A program made the position numbers and the translations under genes. DNA of 64,000 nucleotides from Advenella sp. S44 (lineage in GTDB: Bacteria; Pseudomonadota; Gammaproteobacteria; Burkholderiales; Burkholderiaceae_B). Positions 1 through 64,000 of the stretch are shown here, one piece after another. The notes below the pieces were generated by a model. It was given only the letters and a program-made list of their open reading frames with translations, made no database searches and was not told where the DNA came from. Position 1 is the stretch's first letter. The number at the start of each line of letters is the position of its first letter. Where the stretch lies: positions 1,302,001 to 1,366,000 of the forward strand of contig NZ_NEXS01000003.1 in the NCBI RefSeq assembly GCF_002810445.1, given 5' to 3'.

Positions 1-1
1 G

Positions 2-955
2 CGTATTGTGACGATTGATGGCGACATTCTGGAACTGGGTACCGATGCCCCCGATGCACCGGGCTTAAATCTTCTGCCGGCCTTTATCGGCTCTGAAGGC
101 ATGCTGGGCATTGTCACCGAAGTCAAGGTCAAGCTTATTCCAAAACCGCAGGTCGCGCGCGTCATTATGGCAAGCTTTGCCTCGGTAGAGGCGGCGGGCG
201 AGGCAGTACAAAACATTATCGGATCGGGGATCATTCCAGCCGGACTGGAAATGATGGACAAACGCGCAACCCATATGGTTGAGCCTTTTGTGAATGCCGG
301 CTATGACCTGCAGGCCGAAGCCATTTTGCTATGTGAGTCCGATGGCACCGAGGCTGAAGTGCAGGATGAAATCGCTCGCATGGAAAAAGTATTTTCCGAC
401 TGCGGTGCGACGCGTTTGCAAACGTCCCAGTCCGAGCAGGAGCGATTGCGTTTCTGGGCCGGTCGGAAAAATGCGTTTCCCGCGGCCGGGCGTATCTCGC
501 CTGACTACTATTGCATGGATGGAACGATTCCAAAAAACCAGCTGGCCCACGTGCTTAGCGAAATGGTGAAAATGGAAGAGAAGTATCAGTTGGGTTGCGC
601 CAATGTGTTCCATGCTGGCGATGGCAATTTACATCCCCTTATTTTGTTTGATGCAAACGATCCGGATTCGGTTCGGCGGGCGGAAGATTTTGGTGCGGAC
701 ATTCTTGAATTGTGCATTAAGGTGGGTGGCACCGTTACCGGAGAGCATGGCGTAGGCCTGGAGAAAATCAACCAGATGTGTTCGCAGTTCACCCGTGAAG
801 AACTGGATGCCTTTACTGCCCTGAAAAGAGCCTTTGATCCGGAGATGCTGCTCAACCCAACCAAGCAGATTCCAACACTGAACCGCTGCGCCGAATATGG
901 TCGCATGCACGTGCATGGCGGCCAGATCGCTTTTCCCGATATCGAACGTTTCTAA
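2..955 (+). CDS. glcD: Glycolate oxidase FAD subunit GlcD, C-terminal part
   Basis: The gene is cut by the window start; the frame is open from base 2. It is the FAD-linked subunit of glycolate dehydrogenase, which oxidises glycolate to glyoxylate and passes electrons on through GlcF. The visible part covers the end of the FAD-binding fold and the FAD-oxidase C-terminal domain, with the conserved HAGDGNLHP segment near base 610 and GEHGVGLEKI near base 740, both hallmarks of the GlcD/D-lactate dehydrogenase family. It sits 7 bases upstream of glcE, with glcF following, so the three form one operon. D-lactate dehydrogenases share the same fold, but the E-F partners argue for glycolate oxidase. 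Confidence 0.95.
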   Translation, partial: RIVTIDGDILELGTDAPDAPGLNLLPAFIGSEGMLGIVTEVKVKLIPKPQVARVIMASFASVEAAGEAVQNIIGSGIIPAGLEMMDKRATHMVEPFVNAGYDLQAEAILLCESDGTEAEVQDEIARMEKVFSDCGATRLQTSQSEQERLRFWAGRKNAFPAAGRISPDYYCMDGTIPKNQLAHVLSEMVKMEEKYQLGCANVFHAGDGNLHPLILFDANDPDSVRRAEDFGADILELCIKVGGTVTGEHGVGLEKINQMCSQFTREELDAFTALKRAFDPEMLLNPTKQIPTLNRCAEYGRMHVHGGQIAFPDIERF

Positions 956-962
956 GTATCCT

Positions 963-2060
963 ATGAATTTCATCAAAGAAGATCTGGCAGAACAGGTTGT
1001 GGCAGCGGTGGCAGGTCGCAAGCAAATTGTCATTCGCGCAGGGGGCACGAAAGCATTTTACGGCAATGCCATGGTTCACAATGAACAACTGGTCGAGCTG
1101 GATGTGGCGCCTTACAACGGAATCAGCAGTTATGAACCGACAGAGCTGGTCATGACTGCCCGCTGTGGGACCTTGTTGCGCGACATCGAAGCGGTACTGG
1201 ACGAAAACAATCAGCGGCTGGCCTGGGAGCCCCCGCATTTTGGTGAACAGGCGACGATTGGCGGTGCGATTGCAACCGGCCTGGCGGGCCCGGGCCGCAT
1301 GGCGGTAGGCAGCGCCAGCGACTTCGTTCTGGGAACACAACTGCTCAACGCCGAAGGGCAGATTTTGCGATTTGGCGGCACAGTCATGAAAAATGTGGCC
1401 GGCTATGACATGTCACGTCTGCTTACCGGGTCGATGGGCGTGTTTGGTCCGATTCTTGAAGTGTCATTCAAGGTACTGCCGAAACCCATTGCCGAGGTGA
1501 CGTTGCAGCGTCACTGCAGTCTTAACGAAGCCTTCGATTGTTTTGGTCAGTGGCAGGCCAAATCATTGGGCATAAGCGCCTCGGCCTGGATTCCCCACGA
1601 CGATTCGCAGGACGGTGTTTTGTACGTTCGCATTTCGGGCGCTGAGCCGGCCGTCAAACAAGCATGCGCCGTCGTGGGGGGCGAGCGTATGGATACGCAA
1701 TTGGCAAATCAATTGTGGCTCTCGCTCAGGGAGCAGACTCACCCGTTTTTTGGCGATACCGTCTGGCGTGTGTCTGTGCCGCCGCTAGCCGAGACGGTGA
1801 ACGAATCGGTTCCGTTGCTGGAGTGGGGGGGCGCGCAGCGGTGGCTGCGGCAGGTGGGCGATGTCACCAATATTCGCCATGCTGCCGCCCAACGCGGCGG
1901 TCACGCTACGCTGTTCCGTGCAGGCGCGGGCACCAGTCAGCCGGCCGATGGCGTATTTCATCCTGTCAGCGCCGGCATTGCCGCCATTACGCGGCGGCTT
2001 AAAAGCAATCTTGACCCGCTGGGTACATTTTATTCGGACCGGTTACTCAGGAATATTTAA
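963..2060 (+). CDS. glcE: Glycolate oxidase FAD-binding subunit GlcE
   Basis: This is the second flavoprotein subunit of glycolate dehydrogenase, 365 residues. The N-terminal FAD-binding type 4 fold shows the glycine-rich IVIRAGGTKAF segment near residue 25 and GGAIATGLAGPGR near residue 100. The frame is open further upstream (from 897), but that stretch lies inside glcD; the ATG at 963 starts just after the glcD stop and gives the usual N-terminus for the family. Only 6 bases separate its stop from glcF, consistent with translational coupling. The protein is shorter than GlcD and lacks the HAGDGN motif, which separates the two paralogues. Confidence 0.94.
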   Translation: MNFIKEDLAEQVVAAVAGRKQIVIRAGGTKAFYGNAMVHNEQLVELDVAPYNGISSYEPTELVMTARCGTLLRDIEAVLDENNQRLAWEPPHFGEQATIGGAIATGLAGPGRMAVGSASDFVLGTQLLNAEGQILRFGGTVMKNVAGYDMSRLLTGSMGVFGPILEVSFKVLPKPIAEVTLQRHCSLNEAFDCFGQWQAKSLGISASAWIPHDDSQDGVLYVRISGAEPAVKQACAVVGGERMDTQLANQLWLSLREQTHPFFGDTVWRVSVPPLAETVNESVPLLEWGGAQRWLRQVGDVTNIRHAAAQRGGHATLFRAGAGTSQPADGVFHPVSAGIAAITRRLKSNLDPLGTFYSDRLLRNI

Positions 2061-2066
2061 GGTATT

Positions 2067-3293
2067 ATGCAGACCAATCTTGCCGACTGGGCAAAAAACA
2101 GTAGTTATGGCGAAGAAGTGGACGCGATCCTGCGCAAATGCGTGCATTGCGGATTTTGTTCGGCCACCTGTCCCAGCTACCAGATACTGGGCGACGAGCG
2201 CGATAGTCCGCGCGGTCGTATTTATCTGATCAAGGAAATCGTCGAGGGCAAGGAACCTACCAGCATCACTCAGAAGCATCTGGACCAGTGCCTCACTTGC
2301 CACAATTGCGAAACGACGTGCCCCTCTGGCGTGCAATACGGGCATCTGGTCGACATCGGGCGCGAATTGGTTGCCGAGCGGGTCACTCGTACGCCGACCG
2401 ACCGTTTTCGTCGCAGCCTTCTGGCGGCCGGCCTAAATTCCCCGGCCTTTGCACCGGCGGTGAAACTGGGTCGCATGATGCGCTCTTTCATGCCTGCCAC
2501 CCTGGCAGCCAAACTGCCGCAGGCCCGTCCTGCGGGCAAGCGTCCCGCCGGCAGTCACGCGCGCAAAGTCCTGGTGCCGCGCGGTTGCGTGCAGCCCGCG
2601 CTGATGCCCTCGATTGACGCTGCTACCGTACGGGTGCTGGATGCTGCGGGGATTTCATCAGTCGATGTCAGTCGTAATACGTGTTGCGGCGCTGTCAATT
2701 TTCATCTGGATAAGGTCAATAACAGCATTGTCCAGATGAAAAGCAATATCGATGCCTGGCTGCCGCTGCTGGAGTCGGGCGAAGTTGAAGCGGTCATCAT
2801 GAATGCATCCGGTTGCGGGGCGTTTGTCAAAGAGTATCCGTTTTATCTTCGCAATGAGCCGGCCTATGCGCAAAAGGCCCGCGATCTGATCCAGCATGTC
2901 AAGGATATTGCAGAAGTCATCGCGCCAGAGGCCGACAAACTGAAAGCGAAATTCAAAAAGCCCTTGCCACCTGCCGCGGCGTTTCATCCGCCCTGTACCC
3001 TGCAACACTGGCAGGGCCTGCGCCCGCTGACGGAAACATTGCTGGCCGACTTGGGATTCGGGCTTAAGGCATTTGATGAGGCTAACTTGTGTTGCGGATC
3101 TGCGGGAACGTATTCCGTGCTGCAACCAGAGATTGCCACCGGCCTGCGAGATCGCAAGCTCGATGCCATCGGCCAAACCTCCCCTGATGTCATTATCACA
3201 TCCAACATGGGGTGCATGTCACACTTGCAAACGGGCACCCAGACGCCCGTGCGTCACTGGGTCGAGGTGGTTGATGAGGCGTTAAGCGACTAG
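2067..3293 (+). CDS. glcF: Glycolate oxidase iron-sulfur subunit GlcF
   Basis: 408 residues, the normal length. Two ferredoxin-type 4Fe-4S motifs are visible near the N-terminus ([12 protein letters not shown] about residue 26 and [12 protein letters not shown] about residue 76). Two CCG-type cysteine-rich domains follow, seen as [11 protein letters not shown] (about residue 205) and [11 protein letters not shown] (about residue 343). It relays electrons from the GlcD/GlcE flavins to the respiratory chain at the membrane. It is last in the glcDEF operon. No glcC regulator or malate synthase gene lies within the window. Confidence 0.95.
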
Positions 3294-3311
3294 AAGGCCT
3301 CGATTCCCCCG

Positions 3312-3334
3312 TTTTACCGGTCCGGGCGGTAAAA
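3312..3334. other. Hairpin between glcF and mnmA
   Basis: An 8-bp perfect inverted repeat (TTTTACCG / CGGTAAAA, 7-base loop) lies 18 bases after the glcF stop and 8 bases before the mnmA start. It has no clear T-run on the + strand, so it may be a weak terminator or part of the mnmA leader. No Shine-Dalgarno sequence is evident between it and the mnmA ATG. Confidence 0.4.
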
Positions 3335-3342
3335 TATCGTCC

Positions 3343-4461
3343 ATGACTGAACAATCCACTGTAAAACCCCGTGTCGTCGTCGGCATGTCCGGCGGCGTAG
3401 ACTCATCGGTAAGCGCCTGGCTGCTCAAAGAGCAAGGCTACGAGGTCATCGGGCTTTTCATGAAAAACTGGGAAGACGATGACGATTCGCAATACTGTTC
3501 GTCTCGCCAGGACTGGTTGGACGCCGCCAGTGTTGCCGATCTGGTGGGCGTCGATATCGAAGCGGTCAATTTTTCCGCAGACTATAAAGATCGTGTTTTT
3601 TCCGAATTTCTGCGCGAATATTCTGCCGGGCGCACGCCTAATCCCGATGTGCTTTGTAATGCCGAGATCAAGTTCAAGGCCTTTCTTGATCACGCACTCA
3701 CATTAGGCGCCGACTACATTGCCACGGGCCATTACGCCCGCGTTCGCGCTGTGCAGCGGGACGGCGGGACCGAATACGAATTGCTCAAGGGCATGGATGC
3801 GAGCAAGGACCAGAGTTATTTTCTGCACCGGCTTAATCAGGCGCAACTGTCCAAGGCCATGTTCCCGCTGGGTGAAATCGACAAAACCGAAGTGCGCAAG
3901 ATCGCCCACAAGCTGGGCCTGCCTAATGCCGGCAAAAAAGATTCTACCGGCATCTGCTTTATTGGCGAGCGACCATTTCGTGAGTTTCTGAATCGCTACC
4001 TTCCCACCAATCCGGGTCCCATTCTTACCGACGATGGGCAGCAGGTGGGGCAACATCATGGCCTGGCTTTTTATACGTTGGGCCAGCGCAAGGGCCTGGG
4101 TATTGGGGGGGTAAAGGGTCGCCAGAATGACGACGGCATTGCCGATGCCTGGTATGTTGCGCGCAAGGACTTGCAAAACAATATTCTGTATGTGGTATCT
4201 GGTCATGATCATCCGTGGTTGCTCAGGCACGATGTATATGCAGAAGACGTCAGCTGGATTGCCGGCCGCGCGCCTATTGCCGGACCCTATGGGGCCAAGA
4301 CGCGCTATCGCCAGGCCGATGCGCCCTGTGAACTGGTTGCTGCTAGCGATCCGGGACAATTGCATTTGCAATTTTCCCAACCGCAATGGGCCGTGACACC
4401 CGGTCAGTCCAGTGTTCTGTATGACGGCGATATCTGTCTGGGTGGCGGCATTATTTCCTGA
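3343..4461 (+). CDS. mnmA: tRNA-uridine 2-sulfurtransferase MnmA
   Basis: 372 residues, full length. MnmA puts sulfur on C2 of the wobble uridine in tRNA-Lys, tRNA-Glu and tRNA-Gln, using ATP to adenylate the base. The PP-loop SGGVDSSV is at residues 16-23. The two catalytic cysteines of the family are visible: Cys105 in [12 protein letters not shown] and Cys205 in [11 protein letters not shown]. The TGHYARV element follows at about residue 128. In many betaproteobacteria the gene is adjacent to purB, as here. It is probably a single gene or part of a short operon with purB (67-base gap). Confidence 0.97.
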
Positions 4462-4480
4462 AATTGGTCTGGCCGGATAA

Positions 4481-5905
<1,425 letters not shown>

Positions 5906-6280
5906 TCGCCGTCATCGGCAGGACATTTCGCAAGGCGATGATGCCGGCCTGAGATTGCCGGATCATCGTCGTGTGCAACTGTGGTACTGAAAGAACAAAT
6001 TGGCAGTTACCCGCCTGCACCGCAGGTAATTGGATATTCCAGATGTAAAGGAACGTCACAGGGGCTTAAAAATAGTGCCCGCCACACAAACAACCACCCC
6101 CCGCCAAAGCGTTCCAAAGACAGATTTCGCCCCTGATGATATTCATTTGTCGCGTTCCAGCGGCTCGTTTTCAGCACAAATTCGCCGCTCCGACTTTACC
6201 GTTATTTTGTTATTTGCAGTGTAATTGCGACGGAGTTAGTCTATGATAAGCAAACTATACAATTCAGCTTACAGGTACTC
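5906..6280. other. Intergenic region after purB
   Basis: 375 bases with no convincing gene. At 5936-5968 there is an imperfect inverted repeat (CGATGA..CCGGC / GCCGG.TCATCG), possibly a purB transcript end, though no T-run follows. The rest becomes AT-rich towards 6200-6280, as expected for the promoter of the next gene. Confidence 0.5.
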
Positions 6281-6844
6281 ATGTCGCGTTCAATCAAAGT
6301 CCTTCTTGTGGTCATTGCAGCGGCCGTGGTGGCCGGGTGCTCCTCTACGAAGACCGGCAAGGACCATTCACTTAGCCATTCGCCGCGCAAGCAAGTGGAA
6401 CGAATCGCCTACGACGAAAGCGCCTATGCCTTGCCAATAGGGCAGCCGACGATGCTGGTGGGGCGCGCATTTATTTACGACGCTATCAATGGTGGCGAGC
6501 GTAGTGGTGGCCATGTCGATGTGGTGCTCAATCCTGTATCGGCCATGAGCGATCAATGGTTCAATGTGGTCTGCCGGCGCGGGCATGTGCTGGCCGGTAA
6601 ACCGGATCCGCGCTATGCCGCCAGAGCCTACGCGACCAAAACCAACTCCTTCGGACAGTTCGCCTTTACCAACGTACCGGCAGGCGAGTATTACCTTACG
6701 ACGCGGCTTTACTGGATGGATACCAAGCCGTTCTCGGGTGCTGTCCAATACGGCGGGTTGCTGGCCAAAAAAGTCAGGCTCGCACCGGGGACCAATACGA
6801 TTAACCTGTCAGACAGTGACAAATGCCGGGGTTACTTTCATTGA
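6281..6844 (+). CDS. Putative lipoprotein with carboxypeptidase-regulatory-like fold
   Basis: 187 residues. A signal sequence of about 19 residues ends in a lipobox with VAGC, making Cys20 the likely lipidated residue. The mature part has a segment (about residues 125-150) reading NSFGQFAFTNVPAGEYYLTT, typical of beta-sandwich 'carboxypeptidase regulatory-like' or SdrD-B folds, where GxFxFxNVPxGxYxL is the repeating pattern. No catalytic motif is seen. It is the first of three consecutive lipoprotein genes on the same strand, each with its own AT-rich upstream region. The function is unknown; an envelope location is likely. Confidence 0.8.
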   Translation: MSRSIKVLLVVIAAAVVAGCSSTKTGKDHSLSHSPRKQVERIAYDESAYALPIGQPTMLVGRAFIYDAINGGERSGGHVDVVLNPVSAMSDQWFNVVCRRGHVLAGKPDPRYAARAYATKTNSFGQFAFTNVPAGEYYLTTRLYWMDTKPFSGAVQYGGLLAKKVRLAPGTNTINLSDSDKCRGYFH

Positions 6845-7037
6845 GCATGCATTTACTTTTTGATCTGCAGCAAAATTTGTCGCGCCTGTTACATTTGTCT
6901 CACCGATTTTCTTCCCCTACAATTCGCACCATTCACATTTTGCAATGAATTTAGCCCGCATAGATGATTAAATTTACGCAGGCAAAAGTTGTGCTTTGTG
7001 CTAATGCAACAATTTTCATTTATTAGAAAGGCAAACT

Positions 7038-7580
7038 ATGAAATTGATTACGCTTGTTACTGTCGCTGCCGTTGCGACCGCTCTTGGTGGATGCAGTTTT
7101 TTTGAAAAATTGGGCACGTCCAAAACGGCTGCCACAACGCAAGTGCGCCCCGGCATTTCAACAACGCCAGTCAAGACAACCGGCGCTGGAAATCTGCAGG
7201 TCTACGTGGGTTCGACAACTGCACCCAAGGCGACCAAGGGCAAATCTTCCAAAACCATTCCGTTGCAGGTTGGAGACCAGACTTATCAAGGAGTCGGACC
7301 GATTCTGACAAGTGCCGATATCAAGAATGTGTTTGTGACCAAGGCCGGTGATCGGCCCGCCCTGGGATTGCGTGTTACGCCCGAAGGTGCCCGCAAGCTT
7401 AATGCTGAAATTTCCGGTAAGTCGGTAAAGGGAAAAATGGTACTGGCCAGTCTGAATGACTCCATATTTTCCACAACAATTGCCTCGCCTGGCGCGGTCG
7501 ACGATGGTGTATTGCTCATGCCGATGGCAACGTTGAATAATGCCAAAACAGCAGCAGATATTATTCGCGGTAACCAGTAA
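7038..7580 (+). CDS. Lipoprotein with SecD P1-head-like domain (copy 1)
   Basis: 180 residues. The N-terminal signal ends at the lipobox LGGC (Cys19). After a low-complexity Ala/Thr/Lys-rich linker, residues about 85-180 read like the P1 head of the secretion factor SecD. The order is: a 'PILTSADIKNV' strand, a 'LGLRVTPEGARKLN' segment corresponding to SecD's L-x-G/A-A-x-x-F core, a 'GKMVLASLNDSIFSTTIASP' segment matching the SecD 'G..lai.ldg.v.s.p.i' pattern, and a final 'NNAKTAADII' helix matching the SecD 'eA..la..Lr' end. The match is by pattern only. The next gene is a paralogue. An accessory role at the outer or inner membrane is possible; the function is not established. Confidence 0.78.
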   Translation: MKLITLVTVAAVATALGGCSFFEKLGTSKTAATTQVRPGISTTPVKTTGAGNLQVYVGSTTAPKATKGKSSKTIPLQVGDQTYQGVGPILTSADIKNVFVTKAGDRPALGLRVTPEGARKLNAEISGKSVKGKMVLASLNDSIFSTTIASPGAVDDGVLLMPMATLNNAKTAADIIRGNQ

Positions 7581-7743
7581 TATCGTCGCGGGTCTTCGGT
7601 TCTGTCGTGCCGTTGCGTTGCGCCCGGGTTTCACTCTGAACATTGTTAACAATTGCACGTTGTTTTTTCTGTGAAACTGTTGTAACGTAAACGGACGACT
7701 TTATGCGAAGTTGTTCTCAAATTAGTTTTAATTAGGAAATACT

Positions 7744-8235
7744 ATGAAATTATCCAGAAAAGTTGCGTTGATTGTGCTTCCTCTGGCCGCAGTTCTGGCT
7801 GGATGTAACTCAATGAAGACCGGTACCGAGAGCACTCCCGGCACCACTGCACAGACCCCTGCTGCACAAGGTACTGCAGTAGACGTTTTCCTGGCTTCTG
7901 ACAAAGTCATTAAAAGTTATCGTCCTGTTAAGCTGAGTGAGAAACAGACCATTTATGTCAGCAAAACGCCCATCATCACTCGTGCGAACCTGACTAGCGT
8001 TGACCGTGTTCGCGACAGCCAGGGTCGGTCTTTTGTTAAATTGTCTCTGAATCCAGCGGGTGTTGCTGCGCTCAACGCCGCACCCAAGGGACAGGGCTAT
8101 GCAACCACTGTAGGCGGTCAGCTGGCTTCCCTCACAGGTATCCGCCAGAACGATGATTTCCTCTTCATGGTTCGTGATGATCAGGTTGCCGGATCTGTTG
8201 TAGAGGCCATTGCGCCAAAAACTGCAGCGAAGTAA
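7744..8235 (+). CDS. Lipoprotein with SecD P1-head-like domain (copy 2)
   Basis: 163 residues. The lipobox is LAGC with Cys21. A Thr/Pro/Ala linker is followed by a domain with the same layout as the preceding gene: 'TPIITRANLTSVDRV', 'FVKLSLNPAGVAALNAA', then 'YATTVGGQLASLTGI' and a C-terminal alpha segment. It therefore looks like a diverged tandem duplicate of the 7038 gene. ATG follows 'AATTAGGAAATACT', a usable Shine-Dalgarno. A strong terminator lies 48 bases after the stop. No partner gene reveals its role. Confidence 0.78.
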   Translation: MKLSRKVALIVLPLAAVLAGCNSMKTGTESTPGTTAQTPAAQGTAVDVFLASDKVIKSYRPVKLSEKQTIYVSKTPIITRANLTSVDRVRDSQGRSFVKLSLNPAGVAALNAAPKGQGYATTVGGQLASLTGIRQNDDFLFMVRDDQVAGSVVEAIAPKTAAK

Positions 8236-8282
8236 TACTTGCTGTCCAAACGGCTGTCATTTACCCGGTTCAATGTCAGCCC

Positions 8283-8311
8283 AAGCCTCGCCTAGCGGCG
8301 GGGCTTTTTTT
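8283..8311 (+). terminator. Rho-independent terminator after lipoprotein gene
   Basis: A 10-bp stem (AAGCCTCGCC / GGCGGGGCTT, one G-U pair) with a 4-base loop is followed by seven T. It closes the 7744 gene. Confidence 0.88.
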
Positions 8312-8376
8312 CGGCTTTTGATATTGTCATGGATAAGTCGTATCCTATGCTCCTCCTCGTCCTATAAAGGTGCACA

Positions 8377-10086
8377 ATGCTGCTGTCATTTCCTGCCCGC
8401 TTTCTGGCATTCTTCCTGGTTATTATTGGTGCCGCGTTTTTCTCCGTCCTCGGGATGGTCGGCGGTCACGGGTGGTACGTTGCTGCAGTGGTTTGTCTGT
8501 TACTGACATTGGTTGGTATACACGATCTGATCCAGCCGCGCCATTCGGTCAAGCGTAATTATCCGGTCATCGGCAATTTGCGTTTTTTGCTGGAATTTAT
8601 CCGGCCCGAATTGCGTCAGTATTTTATTGAAAGCGATACCGATACTTTGCCGTTTTCGCGCGCACAGCGCTCTATTGTCTATCAACGGGCCAAGCAGCAA
8701 ATTGACAAACGGCCCTTTGGCACGATAGAGAATGTCTACCGGGAAGACTACGAATGGGTTAATCATTCCATGGTGCCCAGCCATATTCCAGATCGGAATT
8801 TTCGAATTACCATCGGGCAGGAACAATGTAGCCAGCCCTATAGCATGTCGGTATTTAATATTTCTGCAATGAGCTTCGGCGCCTTGTCGGCCAATGCGAT
8901 TCGCGCGCTCAATCACGGCGCCAAGGCCGGCGGGTTTGCTCATGACACAGGCGAGGGGGGAATCAGCGCGTACCATCTTGAAGGTCAGGGCGATCTGGTT
9001 TGGAATATCGGCTCGGGCTACTTCGGCTGTCGGGATGAAAACGGACATTTTTCCGAGAGCGCGTTTGCTCAGAAGGCGAAGCTGCCCAATGTCAAGATGA
9101 TTGAAATCAAGTTGTCGCAGGGAGCCAAGCCTGGCCACGGCGGTATACTGCCGGGCGCCAAGGTGACGCCCGAGATCGCTCTGGTTCGCGGTATTACGCC
9201 AGGCGTCGATTGCGACTCGCCGGCAGCGCATTCGGCCTTCAGTACGCCGGTGGAGCTGCTTCAGTTTGTCAAGCGCCTGCGTGAGCTGTCTGGCGGCAAA
9301 CCCGTGGGTTTCAAATTATGTATCGGGCACCCGTGGGAATGGTTTGGCATTGTCAAGGCCATGCTCCAGACCGATATCACGCCCGACTTTATTGTCGTGG
9401 ATGGCGCCGAGGGTGGAACCGGTGCAGCTCCCGTGGAATTTGTTGATCACATGGGCGTGCCGTTGAAGGAGGCGCTCCGGCTGGTGCACAACGCCCTGGT
9501 CGGAGTTGGCTTACGTGAGCGCATCAAGATCGGCGCGTCGGGAAAAATCATATCCGCCTTTGATATGCTCAGGACATTGGCGCTGGGTGCAGACTGGTGC
9601 AATAGCGCGCGTGGTTTTATGTTTGCGGTCGGGTGTATTCAGGCACAGGCTTGTCATACGGACAAGTGTCCGTCCGGGGTGGCAACGCAGGACCCCTCGC
9701 GCCAGCGCGCCATTGTCGTGAGCGATAAGGCGGATCGTGTCATGCATTTTCATCGCAATACGGTCGCAGCCCTGGCCGAATTACTGCAGGCGGCCGGACT
9801 GACCCATCCCGACCAATTGCGGGCGCACCATGTGGTGCGCCGCATCTCAAGTGCCGAAGTGAAGGTGCTATCGGCAATATATCCCGAGCTGGAGAAGGGC
9901 GATTTGCTCAAGGGCAATTATCGACTGCGTATTTTTGAAATTTGCTGGCCGCTGGCCCAGGCGCACTCATTTGCGCCCGCGCGCTCCGTTGACCTGGTCG
10001 CCAGCGAGATAAACATGGGTTACCAGGCCGGTGAAAAGCCGACAGGAAAGGACGCGCCGATTCCTGCGCCTAGAACGGCGCTGTAA
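8377..10086 (+). CDS. FMN-binding glutamate-synthase-like protein
   Basis: 569 residues. Two hydrophobic segments occupy about residues 5-50, so the protein is membrane-anchored. The rest matches the FMN/central domain of glutamate synthase: NISAMSFGALSANA (about residue 165), a GEGG segment, 'VVDGAEGGTGAAP' (about 342), and a cysteine cluster C-x5-C-x4-CPSGVATQD (about 420-435) corresponding to the 3Fe-4S site of GltB. The glutaminase and GltD-like domains are absent from the protein and from the neighbourhood, so it is one of the stand-alone GltB-like proteins whose substrate is not known. It has a good ribosome binding site (AAAGGTG) and appears monocistronic. Confidence 0.9.
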   Translation: MLLSFPARFLAFFLVIIGAAFFSVLGMVGGHGWYVAAVVCLLLTLVGIHDLIQPRHSVKRNYPVIGNLRFLLEFIRPELRQYFIESDTDTLPFSRAQRSIVYQRAKQQIDKRPFGTIENVYREDYEWVNHSMVPSHIPDRNFRITIGQEQCSQPYSMSVFNISAMSFGALSANAIRALNHGAKAGGFAHDTGEGGISAYHLEGQGDLVWNIGSGYFGCRDENGHFSESAFAQKAKLPNVKMIEIKLSQGAKPGHGGILPGAKVTPEIALVRGITPGVDCDSPAAHSAFSTPVELLQFVKRLRELSGGKPVGFKLCIGHPWEWFGIVKAMLQTDITPDFIVVDGAEGGTGAAPVEFVDHMGVPLKEALRLVHNALVGVGLRERIKIGASGKIISAFDMLRTLALGADWCNSARGFMFAVGCIQAQACHTDKCPSGVATQDPSRQRAIVVSDKADRVMHFHRNTVAALAELLQAAGLTHPDQLRAHHVVRRISSAEVKVLSAIYPELEKGDLLKGNYRLRIFEICWPLAQAHSFAPARSVDLVASEINMGYQAGEKPTGKDAPIPAPRTAL

Positions 10087-10227
10087 CGGCGTTATAACGG
10101 CGCCGGATGGGATAGGGTCTTGCTGTGAACGAACGCCCTTGTCTCGTTCCGGTCGGCGGATTGGTGAATGTGTCCAAATCCCCGTTCAACATTGTTGGGT
10201 TCTGAGTGACGCTGCTTGTCATGTGCT

Positions 10228-10251
10228 GCGGTGATGCGGTGATGCGGTGAT
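10228..10251. repeat. Octanucleotide tandem repeat, 3 copies
   Basis: Three perfect copies of GCGGTGAT lie in the intergenic region between the GltB-like gene and the convergent small gene at 10302. See also the two other 8-bp repeats at 10986 and 11032. Confidence 0.9.
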
Positions 10252-10301
10252 GCGTCCTCATGGCAAGACAACCTGGACTTCAGGTCAATCAATAGCAGAT
10301 T

Positions 10302-10811
10302 TCAGCGTGTTGCAGGTTGGGCTGCGGCTGCAGGTGATGGCGAAGGCGATTCGGCCAGTTTCTCGCAATTGGCAGTAAAGTCTTTGATAAAGCGATCCTT
10401 TTCGGCGATCTTATCCGGTGAAGTCGACCACAGCAGGTCAACAAACTCAATAAATGAAGAGACACGTTCGTCGGGAATTGCAGCGTTATTACTGACAACC
10501 TCGTTGGCTTCGTCCTGCGATTTGCCGTTTACGCGCATATCGTAGAGGTCGGCAATAATTTTGCTGGCATCATCGCAGGTTAGTGTGACGGGTGCGCTGT
10601 CATTGCTGGAATCCTCGCCTTGTGCATTCTGATAGGGGTCTTCCGGTTTCGGTGGTGGCGCCGGTGCGGGAGGCGGGGCACGCAGCTCGGATTGTTGTGG
10701 GGGCTCGACATCGTCGTCATTAAAAAGAGTTGTCTCAATAATCTTCCACGCGCCAAAGGCAATGGCAGCCGCAACGAGCAGCAAAATGAGCAACTTGATG
10801 AACGATTTCAT
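10302..10811 (-). CDS. Small membrane-anchored protein of unknown function
   Basis: 169 residues from the ATG at 10811, chosen because AAGGA precedes it at good spacing and because it puts a hydrophobic helix (residues about 5-22) at the N-terminus. The frame stays open upstream to 10871, but that stretch is not signal-like. After the helix comes an acidic, proline-rich linker (about 33-65), then a predicted helical domain with two cysteines (CDD about residue 79 and NCEK about residue 150) that could form a disulfide in the periplasm. No known family was recognised. It is flanked on both sides by different 8-bp tandem repeats. Confidence 0.75.
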   Translation of the reverse strand: MKSFIKLLILLLVAAAIAFGAWKIIETTLFNDDDVEPPQQSELRAPPPAPAPPPKPEDPYQNAQGEDSSNDSAPVTLTCDDASKIIADLYDMRVNGKSQDEANEVVSNNAAIPDERVSSFIEFVDLLWSTSPDKIAEKDRFIKDFTANCEKLAESPSPSPAAAAQPATR

Positions 10812-10985
10812 GTATTTCCTTACGCTTGTGATTGGCAGTATAAACCGCCGCTCCTGACTTTGACGAGTCAATATACTATATCTTATTTGCTGCGGTCAGA
10901 AATTTCAGTAACCGATAAACATATTTACGAAATCATACTATCGGAAAGCGGTAAAAAGCCGGTAGATGAGTTTGTCATAATTTGC

Positions 10986-11025
10986 GATTCGCTGATTCGC
11001 TGATTCGCTGATTCGCTGATTCGCT
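10986..11025. repeat. Octanucleotide tandem repeat, 5 copies
   Basis: Five perfect copies of GATTCGCT, directly followed by a second array. The arrays lie upstream of the 10302-10811 gene and downstream of the MFS gene. Confidence 0.95.
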
Positions 11026-11031
11026 GACTCC

Positions 11032-11103
11032 GCTACGTCGCTACGTCGCTACGTCGCTACGTCGCTACGTCGCTACGTCGCTACGTCGCTACGTCGCTAC
11101 GTC
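11032..11103. repeat. Octanucleotide tandem repeat, 9 copies
   Basis: Nine perfect copies of GCTACGTC (72 bp). The unit is unrelated in sequence to the neighbouring GATTCGCT array but has the same length. It is non-coding, so a change in copy number would alter spacing rather than a reading frame. The 326 bases from 10812 to 11137 hold these arrays and no other gene. Confidence 0.95.
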
Positions 11104-11137
11104 GCTACACGGCTTTTTGGTCCCCGGCGTCAGTGTA

Positions 11138-12484
11138 TTACTCCATGGGCTCGCTCATCTCCGTGATATACGAATGGTCCGAGCGCATCACCACAAAAAC
11201 AAATATAGCGTTCGTAATACCCAGGAACAGTACGATCAGCGGTACGGTGCTGAAGGCCAGCAATAGTCCGGTAATGACGGAGCTGGCCACCAGGAAAATG
11301 GCATTCATGATATTGTTGGCCGCGATTACGCGCGAAGAGTGCGTTTTTGGCGTTTTCTGCTGGATCAGCACATAAAGCGGAACGCTATACAATCCGGCTG
11401 ACATGCTCAGCAGGAAGAGTCCCGCAATCAGCAGCCAGTTTGATGGCAGTGTGATAAATTCATGCAGGGCCAGCAGATGCGTGGCGTTCAAATCATCAGC
11501 GGTGAAATATAGCGCAACAGAAAATACGGTCATGCCCATCGCGCCAATGGGAACAAGCTTGAGCACGTTCAGGCCCTTTTTCCCAATCCAGCCGCAAAGC
11601 ACAGAGCCAAATCCCACGCCTACGGAAAACACACCCAGCAGCAGGGTGGCCACCTGCTCATCGCCACGCAGAATCTCCTTGGCGAAAACGGGGAAGATGT
11701 TCAGATATACGGCTCCGAAAAACCACATCCAGCTGATCAGTAGAATGCTCTTGAAAACGTGCCGATCATGAAAGGCGTATTTCATATTTTCTATCGTTCC
11801 GCCCACCGGGTTCCAGTCCAGTTGCAGCTCGGGCGAAGAGACTGGGGTCGGCGGAACAAGCGCGGAGCACAGGCGGCCCACGACGGCAATCAACAGACAA
11901 CTGGCAGCGACATAATGGTAACCAACGCCGTCGATACCCGCCATAAATCCGCCGGCCATATTGCCCAGCAAAATGGCGACAAACGTACCCATCTCCACCC
12001 ATCCGTTGCTGCTGACCAGCGTGGTGCCATGAAAAACCTGTGGCAGGTAAGCGAATTTAACCGGCCCGAAAACCGTCGAGTGGATGCCCATGAGCAGCAC
12101 GCAAAGAAGCAGGATGTACACCTGCTGGTAAACGAGTGCGAAGCCTGCAAGCGCCATGATGCCGATTTCTACGGTTTTTATCCAGCGCATGAACTGCGCT
12201 TTCTCGAATTTGTCCGACATCTGCCCGCTGACGGCCGAGAGCAACAAAAAGGGAACGATGAACATGCCGTTGATAACAACGCCGGCCATTTCGGGCGGCA
12301 GCCAGCTGACCGAAACATGATAAGTCAGCATGATCGTGACTGCAAACTTGAACAGGTTGTCATTGGCCGCGCCCGATATCTGTGTCCAGAAATAGGGCGC
12401 AAAGCGGCGCTGCAACATGATATGTCTAGCGGCCTGGGAATCTGAACCGTTGTGAGCTGTGTCGTGAGAGGCGGGTTTTGTCAT
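11138..12484 (-). CDS. MFS transporter, LplT-like
   Basis: 448 residues with about 12 hydrophobic segments. The start region has a hydrophilic tail of about 25 residues, then FAPYFWTQISGAANDNLFKFA, resembling the N-terminus of LplT lysophospholipid transporters and of the MFS half of MFS-acyltransferase fusions ('ndN.fk.a'). In E. coli LplT works with the acyltransferase Aas to recycle lysophospholipids at the inner membrane. No acyltransferase gene is adjacent here, so the substrate is uncertain. It is transcribed away from the barnase-like gene. Confidence 0.85.
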   Translation of the reverse strand: MTKPASHDTAHNGSDSQAARHIMLQRRFAPYFWTQISGAANDNLFKFAVTIMLTYHVSVSWLPPEMAGVVINGMFIVPFLLLSAVSGQMSDKFEKAQFMRWIKTVEIGIMALAGFALVYQQVYILLLCVLLMGIHSTVFGPVKFAYLPQVFHGTTLVSSNGWVEMGTFVAILLGNMAGGFMAGIDGVGYHYVAASCLLIAVVGRLCSALVPPTPVSSPELQLDWNPVGGTIENMKYAFHDRHVFKSILLISWMWFFGAVYLNIFPVFAKEILRGDEQVATLLLGVFSVGVGFGSVLCGWIGKKGLNVLKLVPIGAMGMTVFSVALYFTADDLNATHLLALHEFITLPSNWLLIAGLFLLSMSAGLYSVPLYVLIQQKTPKTHSSRVIAANNIMNAIFLVASSVITGLLLAFSTVPLIVLFLGITNAIFVFVVMRSDHSYITEMSEPME

Positions 12485-12679
12485 GGAAAATGAATGTTAC
12501 AGCAGTGCAAGCTGCCGGACAGAAACAACAGTCGCAACATTAAACCAAAATGCAGGATCGCGGTTAAAAAGCCACGCTCATTTACGTAAAATGTATCCTT
12601 GAATGAGCGGAGTTTTCGTCATTCTGTCAAGACAATGAGCTACACTTTGAGCACTGAAAACACGTTGGCGAGTGGTGAA

Positions 12680-13195
12680 ATGCAACGCTTTCTGTTGCCA
12701 TTGATATTTATGATTTGTGGCCCAACCCACGCGATGGGCTGGTCGGCACCTGCATCGGCGCCTGAACCGGAACCGCTGGGCACCGGTCAATCTGTACAAG
12801 GCGGACGCGACCGTTGTGAAGTTGTGCTGGATGCCTTCAATAAAGAGGCGCTCGGCGGAAAGATCGATCCGGCCCAACTGGCTGACATTGTGCGCTCACT
12901 GGGGTCCACCCAACGGTTGCCTGCCTATTTTGTGACCAAAAAACAGGCACGTGCATTGGGATGGTCTGCCGGGCGTTATTTTTCCGATATTCCTGCGCTG
13001 CGCGGCAAATCTATCGGCGGTGACCATTTTGGTAACTACGAGCGCCGTTTGCCACAGGGGCAATGGAAAGAGGCGGATCTGGACTATCGCGGCAAAAAGC
13101 GCAATGCCAAACGTCTGATTTTTTCCCCCGCCGGGCCACAGTATGTGACCGTTGATCATTATGAAACATTCCGCAAGGTGCCAGCATGTCGATGA
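12680..13195 (+). CDS. Secreted barnase-like ribonuclease
   Basis: 171 residues from the ATG at 12680. That start puts a hydrophobic signal segment (residues about 3-18) at the N-terminus; the frame is open upstream to 12599 without signal character. The C-terminal 110 residues match the barnase/RNase N1 family: LPAYFVTKKQARALGW, then SIGGDHFGNYE near residue 111. Three catalytic residues of barnase have counterparts: Glu131 (WKEADLDY), Arg145 (KRLIFS) and His160 (VDHYETF). It cleaves RNA. The barstar gene starts inside its last codons, giving co-translation of toxin and inhibitor. The likely role is an exported or contact-delivered RNase with intracellular immunity. Confidence 0.92.
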   Translation: MQRFLLPLIFMICGPTHAMGWSAPASAPEPEPLGTGQSVQGGRDRCEVVLDAFNKEALGGKIDPAQLADIVRSLGSTQRLPAYFVTKKQARALGWSAGRYFSDIPALRGKSIGGDHFGNYERRLPQGQWKEADLDYRGKKRNAKRLIFSPAGPQYVTVDHYETFRKVPACR

Positions 13196-13515
13196 GAACC
13201 TCGAAACGCAGGAAAATGCAGGCGGCACGCCGTACAACACCGCCGGTCAAGACTTGCGAGCTAACCCATATCTGCTCTATTGATGACGTATATGACCAGT
13301 TGCAAATATGCCTGCATCTGCCGCCGTATTTCGGTCGTAACCTTGACGCTCTTTACGATAGCCTGAGCACCGACGTCAAGGGGCCTTATCGGATTATCTG
13401 GCAAGGGCACGCTAGTTGCGCGATCGAACTGGGCGAATTGCATTATGAGGGACTGCTGGATATTTTCAGGGCAGTCGCCAGCGAGCGGGATGATGTCCAG
13501 CTTGAGCTGGATTGA
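13186..13515 (+). CDS. Barstar family RNase inhibitor
   Basis: 109 residues overlapping the RNase gene by 10 bases. The core after a basic N-terminal extension of about 20 residues reads like barstar: 'I.s.ddvydql' helix, then LPPYFGRNLDALYDSLSTD at about residue 47, the hallmark helix that fills the barnase active site, and a final 'DDVQLELD' strand. It protects the producing cell by binding the RNase in the cytoplasm. The basic extension (RTSKRRKMQAARR) is not part of the usual fold, so the true start might be the ATG ten residues in. Confidence 0.93.
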   Translation: MSMRTSKRRKMQAARRTTPPVKTCELTHICSIDDVYDQLQICLHLPPYFGRNLDALYDSLSTDVKGPYRIIWQGHASCAIELGELHYEGLLDIFRAVASERDDVQLELD

Positions 13516-13578
13516 ACGGCAATGTAACGCATATTGGCCGGGCTCGCCGGACAGTCTTAAAGCCTTTAGCCGGGCAGC

Positions 13579-13628
13579 AAAAACCGGCTTGCAGGCAGCC
13601 CCATAAGGCATACCCATAAACCGGTTTT
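13579..13628. terminator. Possible bidirectional terminator between convergent genes
   Basis: AAAACCGG at 13580 pairs with CCGGTTTT at 13621, with a 33-base loop. T-tracts follow on both strands. It lies between the convergent barstar and sstT genes. The long loop lowers confidence. Confidence 0.4.
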
Positions 13629-13670
13629 CTGTTCTTTTTCTGTTTCGGGCACTCATGTGCCCCAGAATTG

Positions 13671-14909
13671 CTAAGCTGCGCGGTCGCCGATGGCGGCGGC
13701 GGGATCTTGCATGGCTTTGTCCGAGGCGGCAGTAAACAGCACATCGGTAGAGGAATTGAGTGCCGTTTCGCTGGAGTCCTGCACCACACTGATGATAAAA
13801 CCGACGGAGACGACCTGAGCCGCAAGATCATGGCTGATGCCAAACAGGCTGCAGGCCATGGGGATCAGCAACAGCGAGCCGCCTGGCACGCCCGAGGCGC
13901 CGCAGGCACCGATGGTTGCCAGCACGCTGAGTAAAAATGCGGTCGGAATATCTACCGGGATATTCAGTGTATGGACTGCCGCCAGTGTCAGGACCGTAAT
14001 CGTAACGGCAGCGCCGGCCATATTGATGGTGGCTCCCAGAGGAATCGACACCGAGTAAGTATCTTCGTGCAATCCCAGCTTTTTGCACAGTAACAGGTTA
14101 ACCGGAACGTTGGCGGCCGAACTGCGGGTAAAAAAGGCGGTCACACCACTTTCTGCGAGGCATCGGAATACCAGGGGGTAGGGGTTGCGACGGATTTTAA
14201 AAAAAACAATGAGCGGGTTGACCACCAGCGCAACAAACAGCATGCAACCGACCAGAACCATTAGCAGATGCCCGTAAGCCTTGAGTTCGCCCAGGCCGGT
14301 CGTGGCTACGGTTACCGCAATCAGGCTAAAAATGCCCAGCGGCGCCAGACGGATCACCCACCGCACCACATTGGTGACGGCTTGCGCCGCATCGTTCAAC
14401 ATGGACTTGGTGCTCTCGCCCACATGACGCAGACCGATGCCCAACAGAATGGCCCAGCTCAGAATGCCGATATAATTGGCTGACAGAAGGGCGTTGACAG
14501 GGTTATCGACGATATTGAGCACTAGTGAGCGCAACACTTCGACGATGCCCGTTGGCGCGTTTTGCGTCACCTGACTGGTGACCAGGGCGAGCGTTGTCGG
14601 AAAGGCAAAGCTGGCCACCACTGCGACCAGTGCTGCCAGGAATGTCCCCAAAATATAGAGCAGCAGAATGGGCTTGATATAAATTTCTGTGCCGCTGCGA
14701 TGCTGGGCGATGGCGGCCATAACCAGGACGAATACCAGAATGGGGGCGACTGCCTTCAGGGCACTGGTAAAGAAAGTCCCGATAATTTGGCTGGACTGGG
14801 CGGCCTGGGGAAAAAATACCCCAAACAGAATACCAAGTACCAGTCCGATGATAATCTGGCGTACCAGGTTGCCGCGGGCGATGGCGGCCAGTAAATGCTG
14901 CAGAGTCAT
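13671..14909 (-). CDS. sstT: Sodium/serine-threonine symporter SstT
   Basis: 412 residues, the usual SstT length (E. coli 414). It is a dicarboxylate/amino acid:cation symporter (DAACS) family protein that takes up serine and threonine with sodium across the inner membrane. The N-terminus ([15 protein letters not shown]), the central serine-rich hairpin '[12 protein letters not shown]' at about residue 270, the '[14 protein letters not shown]' motif at about 287 and '[21 protein letters not shown]' near residue 340 are all present. It is monocistronic, convergent with the barstar gene. Confidence 0.95.
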
Positions 14910-15181
14910 GATGTCATTCCAAAATGCATGTTTTCAAGCGGGAGCGACGGGCAGTAACGTCACGGAGATTCGCACCCGAGGCCGGCGCGCGGCGACAGAT
15001 GGGCACCTGCAGGAAAACGAAATGGGGTGTTGCACAAGGGCAACGGAAAAATAACATGAGCGATTCAGAAATTTCCCGAAAAGCGCGATGGCCGTCATGT
15101 TAGCCGCTTTTTTAGCGATTGTGTTTTGAAATGATGACATCTGGCCCATGTGAGTTATCGCAACAGGCTGGGCCTCAGAGG

Positions 15182-15805
15182 CTACTGTTCGTTGTCGCTC
15201 CATGTCCGTGTGGGTTGTGCCTCTGTGAGCCGGCCGTCTTTCGCAGTAGGATCAGCATCTCTGGTGCCGTTGCGTTTTTCTGTCTCGATGACACTGATTT
15301 CGCCGTTGGTTTCCAGGTAAGCGCGTTTGACCTGCACCAGCTCGTCAATGCCGTTTATCCGCAACTGCTCCATCAGTTCGGCGCGCGTGACATACTCGCG
15401 GCGCATATTCTTCAGTTGCAAAATCCCGTCCTTGACCAGTAACAGTCTGTCTGGGGCCAAAATACGATTGACTATTGGGAAAAAATAACCCAGGCGGTCC
15501 ACGAGAAATGACCATAGGACAATCCCGGCCGCGACAATTAGGCCATCGGTGACCGTGTCGGACGATCCGGACAATCCGTTGCCTACCGCCTCGGATACCA
15601 ATATCACAACGACGATGTCTGCAAAACCAAGGGACCCGATATTGCGTCGCCCGCCGAAGCGAAACAGAAGATAGATGCCCCAATAAACGGCGGTGCTGCG
15701 TAAAAAAGCTTCGCCCAGCGTTTGTTGCATTTGGAAAATGTCGCCTAGCATAGTCATGCGGGTATCCTGAGAAAGATCGAAGATGAACTGGCCGGTTCGC
15801 GTCAT
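15182..15805 (-). CDS. DUF421 (YetF-like) membrane protein
   Basis: 207 residues. Three hydrophobic segments in the first 100 residues (about 38-55, 62-80 and 85-105) precede a cytoplasmic domain with 'LLVKDGILQLKNMRREYVTRAELMEQLRINGI', written here in part as the DUF421 signature (a KDG start, then MR/LxEL and LR..GI). The family is widespread and uncharacterised; Bacillus members affect spore and germination traits. An ATG at codon 17 is an alternative start. It is located downstream of the tctA terminator, so it probably has its own promoter. Confidence 0.85.
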   Translation of the reverse strand: MTRTGQFIFDLSQDTRMTMLGDIFQMQQTLGEAFLRSTAVYWGIYLLFRFGGRRNIGSLGFADIVVVILVSEAVGNGLSGSSDTVTDGLIVAAGIVLWSFLVDRLGYFFPIVNRILAPDRLLLVKDGILQLKNMRREYVTRAELMEQLRINGIDELVQVKRAYLETNGEISVIETEKRNGTRDADPTAKDGRLTEAQPTRTWSDNEQ

Positions 15806-15831
15806 TGCACAAAGTATACCCCGCAGACCAT

Positions 15832-15866
15832 AAAAAAACGCCCCACGCCGATATCGGCGCAGGGCG
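15832..15866 (-). terminator. Rho-independent terminator of tctBA
   Basis: A 14-base self-complementary stem (CGCCCTGCGCCGAT pairing with ATCGGCGTGGGGCG on the minus strand, two G-U pairs) is followed by seven T on the minus strand, 53 bases after the tctA stop. Confidence 0.9.
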
Positions 15867-15919
15867 CAGTGTCAGAGCAAGCCGACAGACCGCCAGGGCG
15901 ATCAGTCAGCACTCCAGGT

Positions 15920-17428
15920 TTACTCTTCTTCGACGAAGGTTTCTTCGCGTTTCTTGCGGATGGACGGCAATGCAACCAGCACCACCAGTGCAGCAGCCAG
16001 AATCAGCAGCGTCATGGACAATGGGCGGGTGATAAAGGTGCTGAATTCACCGCGCGAGAGCAGCAAGGCGCGCCGGAAGTTCTCTTCCATCATTGGGCCC
16101 AGCACCAGTCCGAGCAGCAGCGGGGCACCTTCGCATTTGAGTTTGCTCCACAAATAGCCGATTACACCGAAAATCGCCATGATGTAGATATCAAATACGT
16201 TGTAGTTGAGCGAGTACACCCCGATGGTGCAGAACAATACAATCGCCGGGAACAGAACGCGGTAAGGCACTTTCAGCAGCTTCACCCACAGACCGATCAG
16301 CGGCAGGTTCAGAATCACCAGCATCAGGTTGCCGATCCACATTGATGCAATCAGGCCCCAGAACAGTTCGGGGTGGCTTGACATCACTTGGGGGCCGGGC
16401 TGAATGTTGTGAATGGTCATCGCCCCAACCATCAGCGCCATTACGGCATTACCGGGGATACCCAGTGTCAGCAGCGGAATAAAGGACGTTTGTGCTGCAG
16501 CGTTGTTGGCCGATTCAGGGCCAGCCAGTCCGGCGGGGTGACCCTTGCCGAAGCGCTGTGGTTGCCGGGAAATTTTCTTTTCCAGCGTGTACGATGCAAA
16601 CGAGGACAATACCGCGCCGCCGCCGGGCAGAATGCCCAATGCTGATCCAAGCAGGGTGCCGCGAAGGCATGCCGGCGCCGCTTCACGCAGTTCCTGTCGG
16701 TTCGGATACAGGGCACCGATTTTGTCGGTAATATCAACCCGGTTTTCCTTTTGCGCCAGATTATTCATGATTTCGGCCAGGCCGAAAACACCCATTGCGA
16801 CTACGGCAAAGTCAATCCCGTCCTGCAACTCAGGAATCCCGAAATCGAAACGGGCTACGCCAGAGTTCACGTCAGTGCCCACCATTCCCAGCAACAGACC
16901 CAGCAAAATCATGCATATCGCTTTAGGCAGCGAGCCAGAGGCGAGCACGACCGCCCCAACCAGCCCTAGCACCATCAGTGAAAAATACTCCGCGGGACCG
17001 AATTTGAAAGCAACTTCAGCCAGTGGTGGCGCGAATGCGGCCAGCAGTAGCGTAGCGAAACAGCCAGCAAAGAACGACCCCATCGCGGCGATAGCCAGCG
17101 CGGCACCGGCCCGGCCATTTTTGGCCATCTGGTGGCCGTCCAGCACGGTGACCACTGCCGACGTTTCACCGGGTAGCGCAACCAGAATGGCGGTTGTGGA
17201 GCCGCCATATTGCGCACCGTAATAAATACCGGCCAACATGATCAGGCCCGCTGTAGGCGGCAAAATGTAAGTCAGCGGCAGCAGCATGGCAATTGTCGGC
17301 ACAGGGCCGATGCCGGGTAGCACACCAATCAGCGTGCCCAGAACACATCCAAGCAGGGCATAGGCAAGGTTTTCAGGGGTGAATGCAACCGAAAAACCGA
17401 GGGCCAGATGTTGTAATAAATCCATCAT
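15920..17428 (-). CDS. tctA: Tripartite tricarboxylate transporter, large membrane subunit TctA
   Basis: 502 residues, full length, with about 10-12 hydrophobic segments. The TctA family features are visible: 'GVLPGIGPVPTIAMLLPLTY' (about residue 38) and 'GILPGGGAVLSSFASY' (about residue 263), the duplicated GxxPGxG loops. With TctB and a periplasmic TctC-type receptor it imports tricarboxylates or related organic acids with sodium. Two bases separate it from tctB. No tctC gene is next to it; the receptor must be encoded elsewhere, as is common for Bug-family receptors in Bordetella-like genomes. Confidence 0.95.
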   Translation of the reverse strand: MMDLLQHLALGFSVAFTPENLAYALLGCVLGTLIGVLPGIGPVPTIAMLLPLTYILPPTAGLIMLAGIYYGAQYGGSTTAILVALPGETSAVVTVLDGHQMAKNGRAGAALAIAAMGSFFAGCFATLLLAAFAPPLAEVAFKFGPAEYFSLMVLGLVGAVVLASGSLPKAICMILLGLLLGMVGTDVNSGVARFDFGIPELQDGIDFAVVAMGVFGLAEIMNNLAQKENRVDITDKIGALYPNRQELREAAPACLRGTLLGSALGILPGGGAVLSSFASYTLEKKISRQPQRFGKGHPAGLAGPESANNAAAQTSFIPLLTLGIPGNAVMALMVGAMTIHNIQPGPQVMSSHPELFWGLIASMWIGNLMLVILNLPLIGLWVKLLKVPYRVLFPAIVLFCTIGVYSLNYNVFDIYIMAIFGVIGYLWSKLKCEGAPLLLGLVLGPMMEENFRRALLLSRGEFSTFITRPLSMTLLILAAALVVLVALPSIRKKREETFVEEE

Positions 17429-17430
17429 GA

Positions 17431-17976
17431 TTATTTTCCTTTAATCCGGCGTACCAGCATGACAACGGCAATCACCATGCCCAGGGGGATGGTGATTTGT
17501 GCCAAGGTGCTCCATTCGGCAATGGGTTCAGGCCAAAGCGGAAAGATCAGACCCAGGCCCTTGACGAATGCCAGCCAAGAGAAGAGGGTGAGGAAGACGG
17601 CGTTGCCAATGGCGATTGTAAGGCTGAACTCATGACTGGCCAGGCTGCAGAAAATGATCAGCAATGGAGTGGCAATGTACAGGCCAAGGTGATCCAGCAT
17701 AATGCCGTAAAGAGAAATGCTGCCAATAATCAGAAATAGAATATCCCAGTCAAAACGGGTCACGGCGCCATCCTCTGCTGGCTCACCTCGCAAGGCGCTG
17801 ACGGCGACGACCGCACCCAGCAATGCCATGCAAATGGCAAGCCAGAACGGAAAATAGCCTGGCCCCATGCGGCTTGGTGTGCCCATGTCATAGCTGTAGG
17901 AAAAGATGACGAATCCGAGTCCGATGGCCACAAACATCAGGCCGGACCAGAAGTCCTGTTGGTTTTTTATCTGCAT
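17431..17976 (-). CDS. tctB: Tripartite tricarboxylate transporter, small membrane subunit TctB
   Basis: 181 residues with four hydrophobic segments. The family pattern 'GTPSRMGPGYFPFWLAICMALLG' near residue 32 (GxxxxxGPGxFP) is typical of TctB. It is first gene of tctBA, divergent from the response regulator at 18205; the 228-base gap must hold both promoters. The arrangement recalls the Salmonella tct locus, where the TctD/TctE two-component system faces tctCBA. Confidence 0.92.
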   Translation of the reverse strand: MQIKNQQDFWSGLMFVAIGLGFVIFSYSYDMGTPSRMGPGYFPFWLAICMALLGAVVAVSALRGEPAEDGAVTRFDWDILFLIIGSISLYGIMLDHLGLYIATPLLIIFCSLASHEFSLTIAIGNAVFLTLFSWLAFVKGLGLIFPLWPEPIAEWSTLAQITIPLGMVIAVVMLVRRIKGK

Positions 17977-18204
17977 AATTTACCTTTTAAGTCTCCACTA
18001 AAATTGCAGGTGTATAGCTAAACGATTGTATAAAGACAAAAGTATTGCCGTGGATGACGAAAACATTACTGTTTTGTCATGATTGCATTTGAATAAAAAT
18101 GTATATTGGAATTCGGCCTGCGCCGCACGCGTCCCGGCGCGAAATTGTATGATGGTCGGATGGTGGCCGATTGCCGGCAAAAGTAAGGAAACGGGGGAAC
18201 GCGT

Positions 18205-18918
18205 ATGTGGCGCTGTTTGGTCATTGAAGACGATTATGAGAACGCAAGGTATATTGCCAATGGCCTGAGTGAGTTGCGGCATGATGCCGTGGTGTGCGGA
18301 AATGGCGCAGATGGCATGCGCCGCGCCAGCGAGCAGCAGTGGGACATTATCATTCTGGACCGGATGCTGCCGGGCAATGTTGACGGTCTTTCCATTCTGT
18401 CCACGTTGCGGGCCTTGGGCAATAAAACGCCGGTACTGGTGCTTAGCGCCTTGTCGGGCGTGGATGAGCGCGTGCGTGGTCTCAAATCGGGCGGCGACGA
18501 CTATCTGACCAAACCGTTTGCCTTTTCCGAGCTGATCGCGCGTATTGAAGCGCTGATCCGGCGCGCCGGCGCCGATGATACGGTCAAACATATGCGGGTT
18601 GGCGATCTGAAACTGGATTTGATCAGCCGTAAGGTGGAGCGCAGCGGCAAAGTGATCAACCTTCAGCCTCGCGAATACCGTCTGCTGGTTCATATGATGC
18701 AAAATGCCGGCAATGTCGTCACCCGCACCATGCTGCTCGAATCGGTGTGGGACTATCGCTTTGACCCGCAATCGAATGTGATCGATGTCCAGATCAGCCG
18801 GCTGCGACGCAAGATCGACAGCGGTTTTCAGACCCAGTTGATTCACACGGTGTGGGGCGAGGGCTATGTGCTGTCCGATCAGGAAGAGGCCACAGGACAG
18901 GATAGCGGGCAGTCATGA
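18205..18918 (+). CDS. OmpR/PhoB-type response regulator
   Basis: 237 residues. The receiver domain has the acidic pair Glu8-Asp9-Asp10, the phosphorylated Asp52 (in IILDRMLPG) and Lys103 (in LTKPFAF). A winged-helix DNA-binding domain follows (about 130-225) with 'LQPREYRLLVHMMQNAG' and 'VIDVQISRLRRKID'. It overlaps the kinase gene by 4 bases (ATGA). By position it may control the divergent tctBA genes. The ribosome binding site is AAGGAA or GGGGGAA. Confidence 0.94.
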   Translation: MWRCLVIEDDYENARYIANGLSELRHDAVVCGNGADGMRRASEQQWDIIILDRMLPGNVDGLSILSTLRALGNKTPVLVLSALSGVDERVRGLKSGGDDYLTKPFAFSELIARIEALIRRAGADDTVKHMRVGDLKLDLISRKVERSGKVINLQPREYRLLVHMMQNAGNVVTRTMLLESVWDYRFDPQSNVIDVQISRLRRKIDSGFQTQLIHTVWGEGYVLSDQEEATGQDSGQS

Positions 18919-20318
18919 TTCGGCATTTTGTTCGGTTCCTGGACCGAACCTGGAACTCGATTTCCTTTCGGCTGACGTTCAATTACGGCATGCTGGCCAT
19001 CTTTTCCATTCTGGTGCTGATGGCATTTATTTACCTGCAGGTGGTGGGTGCGCTGCATTCCCAATTGCAGCGCCAGATCGCCTCCACAACGCACCGATTG
19101 GTATCGGACTTTGAAGCGGGGGGCTCGGATCGACTGATCCGCTCGCTGTCCTTTACCCTGTCGGACGATGTTGATCCGGACCGCGGCTTGTACTTGCTGA
19201 TAAATCAAACCGGAGAAAAGGTCGTTGGAAATCTGGATGCTGCGCCGGTTTCCGATCTGTCCGAGATCGCGCAAGCCAGCGTAAGCAATAATGGTGTTCC
19301 TCTTAGCGGCCGGTTCAAGGTGACGCCGCTGGAAGATGGCAGTACGCTGATTGTCGGTGTTGATCTGAGCGAGACTGACAGCACCATTGCGCTGATCGGA
19401 CAAGCCTGTCTGGTCACGCTTTTTGTGGCACTGATGCTGGTTATTGTTGGCACATTCATTTTCCGGCGTGAACTCGATTATCGGGTAAGTAGCATTCACA
19501 AGACCGCCACACAAATCAGTAGCGGGCAGTTGTCGTCGCGAATTCCGTTATCCGAATTACATGACGAGTTTTATCACTTGAGCCACGAAATCAACTCCAT
19601 GCTGGATCGAATCGAGGCGTTGATGAAAGGGGTTCGCCATGTATCTGATACCATCGCGCATAATCTGCGTACGCCCCTGACCCGCATTATCAGCCGGTTA
19701 CGCACGGTGCAGCGGCCGGGGCACACGGCACAGGAGGTGCTGCAGGCCACGCATTTTGCGGTCCGGGAAATCGAAAGCCTGAATCAGCTTTTTGAAAAGT
19801 TGTTGCAAATTTCCGAGATCGAAGCGGGCGTGCACCGGCAGCGCTTTCGCATTTGTGATTTCTCGGCGATCGCCGACGATATCATTGACTTGTACAGTGC
19901 CTACGCGGAAGATCGACATCACCAATTGTCCCTGAATGTCTCTGGGGACTGCCGCATGTATGGTGATGCTGATTTACTGGCCAGTATGCTGGCCAATCTG
20001 GTCGACAACGCTTTGAAATACACCCATGAACACGTCCGGGTGAGCCTGACCGCGGGGCAGGGCCATTTGTCCATACGGGTAGAGGATGATGGCCCGGGCA
20101 TCCCGGCCAAAGAATATGGCAACGTGGGCAAGCATTTTTACCAGTTGGATCCCAATGCTACCGGTTTTGGCCTGGGACTCAAGAGTGTTATGGCAATCGT
20201 GGCCATGCACGAAGGAACATTGATGTTCGAGGATCGCAAGCCTGGGCTCAGGGTTGCCATCGAATTTCCGCTTGAACCCGCGTCAATTCCAAGTGATGGC
20301 GTGGTGCAGTCGGTTTAA
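18915..20318 (+). CDS. Sensor histidine kinase
   Basis: 467 residues. Topology: membrane helix 1 about residues 24-45, periplasmic sensor 46-155, membrane helix 2 about 157-183, then HAMP, HisKA with His249 in SDTIAHNLRTPLTR, N-box LANLVDNALKYT, G1 EDDGPGIP, F-box and G2 GFGLGLKS. All ATPase motifs are intact. It is the partner of the preceding regulator. The periplasmic domain is short (about 110 residues) and no ligand fold was recognised; with tctBA opposite, an organic acid is a reasonable guess but only that. Confidence 0.94.
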   Translation: MIRHFVRFLDRTWNSISFRLTFNYGMLAIFSILVLMAFIYLQVVGALHSQLQRQIASTTHRLVSDFEAGGSDRLIRSLSFTLSDDVDPDRGLYLLINQTGEKVVGNLDAAPVSDLSEIAQASVSNNGVPLSGRFKVTPLEDGSTLIVGVDLSETDSTIALIGQACLVTLFVALMLVIVGTFIFRRELDYRVSSIHKTATQISSGQLSSRIPLSELHDEFYHLSHEINSMLDRIEALMKGVRHVSDTIAHNLRTPLTRIISRLRTVQRPGHTAQEVLQATHFAVREIESLNQLFEKLLQISEIEAGVHRQRFRICDFSAIADDIIDLYSAYAEDRHHQLSLNVSGDCRMYGDADLLASMLANLVDNALKYTHEHVRVSLTAGQGHLSIRVEDDGPGIPAKEYGNVGKHFYQLDPNATGFGLGLKSVMAIVAMHEGTLMFEDRKPGLRVAIEFPLEPASIPSDGVVQSV

Positions 20319-20767
20319 TGCCCGATGCGCTTGCGCGCCTCGGGCGCCTGCATCCAATTTGCTTGTTCAAGTAGTCTTGCTCGAATGCCTTCAAGCAAGG
20401 GGCCTTTTCGAACAACGGTAACGTCCGCCATGTCGGGGCGGCCTTGCGCCGGTCCAAAATCCGGATTCATCGCAACTTCACGCGCATTTTGAAACATATT
20501 GCGGTTGCCGGTATCGACATAAGACTCGGCAGATACGCCTTCGGCCAGGAGAATATCGAACTGATCCAGCTCGATATGGAAGTGCTAAAACGCGTGCAGC
20601 TCGAACAATTTCGAGGACATTGTGGTGGGTCCGATCTCATTGCGAACATCAAGCACCAAATATCTATCTGAAAGAATGTTCAAGACTGTCTGGCCGTCAT
20701 AGTTGCTTTGGTCTATGATTCCAACGCCCTGATTTGTCAGGTCAATATCTACTGTAGCCATGGTCAT
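20315..20767 (-). pseudogene. Decayed Hint-domain protein copy (internal deletion, amber stop)
   Basis: Reading from the ATG at 20767, the first codons (ATGACCATGGC) resemble the start of the intact Hint protein at 25469. About 50 residues later the frame runs into a tail matching residues 309-406 of the intact protein: LFELHAF, an amber TAG at 20585-20587, then HFHIELDQFDILLAEG and VDTGNRNMFQNA. The TAG stands where the intact copy has Gln, and the same frame continues to 20315. The whole catalytic Hint part, including its nucleophile and the SPGHH motif, is missing. This is therefore a relic made by internal deletion plus a nonsense change. It overlaps the kinase stop by 4 bases on the other strand. 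Confidence 0.85.
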
Positions 20768-21133
20768 CTATCCTTTTGAATGATGATGTGTTGGGTGACC
20801 CGGCATCATTACCCTGATTTTGCAATAATTTGAAATGTTTTCATGTTTTGATTTAACACAATTTGGATCTGATGGGAAAGTTCGTGATCAAGGCGCGGCG
20901 GGTACGGAGCATGGAGAATCGGTTTGCGGCGAGGGCAAGCGGTGATGCAACAACAGTGCATCAGCAAATTCCGACGAGGGTGCGCATATCAATATTCGTG
21001 CGGGCAAACAAATATTCGGACGAGCAAGCCTACATTTGTAAAAAGTCGCCAAGCTCCTTGATGGATGACAATATGAAGAGCCGCCATAGACGTTCTGGAT
21101 GCTATAGTGAGTGGTATCCACCAGGAGGATCTG
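20768..21133. other. Intergenic region, AT-rich then mixed
   Basis: 366 bases. The first 100 are AT-rich and probably held the promoter of the decayed Hint copy. No gene, strong repeat or terminator was seen in the rest. The last 15 bases are the ribosome binding site of the next gene. Confidence 0.5.
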
Positions 21134-21367
21134 ATGAAAAATACCGACAACGAGCGCACAGGCCATGTGGAAGTCTTTGATGAGCATGGTCAGGTCCATC
21201 AAGTGGACGTCTATGAGACGGTTGACAAGTCAATGCTCAGAGACTTTGATCCCGAAGCCAAAAACGGCGGCATGCCCCGATTCATGCTTGGAGACGTTAA
21301 GCTCGAGCATATATCCGGAACAGAATTCGAAGATATCTCTGGAAAGAAATATCGGCTCAAAGAGTAG
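21134..21367 (+). CDS. Small orphan protein, 77 residues
   Basis: It starts at an ATG placed 5 bases after a perfect AGGAGG (21123-21128), which decides against the upstream in-frame start at 21107. The protein is acidic and hydrophilic: it opens with MKNTDNERTGHVEVFDEHGQ, and its last third has GTEFEDISGKKYRLKE, a short beta-like ending. It has no signal, membrane segment or known motif. It is alone on the island between the Hint relic and the next small gene. No family was recognised. Confidence 0.65.
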   Translation: MKNTDNERTGHVEVFDEHGQVHQVDVYETVDKSMLRDFDPEAKNGGMPRFMLGDVKLEHISGTEFEDISGKKYRLKE

Positions 21368-22037
21368 TTGTAATGTCCTTGTGTGATCGGTTCGCCAGCC
21401 TTTACCGTCTGAAGGCCGCGTGGCGGTCCGATACTGGGGGTGGCGTTGGAGATCTGCAGGGGTGCGAGTGCATGGCGCAATGAAACGGTTCAGGTACGTC
21501 AAAACACCGCCGTGTATGTTGGAGGTGTGGACGCAGTCAAGTGACGATCCAATCGCCGAGAAAAAGTATTTGAGCATGGCATAAATCGTAAGCAAATATG
21601 TCAATCGCTTTAAGACGAGGTGTATATCGGCAATGATGTTCATCGCGGGATGTGCTGCGTCGGCTGTAAATGCCACTGAAGATACATTGATCAACCGGCG
21701 AAGGGACTGACGCGCCTTATGCCGAAATACCGACCGTGGCTGGTCACTTTTCCCGGATGTTGGCATTGTTACGGGCGGCGCTAATGGTCATGGGCGCGGA
21801 CCCAGGGTCTGTCGGGGATTCGATCGATCAACTGACTTGCTGCAGCGTTTCCTCCAGTGTACCGGTGAGCTGTGTCGCTGGCTGACTGCGACGGTGATGA
21901 ATGCCCGTGGCAGGGGTATTTTGCCGGTTTCCGCGCTACCGCTTAGTCAGGGTTGTCGTGTTTCGTAACATTTACTTGTTCGAAACATGTTACGGTTTCT
22001 TTTCTACTTGTTTAAAACATATTAAAAGGAGTAGACC
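21368..22037. other. Long non-coding stretch in the island
   Basis: 670 bases without a supported gene. A minus-strand frame (21230-21766) is open but has no ribosome binding site and overlaps the real 21134 gene. The last 80 bases carry three TGTT-N-AACA inverted repeats (listed separately). Otherwise nothing identifiable; it may be eroded mobile DNA. Confidence 0.5.
21959..22019. promoter_or_regulatory. Three operator-like TGTT-N3/4-AACA sites
   Basis: The sites are 21959-21970 (TGTTTCGTAACA), 21977-21987 (TGTTCGAAACA) and 22009-22019 (TGTTTAAAACA). The last two sit in a 19-bp direct repeat (16 of 19 identical) at 21974 and 22006, spaced by 32 bp, about three helix turns. A perfect 8-bp inverted repeat CGTAACAT / ATGTTACG (21964, 21987) overlaps them. 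They lie directly upstream of the small gene at 22038. The array suggests binding of a dimeric repressor; which one cannot be told. Confidence 0.5.
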
Positions 22038-22250
22038 ATGCCATACCGAAGAAGACAGATCGATATATCGAATAAATCAGGCCCCGAATTCGACTACTGG
22101 TTAAAGTCGAATATTTCCGATAACGGATATAGGAACTGGTATCGGACCGACAGGCTTTCTCGAGAGCAGTGGCTCGATAAGATGGAAGCTGATATTCGCC
22201 AGGACAAACTGGAAAAAGACCGTCGGGAAAAGTGGAAGCAACACTGGTAG
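22038..22250 (+). CDS. Small highly charged orphan protein, 70 residues
   Basis: It starts after AAAAGGAG with good spacing and is closed by a clear terminator, so it is very probably expressed. The protein is rich in Arg, Lys, Asp and aromatic residues, with DYWLKSNISDNGYRNWYRTD in the middle and a strongly charged helix at the end (MEADIRQDKLEKDRREKWK). It has no signal or membrane segment. An array of inverted repeats lies upstream. No family was recognised; small nucleic-acid-binding or adaptor roles would fit but are not shown. Confidence 0.7.
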   Translation: MPYRRRQIDISNKSGPEFDYWLKSNISDNGYRNWYRTDRLSREQWLDKMEADIRQDKLEKDRREKWKQHW

Positions 22251-22258
22251 ACTGACCA

Positions 22259-22288
22259 GAACCCGTCTGCTTGAGGCGGGTTTTTATT
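22259..22288 (+). terminator. Terminator of the 22038 gene
   Basis: AACCCGTCT pairs with AGGCGGGTT (one G-U), 5-base loop, five T at the end. It starts 9 bases after the stop codon. Confidence 0.88.
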
Positions 22289-22331
22289 GTCTGGAGCCGC
22301 CTGCGGGCTTTGTCTTTCGTCCAATGCCAAC

Positions 22332-22829
22332 TTATTCGTGGACAGCGATATGGGTAATTGCGCCAGGGCGTTGGTCCAGCTTGCCGATCAAGAAAGAGGG
22401 TCGAAAATTATACTTTTGGAGTGACTCGGAAGCGGGCCGAACCCATCGATATTCAAGGTTGGCGCCGCCATCCTGGCAAGTGTGCACAACCTTATTTTCG
22501 TCAAACGCGGGCGGCGATTGGAGCTCAACATCAAAATACAGGCCGATTTCATGCAGTGTGTCGTTGTCGCTCTTTCCGCACAATTCAATGACGTAACGCA
22601 AGGGGCCGACGACAGCGGGGCTATTTAGCTCCTCTTGCATTTCACGCGCCAATGCTTCGGTGGCCAATTCATTAAATTCGACACGTCCGCCTGGCAGCAC
22701 CCAAAAGTCAACCTTTTTGTCGCGGTGGATCAAGAGATGTCCATTTGACCAGATCAACGCGGCTGCCCGAAATTGGAACCGGGTGTTGCCCCAATCCATT
22801 GTGATCATTTTTCGAGATTCGTCGTTCAT
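22332..22829 (-). CDS. Nudix hydrolase
   Basis: 165 residues. The Nudix box is complete (G-x5-E-x7-REMQEEL, beginning GGRVEFNE at about residue 47), with the two metal-binding glutamates. Members hydrolyse nucleoside diphosphates linked to another group. No specificity motif was recognised. The ATG at 22829 has no good ribosome binding site; codons 8 and 11 are alternative starts. A terminator-like hairpin sits 53 bases upstream of the start on the same strand (see 22883). Confidence 0.9.
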   Translation of the reverse strand: MNDESRKMITMDWGNTRFQFRAAALIWSNGHLLIHRDKKVDFWVLPGGRVEFNELATEALAREMQEELNSPAVVGPLRYVIELCGKSDNDTLHEIGLYFDVELQSPPAFDENKVVHTCQDGGANLEYRWVRPASESLQKYNFRPSFLIGKLDQRPGAITHIAVHE

Positions 22830-23318
22830 GGGTGGATTTTAGGACGGAAACTGTCTTTACCTGCCCCTGAAGCGCCACGGGCAAAAAAAACCAGCCGAAA
22901 GGCTGGTCAGGACCACCCAAATATTGGATGAGAAGACCGTTTGATTATAGATCTTTGCTACCGGGAAGACTTTCAAGAATTGTTAGTTCCAGGCGTTAGC
23001 AAACCCAGTGTCGCTTTGATCATACAGTTTGCTGGCGAAAAACCCTGAATCATTGAGCACATGCGATTTTTACGTTCGATGGTGTACGCGATTGCTGCGC
23101 TCCACGGCATACGTTGTTGCTGCACTCGATGGGATACATAATTATTCAACCGCCGGGGCGGCTCGCCAGAGGATCCTATCTGGATAGCCCACGCAAAAAC
23201 GGGGGAACGCATTGAATTACCCGCCATATAGCGGCAACCTTGACTCTTTTGGGGGGAACGGTTTTTTGGAGAATGTTAGAATAAAAGTTCACCCTATCAT
23301 CGTTGAAAGGAGTGCAAT
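22830..23318. other. Intergenic region before the 23319 gene
   Basis: 489 bases. The part up to 22950 contains the hairpin and TATAAT described as a possible short RNA or attenuator. From 22950 to 23280 nothing is supported; an 84-codon minus-strand frame (22973-23227) lacks a ribosome binding site and family resemblance. Confidence 0.5.
22883..22937 (-). ncRNA. Candidate short RNA or Nudix leader attenuator
   Basis: On the minus strand a perfect TATAAT (22944-22949) is followed by a first hairpin (CATCCAAT / ATTGGGTG). Then comes a perfect 7-bp stem ACCAGCC / GGCTGGT with a 4-base loop and eight T. No supported protein gene ends just before this terminator. Transcription from the TATAAT would give an RNA of about 55 bases, or a leader that ends prematurely before the Nudix gene. 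The -35 element is poor: TTGAAA lies 21 bases away. Confidence 0.35.
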
Positions 23319-23561
23319 ATGTCTTTCGTTAAACCGGTAGTGGACCAGAAAAACGAGGTTATGGATGGACGTAGTCTGTCCGATTTATCAATCGAGCAAT
23401 ATGCAGGTTACATTTCCGAATATCTGCTGAGGTTAAACTCAAGAGGCGTGCGCATGTCAGAGATCGGCAAAGTTCCCCTTGCTGCGACGCCTGAACAAAT
23501 CGATGAGTTGATTAATCATCTTCAGCTTGTCAGGCAAGAAATGAAGAACTTGAGAAAGTAG
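23319..23561 (+). CDS. Small orphan protein, 80 residues
   Basis: The ATG follows GAAAGGAG at good spacing, and a terminator follows the stop by 39 bases. The protein is soluble and largely helical, with LSIEQYAGYISEYLLRLNSR in the middle and a C-terminal helix TPEQIDELINHLQLVRQEMK. It has no signal, cysteine or known motif. It stands alone on the island. No family was recognised. Confidence 0.7.
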   Translation: MSFVKPVVDQKNEVMDGRSLSDLSIEQYAGYISEYLLRLNSRGVRMSEIGKVPLAATPEQIDELINHLQLVRQEMKNLRK

Positions 23562-23600
23562 GGCTGCCAAAGATAGACGCGTCTCGTATTGGATACTGTG

Positions 23601-23624
23601 AACCCGCTTCGGCGGGTTTCCTTT
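23601..23624 (+). terminator. Terminator of the 23319 gene
   Basis: AACCCGC-TTCG-GCGGGTT stem-loop followed by a T-rich tract (TCCTTTT). Confidence 0.8.
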
Positions 23625-23762
23625 TCTCTCAAACGGATATAAGCGTCAATATTTGTCGTCTGCCGCAGGCATGTTTTCGGTGCAAGGCGGGCAGGGTGAA
23701 CTATCACGCCCGCTAATCGGTATTTTCACTGCGCGGTACGGAACCCATTTGAAGCTGCCTGC

Positions 23763-23987
23763 CTACAGTTGTTGTGGATGGTCGCGGCGATAGAGTTCCC
23801 ATTCCTCAATTTCCGTTCCATCGGGCAATTTACAGATTCCGATCTCTCCCTTTTCGGTTTTCTTTATGGTGAGCGAGCCGCCTTTCTCTTTGCAATATAC
23901 AGAGGCAGGATTGGCCATCCCAACCGACTGTTGGGCACACGCAGTAAGGAACAAGCCGGGGATCAGTAAGGCAAGCAGTTGTTTCAT
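23763..23987 (-). CDS. Small DUF333 lipoprotein
   Basis: 74 residues from the ATG at 23987, chosen because GGAGA precedes it and a lipoprotein signal then begins at residue 1; the frame is open to 24014. The lipobox is LTAC with Cys17. The mature part MANPASVYCKEKGG...GEIGICKLPDGTEIEEWELYRRDH follows the DUF333 pattern (NPA...C...GG...G...C.L.dG...ew...r). Small proteins of this family occur in the proteobacterial envelope and have no known function. The two remaining cysteines could form a disulfide. Confidence 0.82.
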   Translation of the reverse strand: MKQLLALLIPGLFLTACAQQSVGMANPASVYCKEKGGSLTIKKTEKGEIGICKLPDGTEIEEWELYRRDHPQQL

Positions 23988-24195
23988 CGTGGTCTCCATC
24001 AAAGCAATCTTCATTATAGGTGACGCAGTTTTTGATAAGGAAATAAAAGCCGGAGACGCAAAAAAGAAGACCCGTCAGATCAATGAAAATTTAAATTTGC
24101 GTAATTAATGAGCCCGTCCATGTGCGGTTTTTTTGCATGTAATTATCATAGAACGCCGTAGAACCGGGTGATCACCTCCACCTGCACTAGCGCCA

Positions 24196-24228
24196 CCGAA
24201 CCATCAGTGCTATCGATCGATGGTTCGG
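24196..24228. other. Inverted repeat after the Hint gene
   Basis: A perfect 10-bp inverted repeat (CCGAACCATC / GATGGTTCGG) with a 13-base loop that itself contains CGATCGAT-like sequence. It lies 21 bases after the Hint gene stop on the minus strand. There is no T-run, so it may stabilise the transcript end or be a recombination remnant. Confidence 0.5.
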
Positions 24229-24248
24229 CGCTGACAAATGAGCACCTT

Positions 24249-25469
24249 TTACCCGGCAAGTTTCTTCGCCTCGGGGACTTGCATCCAATTGGCACGCTCA
24301 AGCAGCTTTGCCCGGATTCCTTCAAACACGGGGCCTTTTCGGACAATCCTAATACCAGGCACATCAGGCCGACCAGCGGCAGGCCCAAAGTCCGGATTCA
24401 AAGCAACTTCATGGGCATTCTGGAACATATTGCGGTTGCCTGTATCGACATATGACTCAGCCGGCACGCCTTCGGCCAGCAGGATATCGAACTGCTCGAG
24501 TTCAATATGGAAGTACTGGAAGGAGGGCAGATCAAATAATTGCACAATTGACTTGCCATTAACGAGATTCATGGCAGAGACCAGATTTCCGTCAAAGCTG
24601 ACATGGTGCCCTGGTGACATGATCAAGTCGCGGTGTGGCACATTGTCGGCAATGCAGCCTCTTTTGAATAGAATAGGGAATGCGCGTTTGGCGTCTTTGA
24701 CCGGAATGCGGCCTTTATACAAAGTTCGATATCCCAGCCATTTAACCGTAGCTATACCGCCGCTTGCTGTCAGAACTTTATCGCCTGCTTGTAAATCTTC
24801 GACTTGGACTTCTCCATTTGGGGTCGCAATGTGTGTCCCTCTTAGATAGCAAGCGTAGCTCATCGTGTTTCCGTCAAATACCACATTTGATAAATCTTGA
24901 TCAGGAGCATCAAATTTTCCAACTACATTACCTTGACTATTGTGAAAAACAATTTGTCCATTTTCTACCGCACCACTCGCGGCGTCATTCAACTGGATAA
25001 CATCACCCGGTGACAGCCCTTCGATAGACGGGACGCCGTCCAACCCAGACACTGAATCAAAAATTAAAGTCGAATTGCCATCACTAGTCATGTCAAATTT
25101 CATGCCGGCAAGGGTTTCGCTATCAATATCATCAGCCGTTATGTGAAGGGTTGAATCTGGAGCAAGATTCACAGTCGTATTTACGTGTTCCCCCAGTTGC
25201 TGGAACGAACTTAAATTAATATTTGCGCCTTGCCCAACGGAAAAGTGGAAATCTCCCGAATCCGTGCCAGCGGGTATATTGGAAATATATTTAACTTCGT
25301 AAGGTTCCTGTAGATTCATAAAATTACTGACATGAGTGCTAGTACCAGTATCAGCGCCATGATTATTTATGATCGTGTAATCAATACCTACTTGTGAAAT
25401 ATTTTGATCGAAGTTTGCTTCGGTCCGCTCACTGCTCAAGTCAACTGATTGAGTGTTTGCCACGGTCAT
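24249..25469 (-). CDS. Hint-domain (Hedgehog/intein-like) self-processing protein
   Basis: 406 residues. Residues 1-205 are Asn/Asp/Ser-rich with beta-type spacing and no cysteine, like an adhesin or repeat-type passenger. The Hint domain starts at Cys207 (SYACYLRGTHIATPNGEVQVEDL), the usual nucleophile after a serine/alanine junction, and has the second motif HRDLIMSPGHHVSFDG at about residues 279-294, with His288/His289 in the TxxH position of the family. It ends in a conserved tail (residues 316-406). Hint domains catalyse N-S acyl shift and cleavage or ligation of their N-terminal partner. There is no Sec signal, so export would need another route. GAGGA lies only 2 bases before the ATG; the in-frame GTG at codon 3 is better spaced. 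A dead copy of the tail is at 20315. Confidence 0.85.
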   Translation of the reverse strand: MTVANTQSVDLSSERTEANFDQNISQVGIDYTIINNHGADTGTSTHVSNFMNLQEPYEVKYISNIPAGTDSGDFHFSVGQGANINLSSFQQLGEHVNTTVNLAPDSTLHITADDIDSETLAGMKFDMTSDGNSTLIFDSVSGLDGVPSIEGLSPGDVIQLNDAASGAVENGQIVFHNSQGNVVGKFDAPDQDLSNVVFDGNTMSYACYLRGTHIATPNGEVQVEDLQAGDKVLTASGGIATVKWLGYRTLYKGRIPVKDAKRAFPILFKRGCIADNVPHRDLIMSPGHHVSFDGNLVSAMNLVNGKSIVQLFDLPSFQYFHIELEQFDILLAEGVPAESYVDTGNRNMFQNAHEVALNPDFGPAAGRPDVPGIRIVRKGPVFEGIRAKLLERANWMQVPEAKKLAG

Positions 25470-25874
25470 TTCCTCTTTTTTTGTAAAATTTTGAATCGAA
25501 ACTTAATGATAGCTGAATTTTTTATTCATTTTATTTGAAATTTTCGCAAAATATTACAAAATATCACATAGAGAAAACTCATTAAAGGTGTCTATTTTTA
25601 ATACGACTAGAGACTTTTGCCGCTCACGTGCAAGCCACACCATTAATCGCAGTCAACGCAGCCGGTATTCTGTTTCTGTCATTGGTTGTGCCATTATCCG
25701 TCAGGATCGCGAAAATATGGCCGCATGCTCAAGCTCGGAGTCAGCCAGGACGTAATCGATTTTGCCCTGCCAATGTTGCGCCAAGGGGTTTGGGCGTGTG
25801 CTATTACACTATTGTCGAAAAGCGGCATGCTCTTGGCTACCAGTTGCCCGGCGACCGTAAATGGTACATACCGG
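25470..25874. other. Intergenic region upstream of the Hint gene
   Basis: 405 bases. The first 130 are very AT-rich and should hold the Hint promoter. The rest has short open frames in two phases that may be the decayed upstream part of the integrase remnant at 25875, but no motif could be assigned with confidence. Confidence 0.45.
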
Positions 25875-26127
25875 TGTGCATCCGTCAGACATCAATCGGC
25901 CGTGCTTCAAGCAGCTTTCGCGAAAGCCAATATTGAGGACTTTCACTGTCATGATCGGGGCATACATGGGGCAGCTTGCACAGCCCGGCGGGTAGGCTGC
26001 TCTTTGTGTTGAAGGCATTAGGTGCAGGGGACATCTGGAAATGATCAAGAAGTACGCGCATTTGAATGCGGATCTTATGACCGACCACCCACGTGAACGT
26101 AGTCACGTTTTTGCTCACCGCAAGTAG
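25875..26127 (+). pseudogene. Tyrosine recombinase (phage-type integrase) remnant
   Basis: The C-terminal half of a tyrosine integrase can be read across three frames. AAFAKANIEDFHCHD (frame of 25914) leads into the family HDLRHTW box. After a 1-base loss at about 25956, RHTW continues as HTWGSLHSPAGRLLFVLKALG (frame of 25961). After a second shift at about 26038, LEMIKKYAHLNADLMTDHP carries the catalytic-Tyr segment and runs to TAG at 26127. The match to the usual 'RHTWAS...G.p..vLk.LGGW.slemv.rYAHL' pattern is clear. The gene is inactive. It stands 82 bases from tRNA-Met, as expected for an element that integrated there. Confidence 0.8.
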
Positions 26128-26146
26128 TGGAGTTTGTAGCAGACAA

Positions 26147-26172
26147 CAAAAAGGCCGCGAGCAAGGCGGCCT
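26147..26172 (-). terminator. Terminator of tRNA-Met
   Basis: On the minus strand AGGCCGC pairs with GCGGCCT (7-base loop) and is followed by five T. It is 37 bases after the tRNA 3' end. Confidence 0.8.
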
Positions 26173-26208
26173 AAGTGTTTGATATATCTACGGATTAAAC
26201 TGTGTAAA

Positions 26209-26285
26209 TGGTGGCTCTTCCCCGATTCGAACGGGGGACCTGCGGATTATGATTCCGTCGCTCTAACCGACTGAGCTAAAGAGCC
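26209..26285 (-). tRNA. tRNA-Met (CAT)
   Basis: A full cloverleaf can be drawn: acceptor GGCTCTT / AAGAGCC, D-arm GCTC...GAGC, anticodon loop ATCATAA with anticodon CAT, T-arm CCCCG-TTCGAAT-CGGGG, discriminator A and an encoded CCA (plus-strand TGG at 26209). The anticodon stem has an A-C mismatch at pair 27-43 (ACGGA / TCCGC). CAT could also be the Ile2 tRNA needing lysidine, but the acceptor and T-arm look like elongator Met. The 3' end faces the island and the integrase remnant. Confidence 0.93.
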
Positions 26286-26416
26286 ATTTTCACAGCTTGC
26301 CCTCAAGATTAATGAGGTTTCATTCAAACCCATCTGCTTCTCAAAAATGCATTAAGTTGCAGTGCGATTCAATGAAGCATGAAACTATATCAGTATTTTT
26401 TTCATTGTGCAAGTTT

Positions 26417-27643
26417 TTATTGCAAGGCACGCAGGATTTTCTGGCCGGCGCGTCCGTCTGGCGTGAGGCCGAGTCGGTTTTGTTCGGTTTTGATGGCTTC
26501 CCGCGTTTTGCTGCCAATCAGGCCATCGGGCTCGCCGATGTCATGCCCGCGGTCCAGCAGCCTTTTCTGCAGGGCGACCCGTTCCGCGCGTGACAGGCCA
26601 GGGTCGTCGGTGGGCCACGGCGTTGCGAAAGGGCCTGCGCCACGCAGGCGATCGCTCAGGTGGGCAATGGCCAGGGCATAACTTTCGGCGGCGTTGTAGC
26701 CATAGATCACGTCAAAATTGCGAAAAACCAGAAATGCCGGTCCGGCGGCGCCGGCCGGTGTGAGCAGGCCCGCTTTCTGCGTACTCGATACAACAGTATC
26801 CAGGGGGCGGCCGTCGACGGTCGTTATGCCGCGCGCAGCCCATGTCGATATGGGCTTTTTATTACGCCTGCCTTCGCCGGCGGTGTTTATGCCGGCTGGC
26901 AGCCGTACTTCGAAGCCCCAGGGCTGTCCCGTCTGCCAGCCGCCCTTGGCAAGAAAGTTGGCGGTGGAGGCCAAGGCATCGGCCGAGTTGTCCATCAGAT
27001 CGCGCCTTCCGTCGCCGTCAAAGTCTACCGCCAGTCGCTCAAACGTTGAAGGCATGAACTGCGTGTGGCCAAAAGCGCCCGCCCAGGAGCCGACCAGACG
27101 TTGCGGCTGGATATCGCCCGATTGCAGGATTCTGAGTGTGGCAAAGAATTCTTTCTGAAAATAGGCCTGCCTGCGTCCATAGCAACTGAGCGTACCCAGC
27201 GCCTGTACCAAGGGATACTTGCCTTGCGTCTGCCCGAAGTTGCTTTCCACACCCCAGACTGCCACGACGGTCGCCGGATCAACTCCATATTGCGCCGAGA
27301 CCCGTTGCAGCACCTCACCGTGCCTGGACAAGTTGCTGCGGCCCTCACTGATGCGCTGATCGTCTACGAGCCCAGCCAGGTAGTCCCAGATAGGCTGGCG
27401 AAATTCGGGCTGGTAATTGAGTTTTTCCAGAATGCTCATGTCAGGCACGACCCCTTGGGTGAACTGAGCAAACGATTGGGCCGAGATGCCCGCGCGTGCT
27501 GCTTGCGGCTGCAGTTTCTGCATGCATGCTGCAAAATCTGCGCTGTTTTGCGCCAGTGTCACGCCGGGTAAGGCCAATGCCAAAACCAAAGTGAGCTTGT
27601 GCAAAGGGCGAAGTGAACGGCGGCGCGAACGGCGGGTGGGCAT
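26417..27643 (-). CDS. Lytic murein transglycosylase, MltB family
   Basis: 408 residues. A basic N-terminus and a hydrophobic signal (residues about 14-31, ending ...TLAQ) export it to the periplasm. The SLT_2 domain (about 35-330) contains the catalytic Glu133 in AVWGVESNFG and 'GAFGHTQFMPSTF' about residue 190. The last 60 residues are a peptidoglycan-binding type 1 domain (LLDRGHDIGEPDGLIGSKT). It cleaves the glycan strand to 1,6-anhydro products. The lipobox of classical MltB is absent, so it is a soluble relative. It is divergent from prc. Confidence 0.93.
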   Translation of the reverse strand: MPTRRSRRRSLRPLHKLTLVLALALPGVTLAQNSADFAACMQKLQPQAARAGISAQSFAQFTQGVVPDMSILEKLNYQPEFRQPIWDYLAGLVDDQRISEGRSNLSRHGEVLQRVSAQYGVDPATVVAVWGVESNFGQTQGKYPLVQALGTLSCYGRRQAYFQKEFFATLRILQSGDIQPQRLVGSWAGAFGHTQFMPSTFERLAVDFDGDGRRDLMDNSADALASTANFLAKGGWQTGQPWGFEVRLPAGINTAGEGRRNKKPISTWAARGITTVDGRPLDTVVSSTQKAGLLTPAGAAGPAFLVFRNFDVIYGYNAAESYALAIAHLSDRLRGAGPFATPWPTDDPGLSRAERVALQKRLLDRGHDIGEPDGLIGSKTREAIKTEQNRLGLTPDGRAGQKILRALQ

Positions 27644-27814
27644 GAAGAGGGCTCCTGATTATGGTCAAATCGTGTAATAGATTGAAGTCAAATTCTAACG
27701 TATGTGCAATTTTGTTTGTGATTTCATGTGTTTGCTGAAAAACATGAGTAAAATTGACCGCAGTTCGTTAGAATCAGTACCCGTTATCCTATTCACTCGT
27801 TGAGATTGCATTGT

Positions 27815-30022
27815 ATGAAGTTGAAAGTATTGGCAACGGCTCTGGCACTTCTGGCTACTTCGGCCTGCGTATATGCCGACTCTGAAGCGCTGAACCGTAT
27901 TGAGCGGCTTGAGCAGTCTCAATCCACGCAGCAATTGCTGGTCCAGAACAACGGCGCTTCGACCGATGCGGCAAAGGCGCCGGTCTCGCTGAAAAAACCC
28001 GAGAAAAAGGCCCTGGAGCCCACCGTGGACCAGGCCAAGGCGGCTATTATTGTCGCCAATATCCTGACGCGCTTTGAGTATGACAAGAAACCGCTGGACG
28101 AAAAAATGTCCCAGGCGGTATTCAAGGAATACCTCAAGATGATGGATCCGGCCAAGTTGTATTTGCTCAAGTCAGATATCGATGAATTTGAGCCAGTGCG
28201 CCAGAATATCCACTCAATGCTGATGACCGGCCGCCTGGCGCCGGCATTCGCAATGTTTGAAAAATATCGGGATCGGGTCGAGCAGCGCTTCGATCATGCG
28301 CTTGCCTTGCTGGACAAGCCCTTTGACTTTGATGTTGAAGAGACCTTCAATCTGGATCGTAAGAATGCCGAATGGGCAATTTCCGATGATCAGATCAATG
28401 ACCTGTGGCGCAAGCGTATCAAGAACGATTATTTGCGCCTGAAGCTAGCCGGCAGCAAAGACAGCGTTATTGTCGAAAAGCTCAAGAAGCGCTACATAAA
28501 CAACCGCAACCAGATCATGCGCATGAATGGCGAAGACGTTGCCGAAATGTTCCTGAATGCCTACGGCAACAGCACCGACCCACATACGTCATATTATAGC
28601 CCCAGCTCTGCAAAAAATTTCGATGTGCAGATCAGCCTGTCGGTTGATGGCATCGGCGCCGTATTGCAAAAACGCGATGAGTACGGCCAGATTCGCGAAG
28701 TCGTGCCAGGCGGGCCTGCCGCCAAATCGGGCAAGCTCAATCCAGGCGATCGCATTGTGGCTGTAGGCCAGGGCGAGTCCGGGCCAATGGAAGATGTGGT
28801 TGACTGGCGCCTGGATGATATTGTCAAACTGATTCGCGGCAAGCGTGGCACCACCGTGCGCATTGAAATTATTCCGGCCGAAAGGGGCATGGAAGGCAAG
28901 CACACCACAGTATCCATTGTGCGCCAGAAGGTCACGATGGAGGACCAGGCTGCGCGTTACCGTATTTTTGAAGCGGGCACCGACGGTGCGAAACGTAAAG
29001 TCGGTATTATCACCATTCCCAGTTTTTATGAAGACTTTGATGCGAAAGCGCGTGGCGAAACCAGTTACAAAAGCCTGACCCGGGACGTCCGCGTTATTCT
29101 TGAAAAACTGGAAAAAGAAGGGGTTGATGGGGTGTTGCTTGACCTGCGCAACAACGGCGGCGGTTCGCTTAGCGAGGCGGCCAATCTGAGTGGTCTGTTC
29201 CTGGGTGGCCCCAACCCGATTGTGCAGGTAAGTTCGGCAGAAGGAACGATTTCCAACGTGCGCAGTGCAACAGGGAAAATCGTCTGGAACAAGCCGGTTG
29301 GCGTGATGGTCAATCGGATCTCTGCCTCTGCGTCGGAAATTTTTGCGGCGGTCATGCAGGATTATGGTCGTGGCGTGGTCATTGGCGATCCCACCTGGGG
29401 TAAGGGTTCCGTGCAAACCATTCGCGGTCTGGACGAGTTTTTGCGTCGGCACGAAGGCGAGGAGCTCGGTTCGCTGAAATGGACGATTCAGAAATTTTTC
29501 CGAGTCAATGGCAGCTCGACGCAGGAAAAAGGCGTGGTGCCCGATGTCGTGTTTCCATCAGCCTTTGACCCGAACGAGATGGGTGAATCCAGTTATGAGA
29601 ACGCCATGCCGTGGAGCAAGATTGAGCCCACCCGGTATAGCGGTTATGACTCGCTGGCAAAGACAATCGGGCCGCTAAAAACCAAGCATGAACAGCGCAC
29701 GCAGCAATCAGAAAGCTGGAAACTTTTGCTGGACGAGCTGGCATATGCGCGCAAAACCTCCAACAGGAAAGTCATCTCCTTGCGGTATGCCACGCGCCTG
29801 CAAGAGCGTGAAAAAATGTCCGAGGAACAGGCTCAGTTCGAAGAACGCCGTAAAAAGTTGGGCGAGTCCGACGTCAATTCGTTCCGGCTTGATGATGGCC
29901 TGGCGGCTGGCGAGGGTAACCTGACCCAGGAGCTGGCCGAGGAGAAAAAGCGCAAGGAAAGTCTCGATATTGCGATCAAGGAGGCTGCCAATATTGTGGC
30001 CGACCTGGCTAACCGGAAATAG
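27815..30022 (+). CDS. prc: C-terminal processing protease Prc (Tsp)
   Basis: 735 residues from the ATG at 27815, which puts a signal peptide at residue 1 (MKLKVLATALALLATSACVYA); an in-frame TTG at 27800 is less likely. An N-terminal helical domain is followed by a PDZ domain (about 255-330, VDGIGAVLQ, GGPAAKSGKLNPGDRI) and the S41 protease fold. The nucleophile Ser lies in SASASEIF and the base Lys in GDPTWGKGSVQT. The long C-terminal extension is that of Tsp/Prc. In E. coli it degrades ssrA-tagged and other periplasmic proteins and trims PBP3; a tmRNA gene lies in this same window. Confidence 0.96.
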   Translation: MKLKVLATALALLATSACVYADSEALNRIERLEQSQSTQQLLVQNNGASTDAAKAPVSLKKPEKKALEPTVDQAKAAIIVANILTRFEYDKKPLDEKMSQAVFKEYLKMMDPAKLYLLKSDIDEFEPVRQNIHSMLMTGRLAPAFAMFEKYRDRVEQRFDHALALLDKPFDFDVEETFNLDRKNAEWAISDDQINDLWRKRIKNDYLRLKLAGSKDSVIVEKLKKRYINNRNQIMRMNGEDVAEMFLNAYGNSTDPHTSYYSPSSAKNFDVQISLSVDGIGAVLQKRDEYGQIREVVPGGPAAKSGKLNPGDRIVAVGQGESGPMEDVVDWRLDDIVKLIRGKRGTTVRIEIIPAERGMEGKHTTVSIVRQKVTMEDQAARYRIFEAGTDGAKRKVGIITIPSFYEDFDAKARGETSYKSLTRDVRVILEKLEKEGVDGVLLDLRNNGGGSLSEAANLSGLFLGGPNPIVQVSSAEGTISNVRSATGKIVWNKPVGVMVNRISASASEIFAAVMQDYGRGVVIGDPTWGKGSVQTIRGLDEFLRRHEGEELGSLKWTIQKFFRVNGSSTQEKGVVPDVVFPSAFDPNEMGESSYENAMPWSKIEPTRYSGYDSLAKTIGPLKTKHEQRTQQSESWKLLLDELAYARKTSNRKVISLRYATRLQEREKMSEEQAQFEERRKKLGESDVNSFRLDDGLAAGEGNLTQELAEEKKRKESLDIAIKEAANIVADLANRK

Positions 30023-30063
30023 TGCGCCGTCGCGCCAGGATATAACACCGACTAATAGTCCCC

Positions 30064-30101
30064 AACAGACATATCGCATTTACCCATACGATATGTCTGT
30101 T
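30064..30101 (+). terminator. 13-bp inverted repeat after prc
   Basis: AACAGACATATCG at 30064 pairs perfectly with CGATATGTCTGTT ending at 30101; the loop is 12 bases and four T close it (30100-30103). It begins 41 bases after the prc stop and looks like a rho-independent terminator. Its 3' arm contains the most upstream plausible ATG of the next gene. Confidence 0.6.
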
Positions 30102-31298
30102 TTGCAATCGAGCAGGCAAATACCCGTGCTGATTTCGTTTACAAAGTTGATGCAGTGTGCACTCCTTGCGGTTACGCTAAGTATCTTTTACACAGGCGTC
30201 ACCCGTGCCCAGGAGCGATCGGAACGTCCGGCGCTGACCGTGACGGTCCAGCCCGTCCATGCGGGCCAGATGACGCCAGGTTTTGGCGCGACCGGCAATG
30301 TTCGCGCCTGGCATGACGCCAGTGTCAGCGCACAGACCAATGGCCTTCGCCTTAAGGCGCTATATGCCGATGTCGGGGACCGAGTCAAAGCAGGCCAGGT
30401 TCTGGCCGAGTTCGAAGACACCTCCAGTCGTGGCGACCTGACCCAGGCTCAGGCCCGCTTGCGCCAGGCCCAGGCATCGCTGGATACGGCCAAGCGCAAT
30501 GCAGACCGCATCCGGAAAATCCGACATAGCGGCGCCATCAGTCAGTCCGAGGTTGACCAGGCGTTGTCTGGCGAAAAGAACGCCATGGCAGATGTGACAG
30601 CGGCCCAGGCGGCACTGCAAACGCAAATTCAGCGAACTTCATACACCAAACTGCTCGCGCCATCAGACGGCATTATCTCGATCCGTAATGCCGTGATCGG
30701 CGCTGTGGTCAATCCTGGCCAGGAGATATTTCATCTGGTGGTCGACAATCGGCTGGAGTGGCAGGCGCAAGTGAGCGCACGCAATCTTATGCTGGTGCAC
30801 GAAGGCATGCCAGTCCAGGTGTACCTGCCGGATGGGCGAGGCGTAGCGGGCAGGGTGCGGCAGATCGGGCCCACGCTGGAGGAGCAGACACGCCAGGGCA
30901 TTGTCTATGTTGACGTTGATCCGGATCCGCAGCTGCGTGCAGGGATGTTCCTGCGCGGCAGATTTGCGCTGGCGCCAAGGCCGGGCCTGAGCGTGCCGCG
31001 TCAGGCACTGGTACTGCGCGATGGATTCAATTTCGTCTTTGTCCTGAAGGCAGATAACAAGGTGACGCAAACCAAGGTCACACTTGGCAGCGGCGCCAAC
31101 AATCAGGTAGAGGTTATCGAGGGCCTGCGCGAAGGCGACCGGGTCGTCACGCAGGGCGCAGCGTTTCTGAACGACCAGGATACCGTCCGGGTCGTGGATC
31201 AGGGCGACATGGGGGCCTCGGACTCACCCCGCGGCAACGCTTCGGATAGTTCGCAGGATAGTCAGGCGCAGCCTGGTGCCGATCGCGTCGGGAACTGA
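30093..31298 (+). CDS. RND efflux periplasmic adaptor (membrane fusion protein)
   Basis: 401 residues from 30093; the start is uncertain because that ATG lies inside the preceding hairpin and has no Shine-Dalgarno (GTG 30126 and ATG 30150 are alternatives). An export signal ends near TGVTRA. The HlyD fold follows: a lipoyl half 'LYADVGDRVKAGQVLAEFED', a coiled coil (about 120-170, QAQARLRQAQASLDTAKRNA), the second lipoyl half 'LLAPSDGIISIRNA', and beta-barrel and membrane-proximal domains to about residue 370. The C-terminus is a polar tail. It links the RND pump to an outer membrane channel; no channel gene is adjacent. Two bases separate it from the pump gene. Confidence 0.93.
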   Translation: MSVLQSSRQIPVLISFTKLMQCALLAVTLSIFYTGVTRAQERSERPALTVTVQPVHAGQMTPGFGATGNVRAWHDASVSAQTNGLRLKALYADVGDRVKAGQVLAEFEDTSSRGDLTQAQARLRQAQASLDTAKRNADRIRKIRHSGAISQSEVDQALSGEKNAMADVTAAQAALQTQIQRTSYTKLLAPSDGIISIRNAVIGAVVNPGQEIFHLVVDNRLEWQAQVSARNLMLVHEGMPVQVYLPDGRGVAGRVRQIGPTLEEQTRQGIVYVDVDPDPQLRAGMFLRGRFALAPRPGLSVPRQALVLRDGFNFVFVLKADNKVTQTKVTLGSGANNQVEVIEGLREGDRVVTQGAAFLNDQDTVRVVDQGDMGASDSPRGNASDSSQDSQAQPGADRVGN

Positions 31299-31300
31299 GC

Positions 31301-34300
31301 ATGAACGTTTCAGCGTGGTCAATAAAAAATCCGCTGCCAGCCTGCATGCTGTTCGTGCTGTTGACCCTGATGGGGCTGTATGCGTTCCATTCCATGCGGA
31401 TCCAGAACTTCCCCGATATTGATCTGCCTACCGTGGTTGTCACTACGGTACTGGAAGGGGCAACGCCAAGCCAGCTTGAGAATGACGTTGCCCGCAAGAT
31501 TGAGGATAACCTGGCAACCGTGCAGGGTATTGATCATGTCTTTAGCACCTTGCAGGACGGGGTCGCCACCATCACCGCGCAATTTGAGCTCGAAAAACCC
31601 ATACAGGAAGCGGTAGACGAGGTGCGCTCATCGGTGGCATCCGTGCGCAATGAGTTGCCGGCCAATACGCAGGAACCCATTGTGACCAAACTGGATCTGG
31701 CAGAGCAGCCGATCCTGGCGTTCACCGTCAGTTCGACTCGTCGCGATGAAACCGATTTGTCCTGGCTGGTGGACAACACGATTGCCCGCAAATTGTTAAC
31801 CGTTTCCGGCGTCGGCAAGGTCAGCCGGGTTGGCGGGCGTGATCGCCAGGTCCGGGTAGATGTGGATCCTGTGTTGCTGCAGGGATTGGGTGCAACGGTT
31901 GCCGACGTTTCAAGGCAGCTTAAATCCGTGCAACAGGAGCAGTCTGGCGGCAAAGCCGAACTGGGCCTGCAGAAGCAGCCCATCCGCACGCTTGGCGCTG
32001 TAAAAAGCGCCGCACAGCTTGAAGACCTGCGCATTCCGCTGGCGAACGGAAAAGCCATTACATTGGGCGAAGTGGCCACTGTCCGCGACAGTTTTGCCGA
32101 TCCGGTCACTGCGGCTTTTCTGGATGGCAAGCCGGTGGTCGCTTTTGAAGTCGCTCGCAGTCGCGGTGCCGGAGAGGTGGATGTCGGGCGCGGCGTGATG
32201 CAAGCCCTTGACCAAATTAAGTCGCAGTACCCGGACCTCACATTCAAGACGGCCTTCGATATGGTGGAGCCGGTGCAGGACGAATATGACGGCGCCATGC
32301 ACATGCTGTATGAGGGTGCGTTGCTGGCGGTATTTGCGGTGTGGCTGTTTCTGCGAGATGTGCGGGCGACGCTGGTGTCGGCGGTCGCGTTGCCGTTGTC
32401 CATCATCCCGGCATTTGTCGGCATGTATTTCCTGGGCTTTACGATCAACGGCGTCACCTTGCTTGCCTTGTCCCTGGTTGTCGGCATTCTGGTGGACGAT
32501 GCGATTGTCGAAGTCGAAAATATTGTGCGCCACCTGCAGTCGGGAAAATCTCCCTATCGTGCGGCGATGGAGGCTGCCGACGAAATCGGTCTGGCGGTCG
32601 TGGCCACGACTTTTACTCTGATTGCGGTGTTTCTGCCTACGGCTTTTATGAGCGGCATCGCCGGCAAATTTTTCAAGCAGTTTGGCTGGACGGCCGCGAT
32701 TGCTGTGTTTGCCTCGCTGGTCGTTGCCCGAATGCTCACGCCAATGATGTGCGCTTACATTCTGAAGCCCAGTAAAAAGGCGCCCAAAGATCCTGGGTGG
32801 ATGACGTTTTATTTGAAGTGGGTAGACCGCTCTTTGCATCATCGCTGGATCACGGTGTTGATTGCCGGTCTGTTTTTTATCGGTTCGATTGTCGTTATTC
32901 CGCTGCTGCCAACCGGATTCATGCCGGCTGACGATATGTCGCAAACTCAGGTCTATGTGGAAATGCAGCCCGGAACACCCTTGACAGAAACCGAGAAAAC
33001 AGCCGAGCGGGCGCGTCGACTGATTATGGAGAACCCTTCGGTACAATCGGTGTATACCAGTATCGGCGGTGGGGCGGCTGGCGGCGATCCATTCGCCGGC
33101 GGACAGACCCAGGAAGAGCGCAAGGCCACGCTGACTGTGCTGTTGAAGCCGCGCGCAGAACGGCCGGTAAAGCAGGAGATTGAAGCGGATATCCGCCAGC
33201 GTCTGCAGGTTATTCCCGGCGTGCGTCTCAAGGTGGGCCTGGGCGGATCGGGTGAAAAATATATGCTGGTGCTCTCAAGCGAGCAGCCTGACGTCCTGAT
33301 GCAGACGGCGCTGGCAGTGGGCCGAGAGTTGCGCACGATAGCGGGGATCGGCAATATTTCCTCGTCCGCCAGCCTGGTGCGCCCGGAAATAGAAGTACAT
33401 CCGCGGTTTGAGGATGCTGCGCAGCTCGGTGTGACCAGCGCTGCCATGGCCGATACCCTGCGGGTTGCGACAGCCGGCGACTTCGAGGTCTCGCTTTCCA
33501 AGCTCAATCTGGACCAGCGCCAGATTCCGATCGTTGTCGCGCTTGAAAAGTGGGCCATTCAGGATCTGGACTTTATCGAGAATCTGCGTGTGCCGGGTGC
33601 CAATGGCCCGGTGCCGCTCAGTAGCGTGGCCGATGTGCGTCTGGGCGGAGGGCCGGCGGTTATCAATCGCTATGACCGAGCACGAAATATTACGTTTGAA
33701 ATTGAACTTTCGGGTGTCGCATTGGGCGACATCGTCAAACAGGTTAAACGGCTGTCTTCCATGAAAACATTGCCGGCGAGTGTATCGGTGATCGATATTG
33801 GTGATGCCGAAGTCATGGAAGAATTGTTCGAAAGTTTCGGGCTGGCCATTATTATTGGCATCGTTTGTATTTATATCGTATTGGTCCTGCTGTTCAAGCA
33901 GTTTCTCCAGCCTTTGACCATTCTTGCGGCCTTGCCGCTCTCACTGGGCGGCGCCTTCATTGGCTTGTTGCTTGCGCATAAAAGCTTCTCCATGCCGTCG
34001 CTGATCGGCCTGATTATGTTGATGGGTATCGCAACCAAGAATTCAATTCTGCTGGTCGAGTATGCCATCCTGGCGATCAAAGAGAAGGGAATGACCCGCC
34101 TGGAGGCGCTGCGCGATGCCTGCCATAAGCGTGCCCGTCCCATCTTGATGACAACGCTTGCCATGGGCGCTGGCATGATGCCACTGGCGGTGGGTTGGGG
34201 CACGGCCGATCCGGCATTTCGATCTCCCATGGCAATCGCCGTGCTGGGGGGACTGATCACGTCGACATTCCTGAGCCTGCTTATCATTCCTGCTGTGTTT

Positions 34301-34369
34301 CTGATCGTCGACGATGTGAGTGCGTTTTTTCGGCGTCATACGGGTAAGCTATTCAATGATCCGGAGTGA
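31301..34369 (+). CDS. RND multidrug efflux transporter (HAE1 type)
   Basis: 1022 residues, the full AcrB-type length with 12 membrane helices. The proton-relay aspartates are in VVGILVDDAIVEVEN (TM4) and the Lys is in MGIATKNSILLVEYA (TM10). Two large periplasmic loops are present. The N-terminus NVSAWSIKNPLPACMLFV puts it near the HAE1 proteins paired with a stand-alone adaptor (VexF/YerP-like) rather than AcrB itself. It exports hydrophobic or amphipathic compounds using the proton gradient. It is the second gene of a two-gene operon. No local TetR-type repressor is present. Confidence 0.95.
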   Translation: MNVSAWSIKNPLPACMLFVLLTLMGLYAFHSMRIQNFPDIDLPTVVVTTVLEGATPSQLENDVARKIEDNLATVQGIDHVFSTLQDGVATITAQFELEKPIQEAVDEVRSSVASVRNELPANTQEPIVTKLDLAEQPILAFTVSSTRRDETDLSWLVDNTIARKLLTVSGVGKVSRVGGRDRQVRVDVDPVLLQGLGATVADVSRQLKSVQQEQSGGKAELGLQKQPIRTLGAVKSAAQLEDLRIPLANGKAITLGEVATVRDSFADPVTAAFLDGKPVVAFEVARSRGAGEVDVGRGVMQALDQIKSQYPDLTFKTAFDMVEPVQDEYDGAMHMLYEGALLAVFAVWLFLRDVRATLVSAVALPLSIIPAFVGMYFLGFTINGVTLLALSLVVGILVDDAIVEVENIVRHLQSGKSPYRAAMEAADEIGLAVVATTFTLIAVFLPTAFMSGIAGKFFKQFGWTAAIAVFASLVVARMLTPMMCAYILKPSKKAPKDPGWMTFYLKWVDRSLHHRWITVLIAGLFFIGSIVVIPLLPTGFMPADDMSQTQVYVEMQPGTPLTETEKTAERARRLIMENPSVQSVYTSIGGGAAGGDPFAGGQTQEERKATLTVLLKPRAERPVKQEIEADIRQRLQVIPGVRLKVGLGGSGEKYMLVLSSEQPDVLMQTALAVGRELRTIAGIGNISSSASLVRPEIEVHPRFEDAAQLGVTSAAMADTLRVATAGDFEVSLSKLNLDQRQIPIVVALEKWAIQDLDFIENLRVPGANGPVPLSSVADVRLGGGPAVINRYDRARNITFEIELSGVALGDIVKQVKRLSSMKTLPASVSVIDIGDAEVMEELFESFGLAIIIGIVCIYIVLVLLFKQFLQPLTILAALPLSLGGAFIGLLLAHKSFSMPSLIGLIMLMGIATKNSILLVEYAILAIKEKGMTRLEALRDACHKRARPILMTTLAMGAGMMPLAVGWGTADPAFRSPMAIAVLGGLITSTFLSLLIIPAVFLIVDDVSAFFRRHTGKLFNDPE

Positions 34370-34462
34370 AGCACGGCGACTGCGGTAGGGGAGCGATCCG
34401 GGCAGGAGCACTATGTACCGCCATGGTAGCTGAAGAAGTGCTGAGCAAAAAATGATCTCAGG

Positions 34463-34543
34463 CACGGATATCGTCGGGCGGGGAGATGGTCGGGCAGGGA
34501 TACGACCTACCACGGATATGACTGGGCTTGGATATGGTCGAGC
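34463..34543. repeat. Four imperfect repeats upstream of rfbD
   Basis: Units resembling CGGATAT(C/G)GTCGGGC occur at 34463-34479, 34482-34495, 34511-34527 and 34530-34543. They are imperfect and in one orientation. The stretch 34370-34588 holds no other supported feature. Confidence 0.4.
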
Positions 34544-34588
34544 ATAAATGTGGATCCGCCCAGGTTGCGTCAACAGAGTGAGTCCGTC

Positions 34589-35563
34589 ATGAAAATTGTG
34601 CTGTATGGTAAAAGCGGTCAACTGGGCCAGGCATTGTTGCCGGCCATGGCGCGGCTTGGGCGCATAATAGCGCCCGATTTACATTACCGGGCAAGCGGCA
34701 CAGCCAGCCACTGCGTGATTGATCGGAGTGAGCGGGTGGATTTGCGTGCACCTTCGCCCGTCGATTTTCGCAATCCCGCGCAAGTGTTTGAAAGTACGCT
34801 GGCCCTGGCACCCGACGTGATTGTCAATGCAGCGGCGTATACGGCCGTGGATCAGGCCGAACAGGATCGGGCCTGCGCCATGCGTGTCAACGCTGATTCG
34901 CCTGCCGCGCTGGCGCACGCCGCAGCACAGTGTGGTGCTTTGCTGATCCATTATTCCAGCGATTACGTTTTTGATGGAATGGGAAGCAAGCCCTGGCTCG
35001 AGACCGATATTGCCCGACCCTTGAATGTTTATGGACAGAGCAAGTTGGCTGGAGATCTGGCCATCATGCGCAGCGGCTGCAGGCATCTGATTTTTCGCAC
35101 CAGTTGGCTATACGCCTGCCAGGGCCGCAGTTTTCTTCAGCAAATGATGCGTCTGGCCCAGACCTGCGACACCTTGCGCGTGGTAAATGATCAGGTCGGC
35201 GCGCCCACCAGTGCGGGGCTGCTTGCACAAATTACCGCCGCCGTGATTGATATATACAATTGCAGTTCCGCTACGATGCCAGACGGGCTGTATCATGTGG
35301 CGGCTGGCGGTCAAACCAGTTGGTTTGACTATGCTTGCCATATCTTTGCACGAATGCGGGCTAACGGGTGTAATCTGGCGCTTGACCGTGTTGTGCCGGT
35401 CAGTACACAGGAATACGGCAGCCCTGTCCGCCGGCCCCTGAACAGCAGGCTGGATACCGGCAAGTTCACTCACGCCTTCGGTGTCTCATTGCCTGGCTGG
35501 CAACAGGAGGTTGGCGCGACAGTGGATGCGCTGTGTCAGCGTGTCAATAATGGATCTCCGTAA
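34589..35563 (+). CDS. rfbD: dTDP-4-dehydrorhamnose reductase RfbD/RmlD
   Basis: 324 residues from the ATG at 34589 (MKIVLYGKSGQLGQAL); the frame is open to 34550 but the Rossmann GxxGQLG loop then falls at the usual N-terminal position. The catalytic pair Tyr-xxx-Lys is seen as NVYGQSKLAGD, and the substrate loop as SSDYVFDG. It reduces dTDP-4-keto-L-rhamnose to dTDP-L-rhamnose with NAD(P)H, the last step of precursor synthesis for O-antigen or other glycans. The partner genes rfbA, rfbB and rfbC are not in the window. Confidence 0.93.
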   Translation: MKIVLYGKSGQLGQALLPAMARLGRIIAPDLHYRASGTASHCVIDRSERVDLRAPSPVDFRNPAQVFESTLALAPDVIVNAAAYTAVDQAEQDRACAMRVNADSPAALAHAAAQCGALLIHYSSDYVFDGMGSKPWLETDIARPLNVYGQSKLAGDLAIMRSGCRHLIFRTSWLYACQGRSFLQQMMRLAQTCDTLRVVNDQVGAPTSAGLLAQITAAVIDIYNCSSATMPDGLYHVAAGGQTSWFDYACHIFARMRANGCNLALDRVVPVSTQEYGSPVRRPLNSRLDTGKFTHAFGVSLPGWQQEVGATVDALCQRVNNGSP

Positions 35564-35570
35564 GGGGGGG

Positions 35571-36350
35571 TCACTGACCAGTAACGTTGGGTTTGAGGTC
35601 ATAAAATATCTTGCCCGCGTCTATGAACTTGTAAAGCATGCTCGGAACCGAGACCGCCTGCCCTTGCTCGTTCAACTCATGCATGGCCTGCAGCATCTGT
35701 TGCAGTAATGCGATAAACGATGGCACCAGCTCGGCATCCATACTCCAGTACTTGTTCGAAAACTGCAGCGCCAGCGCGCCCGTCGCATTGGCGGCCAGTG
35801 TGGCGTTGGGGAACACGTAACGGCCCTTCGCGTTGTCGCTAAAGTGGACGGTATCGGCTGGCGGCGCAAGCAATTGCACACCGGGTGAGATTTTGAATAC
35901 GCGATTAAATGATTTATACAGATCATGATGCTGACCGACTTGCAAAAACCACATCAGGCACGTCAGCTCGCTGAAAGAGGCAATGGCCTGACTGCTGCGC
36001 AATTGTCGGTCCAGCCGCTGGATTTGTTCGTTACCCGAATAACTCATCAGGTAATCCACGTGTTCAATCAGGGCATTATGCTGGGGCTGGGACAGAGGAT
36101 AGGCAGAATACTCGACCAGCGCGATACGGGATCCGGGCGCATGCGTGTTGATGCTGTAGATGGTGGCCATCAGATTGTCATAGCTTGGGACTGACTGGCC
36201 CGACCCGTCTGAGGTATTTGACGAGGCGCTCGCACCGTTGCAGGCAGCCTTGTTGTCATTGTTGGCGGTGTCGCGGCCCGAGATCTCGGTATAAGGGGCA
36301 TTGGTGGCGCTGGTAATAATGAAAAGCGCGTTTGTGCTAGTATCTGTCAT
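35571..36350 (-). CDS. Hypothetical protein, 259 residues
   Basis: No family was recognised. The N-terminus ALFIITSATNAPY followed by a helix DNLMATIYSINTHAPG and a strand RIALVEYSAYP reads like the first beta-alpha-beta of a Rossmann-like fold, as in some glycosyltransferases, but no catalytic DxD or other motif is visible. A Asn/Ser/Asp-rich insertion (about residues 30-55, NNDNKAACNGASASSNTSD) interrupts it. It has no signal or membrane segment. It converges with rfbD (7-base gap), which would suit a glycan role but is not proof. Its start codon is 157 bases from the divergent DUF1415 gene. Confidence 0.7.
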   Translation of the reverse strand: MTDTSTNALFIITSATNAPYTEISGRDTANNDNKAACNGASASSNTSDGSGQSVPSYDNLMATIYSINTHAPGSRIALVEYSAYPLSQPQHNALIEHVDYLMSYSGNEQIQRLDRQLRSSQAIASFSELTCLMWFLQVGQHHDLYKSFNRVFKISPGVQLLAPPADTVHFSDNAKGRYVFPNATLAANATGALALQFSNKYWSMDAELVPSFIALLQQMLQAMHELNEQGQAVSVPSMLYKFIDAGKIFYDLKPNVTGQ

Positions 36351-36507
36351 GAGTAAGGGCCCGGGCGCAATTGCCGGAAAATAATGCCAAGTAAACCGGC
36401 TATTTTAACAAGTTAAGCGCAGCTGGCGGCCCTAACTGCCACGGCCGGCAAATGTCGCTGCGCTCGGACCTGCCGGTGCCGTTACCTGAAATCTTTTATT
36501 ATTAGTT

Positions 36508-37059
36508 ATGAACGACAACAGCCTGATTGAAAATCGCGTGCGCCGATGGATTGAAAAAGCCGTCATCGGACTCAATTTATGTCCTTTCGCCAAAAGCGTC
36601 TATATGAAAGATCAGGTGCGGATAACGATCTGTGAGGCCCAAAATACGCAGGCGCTGACCGGCGCACTCTACGACGAGTTGCGGTTGCTCGAAGCTACCC
36701 CCGCGCAGCAGACAGACACAACGTTGTTGGTTATACCCAACATGTTCGAACAGTTTAGCGACTTTAATGATTACCTGGACATCGCCGATGCGGTACTGGA
36801 TGAACTGGAGCTTGTCGGAGAAATACAGCTTGCCAGTTTTCATCCTTTATACCAGTTTGCCGACACCGAGCCCGACGATGTGGATAACTACACTAACCGT
36901 GCCCCATATCCGATCCTGCATCTTTTGCGCGAAGACAGCCTGGATAAGGCAGCGGCGCAGTATCCCGATGCCAGTGTGATCTTTGAGCGAAATATCGCTG
37001 TGGTGCGCGAGCTGGGTCATGACGGATGGTGCCGGCTTTTGCGGGATGAGCAGAAGTAA
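36508..37059 (+). CDS. DUF1415 family protein
   Basis: 183 residues, the whole family length. The opening 'VRRWIEKAVIGLNLCPFAK' at about residue 11, the 'LASFHPLYQFADTEPDDVDNYTNRAPYPILHLLREDSL' segment at about 112 (only parts cited here: ASFHP.YQFA and NRAPYPILHLLRE) and the final IFERNI..VRELG are conserved in DUF1415. The biochemical role is unknown. It ends 75 bases before the tmRNA gene and is probably monocistronic. Confidence 0.9.
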   Translation: MNDNSLIENRVRRWIEKAVIGLNLCPFAKSVYMKDQVRITICEAQNTQALTGALYDELRLLEATPAQQTDTTLLVIPNMFEQFSDFNDYLDIADAVLDELELVGEIQLASFHPLYQFADTEPDDVDNYTNRAPYPILHLLREDSLDKAAAQYPDASVIFERNIAVVRELGHDGWCRLLRDEQK

Positions 37060-37097
37060 CCCGTTGAAATACAATAGCTTTTATGTTGTCTAACGTA

Positions 37098-37127
37098 TTG
37101 CCGCGAGTCTGGGTTTTGTGGTATTAT
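37098..37127 (+). promoter_or_regulatory. Promoter candidate for tmRNA
   Basis: TTGCCG (37098-37103, 4 of 6) and TATTAT (37122-37127, 5 of 6) are separated by 18 bases. Transcription would begin about 37134, just before the acceptor piece. Confidence 0.5.
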
Positions 37128-37133
37128 GCAATC

Positions 37134-37423
37134 TAAGCTGTATATCTGGTTGACTGAATGTTTTCTGGACGCGGGTTCGACTCCCGCCGTCTCCACCAAC
37201 AGTATATTTGGGTGTGTTTGTTATTTTGCCAGCAAGCCTCGTGCTAAGTGTATTGTTGATGGGGACGCCATGGTTTCGACAGGAAAAGATAGGAAGATCG
37301 GCAGCCGGTAGGCGATGACCGTAAATCAAGCAAAACCTTTAAATGCAAATGACGAAAGTTACGCATTAGCAGCCTAATATTGGCTAGCTAGGAGATTTAT
37401 CCACTTGGCAACAGAACGGATAG
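37134..37423 (+). ncRNA. ssrA: Circularly permuted (two-piece) tmRNA
   Basis: The tRNA-like 3' half comes first: T-arm GCGGG-TTCGACT-CCCGC and acceptor strand CGTCTCC-A-CCA ending at 37198. An intervening segment follows (37199-37260). Then the normal 5' end begins, GGGGACG at 37261, with the D-arm-like GGTTTCGAC. The two acceptor strands pair over 7 bp including the G3-U70 pair that tmRNA needs for alanylation. The tag open frame is inside the second part (37345-37377). This order, acceptor before coding piece, is that of two-piece tmRNA known from alphaproteobacteria, some cyanobacteria and a betaproteobacterial lineage. Helix P2 can be drawn between CAGGAAAA (37280) and TTTTCTGG (37161) with one mismatch. 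It rescues stalled ribosomes with SmpB. The exact 5' end and processing ends are inferred. Confidence 0.92.
37345..37377 (+). other. tmRNA tag reading frame
   Basis: GCA resume codon through TAA encodes ANDESYALAA, the proteolysis tag added to stalled proteins. It differs from the E. coli tag ANDENYALAA at one residue (Ser for Asn). Confidence 0.95.
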
Positions 37424-37448
37424 AAAAGGGAGCTTCGGCTCCCTTTTT
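37424..37448 (+). terminator. Terminator of tmRNA
   Basis: A 10-bp stem AAAAGGGAGC / GCTCCCTTTT with a TTCG loop and five T. Confidence 0.9.
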
Positions 37449-37606
37449 CGCGTGCGTCACATGGAGCGTTCCACGTCCGCGTGTACTGATTTATGTGAAT
37501 GGCTTCAAACGTGCTGCCCCACACCCACTGTCTCACGCTACGGCCAAACGCTTGCAGCCAAATATCTGCGGCCAAACACCGCTTTGTCCAGTCCCGCGCT
37601 CACGCG

Positions 37607-38203
37607 TTAACGGATTTCGTACAGGTACAGTTCGACACGACGGTTGGTCGCGCGTCCCTGAGCGGTAGTATTACTCATCAGCGGATCAATGGAACCACGA
37701 CCTTCAAGCTCAATCAGCACGCTTTTGACATCGCGTTCAATCAGGTAATTGACGACAGTGGTCGCGCGCTTGATTGACAATGTCTGGTTGGTGACCGAGT
37801 CACCCTGTGAGTCGGAATGCCCTACCACCTTGATACGCAAATAAGGAGACTGCCTAAAGGCCGCGGCGACGGCGTTGAGCACCGGTTTCATTTTGCTATT
37901 CAGGCGAGCGCTACCGCCGTTAAACGCAGTTCCCCCTGGCAAAATCACGCGCAGGCTACCATCCCGCACGCGATTGACTTGAATCCCCAGGTTCTGCGTG
38001 TCGGATGCCCGGATCAGTCGAATCAGTTCGTTCCAGTTGCCTGGCGAGGTCACGCTGCGCTGTATGACGGGTAATCCACTAGTGTCAACATCAATCCCGC
38101 CCCCGGGCTCCTGCACCCCGGCAGGACTCAGAGGCACACAAGCCGTCAGCAGCAATGCGGCTGCGGCAGCAATTGTAGCCCGTGTATACGTGCTTATTTT
38201 CAT
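37607..38203 (-). CDS. OmpA-like peptidoglycan-associated lipoprotein
   Basis: 198 residues. The signal ends in LLTAC (Cys22), so a lipoprotein. Residues about 90-195 form an OmpA_C domain: 'VVGHSDSQGDS', 'LSIKRATTVVNYLIERDV' and the closing 'GRATNRRVELYL', which binds diaminopimelate in the cell wall. It is close to Pal and YiaD-type proteins in design but not in Pal's tol-pal setting. The start overlaps the gph stop by 4 bases (ATGA), so it is translated with gph and ubiG. Confidence 0.9.
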   Translation of the reverse strand: MKISTYTRATIAAAAALLLTACVPLSPAGVQEPGGGIDVDTSGLPVIQRSVTSPGNWNELIRLIRASDTQNLGIQVNRVRDGSLRVILPGGTAFNGGSARLNSKMKPVLNAVAAAFRQSPYLRIKVVGHSDSQGDSVTNQTLSIKRATTVVNYLIERDVKSVLIELEGRGSIDPLMSNTTAQGRATNRRVELYLYEIR

Positions 38204-38883
38204 GATTTCCCTATGTGTGCCTGTTCTTTGATTTTTACGACGGCATCCCAGATATCTTCAGGTTCGAGCGCAATCTGATCGGCCTCCCAGGCTTGTACCT
38301 CATCGGCGTCGACGCAATACCCGTAAGCGGCGGCAACCGTCGGCATCCCAGCCGCCTTGCCTGCGATAATATCACGCTCATCGTCACCGACATAGATACA
38401 CGTTTGCGGCGCGACACCCGCCAGTTTGGCGGCATGCAGCAGCGGCGCCGGGTGCGGTTTGGGAAAGGCGGTCGTGTCGCCGCAGACATTGGCCGCACTG
38501 CGCTCGGTCAGTTGCAGATAATCGAACATGGGCAGAGAAAGCGCCTCGGCCTTGTTGGTCACGATACCCCAACGCAAGCCGTCGCTTTCCAGCTTTTCGA
38601 ATAATTGTTCAATGCCTGGGAATAGGGTGGTGTTCCGCGTCATGCAGGCGCGGTAATCTTCCAGGAAACGCAAGCGCGTGGGCTCATAGTCTTGATCTTC
38701 CGGAGTCAGCTCAAGTGCAACCCTGAGCAGGCCGCGCGCCCCCTGGGAGGCGACGCAGCGTAGTATTTCATAGGGCAGGGGCGGCATTCCCCGGTACTGG
38801 CGTTGCAGATTTGCGGCATGCGCCAGATCCGGCGCGCTATCGGCTAGCGTGCCGTCAAAGTCAAAAAGTACGGTGGTGATCAT
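38200..38883 (-). CDS. gph: Phosphoglycolate phosphatase Gph
   Basis: 227 residues, HAD superfamily. The nucleophile motif is [11 protein letters not shown] (Asp8/Asp10), motif II 'GIVTNKAE' (Thr), and motif IV '[17 protein letters not shown]'. It dephosphorylates 2-phosphoglycolate from DNA repair or oxygenase side reactions to glycolate, which GlcDEF (also in this window) could oxidise. It is between ubiG and the OmpA-like gene with 4-base overlaps on both sides, a common ubiG-gph order in this group. Confidence 0.93.
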
Positions 38884-39605
38884 TTATAGGTCGCCATCAG
38901 ATAGTTGACCGATGTGTCGTTGTCCAGTGAATAAACATCGGTAATGGGATTGTATTGCATGCCTTTCATGGACATGGGCTCCAGGCCGGCGGCGCGGGCG
39001 CTGGCTGCCAGCTCACTAGGACGGATAAAACTGCTGTGCGTATGCGTATTGCGAGGCAGCAGATTCAATATGTACTCGGCGCCGACGATGGCAAACAGAA
39101 AAGATTTGATGTTGCGATTGAGCGTGGAAAAGAAAACCAGCCCGCCGGGTTTGACCAGCGCAGAGCAGGCGCGAACAATGGACCCGGGATCGGGCACGTG
39201 CTCCAGCATTTCCATGCATGTGACGACATCGTATTTGGCAGGACGCTCGATAGCCATCTGTTCGGCGCTAATGTTCATGTATTCCACCTGCACGCCGCTT
39301 TCCAGGCCGTGAAGGCGCGCCACATTCAGTGATTTCTGTGCCAGGTCGATGCCGGTGACGTGGGCGCCTGCAACCGCCATGCTTTCGGCAAGGATGCCGC
39401 CGCCGCAGCCTACGTCGATGATCGTCTTGCCATCCAGGCCTCCCGTCAAAGAAGAGATCCATTCCAGGCGCAAGGGATTGATCGCGTGCAGCGGTTTAAA
39501 TTCGCTGGTCGGATCCCACCACTTGGCAGCAAGGTCACCGAATTTGTCCAGTTCAGCCTGGCTGGCGTTAATGAGCTCGGAAGAGGGCTTGCTGGTCTGT
39601 GACAT
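38880..39605 (-). CDS. ubiG: Ubiquinone O-methyltransferase UbiG
   Basis: 241 residues. The SAM-binding motif is [16 protein letters not shown] at about residue 63, with '[22 protein letters not shown]' at about 30, both typical of UbiG (only the shared features WWD and LHxINPLR matter here). It does both O-methylations in ubiquinone synthesis. It is the first gene of ubiG-gph-lipoprotein on the minus strand. The ompA gene upstream has its own terminator between them. Confidence 0.96.
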
Positions 39606-39730
39606 AAGCAGTGGTAAGAGGTTACGCAGTGAGTATATGATAGTCTCATTTTACACCACTGGCCAACAATGAGGCGCCATGCCTGCGCAGTCCGGCCCAG
39701 ACAACGGCAGCGGAGCGCGTGCAGACGTAA

Positions 39731-39757
39731 AAAAGGCTCCGTTCGGGAGCCCTTTTT
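39731..39757 (-). terminator. Terminator of ompA
   Basis: GGCTCC / GGAGCC stem, loop of 5, with T-tracts on both strands; on the minus strand it follows ompA by about 40 bases. Confidence 0.85.
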
Positions 39758-39795
39758 ACTGCTACTAGGAGCCTTTCTGCAGGAGACGCTGAAAA

Positions 39796-40359
39796 TTAGC
39801 GGCGTGTACCTACGATTTCGATCTCTACGCGACGGTTTTTAGCGCGGCCTTCACGTGTTGAGTTTGAGGCAACAGGTTGAGACTCGCCACGACCAGAAGC
39901 GATGATCTGGTCAGCAGGAACACCACGGGAGATCAGGTAGTTCTTGACTGAAGCAGCACGGCGCTCAGACAGTTTCTGGTTGTATGCGTCAGTACCGACG
40001 GAATCGGTGTGACCGGTAGCGATCAGTGATTCCAGGTTCAGCTGAGTAACTTGCTGGGCGACTTGATCCAGAATGTTACGGCCTTCTGGTTTGATTGTTG
40101 CTTTGTCGAAGTCAAAGAAGGTATCGGCGTTAAAGGTGACTTTGTTGGCGACGACTTCAGGAGCTTGAGGAGCGCCACAACCTTGAGCTGCGGTTGCCGG
40201 TGTCCAGAAATTGTCGCGCCAGCAGTGTTCATTCGTGCCGTTCATCCAGACCAGACCGTATGGATTAACCCAGTTATCGACGGTTTGCGCTGATGCTACA
40301 CCAGACGTTGCGGCTGCAACAACGGCGAATGCCAATGCGAATTTAGAGGGTTTGTTCAT
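39796..40359 (-). CDS. ompA: Short OmpA family outer membrane protein
   Basis: 187 residues. Signal peptide 1-24 (...SGVASAQ). A brief N-terminal part of about 50 residues with two cysteines replaces the usual eight-strand barrel; then comes an OmpA_C domain (about 75-185) with 'FFDFDKATIKPEG', 'ATGHTDSVGTDAYNQKLSERRA' (in part) and 'GRAKNRRVEIEI'. Such barrel-less OmpA proteins are abundant in Bordetella-like species and bind the wall non-covalently. The ribosome binding site GAGGAG is strong, in keeping with high expression. It is monocistronic. Confidence 0.93.
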   Translation of the reverse strand: MNKPSKFALAFAVVAAATSGVASAQTVDNWVNPYGLVWMNGTNEHCWRDNFWTPATAAQGCGAPQAPEVVANKVTFNADTFFDFDKATIKPEGRNILDQVAQQVTQLNLESLIATGHTDSVGTDAYNQKLSERRAASVKNYLISRGVPADQIIASGRGESQPVASNSTREGRAKNRRVEIEIVGTRR

Positions 40360-40846
40360 GTTTCTCCTCGTTGAGCTTGATAGCTAAAAGTTGACTCGCA
40401 GCGAAACCCGCCGCAGATTGAAATTCAGGGTCAGTATAGCAACGCTTGGATATGGATTCAAAGGGTTGCACTAGTTTTCCCTTGTTCGTGGTTCAATCTT
40501 AAGCGATTTTTGAAGTCTTTGCCGAGACTAAGTCCTACATTTTTAAGGGAACTTTCCAATATTGTCTCATATGCACCAAATTTGTTGGATTTCAACCACA
40601 AACCGTGTTTCAAATTAGCCGCAAAAGCGCGATATTCAAAGCAAGCACCTGAAAGAAATGAAAAATTAAAGCCCAATACTTAAAGTAAAGTCTCAAATAC
40701 AAAAAGCGGCTATAAATGTTCACGTTACGCGCTTTTGGGTGCGCTATGCGCGGGGTAACGATGATAGAATGACGGATTCGCCCCGCGTGCGAGACCGGAA
40801 AACGCCTGCCGGATTTTCTGACGTTTGTATCAAATCAAAATAAGTT
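40360..40846. other. Divergent intergenic region ompA / gyrA
   Basis: 487 bases, no gene. The left end holds the ompA leader. Near gyrA, a CGTTAC / GTAACG inverted repeat (40723-40728, 40755-40760) lies just before a TAGAAT at 40765-40770, a possible -10 of gyrA. No further feature was identified. Confidence 0.5.
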
Positions 40847-43585
40847 ATGAGTACTATGGATTCTTTTGCCAGGGAAACCCTGCCAATATCGCTAGAAGAG
40901 GAAATGCGCCGAAGCTATCTGGATTACGCCATGAGCGTAATTGTCGGCCGGGCACTTCCCGATGTCAGGGATGGGCTCAAGCCGGTGCATCGCCGGGTGT
41001 TGTTTGCCATGCACGAACTGAACAACGACTGGAACCGGGCGTACAAGAAATCCGCGCGTATCGTCGGTGACGTTATCGGTAAATACCACCCCCACGGCGA
41101 CCAGGCAGTCTACGACACTATTGTTCGCATGGCCCAGGATTTCTCGCTGCGCTATATGCTGGTCGACGGCCAGGGTAACTTCGGTTCGGTCGATGGCGAT
41201 AGTGCTGCTGCCATGCGTTATACCGAAATCCGCCTGGCAAAGATCGCGCATGAGCTGCTTGCCGATATCGATCAGGAAACGGTGGATTTTGGCCCCAACT
41301 ACGATGGCAGCGAACAGGAACCCCTGTTATTGCCGTCGCGAGTGCCTAATCTGCTGGTCAACGGCAGTTCGGGTATTGCCGTCGGCATGGCCACCAATAT
41401 CCCGCCGCACAATCTGAGCGAAGTGATCGACGGATGCTTGTATTGCCTGCGCAATCCGGGTTGTACCCTGGACGAAATCATTGAACTGATTCCCGCCCCC
41501 GACTTCCCGACGGGCGGCATTATTTACGGCATCACCGGTGTGCGCGAAGGGTATCGTACGGGTCGCGGACGCGTTGTCATGCGGGCCAAAACCCATTTCG
41601 AAGACATGGAAAAGGGCAATCGTCAGTCGATCGTCGTCGACGAGCTGCCTTACCAGGTCAATAAGAAGACCTTGCAGGAGCGCATTGCTGAACTGGTCAA
41701 TGAGAAAAAAATTGAGGGCATTTCCGATATTCGCGATGAGTCTGACAAGGACGGCATGCGCCTTGTTATTGAACTTAAGCGTGGAGAGGTCCCCGAAGTC
41801 ATTCTGAACAATCTGTTCAAACACACGCAATTGCAGGATACCTTCGGTATCAACATGGTTGCGTTGGTGGAAGGGCAGCCGCGCCTGCTGAATTTGAAAC
41901 AGATGGTCGAGTACTTCCTGAGTCACCGTCGCGAAGTGGTTACCCGCCGCACCGTGTTCCAGTTGCGCAAGGCGCGCGAACGGGGACATTTGCTGGAAGG
42001 CCTGGCTGTGGCGCTGGCCAATATCGATGACTTCATTGCCATTATCAAGGGCGCACCCACGCCGCCAGTCGCCAGGCAGGAATTGATGGCGCGCAACTGG
42101 GACTCATCCCTGGTGCGCGAATTGCTGCAGCGGGCAGATGACGGCAGTGTGCTGGGTGGCAGCGCAGCCTACAGGCCGGAGACGCTGGCCGATATTTTTG
42201 GGCTGCAAAGCGACGGACTGTATCGTTTAAGCGACACTCAGGCCCAGGAAATCCTGAATATGCGGCTGCAGCGCCTGACTGGCCTGGAGCAGGACAAGAT
42301 CGTCAACGAATACCGCGGCATCATGGACGACATCGCCGACTTGCTGGATATCCTGGCCAAACCTGAGCGAATTACCGCCATTATTTCCGACGAGCTTGTG
42401 GCTATCAAAGCCGAGTTTGCGACCAATGCCAAGGACGTGCGCCGTTCCGAAGTGATCATGAACGCGACCGAGCTGGATACGGAAGATCTGATCACGCCGG
42501 CCGACATGGTGGTGACGCTATCCAATAGCGGCTATATTAAAAGCCAGCCGCTCTCTGAATACCGTGCGCAAAAGCGCGGTGGCAGGGGCAAGCAAGCGAC
42601 CGCCATGAAGGAAGACGACTGGATCGATCAGTTGTTTATCGCCAACACTCACGATTTTCTGTTGTGTTTCTCCGACCGCGGCCGGGTGTACTGGCTCAAG
42701 GTATGGGAAGTTCCCCAAGGCACGCGCGGCTCGCGCGGACGCCCCATTGTCAATATGTTCCCGTTGATCGACGGTGAAAAAATCACAGTTGTCCTGCCGG
42801 TCCGTGAATTTTCCGATACCAGCTTTGTGTTTATGGCTACTTCTCGCGGTACGGTCAAGAAAACCCCGCTGTCCGATTTTTCCAATCCACGCAAGGCCGG
42901 CATTATCGCTGTGGGGCTGGACGAAGGCGACTATCTGATCGGCGCCGATTTGACCGATGGCCAGCATGATGTCATGCTATTTTCCGACGCCGGCAAAGCC
43001 GTGCGTTTCGACGAAAATGACGTGCGTCCGATGGGCCGTACCGCCCGTGGTGTGCGCGGCATGAACCTGGACAACGATCAGCAGGTTATTTCACTGCTGG
43101 TGGCTGGTGACGAATCGCAAACCGTGCTGACGGCGACCGAAAACGGTTACGGCAAGCGTACCTCCATTTCGGAATATACGCGTCACGGTCGTGGCACCAA
43201 GGGCATGATCGCCATCCAGACCAGTGCCCGCAATGGCAAAGTCGTGGGCGCTGTCCTGGTCAACCCGTCAGATGAAATCATGCTGATCACCACAGCCGGT
43301 GTTCTGGTGCGTACCCGTGTCTCGGAAGTGCGGGAGATGGGACGCGCCACGCAGGGCGTGACATTAATCAGTGTCGACGACGGCAGCAGCTTGTCGGGCG
43401 TGCGCCGCGTTGTGGAAAGCGATGCAGATATCGAGGCCGATGAAGCTATAGTCGCTGATGCTGATACGGATGCCGCCGAGCCGCCTGTGGACGGGCAGCC
43501 GGATCCGCAGGCCGATGGCGGTCCAGACTCTTCGGACAATGCATCAGGCCCATCCGAGGCGCCGGACGACGATACAAAGGACTGA
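40847..43585 (+). CDS. gyrA: DNA gyrase subunit A
   Basis: 912 residues. The winged-helix domain carries the DNA-cleaving Tyr125 in [10 protein letters not shown] and the tower and coiled-coil parts; the C-terminal beta-pinwheel has the GyrA-box QKRGGRGKQ. In the quinolone-determining region [10 protein letters not shown], Gln86 takes the place of E. coli Ser83 and Asp90 of Asp87. The last 60 residues are an acidic tail rich in Asp, Glu and Ala. With GyrB it introduces negative supercoils. It is followed by serC after 38 bases and so could start the long downstream cluster. Confidence 0.98.
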
Positions 43586-43623
43586 TTCTTTCAGGGTAAA
43601 CCACCTTAATTTCTGGGTAAATC

Positions 43624-44757
43624 ATGGGTACGCAATTTTGGAACTTTTCAGCTGGGCCGGCTGTCCTGCCCAAGCCTGTTCTGGAGCAGGCAGCCGCCGA
43701 GATGCTCGACTGGCGCGGCAGTGGCATGTCGGTCATGGAAATGAGTCATCGGGGCGCCGAATTTACGCAAATTTGCGATGAGGCTGAAGACGACCTGCGT
43801 ACGTTACTGGGGATCTCCGACGACTATGCGGTGATTTTCATGCAGGGCGGCGCCACGGCAGAAAACGCCATCGTTCCCATGAACCTCATTGCGCGCAGTC
43901 CCTCCAATAGCGCCGATTATGTTCTCACCGGCAGCTGGTCGGTCAAGTCGCACAAAGAAGCGCAACGCTACGGCACGGTACGCGTGGCCGCCGCATCTGA
44001 TGTGCAAAAACAGATCGATGGCATTACCTATGCCCCCTGGAGTTGGGTTCCGCCGGCAGATTCATGGCGTGTGCAGTCCGATGCATCTTATCTGCATTAT
44101 TGCAGCAATGAAACCATCGGTGGCGTGGAAATTGCCGACATACCAGACATTCAGGCACTGGGCGCGCCAGACGTGCCCCTTGTGCTGGATGCATCATCAC
44201 ACTTTTTGTCGCGTCCGCTGGATGTGTCCCGTACCGGCATGGTGTATGCCGGCGCACAAAAAAATGCGGGCCCGGCCGGTGTCACCATGGTCATTGTCCG
44301 CAGAGATCTGCTGGGCCACGCGCTCGCTTGTACGCCATCGGCCTTCGATTATGTAAACGTGGCCAAAGAACGTTCCCGCTACAATACGCCACCGAGCTAC
44401 GGCATTTATATCTGTGGCTTGGTATTCAAATGGTTGTTGCAGATCGGCGGCCTGGCCGAGATTGAGAAGCATAATGTGGCCAAATCACAGGCGCTATACG
44501 CCCAGATCGACAGTAGCGATTTTTATGCCAACCCCATACAACCGGCGTTTCGTTCTCGCATGAATGTGCCGTTTACCTTGTCAAGCGACGAGCTGACCCG
44601 CTTGTTTCTGAAAGAAGCTGCCGAACATGGTCTGCTGGCGCTCAAAGGACACAAATCTGTCGGAGGCTTGCGTGCCTCTATCTATAACGCGATGCCAATG
44701 GAAGGCGTTACTACGTTAATTGAGTTTATGAAAGAGTTCGAGCGCAAGCATGGATAA
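43624..44757 (+). CDS. serC: Phosphoserine aminotransferase SerC
   Basis: 377 residues, PLP-dependent class V transaminase. It makes 3-phosphoserine for serine and also 4-phosphohydroxythreonine for pyridoxal phosphate. The PLP lysine is in [13 protein letters not shown] at about residue 218, and the N-terminus [17 protein letters not shown] is the SerC signature. It overlaps pheA by 8 bases; the serC-pheA pairing is typical of betaproteobacteria. Confidence 0.97.
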
Positions 44758-45838
44758 TTCATTACAGAATGCGCTTAAGCCCTTGCGCGACAAAATTGAT
44801 CAAATTGACCGGACCATTCTGGAACTGCTTAACCAGCGGGCACAAACGGCCATTGACGTAGGCCGGGTCAAACACGAACACCAGGCAGACAGCGCCGTGC
44901 TCAAACCCGAGCGCGAGGCCCAGGTTATCCGGCGACTTCAGGAACTCAATCGCTACGGCACATTTACCGAAACCGGTGTGCGTGCCGTGTGGGCCGAAAT
45001 CATTTCGGTTTGCCGCGGGCTGGAAAAAGGCCTGACCGTTGCCTATCTTGGCCCCGAGGGGTCGTTCTCCGAGCAGGCCGCCATGGAGTTTTACGGCCAC
45101 TCGGTCCACGCCTTGCCGTGTCCGTCCTTTGATGAAGTATTCCGGGCTGTCGAGGCCGGGCAGGCCGATGTTGGCATGGTACCGGTGGAAAACTCCACCG
45201 AAGGCGCCGTCAACAGAACGCTCGATCTGTTCCTCAATTCCACCGTCAAGGTGCATGGCGTTCGCTCTATTCCGATCCGCCACTGTCTAATGAGCCAACA
45301 CGGCACTATGGACGGCGTCAAATGCATTATGGCTCACCCTCAGGCGTTGGCGCAGTGCCAGAAGTGGCTGTCGCAACATCATCCGACACTTGAGATCGTG
45401 CCTGCCGCAAGCAATTCCGAGGCGGCCCGTCATGCGGCACAGGATGAGAGCGTTGCGGCCATCGCCGGCGAAACGGCGGCGGTGTTCTGGAACCTGGGTC
45501 TGGTGGCTAACGGCATTCAGGATGACGCCAACAACAAAACCCGTTTTCTGGCTATTGGCAATATTGAAACCGCACCTAGCGGGCGCGACCAGACCAGTCT
45601 GATTTTTGCAGTGCCCAACCGCGTCGGCGCTGTCTATGAGATGATCAGTCCGTTTGCGCGCAATGGCGTTTCAATGACCCGCTTCGAGTCCCGTCCTGCC
45701 AGAACCGGGCAGTGGGAATATTATTTCTATGTCGACGTATTGGGGCATTGCTCTGACGAGAACGTCGCACGGGCGCTGGAAGAGTTGAAACAGCAGTCCG
45801 CTTTTTTCAAAATTCTGGGTTCCTACCCAATGCAATAG
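44750..45838 (+). CDS. pheA: Chorismate mutase / prephenate dehydratase PheA
   Basis: 362 residues, a bifunctional P-protein. Residues about 5-90 are the AroQ chorismate mutase helical domain ([20 protein letters not shown]). Residues about 95-275 are prephenate dehydratase ([14 protein letters not shown] and 'NKTRFL'). The rest is the ACT regulatory domain with 'VGAVYEMI' and 'ESRPAR', the site of phenylalanine feedback. It converts chorismate to phenylpyruvate. It overlaps serC and is 12 bases from hisC. Confidence 0.97.
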
Positions 45839-45850
45839 AAGGTGAGTTGA

Positions 45851-46987
45851 ATGTCCGGCACAGCGAATGGGTTCGGTATATCCAGTAATGTGAACGCGAT
45901 GATGCCATACCAGGCGGGCAAGCCCATTGATGATCTGGCCCGTGAATACGGGCTTGACCCGGCCAGCATCGTCAAACTGGCGTCCAATGAAAATCCGTTG
46001 GGTATGCCCGAATCTGTTCGTCAGGCAATCGCTGCCTTCCTGGGCGAAGTGCCGGGGCAGGCGCTGGGTCGCTATCCCGACCCGAACGCTTTTTCGCTTA
46101 AACAAGCCCTGGCTGCGCATTACCAGGTTCCGGCCGATTGGCTGACGGTAGGCAACGGTTCCAATGACCTGCTGGAAATTATTTCACTTGCCATTCTCGA
46201 GCCACAGGCGTCTTGCGTCTATGCCGAGCATGCCTTCATCGTTTATCAGCTGGCAACGCAGGCCCGTGGCGCAACACATATCAAAGTGCCGGCGGCCAAC
46301 TACGGCCACGATCTGCAGGCCATGTTCGAAGCTATCCGCGACGATACCCGCCTGGTCTTTATTGCTAATCCGAACAATCCGACAGGCACGTTTCATTCCG
46401 GTGATGTGATCCGCAGTTTTGTCGGGAAAGTGCATGCCAAATTTGGCAATCGCGTTACGGTGGTGCTGGACGAAGCCTATAACGAGTATCTGGATCCTGA
46501 ACTGCGCTTCGATAGTGCGCAGCTGGTGCGGGATTTTTCCAATATCATCGTAGTGCGCACCTTTTCCAAAGCGTATGGCCTGGCCGGCATGCGCATGGGG
46601 TTTGCCATTGCATGTCCGGAACTGACCGACTATCTTAATCGGGTTCGCCAGCCCTTCAATGTGAATTTGCTGGCCCAGGTGGCTGCAATCGCGGCGCTGC
46701 GCGATACTGCGTTTCTGGAGAAAACCTATCAACTGAATCGGGATGGCAAGCAATGGCTTTGCGCGCAGTTGACCGATATGGGGCTGGAGTTCGTTCCCAG
46801 TTACGGCAACTTCATTCTGGTACGAGTGGGTGACGCGGCAGCGATAAATACGGCATTGCTACAGCGTGGCGTCATCGTGCGGCCTGTGATCGGCGATGGT
46901 TTGCCTGAGCACTTGCGGGTCTCTATCGGATTACCCGAGGAGAATGCAAAATTCATTGCCGCCCTCAAAGAGGCGCTGGGAAAGTGA
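45851..46987 (+). CDS. hisC: Histidinol-phosphate / aromatic aminotransferase HisC
   Basis: 378 residues, PLP-dependent class I/II. The PLP lysine is in RTFSKAYGLAGMRMG at about residue 238; 'LASNENPLGMP' is near residue 40. In the middle of the phe-tyr cluster it most likely serves as the aromatic aminotransferase for phenylpyruvate or hydroxyphenylpyruvate (HisC2 type) besides, or instead of, histidine synthesis. The start overlaps none of pheA; its stop overlaps tyrA by 4 bases. Confidence 0.95.
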   Translation: MSGTANGFGISSNVNAMMPYQAGKPIDDLAREYGLDPASIVKLASNENPLGMPESVRQAIAAFLGEVPGQALGRYPDPNAFSLKQALAAHYQVPADWLTVGNGSNDLLEIISLAILEPQASCVYAEHAFIVYQLATQARGATHIKVPAANYGHDLQAMFEAIRDDTRLVFIANPNNPTGTFHSGDVIRSFVGKVHAKFGNRVTVVLDEAYNEYLDPELRFDSAQLVRDFSNIIVVRTFSKAYGLAGMRMGFAIACPELTDYLNRVRQPFNVNLLAQVAAIAALRDTAFLEKTYQLNRDGKQWLCAQLTDMGLEFVPSYGNFILVRVGDAAAINTALLQRGVIVRPVIGDGLPEHLRVSIGLPEENAKFIAALKEALGK

Positions 46988-47895
46988 TCCAAAAGCCGAC
47001 TGGAGACGCGTCGTCTGCTGCTGCGGTGGCTGTTCCGATTCCGGTGCTGGCGGTGGTGGGTGTCGGTCTGATTGGCGGCTCGCTGGCGCTGTCGCTCAAG
47101 CGTAGTGGCGTCGTAGGCCAGGTGCTCGGAATCGGCCACGATATGCCTAGCATCAAGAAGGCGCTCGAACTGGGTATCATTGACAATATCGCGACGTTCG
47201 AACAGCTTGCACAGGCAGACGTGATTGTTGTTGCTACACCTGTGTCGGCGTTTGAATCGGTATGCCGTGCCATCAGGCCATTTTTGTCGCCGCGGTCTAT
47301 CGTGACTGATGTCTGCAGTACCAAGCAGCGGGTGATTGACATGGCCCGGCGTGCGCTGGGTGATCGTATCGGCCTGTTTGTACCCGGCCATCCGATAGCC
47401 GGTGCCGAGACATCCGGCCCGCAGGCCGCACAGCCTTTTTTGTTTGAACAGAAGCAGGTCATTCTGACCCCTTTGTCGGAAAATAACAGCGATCAGATCG
47501 ATCGCCTGAGGCGATTGTGGGAGGCCTGCGGGGCAGCCGTGTCTTTGATGGACGCCGCAGAGCATGATCGCCTGTTTGCTGCCGTCAGCCATATGCCGCA
47601 TTTTCTGTCGGCGCTCTATATGTACAGCCTCTTGAACGACAATCAGACTGAGAGCAAACTAAAATATGCTGGCAGCGGATTTCGTGATTTTACGCGGATC
47701 GCCGCAGGGGCGCCGGTTATGTGGCGCGACATCTTTTCAAGCAATCGCGATTGTATGCTTGAAGAAATCACCCGTTTTCAGGCTTGTCTTGAACAGGCTC
47801 GGCAAATGCTGGAAAGCGGTAACAACGACGCGTTTGAGGCATGGCTGACTGCCGCCGCCCAGGCGCGTCGAGATTGGGAGAATTCACCATCGTGA
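46984..47895 (+). CDS. tyrA: Prephenate dehydrogenase TyrA
   Basis: 303 residues from a GTG overlapping the hisC stop. NAD(P)-binding [15 protein letters not shown] is at about residue 20, after a short non-conserved N-terminus. The catalytic region has '[14 protein letters not shown]' (about 137) and '[14 protein letters not shown]'. It oxidises prephenate to 4-hydroxyphenylpyruvate. It overlaps aroA by 4 bases, so translation is coupled. Confidence 0.95.
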
Positions 47896-49229
47896 GTGAT
47901 GCAAGTCGATATCTCGCCCCGGCAGCGCGGGCGCGCGGGCAAATGGCGTTGCCTGGCTCGAAAAGCATTTCCAACCGCGTCCTGCTGCTTGCAGCCCTGT
48001 CCGAAGGCAGTACGCGAATTGACGGATTGCTTGACTCCGACGATACGCGGGTCATGCTTGCCGCGCTGCGCTCGCTCGGCCTGCAGATTGACGACGCCGG
48101 CGATACCCAGGTCGTGGTCCACGGCACAGGAGCGTTTGCGCAGACACAGGCAGATTTGTTTCTGGGTAACGCCGGAACGGCCTTTCGTCCGCTGACCGCA
48201 GCGCTGGCCATGGCCCAGGGGCACTACCGGCTGCACGGTGTGCCGCGCATGCATGAGCGTCCGGTCGGAGATCTGGTCACGGCGTTGCAGGCTGTCGGCG
48301 CGCAGATTCGCTACGACGGTCAGGATGGATACCCACCTTTGCAAATTTCGCCGGCGCAACTGCATGTCGACGGTCCGATCCCGATCCAGGGCAATGTCTC
48401 CAGCCAGTTTCTGACCGCCTTTCTGATGATGGCTCCCATGCTGGCGGCCCAAACCGGCAGTGATGTCACCTTGCAGGTTCAGGGAGAGCTGATTTCCAAG
48501 CCGTATATCGCCATTACGCTTCAATTGATGGCCCGCTTTGGCGTGAGCGTACAGCAGGATGGCTGGCAGCGCTTTACCATACCCGCTGGCAGCCGATATA
48601 CCAGCCCAGGTGCGGTGCACGTCGAGGGCGATGCATCAAGCGCGTCTTACTTTTTGGCCCTGGGGCTGCTTGGCCAGGGGCCGGTGCAGATAAACGGCGT
48701 TGGCAAGGATAGCATTCAGGGCGATATCGCGTTTGCGCAGTTCATTGAACGGCTGGGCGCAAAAATTACCTATCGGGACCAATGCCTGGTCTGCGAGCGC
48801 GAGCAAAGCATTGCAGACCGGCCCCTGCCGGCATTCGATGAAGATTTTAACCTGATTCCCGACGCTGCCATGACAGCGGCGGTGTTGGCCCTGTACGCCG
48901 ACGGTCCGTGCATGCTGCGCAATATTGCCAGCTGGCGCGTCAAGGAAACCGACCGCATTTATGCCATGCATACCGAACTGAGCAAACTGGGCGCGGTGGT
49001 GGAGTCGGGTCCCGACTGGATCCGCATTACGCCGCCGACAGTGTCACAATGGCAGACTGCCAGAATCGGCACCTACGATGATCATCGCATGGCCATGTGT
49101 TTTTCGCTGGCGGTATTTGGGCCGGTGGGCGTCACGATTCTAGATCCCGGCTGCGTCAGCAAGACATTTCCTGACTATTTTGCGGTTTACGATTCGCTGG
49201 TCACGACTGCACAGGAAGAGCCGTCATGA
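47892..49229 (+). CDS. aroA: EPSP synthase AroA
   Basis: 445 residues from the GTG at 47892, which overlaps the tyrA stop (GTGA); an upstream in-frame ATG at 47841 lies well inside tyrA. Shikimate-3-phosphate and PEP binding motifs [16 protein letters not shown] (about 19) and [13 protein letters not shown] (about 92) are intact; Gly96-type residues in the NAGTA loop indicate a glyphosate-sensitive class I enzyme. It makes EPSP, the precursor of chorismate for PheA and TyrA. It overlaps cmk by 4 bases. Confidence 0.97.
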
Positions 49230-49906
49230 CTGGCGGTGTGCCGGCAGACGGCCCCATTCCGGTGATTGCCATTGATGGGCCGACCGCCTCGGGCAAGGGG
49301 ACGGTGGCGGCTCGGGTGGCCAGGACGCTGGGATGGTCGGTGCTCGATAGTGGCGCACTTTACCGGTTAAGCGCGCTTGCCGCCCTCCGGCGCGGTGTCT
49401 CTGACACAGACGACCAGGCGCTGGCTGACATTGCGCGCGGTCTGGATATCCAGTTTCTGGGCGACAAAGTGTTGCTTGACAACGACGACGTCACCGAGCA
49501 GCTGCGTCACGAACATATCGGCGAGATGGCCTCCAGGATTGCACCGCTGCAACCCTTGCGCGATGCATTGCTGGAGCGCCAGCGGGCGTTTCGGCAGCCT
49601 CCGGGCCTGGTTTGCGACGGCCGGGACATGGGAACCGTCGTATTTCCAGATGCAACGCTGAAGATTTTTCTGATTGCCGATGTCGATGCGCGTGCGCAAA
49701 GACGCTATAACCAGTTGATCGAAAAAGGTTTTTCTGCTAATCTTGGCGACTTGTTAACGGATTTGAAAGCGCGCGACCAGCGCGATCAGAACCGTTCGGT
49801 GGCGCCACTTAAGCCGGCACACGACGCTGTCGTGGTCGATTCCTCCAATTTGGGAGTTGATCAGACTGTCGATTGCATTCTGGCCCACTGGCGCAATCGG
49901 ATCTGA
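49226..49906 (+). CDS. cmk: Cytidylate kinase
   Basis: 226 residues. The P-loop is [16 protein letters not shown] near residue 17, and '[14 protein letters not shown]' and '[15 protein letters not shown]' follow as in Cmk. It phosphorylates CMP and dCMP. It is placed between aroA and rpsA, the common proteobacterial order. The 240-base gap to rpsA contains the rpsA leader. Confidence 0.96.
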
Positions 49907-50039
49907 TGGGTTACATGTCGGTCCGGATCGTATTATTTCCTTTGGTGCCACTTTTATGGTTGCATCACAGGTCAAAGCAGTATGTTCAGCGGTCAGGGCA
50001 GGCGCGAAGGTCATCTGCGTTATCGTTGAATTCCAAGGG

Positions 50040-50068
50040 CTTTCGCTTGTGTCAGGCGAAAGATTTTC
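50040..50068 (+). promoter_or_regulatory. Hairpin in the rpsA leader
   Basis: CTTTCGC pairs with GCGAAAG (9-base loop) followed by ATTTTCT, about 85 bases before the rpsA ATG. Ribosomal protein S1 controls its own mRNA in E. coli through leader structure, so this hairpin may be part of that control; alternatively it ends the cmk transcript. Confidence 0.4.
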
Positions 50069-50146
50069 TCACTCCGCCGCGGCAGGCTGTTCTGCCAAAG
50101 CGTGTTTTTAAGGCCAGGAGACCGTTAGGGTCCCAGGATTTTTCTA

Positions 50147-51859
50147 ATGTCATCCATTTCTTTACAAGACGCCACTGGTGGCGAAAGCTTTGCCGATTTA
50201 TTTGCTCAAAGCGTACAAAACCAGGATATGAAATCAGGTGAAGTGATTTCAGCCGAAGTGGTCCGTGTCGATCACAATTTTGTCGTAGTTAATGCGGGAT
50301 TGAAGTCCGAATCTCTCATCCCTCTTGAAGAATTCCTGAATGATCAGGGCGAACTGGAAGTGAGCGAAGGCGACTTCGTTTCCGTTGCCATTGATTCACT
50401 CGAAAACGGTTACGGCGACACCATCCTGTCCCGTGATCGTGCAAAACGTCTGTCTGCATGGCTGTCACTCGAAAAAGCACTCGAGTCCGGCGAAATGGTA
50501 ACCGGCACCATCACTGGGAAAGTGAAGGGCGGCCTTACTGTTATGACAAACGGCATTCGCGCCTTTTTGCCCGGTTCACTGGTTGATCTGCGTCCAGTCA
50601 AGGATACGACTCCTTACGAAGGCAAAACGATGGAGTTTAAAGTTATTAAACTCGATCGCAAACGCAATAACGTGGTTCTGTCACGTCGCTCCGTTCTTGA
50701 AGTGAACATGGGCGAAGAGCGCCAGAAACTGCTGGAAAACCTGAAAGAAGGCGCCATTGTTACCGGTGTTGTCAAAAACATTACCGATTACGGTGCGTTT
50801 GTTGACCTGGGCGGTATTGATGGTCTGTTGCACATTACCGATATGGCATGGCGTCGTGTTCGTCATCCATCCGAGGTTCTGTCCGTTGGCCAGGAAGTTC
50901 AGGCCAAGGTTCTGAAATTCGACCAGGAAAAAAGTCGTGTTTCCCTGGGCGTCAAACAGCTTGGTGAAGATCCCTGGGTCGGTCTGGCACGTCGCTATCC
51001 TCAAGGCACACGCCTGTTCGGTAAGGTTACCAACCTCACCGATTACGGTGCGTTCGTTGAAGTTGAAACTGGTATCGAAGGTCTGGTACACGTTTCCGAA
51101 ATGGACTGGACCAACAAAAACGTTGACCCGCGCAAAGTGGTCAGCCTGGGCGAAGAAGTTGAAGTCATGGTCCTGGAAATCGACGAAGATCGTCGTCGTA
51201 TTTCACTTGGCATGAAACAGTGCCGTGCAAACCCATGGGAAGATTTTGCCACCAACTTCAAACGTGGTGACAAAGTTCATGGCGCAATCAAGTCCATCAC
51301 TGACTTTGGCGTATTTATCGGCCTGCCTGGCGGTATCGACGGTCTGGTTCACCTGTCTGACCTGTCATGGGCGGATTCCGGTGAAGAAGCTGTACGCAAC
51401 TTCAAGAAAGGCGACGAGATTGATGCTGTGGTTCTGGCTATTGATACCGACAAAGAGCGTATTTCTCTTGGTATCAAACAGCTTGAAGGCGATCCGTTCA
51501 ACAACTACGTTGCAACGAACGACAAGGGAGCAGTGGTTCCTGGCGTGATCAAGTCTGTTGAAGCCAAAGGTGCGGTAGTAACGCTGTCACTTGAGGTTGA
51601 GGGCTATCTGCGCGCTTCTGAAATTTCAGCCGGCCGTGTCGAAGACGCGACCACTGTACTGAAAGAAGGGCAGAACATCGAAGCCATGATCCTGAACGTT
51701 GATCGCAAGGCGCGTTCAATCCAGTTGTCAATCAAGGCACGTGACAATGCTGAAACCGCAGACGCGTTACAACGCATGAGCGATACCAGCGCGTCATCTG
51801 GTACGACTAACCTGGGAGCTTTGCTCAAGGCGAAGCTCGACCAAGCTAAAGACGATTAA
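50147..51859 (+). CDS. rpsA: 30S ribosomal protein S1
   Basis: 570 residues, the six-domain form. Six S1 repeats of about 75-87 residues follow one another; the repeated GAFVxLxxGIxGLxHxSDxxW and 'VxxGxxVxxxVxxID' patterns are clear from about residue 185 to 540, with the first two diverged N-terminal repeats binding the ribosome. It brings mRNA to the 30S subunit. Codon use is notably biased (AAA, GTT, GGT, CGT), as expected for a highly expressed gene. It is 3 bases before ihfB. Confidence 0.98.
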
Positions 51860-51862
51860 GCT

Positions 51863-52225
51863 GTGACTAAATCAGAGTTGATTGAAGCACTAGCAGCCAG
51901 CTATCCACAGCTGGCTGCCCGTGACACCGACTTCGCTGTCAAGACCATGCTTGATGCCATGACCGTTGCATTATCCAGGGGTCAACGCATCGAGATCCGT
52001 GGTTTTGGAAGCTTCTCGCTGTCAACGCGTGCTCCACGGATTGGACGCAATCCCAAGTCTGGCGAGCAAGTGATGGTGCCCGGCAAGCGGGTCCCTCACT
52101 TCAAGGCGGGCAAGGAATTGCGCGAGCGCGTTGATTCTGCTTTTACCTCTGCTAACGACACCCGGCAGGATGAATCAGAGAATGGTCAATTTGACGCTCA
52201 GGCGGCCAAGGTAGCCAATCTCTGA
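51863..52225 (+). CDS. ihfB: Integration host factor beta subunit
   Basis: 120 residues from a GTG. Residues 1-92 are the IHF/HU fold: [15 protein letters not shown], '[28 protein letters not shown]' (DNA-bending arm, cited in part) and '[13 protein letters not shown]'. The proline at the arm tip (RNPKSG) is present. A polar tail of about 25 residues beyond the E. coli length is typical of this bacterial group. With IhfA it bends DNA. A terminator follows. Confidence 0.96.
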
Positions 52226-52260
52226 TCAAGCCTGACAGCTGTTCGTTTCTATGATGTCCG

Positions 52261-52290
52261 AAAACCCCGATTGCAAAATCGGGGTTTTTG
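52261..52290 (+). terminator. Terminator after ihfB
   Basis: A 12-bp perfect stem (AAAACCCCGATT / AATCGGGGTTTT) with a GCAA loop and T-run. It separates ihfB from lapA. Confidence 0.93.
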
Positions 52291-52348
52291 TTTTCAGACC
52301 GGCAATTCGCATTACAATGACGAATAATTCAATTTCAGGAGCAGGCTA

Positions 52349-52726
52349 ATGCGTTACGTTGTCTGGGCATTGCGAATCATACTTTTTCTACTGGTTTTGT
52401 TGTTCGCACTCAAGAACACCGATCCGGTCACGGTGCGGTTTTTTGGTGACTATACCTTTGCCGGTGTACCGCTCATTGTCGTCTTGCTGCTTGCCTTTTT
52501 CGTCGGGGCGCTGTTTGCGTGGCTGGTCAGCATTCCAACACGTTTGCGCAAAACTCGTGAAGTCAGCCGTCTCAGAGGCGAGGTCGACAAACTGAACCGT
52601 GATGTGGCCGACACCCGCCATTCACTCGAAATGCTAAAAGCAGAAGAGTTGCGCCTGCGCAGCAGTGTGGCTTCAACCAGCACCGCCCTGCACACGCCTG
52701 TCCGGGAGACCGCCGTTGGACTTTGA
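52349..52726 (+). CDS. lapA: LapA family inner membrane protein (DUF1049)
   Basis: 125 residues with two membrane helices (about 3-22 and 41-63) and a cytoplasmic coiled-coil tail (LRKTREVSRLRGEVDKLNRD). LapA and LapB act together in the control of LPS synthesis through LpxC turnover by FtsH. The 'LKNTDPVTVRFFGDY' segment is the LapA hallmark. It overlaps lapB by 11 bases. Confidence 0.93.
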   Translation: MRYVVWALRIILFLLVLLFALKNTDPVTVRFFGDYTFAGVPLIVVLLLAFFVGALFAWLVSIPTRLRKTREVSRLRGEVDKLNRDVADTRHSLEMLKAEELRLRSSVASTSTALHTPVRETAVGL

Positions 52727-53936
52727 AGCATGGTGGCTGATACTGATTCCCATTTTGTTCGGACTGGGATGGATCGCAGCCAAGGTTGATGTCCGCCAAA
52801 TTGTCTCGGAAAGCCGCAATCTGCCCGATTCCTATTTTCGCGGGCTGAATTTCCTGCTCAACGAAGATCATGACAAGGCCATTGATGCGTTTGTCGAAGT
52901 GGCCAAACTGGACTCCGAAACAACGGAATTGCATTTTGCCTTAGGCAACTTGTTTCGGCGCCGCGGAGAAATCGAGCGCGCCATCCGGGTGCATCAAAGC
53001 CTGCTTTCTCGCTCAGATTTACCACGAGCCGACAGGGAACATGCATTGCATGAGATTGCCCAGGACTACTTCAAGGCCGGCATGTTTGATCGCGCTGAAG
53101 CGGCGTTCAAGGAAGTCGAAAATACCAGTCATGGCATTTCCGCGACCCGGGCACTCATTCGCATCTACGAAGCCGAACATGATTGGGAAAAAGCCATCGC
53201 AGCCGCGGCGCGCCTGCGCGAACTGACTGATGAACCGCTGCCGCAACGGGTGCATTACCATTGTGAGCGTGCGCAGGCCGCATTAAGCGTCAAGGAGCCA
53301 GACTTTAATCGTGTGGCCACAGAGCTGGATGCAGCCGAGCGCGAAGCCCGGCACAATATGGAGCAGGGTGGCTCCCAGGCTTCATACGCGCGCATTGCCA
53401 TTTTGCGCGCCTATCTGGCCCGTCGCTTGGGCAACAGTGATACGGAGCGCCAATGGCTGCTTGCGGCGCTGGAGCGCTCGCCGCAATTTGCCGGCTTGGT
53501 GGCAAAACAAATCATGGATAATTTCGCTGCCAGCGATCAGGGCGAGCAGGCAGTCAGCCTGCTGAAAGACCATTATTTTGCGCATCCATCATTAGACGTC
53601 TTTGAAGTCGTGTTCGCGGCTTTACGCAAGCAGGGGTTTACCGCCGCCTGGCAGTTTGCCCAGGATTCCCTGCGTCAACATCCTTCGTTGCTCGGGTTTG
53701 ATAAGGTCTTGCAAACTGAGTTGGCTCACGAGCAAAGCTCGTCCGGGCAGGGCGAACTGCAGCAGCATATGCCCGATTTTGATCTCGCACTATTGCGGGC
53801 CATGATTGACAAGCACACCCGCCGCATGGACAAATACGCCTGCAGGATTTGTGGCTTTCAGGCACAGACCTATTACTGGCAATGTCCTGGCTGCAACTCA
53901 TGGGAAACCTACTCGCCACGCCGCCCAGAGGAATAG
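52716..53936 (+). CDS. lapB: LPS assembly protein LapB
   Basis: 406 residues from a TTG at 52716; it follows GGGAGA at good spacing and gives the usual LapB start (DFEAWWLILIPILFGLGW, membrane anchor), whereas the frame is open back to 52665 only inside lapA. TPR helices fill about 50-350. A rubredoxin-like zinc knuckle is at the end (C-RIC...CPGC, residues about 373-395). LapB binds FtsH and LpxC to tune LPS output. It is followed after 4 bases by hldA, an LPS heptose gene, so the operon has one theme. Confidence 0.94.
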   Translation: MDFEAWWLILIPILFGLGWIAAKVDVRQIVSESRNLPDSYFRGLNFLLNEDHDKAIDAFVEVAKLDSETTELHFALGNLFRRRGEIERAIRVHQSLLSRSDLPRADREHALHEIAQDYFKAGMFDRAEAAFKEVENTSHGISATRALIRIYEAEHDWEKAIAAAARLRELTDEPLPQRVHYHCERAQAALSVKEPDFNRVATELDAAEREARHNMEQGGSQASYARIAILRAYLARRLGNSDTERQWLLAALERSPQFAGLVAKQIMDNFAASDQGEQAVSLLKDHYFAHPSLDVFEVVFAALRKQGFTAAWQFAQDSLRQHPSLLGFDKVLQTELAHEQSSSGQGELQQHMPDFDLALLRAMIDKHTRRMDKYACRICGFQAQTYYWQCPGCNSWETYSPRRPEE

Positions 53937-53940
53937 TCGT

Positions 53941-54870
53941 ATGCGTGCATTTCCGATAGAAAAAATCAGACAGATCCGCGTTCTGGTCGTGGGCGATGTG
54001 ATGCTTGACCGCTACTGGTTTGGTGAAGTCGAACGTATTTCACCCGAAGCGCCCGTACCGGTGGTAAGAGTGGCAAAACGGGAAGACCGGCTCGGCGGTG
54101 GTGCCAATGTCGCCCGCAATATTGTTGCATTGGGCGGCGGGGTCACGCTGCTGGGAATCGTGGGTGATGATGAAGCCGGGCAACAGATCTCCATGCTGGC
54201 CGGCCAAGCCGGAATCGACGCGCATTTGTTAACCGATCCCACCATGCATACCACCTTGAAAATGCGGGTGTTGGGTCGTCAGCAGCAATTGTTGCGGATC
54301 GACTTTGAGTATCTGCCCGATGCGCAGACGCTGATGTATCTGGAGCAGCAGTATCGGCGGCTGCTGGACAATCATGACATTGTCGTTCTTTCCGATTATG
54401 CCAAGGGCGTGCTCACGCATTGTTCACGGTTCATTGCGGTGGCCCGCGAGCGCAAGATACCGGTGCTGGTCGATCCGAAGGGAGATGATTATGACCGCTA
54501 CGCCGGCGCCAGCCTGATTTCCCCGAATCGCGGCGAAATGCAACTGGCGGTTGGCAAATGGGATACAGAAGAAGAACTGACGCAATCGGCCCAGAGTCTG
54601 CGCCAGCGCCTTGCGCTTGAAGCCTTGCTGATTACACGCTCGGAACAAGGCATGACCATGTATACCGACGCAGGGCGGTTTCATGTGGACGCAGCAGCCC
54701 AGGAAGTGTTCGATGTCTCGGGCGCCGGCGACACGGTTCTGGCCACCATGGCAGTGACACGCGCCGCCGGGGCCGACTGGCAGCAAGCGGTGCAGTGGGC
54801 CAACAAGGCCGGTGGTATAGTAGTAGGTAAACTCGGAACATCTATTGTAAGTGCAGAGGAACTGACATGA
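53941..54870 (+). CDS. hldA: Heptose-7-phosphate kinase HldA (RfaE1)
   Basis: 309 residues, PfkB/ribokinase family. It starts at the ATG after AGAGGAA; the longer open frame (from 53806) lies inside lapB. '[27 protein letters not shown]' is the RfaE N-terminal signature (core VMLDRYW). The catalytic base is in [14 protein letters not shown] at about residue 258. It phosphorylates D-glycero-beta-D-manno-heptose 7-phosphate for LPS inner core. The nucleotidyl transferase half (HldC, RfaE2) is not fused, so it must be encoded elsewhere. It overlaps hldD by 4 bases. Confidence 0.95.
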
Positions 54871-55859
54871 TCATCGTAACCGGAGCCGCAGGTTTCATTG
54901 GCAGCAATCTCGTGCGCGGCCTTAACAACAGGGGCATTACCAATATTCTGGCAGTCGATGACTTGACCGATGGCGACAAATTCGTCAATTTGCGCTCAGG
55001 CATCATCGCCGATTATATGGACAAGGACGAATTTCGCATCCGAGTCAATAGTGGCCAGTTTGGCCCAGTGACTGCGGTTTTCCATCAGGGCGCCTGCTCG
55101 GATACAACCGAGAGAAACGGTCGCTACATGATGGATAACAACTATCGGGTCACACTGGAATTGTTCAATTTTTGCCAGGCGCGCAGCATCCCGTTTATTT
55201 ATGCTTCTTCGGCGGCAGTATATGGTGCTGGACCCAATTATGTCGAGGCGCTTGAAAATGAAAAACCGCTGAATGTGTACGGTTACTCAAAGTTTCTGTT
55301 TGACCAGGTCGTACGCGAACGTTTTGAACACCGTACGGCGCAGGTCGTGGGTCTCAGATATTTCAATGTGTATGGCCCCAATGAGCAGCACAAGGGCCGT
55401 ATGGCCTCTGTCGCTTTCCATAACATGAACCAGTTCCTCTCAGAAGGCCATGTGCGCTTGTTCGGCGGCTGGGATGGCTACGAAGATGGCGGTCAGCGGC
55501 GGGATTTTATTTCTGTAGACGATGTGGTGGCCGTCAACCTGTTCTTCCTGGACCATCCGGAACAGTCGGGCGTGTTCAATTGCGGAACCGGCCGGGCACA
55601 GCCTTTTAATGATATTGCCTGCGCCGTCGTCAATACTCTCAGGGAAGAAAAAAATGAAACGCGTCTGTCACTGGATGCGCTGGTGCGCGAGGGTCTGATT
55701 CGCTATATTCCATTCCCGGACGACCTGAAGGGCCGTTACCAGAGCTTTACCCAGGCCGACACGACGCAACTGCGTGCTGCGGGTTTTAACGCAGCCATGA
55801 GCGATGTCGAGCAGGGCGTCTCCAGCTATATCCGTCGACTGCGCAACGGTAACGTATAG
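54867..55859 (+). CDS. hldD: ADP-glyceromanno-heptose 6-epimerase HldD
   Basis: 330 residues, short-chain dehydrogenase fold. The NADP-binding loop is [15 protein letters not shown] at residue 5. The catalytic YGYSKFLFD is at about residue 139 with SSAAVYG before it. It converts ADP-D-glycero- to ADP-L-glycero-manno-heptose. It is the last gene of lapA-lapB-hldA-hldD. Confidence 0.97.
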
Positions 55860-55987
55860 CAACGCTCGGCTAGATGCGGCCTGCCGGTAGTTGGATTTTT
55901 ACCGCCGGACATTGCCATCCGTAAGACGGAGCCATCTGTATCCCGCTGTGGCAAACTACAGGCTCCGTTTCATCACAGGGTGTGCTT

Positions 55988-56599
55988 ATGTTATTTTACC
56001 AAGGCGTCCGCCCACAAGCCTGGCTGTTGTGCTTCGTGCTAGGACTTGCCGGGCCCGTTCTGGCGCTGGACCTGAATCAGGCAACGCGAAGTCAGTTGCG
56101 TGCCGTCAAGGGAATCGGCGACAAGCTGGCAGATCGCATTTTATCGGCCCGGGCGCAGGGCAGGTTTATTTCCATGGAAGATTTCGCAGCCCGTGTGCCG
56201 GGCGTGGGCACGAAAAAACTTAAAAAGCTGCGCAATCAGGGTCTCACTGTTGGGGGTTTGTCCGCCAATTCGGCGGCTATACCGCAAGGTCTGGCTCGAC
56301 CGATCGGGCCTCATTTTCCGGACGCCCTCAACAGACCGCGCGAACGCCACTCGCCGGACTCCCTCACTCGACCGAAGGAGCGCCATTCTTCGGACGCTGA
56401 TAGGCTCATGCCTGCCGGGCGCGTTTCTGCTATCACGTACGGGTCAGTGGACAGCTCAAAATCCTCATCCAGCCCGCAGTCCAACCGGCCGCTGCCTGCC
56501 ATGCCCATGCTGATCCGCCCCCGTCCCCGGGCGACAGAGCCGTCAGCGGTTCGCCCCACGGACTCTGCGGGCGCCGGTCAGCAAGAAAAAACCCATTAG
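55988..56599 (+). CDS. ComEA-like helix-hairpin-helix protein with long polar tail
   Basis: 203 residues from the ATG at 55988 (a GTG two codons earlier is less likely). A signal segment (about 10-26) is followed by two helix-hairpin-helix motifs: DLNQATRSQLRAVKGIGDKLADRIL and FISMEDFAARVPGVGTKKLKKL (each cited in essence), the ComEA family design for binding double-stranded DNA in the periplasm. The last 110 residues are low in complexity, with tandem-like PRERHSPDSL / PKERHSSDA units, and are not conserved in the family. Competence DNA uptake is the likely role by family; no other competence gene is present. Confidence 0.85.
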   Translation: MLFYQGVRPQAWLLCFVLGLAGPVLALDLNQATRSQLRAVKGIGDKLADRILSARAQGRFISMEDFAARVPGVGTKKLKKLRNQGLTVGGLSANSAAIPQGLARPIGPHFPDALNRPRERHSPDSLTRPKERHSSDADRLMPAGRVSAITYGSVDSSKSSSSPQSNRPLPAMPMLIRPRPRATEPSAVRPTDSAGAGQQEKTH

Positions 56600-56745
56600 T
56601 GGTTCAGGGAATAAGCCGAAAGCGCCGTGTCAGGGGTGCTATGATTATCCCCACATAGCGCCTGTTTAGCCCGGCCCGGGATAGCAGGGTTCGTTTGCAA
56701 CCTGATGCCCGCCAGGCGGGGTATCTCATTTCATTCAGACCGACC

Positions 56746-57660
56746 ATGACAAAATCGTACCCCACAATCGAAGATACCATCGGCAATACGCCACTGGTGC
56801 GCCTGCAGCGCATCCCGCAGCACCTTGGAGAGGCGCGAGGCAATGTTATTCTGGCCAAGCTTGAGGGCAACAACCCGGCCGGCTCGGTCAAAGACAGGCC
56901 GGCCTTGTCCATGATCCGGCACGCACAGGCACGAGGCGAGATACAGCCCGGCGACACGCTGATCGAGGCAACCAGCGGCAATACCGGTATTGCGCTGGCT
57001 ATGGCCGCAGCGATCAGCGGCTATAAAATGATTCTGATTATGCCTGACAACCTCTCCGTGGAACGGCGCGCCTCTATGAGCGCTTATGGCGCCCAGCTGA
57101 TTCTGACGCCGGCAGACAAAGGCGGCATGGAATACGCAAGGGATCTGGCCCAATCCATGCAGGCCGAAGGCAAGGGTAAAGTGCTGGATCAGTTTGCCAA
57201 TCCGGATAATCCTCGTGCTCATATCGAAGGGACTGGCCCGGAAATTTGGAACCAGACAGACGGACAAGTGACGCATTTTGTCAGTGCAATGGGAACAACG
57301 GGAACGATCATGGGCGTGGGATCCTATCTGAAATCCCGTAACGCCGACATCCAGATCATCGGCGCGCAGCCGGCGCCCGGCGCGTCCATTCCTGGCATCA
57401 GAAAGTGGTCGCAGGAATACCAGCCGGCCATTTATAAGCCGGCAGATGTCGATCAGTTCGAGTTGATTACACAACCGGAGGCCGAAGACATGGCGCGCGA
57501 TCTTGCCGCCAGCGAAGGTATTTTCGGTGGAATTTCGTCGGCCGGCGCGCTGGTGGCCGCCTTGCGCACCGCCGAAAGAGTGAGTAATGCGACCATTGTC
57601 TTTATCGTCTGTGATCGCGGCGACCGGTATCTCTCACAAGGCGTATTCAACCCTGTGTAA
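56746..57660 (+). CDS. cysM: O-acetylserine sulfhydrylase B, CysM
   Basis: 304 residues from the ATG at 56746 (MTKSYPTIEDTIGNTPLVRL); an in-frame ATG at 56695 would add 17 non-conserved residues. The PLP lysine lies in NPAGSVKDRPAL at about residue 46; ATSGNTGIALAMAA follows at about 75. It makes cysteine from O-acetylserine with sulfide or thiosulfate. The gene is monocistronic, ending 34 bases before an FNR box. Confidence 0.95.
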   Translation: MTKSYPTIEDTIGNTPLVRLQRIPQHLGEARGNVILAKLEGNNPAGSVKDRPALSMIRHAQARGEIQPGDTLIEATSGNTGIALAMAAAISGYKMILIMPDNLSVERRASMSAYGAQLILTPADKGGMEYARDLAQSMQAEGKGKVLDQFANPDNPRAHIEGTGPEIWNQTDGQVTHFVSAMGTTGTIMGVGSYLKSRNADIQIIGAQPAPGASIPGIRKWSQEYQPAIYKPADVDQFELITQPEAEDMARDLAASEGIFGGISSAGALVAALRTAERVSNATIVFIVCDRGDRYLSQGVFNPV

Positions 57661-57693
57661 ATACGGCGCAGTAGAACGTACGCCAATAATAGT

Positions 57694-57735
57694 TTGATTT
57701 AGATCAAGATAACATTCTCCGATCGATACTATGAT
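57694..57735 (+). promoter_or_regulatory. FNR box and class II promoter for the CcoI-like gene
   Basis: TTGAT-TTAG-ATCAA (57694-57707) is a perfect FNR/Anr site. TATGAT at 57730-57735 lies exactly where the -10 of a class II FNR promoter centred at -41.5 should be. Transcription would begin about 57742, two bases before the ATG at 57744. Confidence 0.85.
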
Positions 57736-57743
57736 CGGAGGAT

Positions 57744-58724
57744 ATGAAACCCGCCTCCATCTTTTCCATTCCCCGTGAATTAAGCGGTCCGGATCGCCGG
57801 CATCGCAGGCATATGCTTGCCCGACTGGGGCTGGCATGGCTGGTTATGATGCAGGTCATGATGTTTGCTTTTCCCGGTTATCTTCGCGATGGCTACGTTG
57901 ATGCGGAAACGGTGGACATGCTGGACACTGCCATCATTGTCATGAATTGGTGCAGCCTGGCGTTAACTTTGCCGCTGCTTCTTTATTGTGCCTGGCCGAT
58001 CTGGCGTGGCTTTGTTGGAGGCAATCCGCAAGACGCCCATCAGCAATCCATGAATTGGCCCGTTGGCCTGGGCATTGTGGTAGCCTTTGTCCCCAGCGCT
58101 CTGGCGACCGTCCGCCATTCGGGCGAAGTCTATTTCGAATCTATCGCCATGTTCGTGGCGTTCGTGCTGACGGCACGCTATCTGGCGCTTGCCGCCACGC
58201 AGTCGGCAGGCGATGCGCTTGACCAACACTTCAATCAAGAATTCAGTCTGCTGGCCGACAAGGCTGACCGTATCGGCCTGTATTTTGTCAGTGTGCAAAT
58301 AGCGCTTTCCATTGTGTCTGCGCTTGTCTGGTACTGGTATATTGATCCGGCCCATGCCTTGTCGGTACTGGTTGCGCTATTTGTCATGAGCTGTCCGTGC
58401 GCCATGGCCATGGCGGTTCCTTCTGCGCAGGCGGCGGCGCGCGCCATCATCCTTGGCAGCCCGGAGCTTAGCCAGCATGCCCTTGTCACCTTGAGTGCAC
58501 AGACCGTTCGCGTTGCCCGCCGCGCGCTTTATGGCTCGTTCCTGTGGCATTTGCTGATGATCCCATTGGCCATGATCGGCCTGGTGCAGCCCTGGCTTGC
58601 CGCTATCACCATGCTGGTTTCATCGCTGGCAGTGGCGCTTTATGTCTGGCGCTTTTATAAAAACAATGCGAGCTGCGATCCTGTGAGGACAGCTGCGGTC
58701 GCCATCAACTCGTCTTCGGCCTAG
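57744..58724 (+). CDS. CcoI-like P1B ATPase membrane core lacking the A, P and N domains
   Basis: 326 residues, against about 750 for CcoI (CtpA/FixI copper exporters that supply copper to cbb3 oxidase). Eight or so hydrophobic segments follow the CcoI order: FAFPGY...LTLPLLLYCAWPIWRG, then GEVYFESIAMFVAF, then the TM6 motif SCPCAMAMAVPSA with CPC at residues 217-219, and the C-terminal pair ending ITMLVSSLA with the MxxSS metal motif of TM8 (Met290, Ser293, Ser294). The TM7 Tyr-Asn pair is Trp268-His269 here. Where CcoI has its actuator domain (TGE loop) only about 20 residues remain (155-176). The phosphorylation/nucleotide domain (DKTGT) after CPC is reduced to about 20 (235-256). The frame is intact and under an FNR promoter, followed by ccoS. 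It cannot hydrolyse ATP. GGAGG sits 3 bases before the ATG. Confidence 0.85.
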   Translation: MKPASIFSIPRELSGPDRRHRRHMLARLGLAWLVMMQVMMFAFPGYLRDGYVDAETVDMLDTAIIVMNWCSLALTLPLLLYCAWPIWRGFVGGNPQDAHQQSMNWPVGLGIVVAFVPSALATVRHSGEVYFESIAMFVAFVLTARYLALAATQSAGDALDQHFNQEFSLLADKADRIGLYFVSVQIALSIVSALVWYWYIDPAHALSVLVALFVMSCPCAMAMAVPSAQAAARAIILGSPELSQHALVTLSAQTVRVARRALYGSFLWHLLMIPLAMIGLVQPWLAAITMLVSSLAVALYVWRFYKNNASCDPVRTAAVAINSSSA

Positions 58725-58731
58725 CATCGCC

Positions 58732-58896
58732 ATGGACGTGTTTTTCCTATTGGTCCTGCTGGCTTTTCTTTTCGTCATGTGCATTGGCGGCGTCCTGTAT
58801 TGGGCGGTGATGTCGGGCCAGTTCGAAGACACTGACCAAAATGCAAACCTGATATTGCAGGACCAGGATGCTGACACCCGGTCGCATGATCACTAA
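58732..58896 (+). CDS. ccoS: cbb3 oxidase maturation protein CcoS
   Basis: 54 residues, too short for most gene calls. One membrane helix (about 2-22, FFLLVLLAFLFVMCIGGVLYW in essence) is followed by the CcoS family element 'WAVMSGQFEDTD' (usually WAvrsGQFdDld) and a short acidic tail. CcoS is needed for copper and heme insertion in CcoN. It starts 7 bases after the CcoI-like gene and is translated with it. Confidence 0.92.
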   Translation: MDVFFLLVLLAFLFVMCIGGVLYWAVMSGQFEDTDQNANLILQDQDADTRSHDH

Positions 58897-59049
58897 CGAC
58901 GCGCGCTGGCAGCTGTCGTGAGCTCTGCTAAATCCTCGCTTTAAAACCTCGCTTTTAAAGCGTCGCTGCCGAAAACTGTTGTTTTCCCCGGACCCGCCCG
59001 GCGGACGATGCAGCGTTTTACGGCTGTTTCTTCAATGTCTTGGAGCCGC

Positions 59050-59063
59050 TTGATATTTGTCAA
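59050..59063 (+). promoter_or_regulatory. FNR box upstream of ccoN
   Basis: TTGAT-ATTT-GTCAA, one mismatch from the consensus. A TAAGAT (59085-59090) lies at nearly the right distance for a class II promoter, with a predicted start about 59097 and a 25-base leader to ccoN. Confidence 0.7.
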
Positions 59064-59121
59064 ATGGCTGCGTCGGGATCAATTTAAGATTGAACAATAG
59101 GTTCATTTTAGGGGAAATGTT

Positions 59122-60594
59122 ATGCGTGTCCAGAATGCGCGCTCCGCAGATGCGGAGATCTTCAATTATAAAGTTGTGCGGCAATTTACCATCATGACGG
59201 TTGTGTGGGGGATTGTCGGCATGTTTGTTGGTGTCTATATTGCTGCACAGCTGGTTTGGCCGGAACTTAACTTTGTCGACTGGCTCAGTTACGGTCGCTT
59301 GCGGCCACTGCATACCAATGCGGTCATTTTTGCCTTTGGCGGCAGTGCGCTTTTTGCCACTTCCTATTACGTCGTTCAGCGTACCTGTCAAACGCGGCTC
59401 TTTTGCGGGCCGCTGGCTTCTTTCACTTTCTGGGGATGGCAGCTGGTCATTGTGGCCGCGGCAATTACGCTGCCAGCCGGTTACACCACCAGCAAGGAAT
59501 ACGCCGAGCTTGAATGGCCGATAGATATTTTGATTACCCTGGTTTGGGTCGCCTATGCGATTGTGTTTTTTGGTACAGTAGCCAAACGCAAGATGAAGCA
59601 CATCTATGTCGCAAACTGGTTCTATGGTTCGTTTATCCTGACAATCGCCATTTTGCATATCTTCAACAATATTGAATTGCCCTACAGCTGGTTCAATTCC
59701 TATTCCGTCTATGCAGGAGCACAGGATGCCATGGTGCAATGGTGGTATGGCCATAATGCTGTGGGGTTCTTCCTGACCACCAGTTTCCTGGGCATGATGT
59801 ACTACTTCGTGCCGAAACAGGCCAACAGGCCGATCTATTCCTATCGACTTTCCATTGTTCACTTCTGGGCCCTGGCGTTCACCTATATGTGGGCCGGTCC
59901 CCACCATTTGCTTTACACTTCGCTGCCCGACTGGACGCAAAGCCTGGGCATGGCTTTTTCCCTGATCCTGCTGGCACCGTCATGGGGCGGCATGATCAAC
60001 GGCATCATGACCCTGTCCGGCGCCTGGCATAAGCTGCGTACCGACCCTATCCTGAAGTTTCTGGTCGTGGCGCTGTCATTCTACGGTATGTCCACTTTTG
60101 AAGGCTCCATGATGTCCATCCGTACCGTGAATGCACTGTCGCACTACACGGAATGGACGGTTGCGCACGTGCACTCAGGCGCACTGGGATGGGTGGCCAT
60201 GATTACCTTCGGCAGCCTGTACTACATGATTCCGCGCCTGTACGGCCGCCAGAGCATGTACAGCACATCACTGATCGAAGCGCACTTCTGGATGGCTACC
60301 ATCGGTGTCGTTTTGTACATCGCATCCATGTGGATTGCCGGTGTGATGGAGGGGCTGATGTGGCGTTCAACTGAAGCCGACGGTACGCTGACCTACGCCT
60401 TCATCCAGGCCCTTGCATCCAAGTATGTGCTTTACCTCATTCGCATTGTGGGCGGACTGTGCTTCTTGAGCGGCGCGCTGGTCATGTTCTACAACATGAT
60501 CATGACCATCAAGGGACTCAAGGGCGTCAATCCGCAAGTGCCCGAGTTTATCGGACACGATGCCCGCCTTGCTCAATCCGCTACTGCTGTATAA
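59122..60594 (+). CDS. ccoN: cbb3-type cytochrome c oxidase subunit I, CcoN
   Basis: 490 residues, about 12 membrane helices. It is the catalytic subunit of the high-affinity terminal oxidase. Heme and copper ligands are visible as His in [15 protein letters not shown] (about residue 62), in '[12 protein letters not shown]' (about 210), the '[14 protein letters not shown]' pair (about 275) and in '[12 protein letters not shown]' (about 347). The ribosome binding site AGGGGA is 7 bases before the ATG. It is first of ccoNOQPGH, under an FNR box. Confidence 0.98.
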
Positions 60595-60604
60595 GAGATT
60601 TATC

Positions 60605-61267
60605 ATGACGAATCAAAATAAGCGTTTATTCAGCCATGAAACACTGGAAAAAAATGTCGGGCTTCTGATTGTCTTTTCTATCCTCGTCGTTGCCTTTGCC
60701 GGTCTGGTGCAAATCGTACCGCTGTTTTTCCAGCACTATACAACAAAGGCCGCGCCCGGTATCCAGCCCTTGCAGCCATTACAGATCATCGGCCGGGATG
60801 TCTATATCAAGGAAGGCTGTGTCGGCTGTCATTCCCAACAGATCCGTACGCTGCAATCTGAAGTGTCCCGATATGGTCCTTATTCGGTGGCCGGCGAATT
60901 CGTCTATGACCATCCATTTCTGTGGGGGTCAAAACGTACCGGTCCCGACCTGGCTCGCGTTGGCGGCCGTTATTCCGATGACTGGCATCGTATTCATTTG
61001 CGCAATCCGCGTGATCTGGTTCCTGGATCCAATATGCCTGGCTATTACTGGCTGCAGCGCAAGGATGTATCCAAAGAAAACATTCAGGCCCGCATGAAGG
61101 CATTGCGCACGCTCGGTGTGCCTTATACAGACCAGCAGATCGCCGATGCGCCTGCAGCGCTCAAAGGCAAAACCGAAGAGGACGCTCTGGTTGCCTATTT
61201 GCAAAGTCTGGGCGTTGGCTATCTGTCGGCACTACGCGCAGAGCAAGACGCAGCAGCGTCCAATTAA
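60605..61267 (+). CDS. ccoO: cbb3-type cytochrome c oxidase subunit II, CcoO
   Basis: 220 residues from the ATG at 60605; the frame is open to 60560 inside ccoN. One N-terminal membrane helix (about 19-40) anchors a mono-heme c domain with CVGCH in [16 protein letters not shown]-like context (about residue 75) and an axial Met ([10 protein letters not shown]). It passes electrons from CcoP to CcoN. It sits 10 bases after ccoN. Confidence 0.97.
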
Positions 61268-61291
61268 ACCAGGACCGGGACGGGCAAACGC

Positions 61292-61462
61292 ATGGACATC
61301 CTTATCGGAGCAATGACTGTTGTATCTATTTTGACGTTTTTCGGAATCATCGCCTGGGCCTGGTCCAGGCATCGTGTGAACGATAACGAAGAGGCAGCGC
61401 GTTTGCCGTTTGCCGTCCCGGACGAAGAAACGACAAATCGTGGTGAAGGGTATAAAAAATGA
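61292..61462 (+). CDS. ccoQ: cbb3 oxidase small subunit CcoQ
   Basis: 56 residues. One membrane helix (about 8-28, VVSILTFFGIIAWAWS) and a polar C-terminus (LPFAVPDEE) match CcoQ, which stabilises the oxidase. It overlaps ccoP by 4 bases (ATGA). It is too short for most gene calls. Confidence 0.9.
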   Translation: MDILIGAMTVVSILTFFGIIAWAWSRHRVNDNEEAARLPFAVPDEETTNRGEGYKK

Positions 61463-62361
61463 GCGATTTTTTCAGTAATTCATGGAGTTATTACATTGCC
61501 ATCGTGTCGCTGGCCGGTGTGGCATGGTGTGTGTGGCTGTTGTTTACGCAGCGTCGGTGGCTGAAGAACGCACCGCCGCAGGTTGAGGATACCGGCCATG
61601 TCTGGGACGAAGACCTGCGTGAACTCAATAATCCGGTTCCGCGGTGGTGGACGGTGATGTACCTCGGCCTTTGCGCCATTGCGTTGAGCATTATGGTACT
61701 GTATCCGGCGCTGGGCTCGTATCCGGGTCTGCTCGGCTTCACATCGGCCAAGCAGGTTGTTGCCAAGCGTCAAGAGCTGGCCGCACAGATCAAGCCTTTG
61801 TTTGACCGGTTCTCTGCATTGTCCGTAGAGGAACTGGCCGGCAACGCAGAGGCCAATGCCATCGGCAAGCGGCTGTTCCTGAACAACTGTGCGCAATGCC
61901 ACGGCTCGGATGCCAAAGGCTCACCGAACTTTCCCAATCTGACCGATAATGACTGGCTCTATGGCGGCACACCCGAGGTAATAGTCAAGACCATTACCGA
62001 TGGTCGCCATGGCATGATGGCGCCGCTTGCGGCAGCAATTACGCCTGCACAGGCCAACGAGATTGCCAACTATGTGCGTTCGCTGTCCGGGCTGACTAGT
62101 GATCCGACGTTGCTGTTAGCCGGAGAGGCAGGCTTTAAAAAAGTATGTTTCGCCTGTCACGGCATGGATGGCAAGGGGAACCAGGCGCTGGGCGCACCCA
62201 ACCTGACTGATTCTATCTGGCTAGGCAGCAGTTCGAAAGAGAGCATTGTCAATACCATTCTGCACGGACGCGAGGGCGTGATGCCGGCGCAAAAACATAT
62301 TCTGTCCCAAGATCAGATCCGCATGCTGGCAGCGTATGTTTGGGGCCTGTCCAACAAATAA
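61459..62361 (+). CDS. ccoP: cbb3 oxidase di-heme subunit CcoP
   Basis: 300 residues. Two N-terminal membrane helices (about 12-28 and 58-80) precede two cytochrome c domains with CAQCH (about residue 138) and CFACH (about residue 229); each has its downstream Met ligand (GMMAPL and GVMPAQ). It takes electrons from soluble cytochrome c or the bc1 complex. Overlap with ccoQ and a 24-base gap to ccoG mark one operon. Confidence 0.97.
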   Translation: MSDFFSNSWSYYIAIVSLAGVAWCVWLLFTQRRWLKNAPPQVEDTGHVWDEDLRELNNPVPRWWTVMYLGLCAIALSIMVLYPALGSYPGLLGFTSAKQVVAKRQELAAQIKPLFDRFSALSVEELAGNAEANAIGKRLFLNNCAQCHGSDAKGSPNFPNLTDNDWLYGGTPEVIVKTITDGRHGMMAPLAAAITPAQANEIANYVRSLSGLTSDPTLLLAGEAGFKKVCFACHGMDGKGNQALGAPNLTDSIWLGSSSKESIVNTILHGREGVMPAQKHILSQDQIRMLAAYVWGLSNK

Positions 62362-62385
62362 TGACGCACCGAAAAATGGCCAATC

Positions 62386-63885
62386 ATGTCTGATAAGCAA
62401 GCAGTGCAGCCCGCCGCGCAGGACGCGGCCCCGGCCTGGCAGCCACCAAGAATGGTGCCGGCCCGCGCCGTTCCCGCCGACGACAGCAGTATGCAGGTCG
62501 AGGAAATCCGTGCAAAAATATATCCGCGGTCTGTGACGGGTGTATTTGCCAAATGGCGGATCATCTTGGTGATTGTGACTCAGGCGATATTTTATGGCTT
62601 GCCCTGGGTGCAGTGGGGTGGGCGCCAGGCGGTCCTGTTTGATCTGACAGAGCGCAAGTTCTATCTTTTTGGGATTGTGCTTTGGCCGCAGGATGTGTTT
62701 TACCTGGCGATCATTCTGATCATTTCGGCCTATGGGCTTTTTTTGTTTACCGCCCTGGCCGGTCGCCTGTTCTGTGGTTACGCCTGTCCGCAAACGGTTT
62801 ATACCGAAATTTTTATGTGGATAGAGCGCAAGGTCGAAGGCGATCGGGTCGCCCGCATCCGTCTGGACGAGTCTGCCATGAGCTTGCGCAAGTTCAGGAT
62901 AAAAGCGACCAAACATCTTTTATGGATCCTGATTGCCTGGTGGACCGGTTCAACATTCATCGGCTATTTTTCTCCGATCCGCGAACTGGGTACTGAACTG
63001 TTTCGTTTTGAACTCAGCTTTTGGCAATGGTTCTGGATGGTTTTTTACTCGTTTGCGACCTGGGGCAATGCCGGTTTTCTGCGCGAATCGGTTTGCAAGT
63101 ATATGTGCCCATATGCACGTTTTCAAAGTGTGATGGTGGACAAGGACACCTTTGTGGTCACCTATGACCGGATCCGTGGCGAGCCGCGCGGACGTCGGTC
63201 CAAAAAAACAATCCCCAGTCAGGTCGGCCTGGGCGACTGCGTGGACTGTACCATCTGTGTACAGGTATGCCCTACGGGAATTGATATTCGCGATGGGCTG
63301 CAGTACATGTGCATTGGCTGTGGCGCCTGTATTGACGCTTGTGATCAGGTCATGGACAAGATGAACTACCCGCGCGGGCTGATTCGTTATACGTCCGAGA
63401 GCGGGATGCTTGATCGGCTGGACAATAAACAGGCCCGCAAGCGTTTGTTCAAACCTCGCATTTACGTTTACATTGGACTGCTGAGCATCTTCATCATCGG
63501 ATTGGTGGTATCTCTGTCGATGCGCACGCCGCTAAGGGTCGATATCGTGCGCGACCGAGGTGTGCTTGGGCGTGAAGTGCCCGGTGGACTGATTGAAAAC
63601 GTCTACCGCATTCAGATTATCAATATGTCGGAGAAAGACCAGAATTTCGCGGTGAAGGCGGTCTCCCGGGATATCCCAGCGGTAACGGTGCTGGCCGGTG
63701 ATGACAATTCACAGCAGATTGCCGTACCGGCTTTTTCGAATCAGTGGATTCCGATCGTGATTCGTGTACCGGTAGAGGGCTCGGCAAAGGGCCTGCATCC
63801 ATTGACACTGCTTATTGAAAACACGGATAAGACCGCGGACAAATTATCGGTTGAACAAGATACCACTTTTTTTGTCCCTCATTGA
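62386..63885 (+). CDS. ccoG: cbb3 maturation ferredoxin CcoG (RdxA/FixG)
   Basis: 499 residues with about five membrane helices. Two 4Fe-4S clusters are bound by CVDCTICVQVCPTGIDI and CIGCGACIDACDQVMDK (about residues 285-325); a further 'CGYACPQTVYTE' is at about 128. CcoG is a cupric reductase that readies copper for the oxidase. The C-terminal third is a periplasmic Ig-like domain. It follows ccoP directly. Confidence 0.96.
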   Translation: MSDKQAVQPAAQDAAPAWQPPRMVPARAVPADDSSMQVEEIRAKIYPRSVTGVFAKWRIILVIVTQAIFYGLPWVQWGGRQAVLFDLTERKFYLFGIVLWPQDVFYLAIILIISAYGLFLFTALAGRLFCGYACPQTVYTEIFMWIERKVEGDRVARIRLDESAMSLRKFRIKATKHLLWILIAWWTGSTFIGYFSPIRELGTELFRFELSFWQWFWMVFYSFATWGNAGFLRESVCKYMCPYARFQSVMVDKDTFVVTYDRIRGEPRGRRSKKTIPSQVGLGDCVDCTICVQVCPTGIDIRDGLQYMCIGCGACIDACDQVMDKMNYPRGLIRYTSESGMLDRLDNKQARKRLFKPRIYVYIGLLSIFIIGLVVSLSMRTPLRVDIVRDRGVLGREVPGGLIENVYRIQIINMSEKDQNFAVKAVSRDIPAVTVLAGDDNSQQIAVPAFSNQWIPIVIRVPVEGSAKGLHPLTLLIENTDKTADKLSVEQDTTFFVPH

Positions 63886-63899
63886 CAAGGAGCGCAACA

Positions 63900-64000
63900 A
63901 TGCAAGTGCAGGAACAAGATAGCGGGCCCTGGTACAAGGAACCCTGGCCGTGGTTATTGATGGCGGGGCCTTTTGTCGCCATTATCGGCTGCGTCGTCAC
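63900..64000 (+). CDS. ccoH: cbb3 maturation protein CcoH (FixH), N-terminal part
   Basis: Cut by the window end; only 33 codons are visible. The start EQDSGPWYKEPWPWLLMAGP followed by a hydrophobic helix is characteristic of CcoH/FixH. AAGGAG lies 7 bases before the ATG. By order after ccoG it is ccoH; a CcoI or CcoI-like gene might be expected next but cannot be seen here. Confidence 0.88.
   Translation, partial: MQVQEQDSGPWYKEPWPWLLMAGPFVAIIGCVV

Follow-up and report, generated by a model that had tools for sequence, protein, structure and literature searches.

The window, by which we mean the whole 64-kb stretch of Advenella DNA analysed in this study, contains a cluster of cbb3 oxidase genes, the features of which are collected in Table 1. 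Ahead of ccoS lies an open reading frame (57744..58724, forward strand) that starts with ATG, is uninterrupted by stop codons and encodes a protein of 326 residues, hereafter the short form of CcoI. The Pfam match of this protein is a partial one to PF00122 (E1-E2_ATPase) with 34.1 bits, and its score against the NCBIfam model for copper-translocating P-type ATPases, TIGR01511, is 59.8 bits, far below the cut-off of 397; at E <= 0.001, the same model matches all 71 short proteins compared here. The first-pass annotation had located a CPC motif at residues 217-219 and an MxxSS motif at M290..S293-S294, and both lie exactly there. The FNR-like promoter site and the placement ahead of ccoS, which it had also described, are likewise present in the window.

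Table 1. Features in and around the short ccoI gene of the Advenella window.
Feature	Position	Strand	Basis or remark
FNR-like site TTGATTTAGATCAA	57694..57707	+	start codon 50 bases downstream
ATPase-less CcoI, short form, 326 aa	57744..58724	+	open reading frame; partial Pfam match; NCBIfam score below cut-off
N-terminal stretch with short-form-conserved S5, F7, P10, L13, R18, R21, R22	57756..57809	+	replaces metal-binding domains
Short loop, about residues 150-168, at actuator position of full CcoI	58191..58247	+	R145-C217 spacing, alignment
CPC motif, residues 217-219	58392..58400	+	alignment of short, full and CopA proteins
Short loop, about residues 238-262, at position of phosphorylation and nucleotide domain of full CcoI	58455..58529	+	C219-269 spacing
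W268-H269, where full CcoI and CopA have Tyr-Asn	58545..58550	+	alignment
M290xxS293S294 motif, last helix	58611..58625	+	alignment
ccoS	58732..58896	+	TIGR00847, 36.5 bits (cut-off 28.35); PF03597
ccoN, catalytic subunit with heme b3-CuB	59122..60594	+	PF00115; TIGR00780, 760 bits (whole-genome search)
ccoO	60605..61267	+	position and CxxCH motif; frame listed from 60560, start set by eye
ccoQ	61292..61462	+	named by position
ccoP	61459..62361	+	PF14715 and PF13442
ccoG-like ferredoxin membrane protein	62386..63885	+	position, sequence by eye

Lost domains and the copper site of the short form

Residue-by-residue reading covered 83 short-form loci plus a few more. The 83 loci gave 71 distinct short proteins, 12 of which were represented by two loci, as their genomes had been entered by two routes, and these were compared with 46 full-length CcoI-like proteins and 13 CopA proteins; L004, which duplicates the locus of the window, was left out of the short set, and one full-length sequence (L094) was dropped as cut off.

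The spacing between conserved residues revealed how much has been removed. In medians of 71 short versus 46 full proteins, the region before Q37 measures 36 versus 203.5 residues, the distance from R145 to C217 is 72 versus 176 residues, and that from C219 to position 269 is 50 versus 301.5 residues. Upon alignment to full CcoI, three blocks are absent from the window protein, namely the N-terminal metal-binding region, the actuator domain and the phosphorylation/nucleotide domain. The earlier claim that two cytoplasmic domains had been cut is therefore correct as far as it goes, but it overlooked the N-terminal metal-binding region as a third lost block. The DKTGT phosphorylation motif occurs in none of the 71 short proteins and in all 46 full-length proteins, which were partly chosen by its presence; the GDGxND hinge motif shows the same distribution (0/71 versus 46/46). 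The letters TGE were found in 41 of the 46 full proteins and in a single short one, where the spacing is too small for an actuator domain, and neither an N-terminal CxxC nor a CCxGC motif was present in any short protein. By itself, the short form cannot be an ATP-driven pump.

Inversely, the membrane part is well preserved. The short form has the eight-helix P1B membrane fold, and its predicted structure superposes on solved copper ATPases. C217, P218, C219, M290 and S293 are retained in all short, full CcoI and CopA sequences compared: the two cysteines of the CPC motif, in core helix four, are found in 71/71, 46/46 and 13/13 proteins, respectively, and within the short set M290 and S293 occur in 71/71 and S294 in 69/71, so that MxxSS is present in 69 proteins and MxxST in the remaining two. 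As the two remaining cytosolic loops are poorly conserved in the short form, they offer no evident docking surface. The short-form-specific N-terminal motif (residues 5-22, from S5 to R22; Table 1) could be a docking signal.

The core was changed at positions 268 and 269. Position 269 is His in all 71 short proteins versus Asn in 46/46 full CcoI and 13/13 CopA, and position 268 is Trp in 69 and Phe in 2 of the 71 versus Tyr in 46/46 and 13/13. The first-pass annotation rightly described CPC and MxxSS as kept; it missed the replacement of the Tyr-Asn pair by Trp/Phe-His in every short protein, owing to which the core is more than simply preserved. PMC8475189 assigns this Asn, along with Met and Ser from the last helix, to the second membrane copper site, and states that cbb3 activity depends on the CPC site. 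Since the Asn belongs to the second site, the replacement falls within the transport site, where Met and Ser were kept in 71/71 short proteins and Asn became His in 71/71. The fixation of a new, potentially copper-binding His in all 71 proteins argues against mere decay. In addition, M223 occurs in 68 of the 71 short proteins versus Leu in 44 of the 46 full ones, and Gln185 is found in 71/71 short proteins versus V, L or I in 45 of 46 full CcoI.

These residues bear on the possibility that the short form is an ATP-independent Cu(I) transporter, acting either as a channel or as a proton-coupled carrier in which H269 would take part in proton/copper exchange. Such a role would fit the retention of the whole membrane core with its copper path, the D or E found at the periplasmic-side position 132 in all 71 short proteins, and the presence of a titratable His and the invariant Gln185 inside the helices. 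The change of access in a P-type pump, however, needs a domain movement that is impossible in the short form, and the CcoI of Rhodobacter capsulatus did not respond to a non-hydrolysable ATP analogue (PMC8475189); we regard this explanation as less likely. The carboxylate-type entry position 172 is conserved neither in the short form nor in full CcoI, and in 12 of the 71 short proteins, including that of the window, E148 is replaced by Ala.

Distribution, selection and origin

In the genome count, a short form was recorded when the window protein (P0001) gave a tblastn-type match at E < 1e-50; full-length CcoI never matched it better than 1e-30. By this similarity, the short form is present in at least 162 of 229 genomes of the family (>= 90 percent complete), and among the matches listed, those of 14 further genomes are weaker and lie in full-length frames. 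A 129-residue fragment at a contig end (G244) was left out of the short/full calls, and one listed short-form match (G194) carries an internal stop. Five genomes at first had ccoN with neither short nor full CcoI (G135, G170, G179, G182 and G188). At a looser limit, full-length frames of 756-798 aa were found in G170, G179 and G182; the ccoN of G135 lies 386 bases from a contig end, and G188 has ccoN without either form. Two matches to the window protein were obtained in three short-form genomes, G081, G098 and G124. G081 has two short copies. In G098 (G098:C1, L209 and the region near 5069171), two cco clusters were observed, each with a short CcoI, and the second copy is apparently frameshifted near its end.

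A peptide-pattern scan of 84,980 species genomes yielded 79 loci, comprising 55 short forms and 24 full-length proteins from other groups. The titles of the short-form records were Advenella, Pelistega, Pusillimonas, Candidimonas, Yanghanlia, Paenalcaligenes, Castellaniella, Pollutimonas, Brackiella, Parapusillimonas, Allopusillimonas, Eoetvoesiella, Bordetella, Alcaligenaceae and one Burkholderiaceae MAG. The short form was also detected in 28 of 61 relatives searched. In a sample of 399 genomes of the order, 13 matches reached E <= 1e-28, of which nine were short and all within the family, and four were full-length frames (701-863 aa), all outside it. Among the matches listed for a sample of 369 genomes of the class, none but the window had the full profile, two listed frames below 400 aa (G903:C283 and G677:C71) being left out. 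The plasmid collection gave seven records, in which every match was weak and partial.

The first-pass annotation had allowed that an assembly error might hide a full-length frame, or that the protein might be missing from all relatives. Neither is the case: the same open architecture is found in 83 loci from independent assemblies, and the short form is ancient and spread across the family instead of being peculiar to a single strain. A pseudogene was rejected on the same count of loci and on low dN/dS, and the probability of a sequencing or annotation artefact, refuted by the relatives, is negligible. Among pairs more than 78 percent identical, the median dN/dS of the short form was 0.095 and the highest value was 0.29 (58 of 76 pairs, those with dS < 1.5).

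These values also concern the explanation that the short form is a copper-free structural assembly factor that acts together with CcoS, or else a relic that is slowly being lost. Loss of the pump function is in line with such a role, as is the constant adjacency of CcoS, a small membrane protein; the copper ligands are nevertheless invariant in 71/71 proteins, with the new His fixed among them, and the low dN/dS speaks against fading, which makes this explanation unlikely.

Regarding its origin, the N-terminal domain of full CcoI (PF12156) was detected in 7 of the 229 family genomes and in 0 of the 162 listed short-form genomes, by a model that matched 0 of 14 control genomes and hence misses some FixI. 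A full CcoI elsewhere in the genome, which the first-pass annotation had considered, was thus not seen as a PF12156-type protein in any of these 162 genomes, and a second full CcoI of this type alongside the short form was rejected. In family members with full CcoI, the order ccoI-ccoS-ccoN was present in all five loci opened (L150, L161, L162, L171 and L172). In the maximum-likelihood tree, built on 275 core columns with CopA as the root, one clade with a support of 54 comprised the 71 short proteins, and this clade together with the adjoining full CcoI of two family members had a support of 100. The short CcoI is a descendant of CcoI that stayed in the ccoI-ccoS-ccoNOQP locus after its domains were lost. 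Judged from the alignments and the tree, the data point to one in-place reduction within the family as the simplest reading, although there may have been two separate reductions, or one return to the full form, given the support of only 54 for the short clade. Genus g27 has both forms, with full CcoI in G035 and the short form in the others, and is a good place for studying the replacement.

Gene neighbourhood and a proposed role in copper supply to the cbb3 oxidase

The company of the short gene is nearly constant. It is followed by ccoS in 83/83 loci, and ccoN lies within 1600 bases in 82/83. The sole case of a divergent ccoN was observed in Bordetella sp. LUAb4 (L078; L206:1647-2669 and 2697-4205), where ccoN adjoins the short ccoI. 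A relaxed FNR pattern was found within 200 bases upstream of 71 of the 83 short-form loci versus a mean of 1.0 of 83 in 20 mononucleotide shuffles of the upstream sequence. At the genome level, ccoN (called by TIGR00780 at E < 1e-100) is present in 160 of the 162 listed short-form genomes and in 14/14 of the full-length group. In G079, which has no good ccoN, the contig stops 638 bases past the short gene. In G008 (G008:C1, L211), the short CcoI is intact and ccoN lies in frame-shifted pieces, representing either a pseudogene or sequencing errors. Altogether, the locus, the FNR-like site, selection, the ligands and the predicted structure support the core of the first-pass annotation, namely that CcoI survives here as its membrane part only and is still in use.

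The genome of the window strain also encodes a CopA-type ATPase, a 777-aa frame with CPC, YN, MxxSS and MxCxxC, which lies beside a MerR-type regulator on a different contig from the cco genes, and another ATPase which, from the motif classes, we take to be of the zinc/cadmium type. Motor domains encoded separately were rejected for this genome, as none was found there. The same genome contains a 574-aa frame (G000:C2, L204:3366-5087, forward strand) in which the start of an MgtA-like ATPase (residues 37-184, with Cation_ATPase_N and part of E1-E2_ATPase) is fused to a Gram-negative porin (residues 213-548). It adjoins mgtE and mgtC, and its probable origin is either a deletion that created a chimera or a misassembly.

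A further explanation is that the short form belongs to a full copper ATPase, for instance CopA, as its subunit or regulator, and opens the cbb3 assembly line to that ATPase. Partners would be at hand: a full-length TIGR01511-type match (E <= 1e-60, a level which does not separate copper from zinc types, with five candidates per genome scored) exists in 160 of the 162 listed short-form genomes, and a CopA-like full ATPase in 15 of 16 short-form genomes inspected, none being seen in G245. Such matches are common anyway, occurring in 217 of the 229 family genomes with or without the short form, and in the window strain copA lies away from the cco genes. G245 and G249 have the short form without a full ATPase match, although they are 91 and 90 percent complete, respectively. 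The association with CopA is improbable as an explanation, and what these counts do indicate is that an exporter able to supply the periplasmic side is usually present, as in the family generally. G021, which has a 780-aa CcoI frame, gave no TIGR01511 match at E <= 1e-60.

We favour the reading that the short form is an ATP-independent, membrane-embedded assembly factor which would hold Cu(I) and hand it over to CcoN, to which, judged from sequence comparison, we assign a probability of roughly 0.5. Cu(I) would be taken up at the CPC side, held in a tightened site formed by C217, C219, H269 and M290, and delivered to the CuB site while CcoN is being assembled, uncoupled from pumping. Any energy-driven export of copper would fall to another, complete ATPase, most probably that of the CopA type encoded in the same genome, acting with periplasmic copper chaperones. 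A function in copper hand-over during cbb3 assembly is suggested because the ligands are kept or rebuilt, ccoS and ccoN are constant company, and control is FNR-like.

Several observations weigh against this reading. In R. capsulatus, the movement of Cu(I) by CcoI needs ATP hydrolysis (PMC8475189), CopA is no stand-in for CcoI (PMC8475189, PMC5829832), and excess copper does not replace CcoI (PMC5829832), which weighs against an easy answer. With position 172 unconserved and E148 replaced by Ala in some short proteins, the sequences offer little support for an intact path of uptake. Although transcription of ccoN is high in Bordetella bronchiseptica, attempts to obtain a strain that depends solely on cbb3 failed, which the authors link to translation, assembly or cofactors (PMC11257404). 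Going beyond the hand-over reading, we tentatively propose that the short proteins might be a motor-less P-type lineage that carries or inserts Cu(I) without ATP by means of its rebuilt Cys-Cys-His-Met site. Any driving force would then come from the proton or copper gradient, and in most family members these proteins would act as the dedicated CuB loader of cbb3.

No description of an ATPase-less CcoI was found in the open-access literature, subscription papers lying outside the search. A residue search of PMC9433437 gave nothing, and the accessible parts of PMC10903467 and PMC10654040 make no mention of such a protein; PMC13038864 points out that several genes for copper-insertion proteins occur in B. 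pertussis and that the role of these proteins has yet to be studied. Our findings suggest that the family members with the short form load copper into the cbb3 oxidase by a route so far undescribed.

CcoI is treated as an ATP-driven hub that supplies CuB to the cbb3 oxidase. A large cbb3-bearing bacterial group appears to supply CuB without the CcoI motor, which would separate two roles that are usually coupled, the movement of copper across the membrane and its hand-over to CcoN. As a natural protein consisting of the membrane core only, the short form lets the hand-over be studied by itself, and the change from Asn to His is a defined substitution for probing the P1B copper path.

Compared with known systems, the short form shares with CcoI/FixI (CopA2-type P1B-1) the order ccoI-ccoS-ccoN, the eight-helix core, CPC, MxxSS and an MMQVMM-like first helix, and its nearest relatives in the tree are the full CcoI proteins of the same bacterial family. 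CcoI/FixI has the N-terminal metal-binding, actuator and phosphorylation/nucleotide domains and the Asn of site two, whereas the short form is without these domains and has His at that position. CopA, the CopA1-type export ATPase encoded elsewhere in the genome of the window strain, keeps all of its domains, which the short form lacks. On this comparison of sequences, the short form is a CcoI-derived variant, which probably works in the CcoI locus and is without the features that define CcoI as an ATPase.
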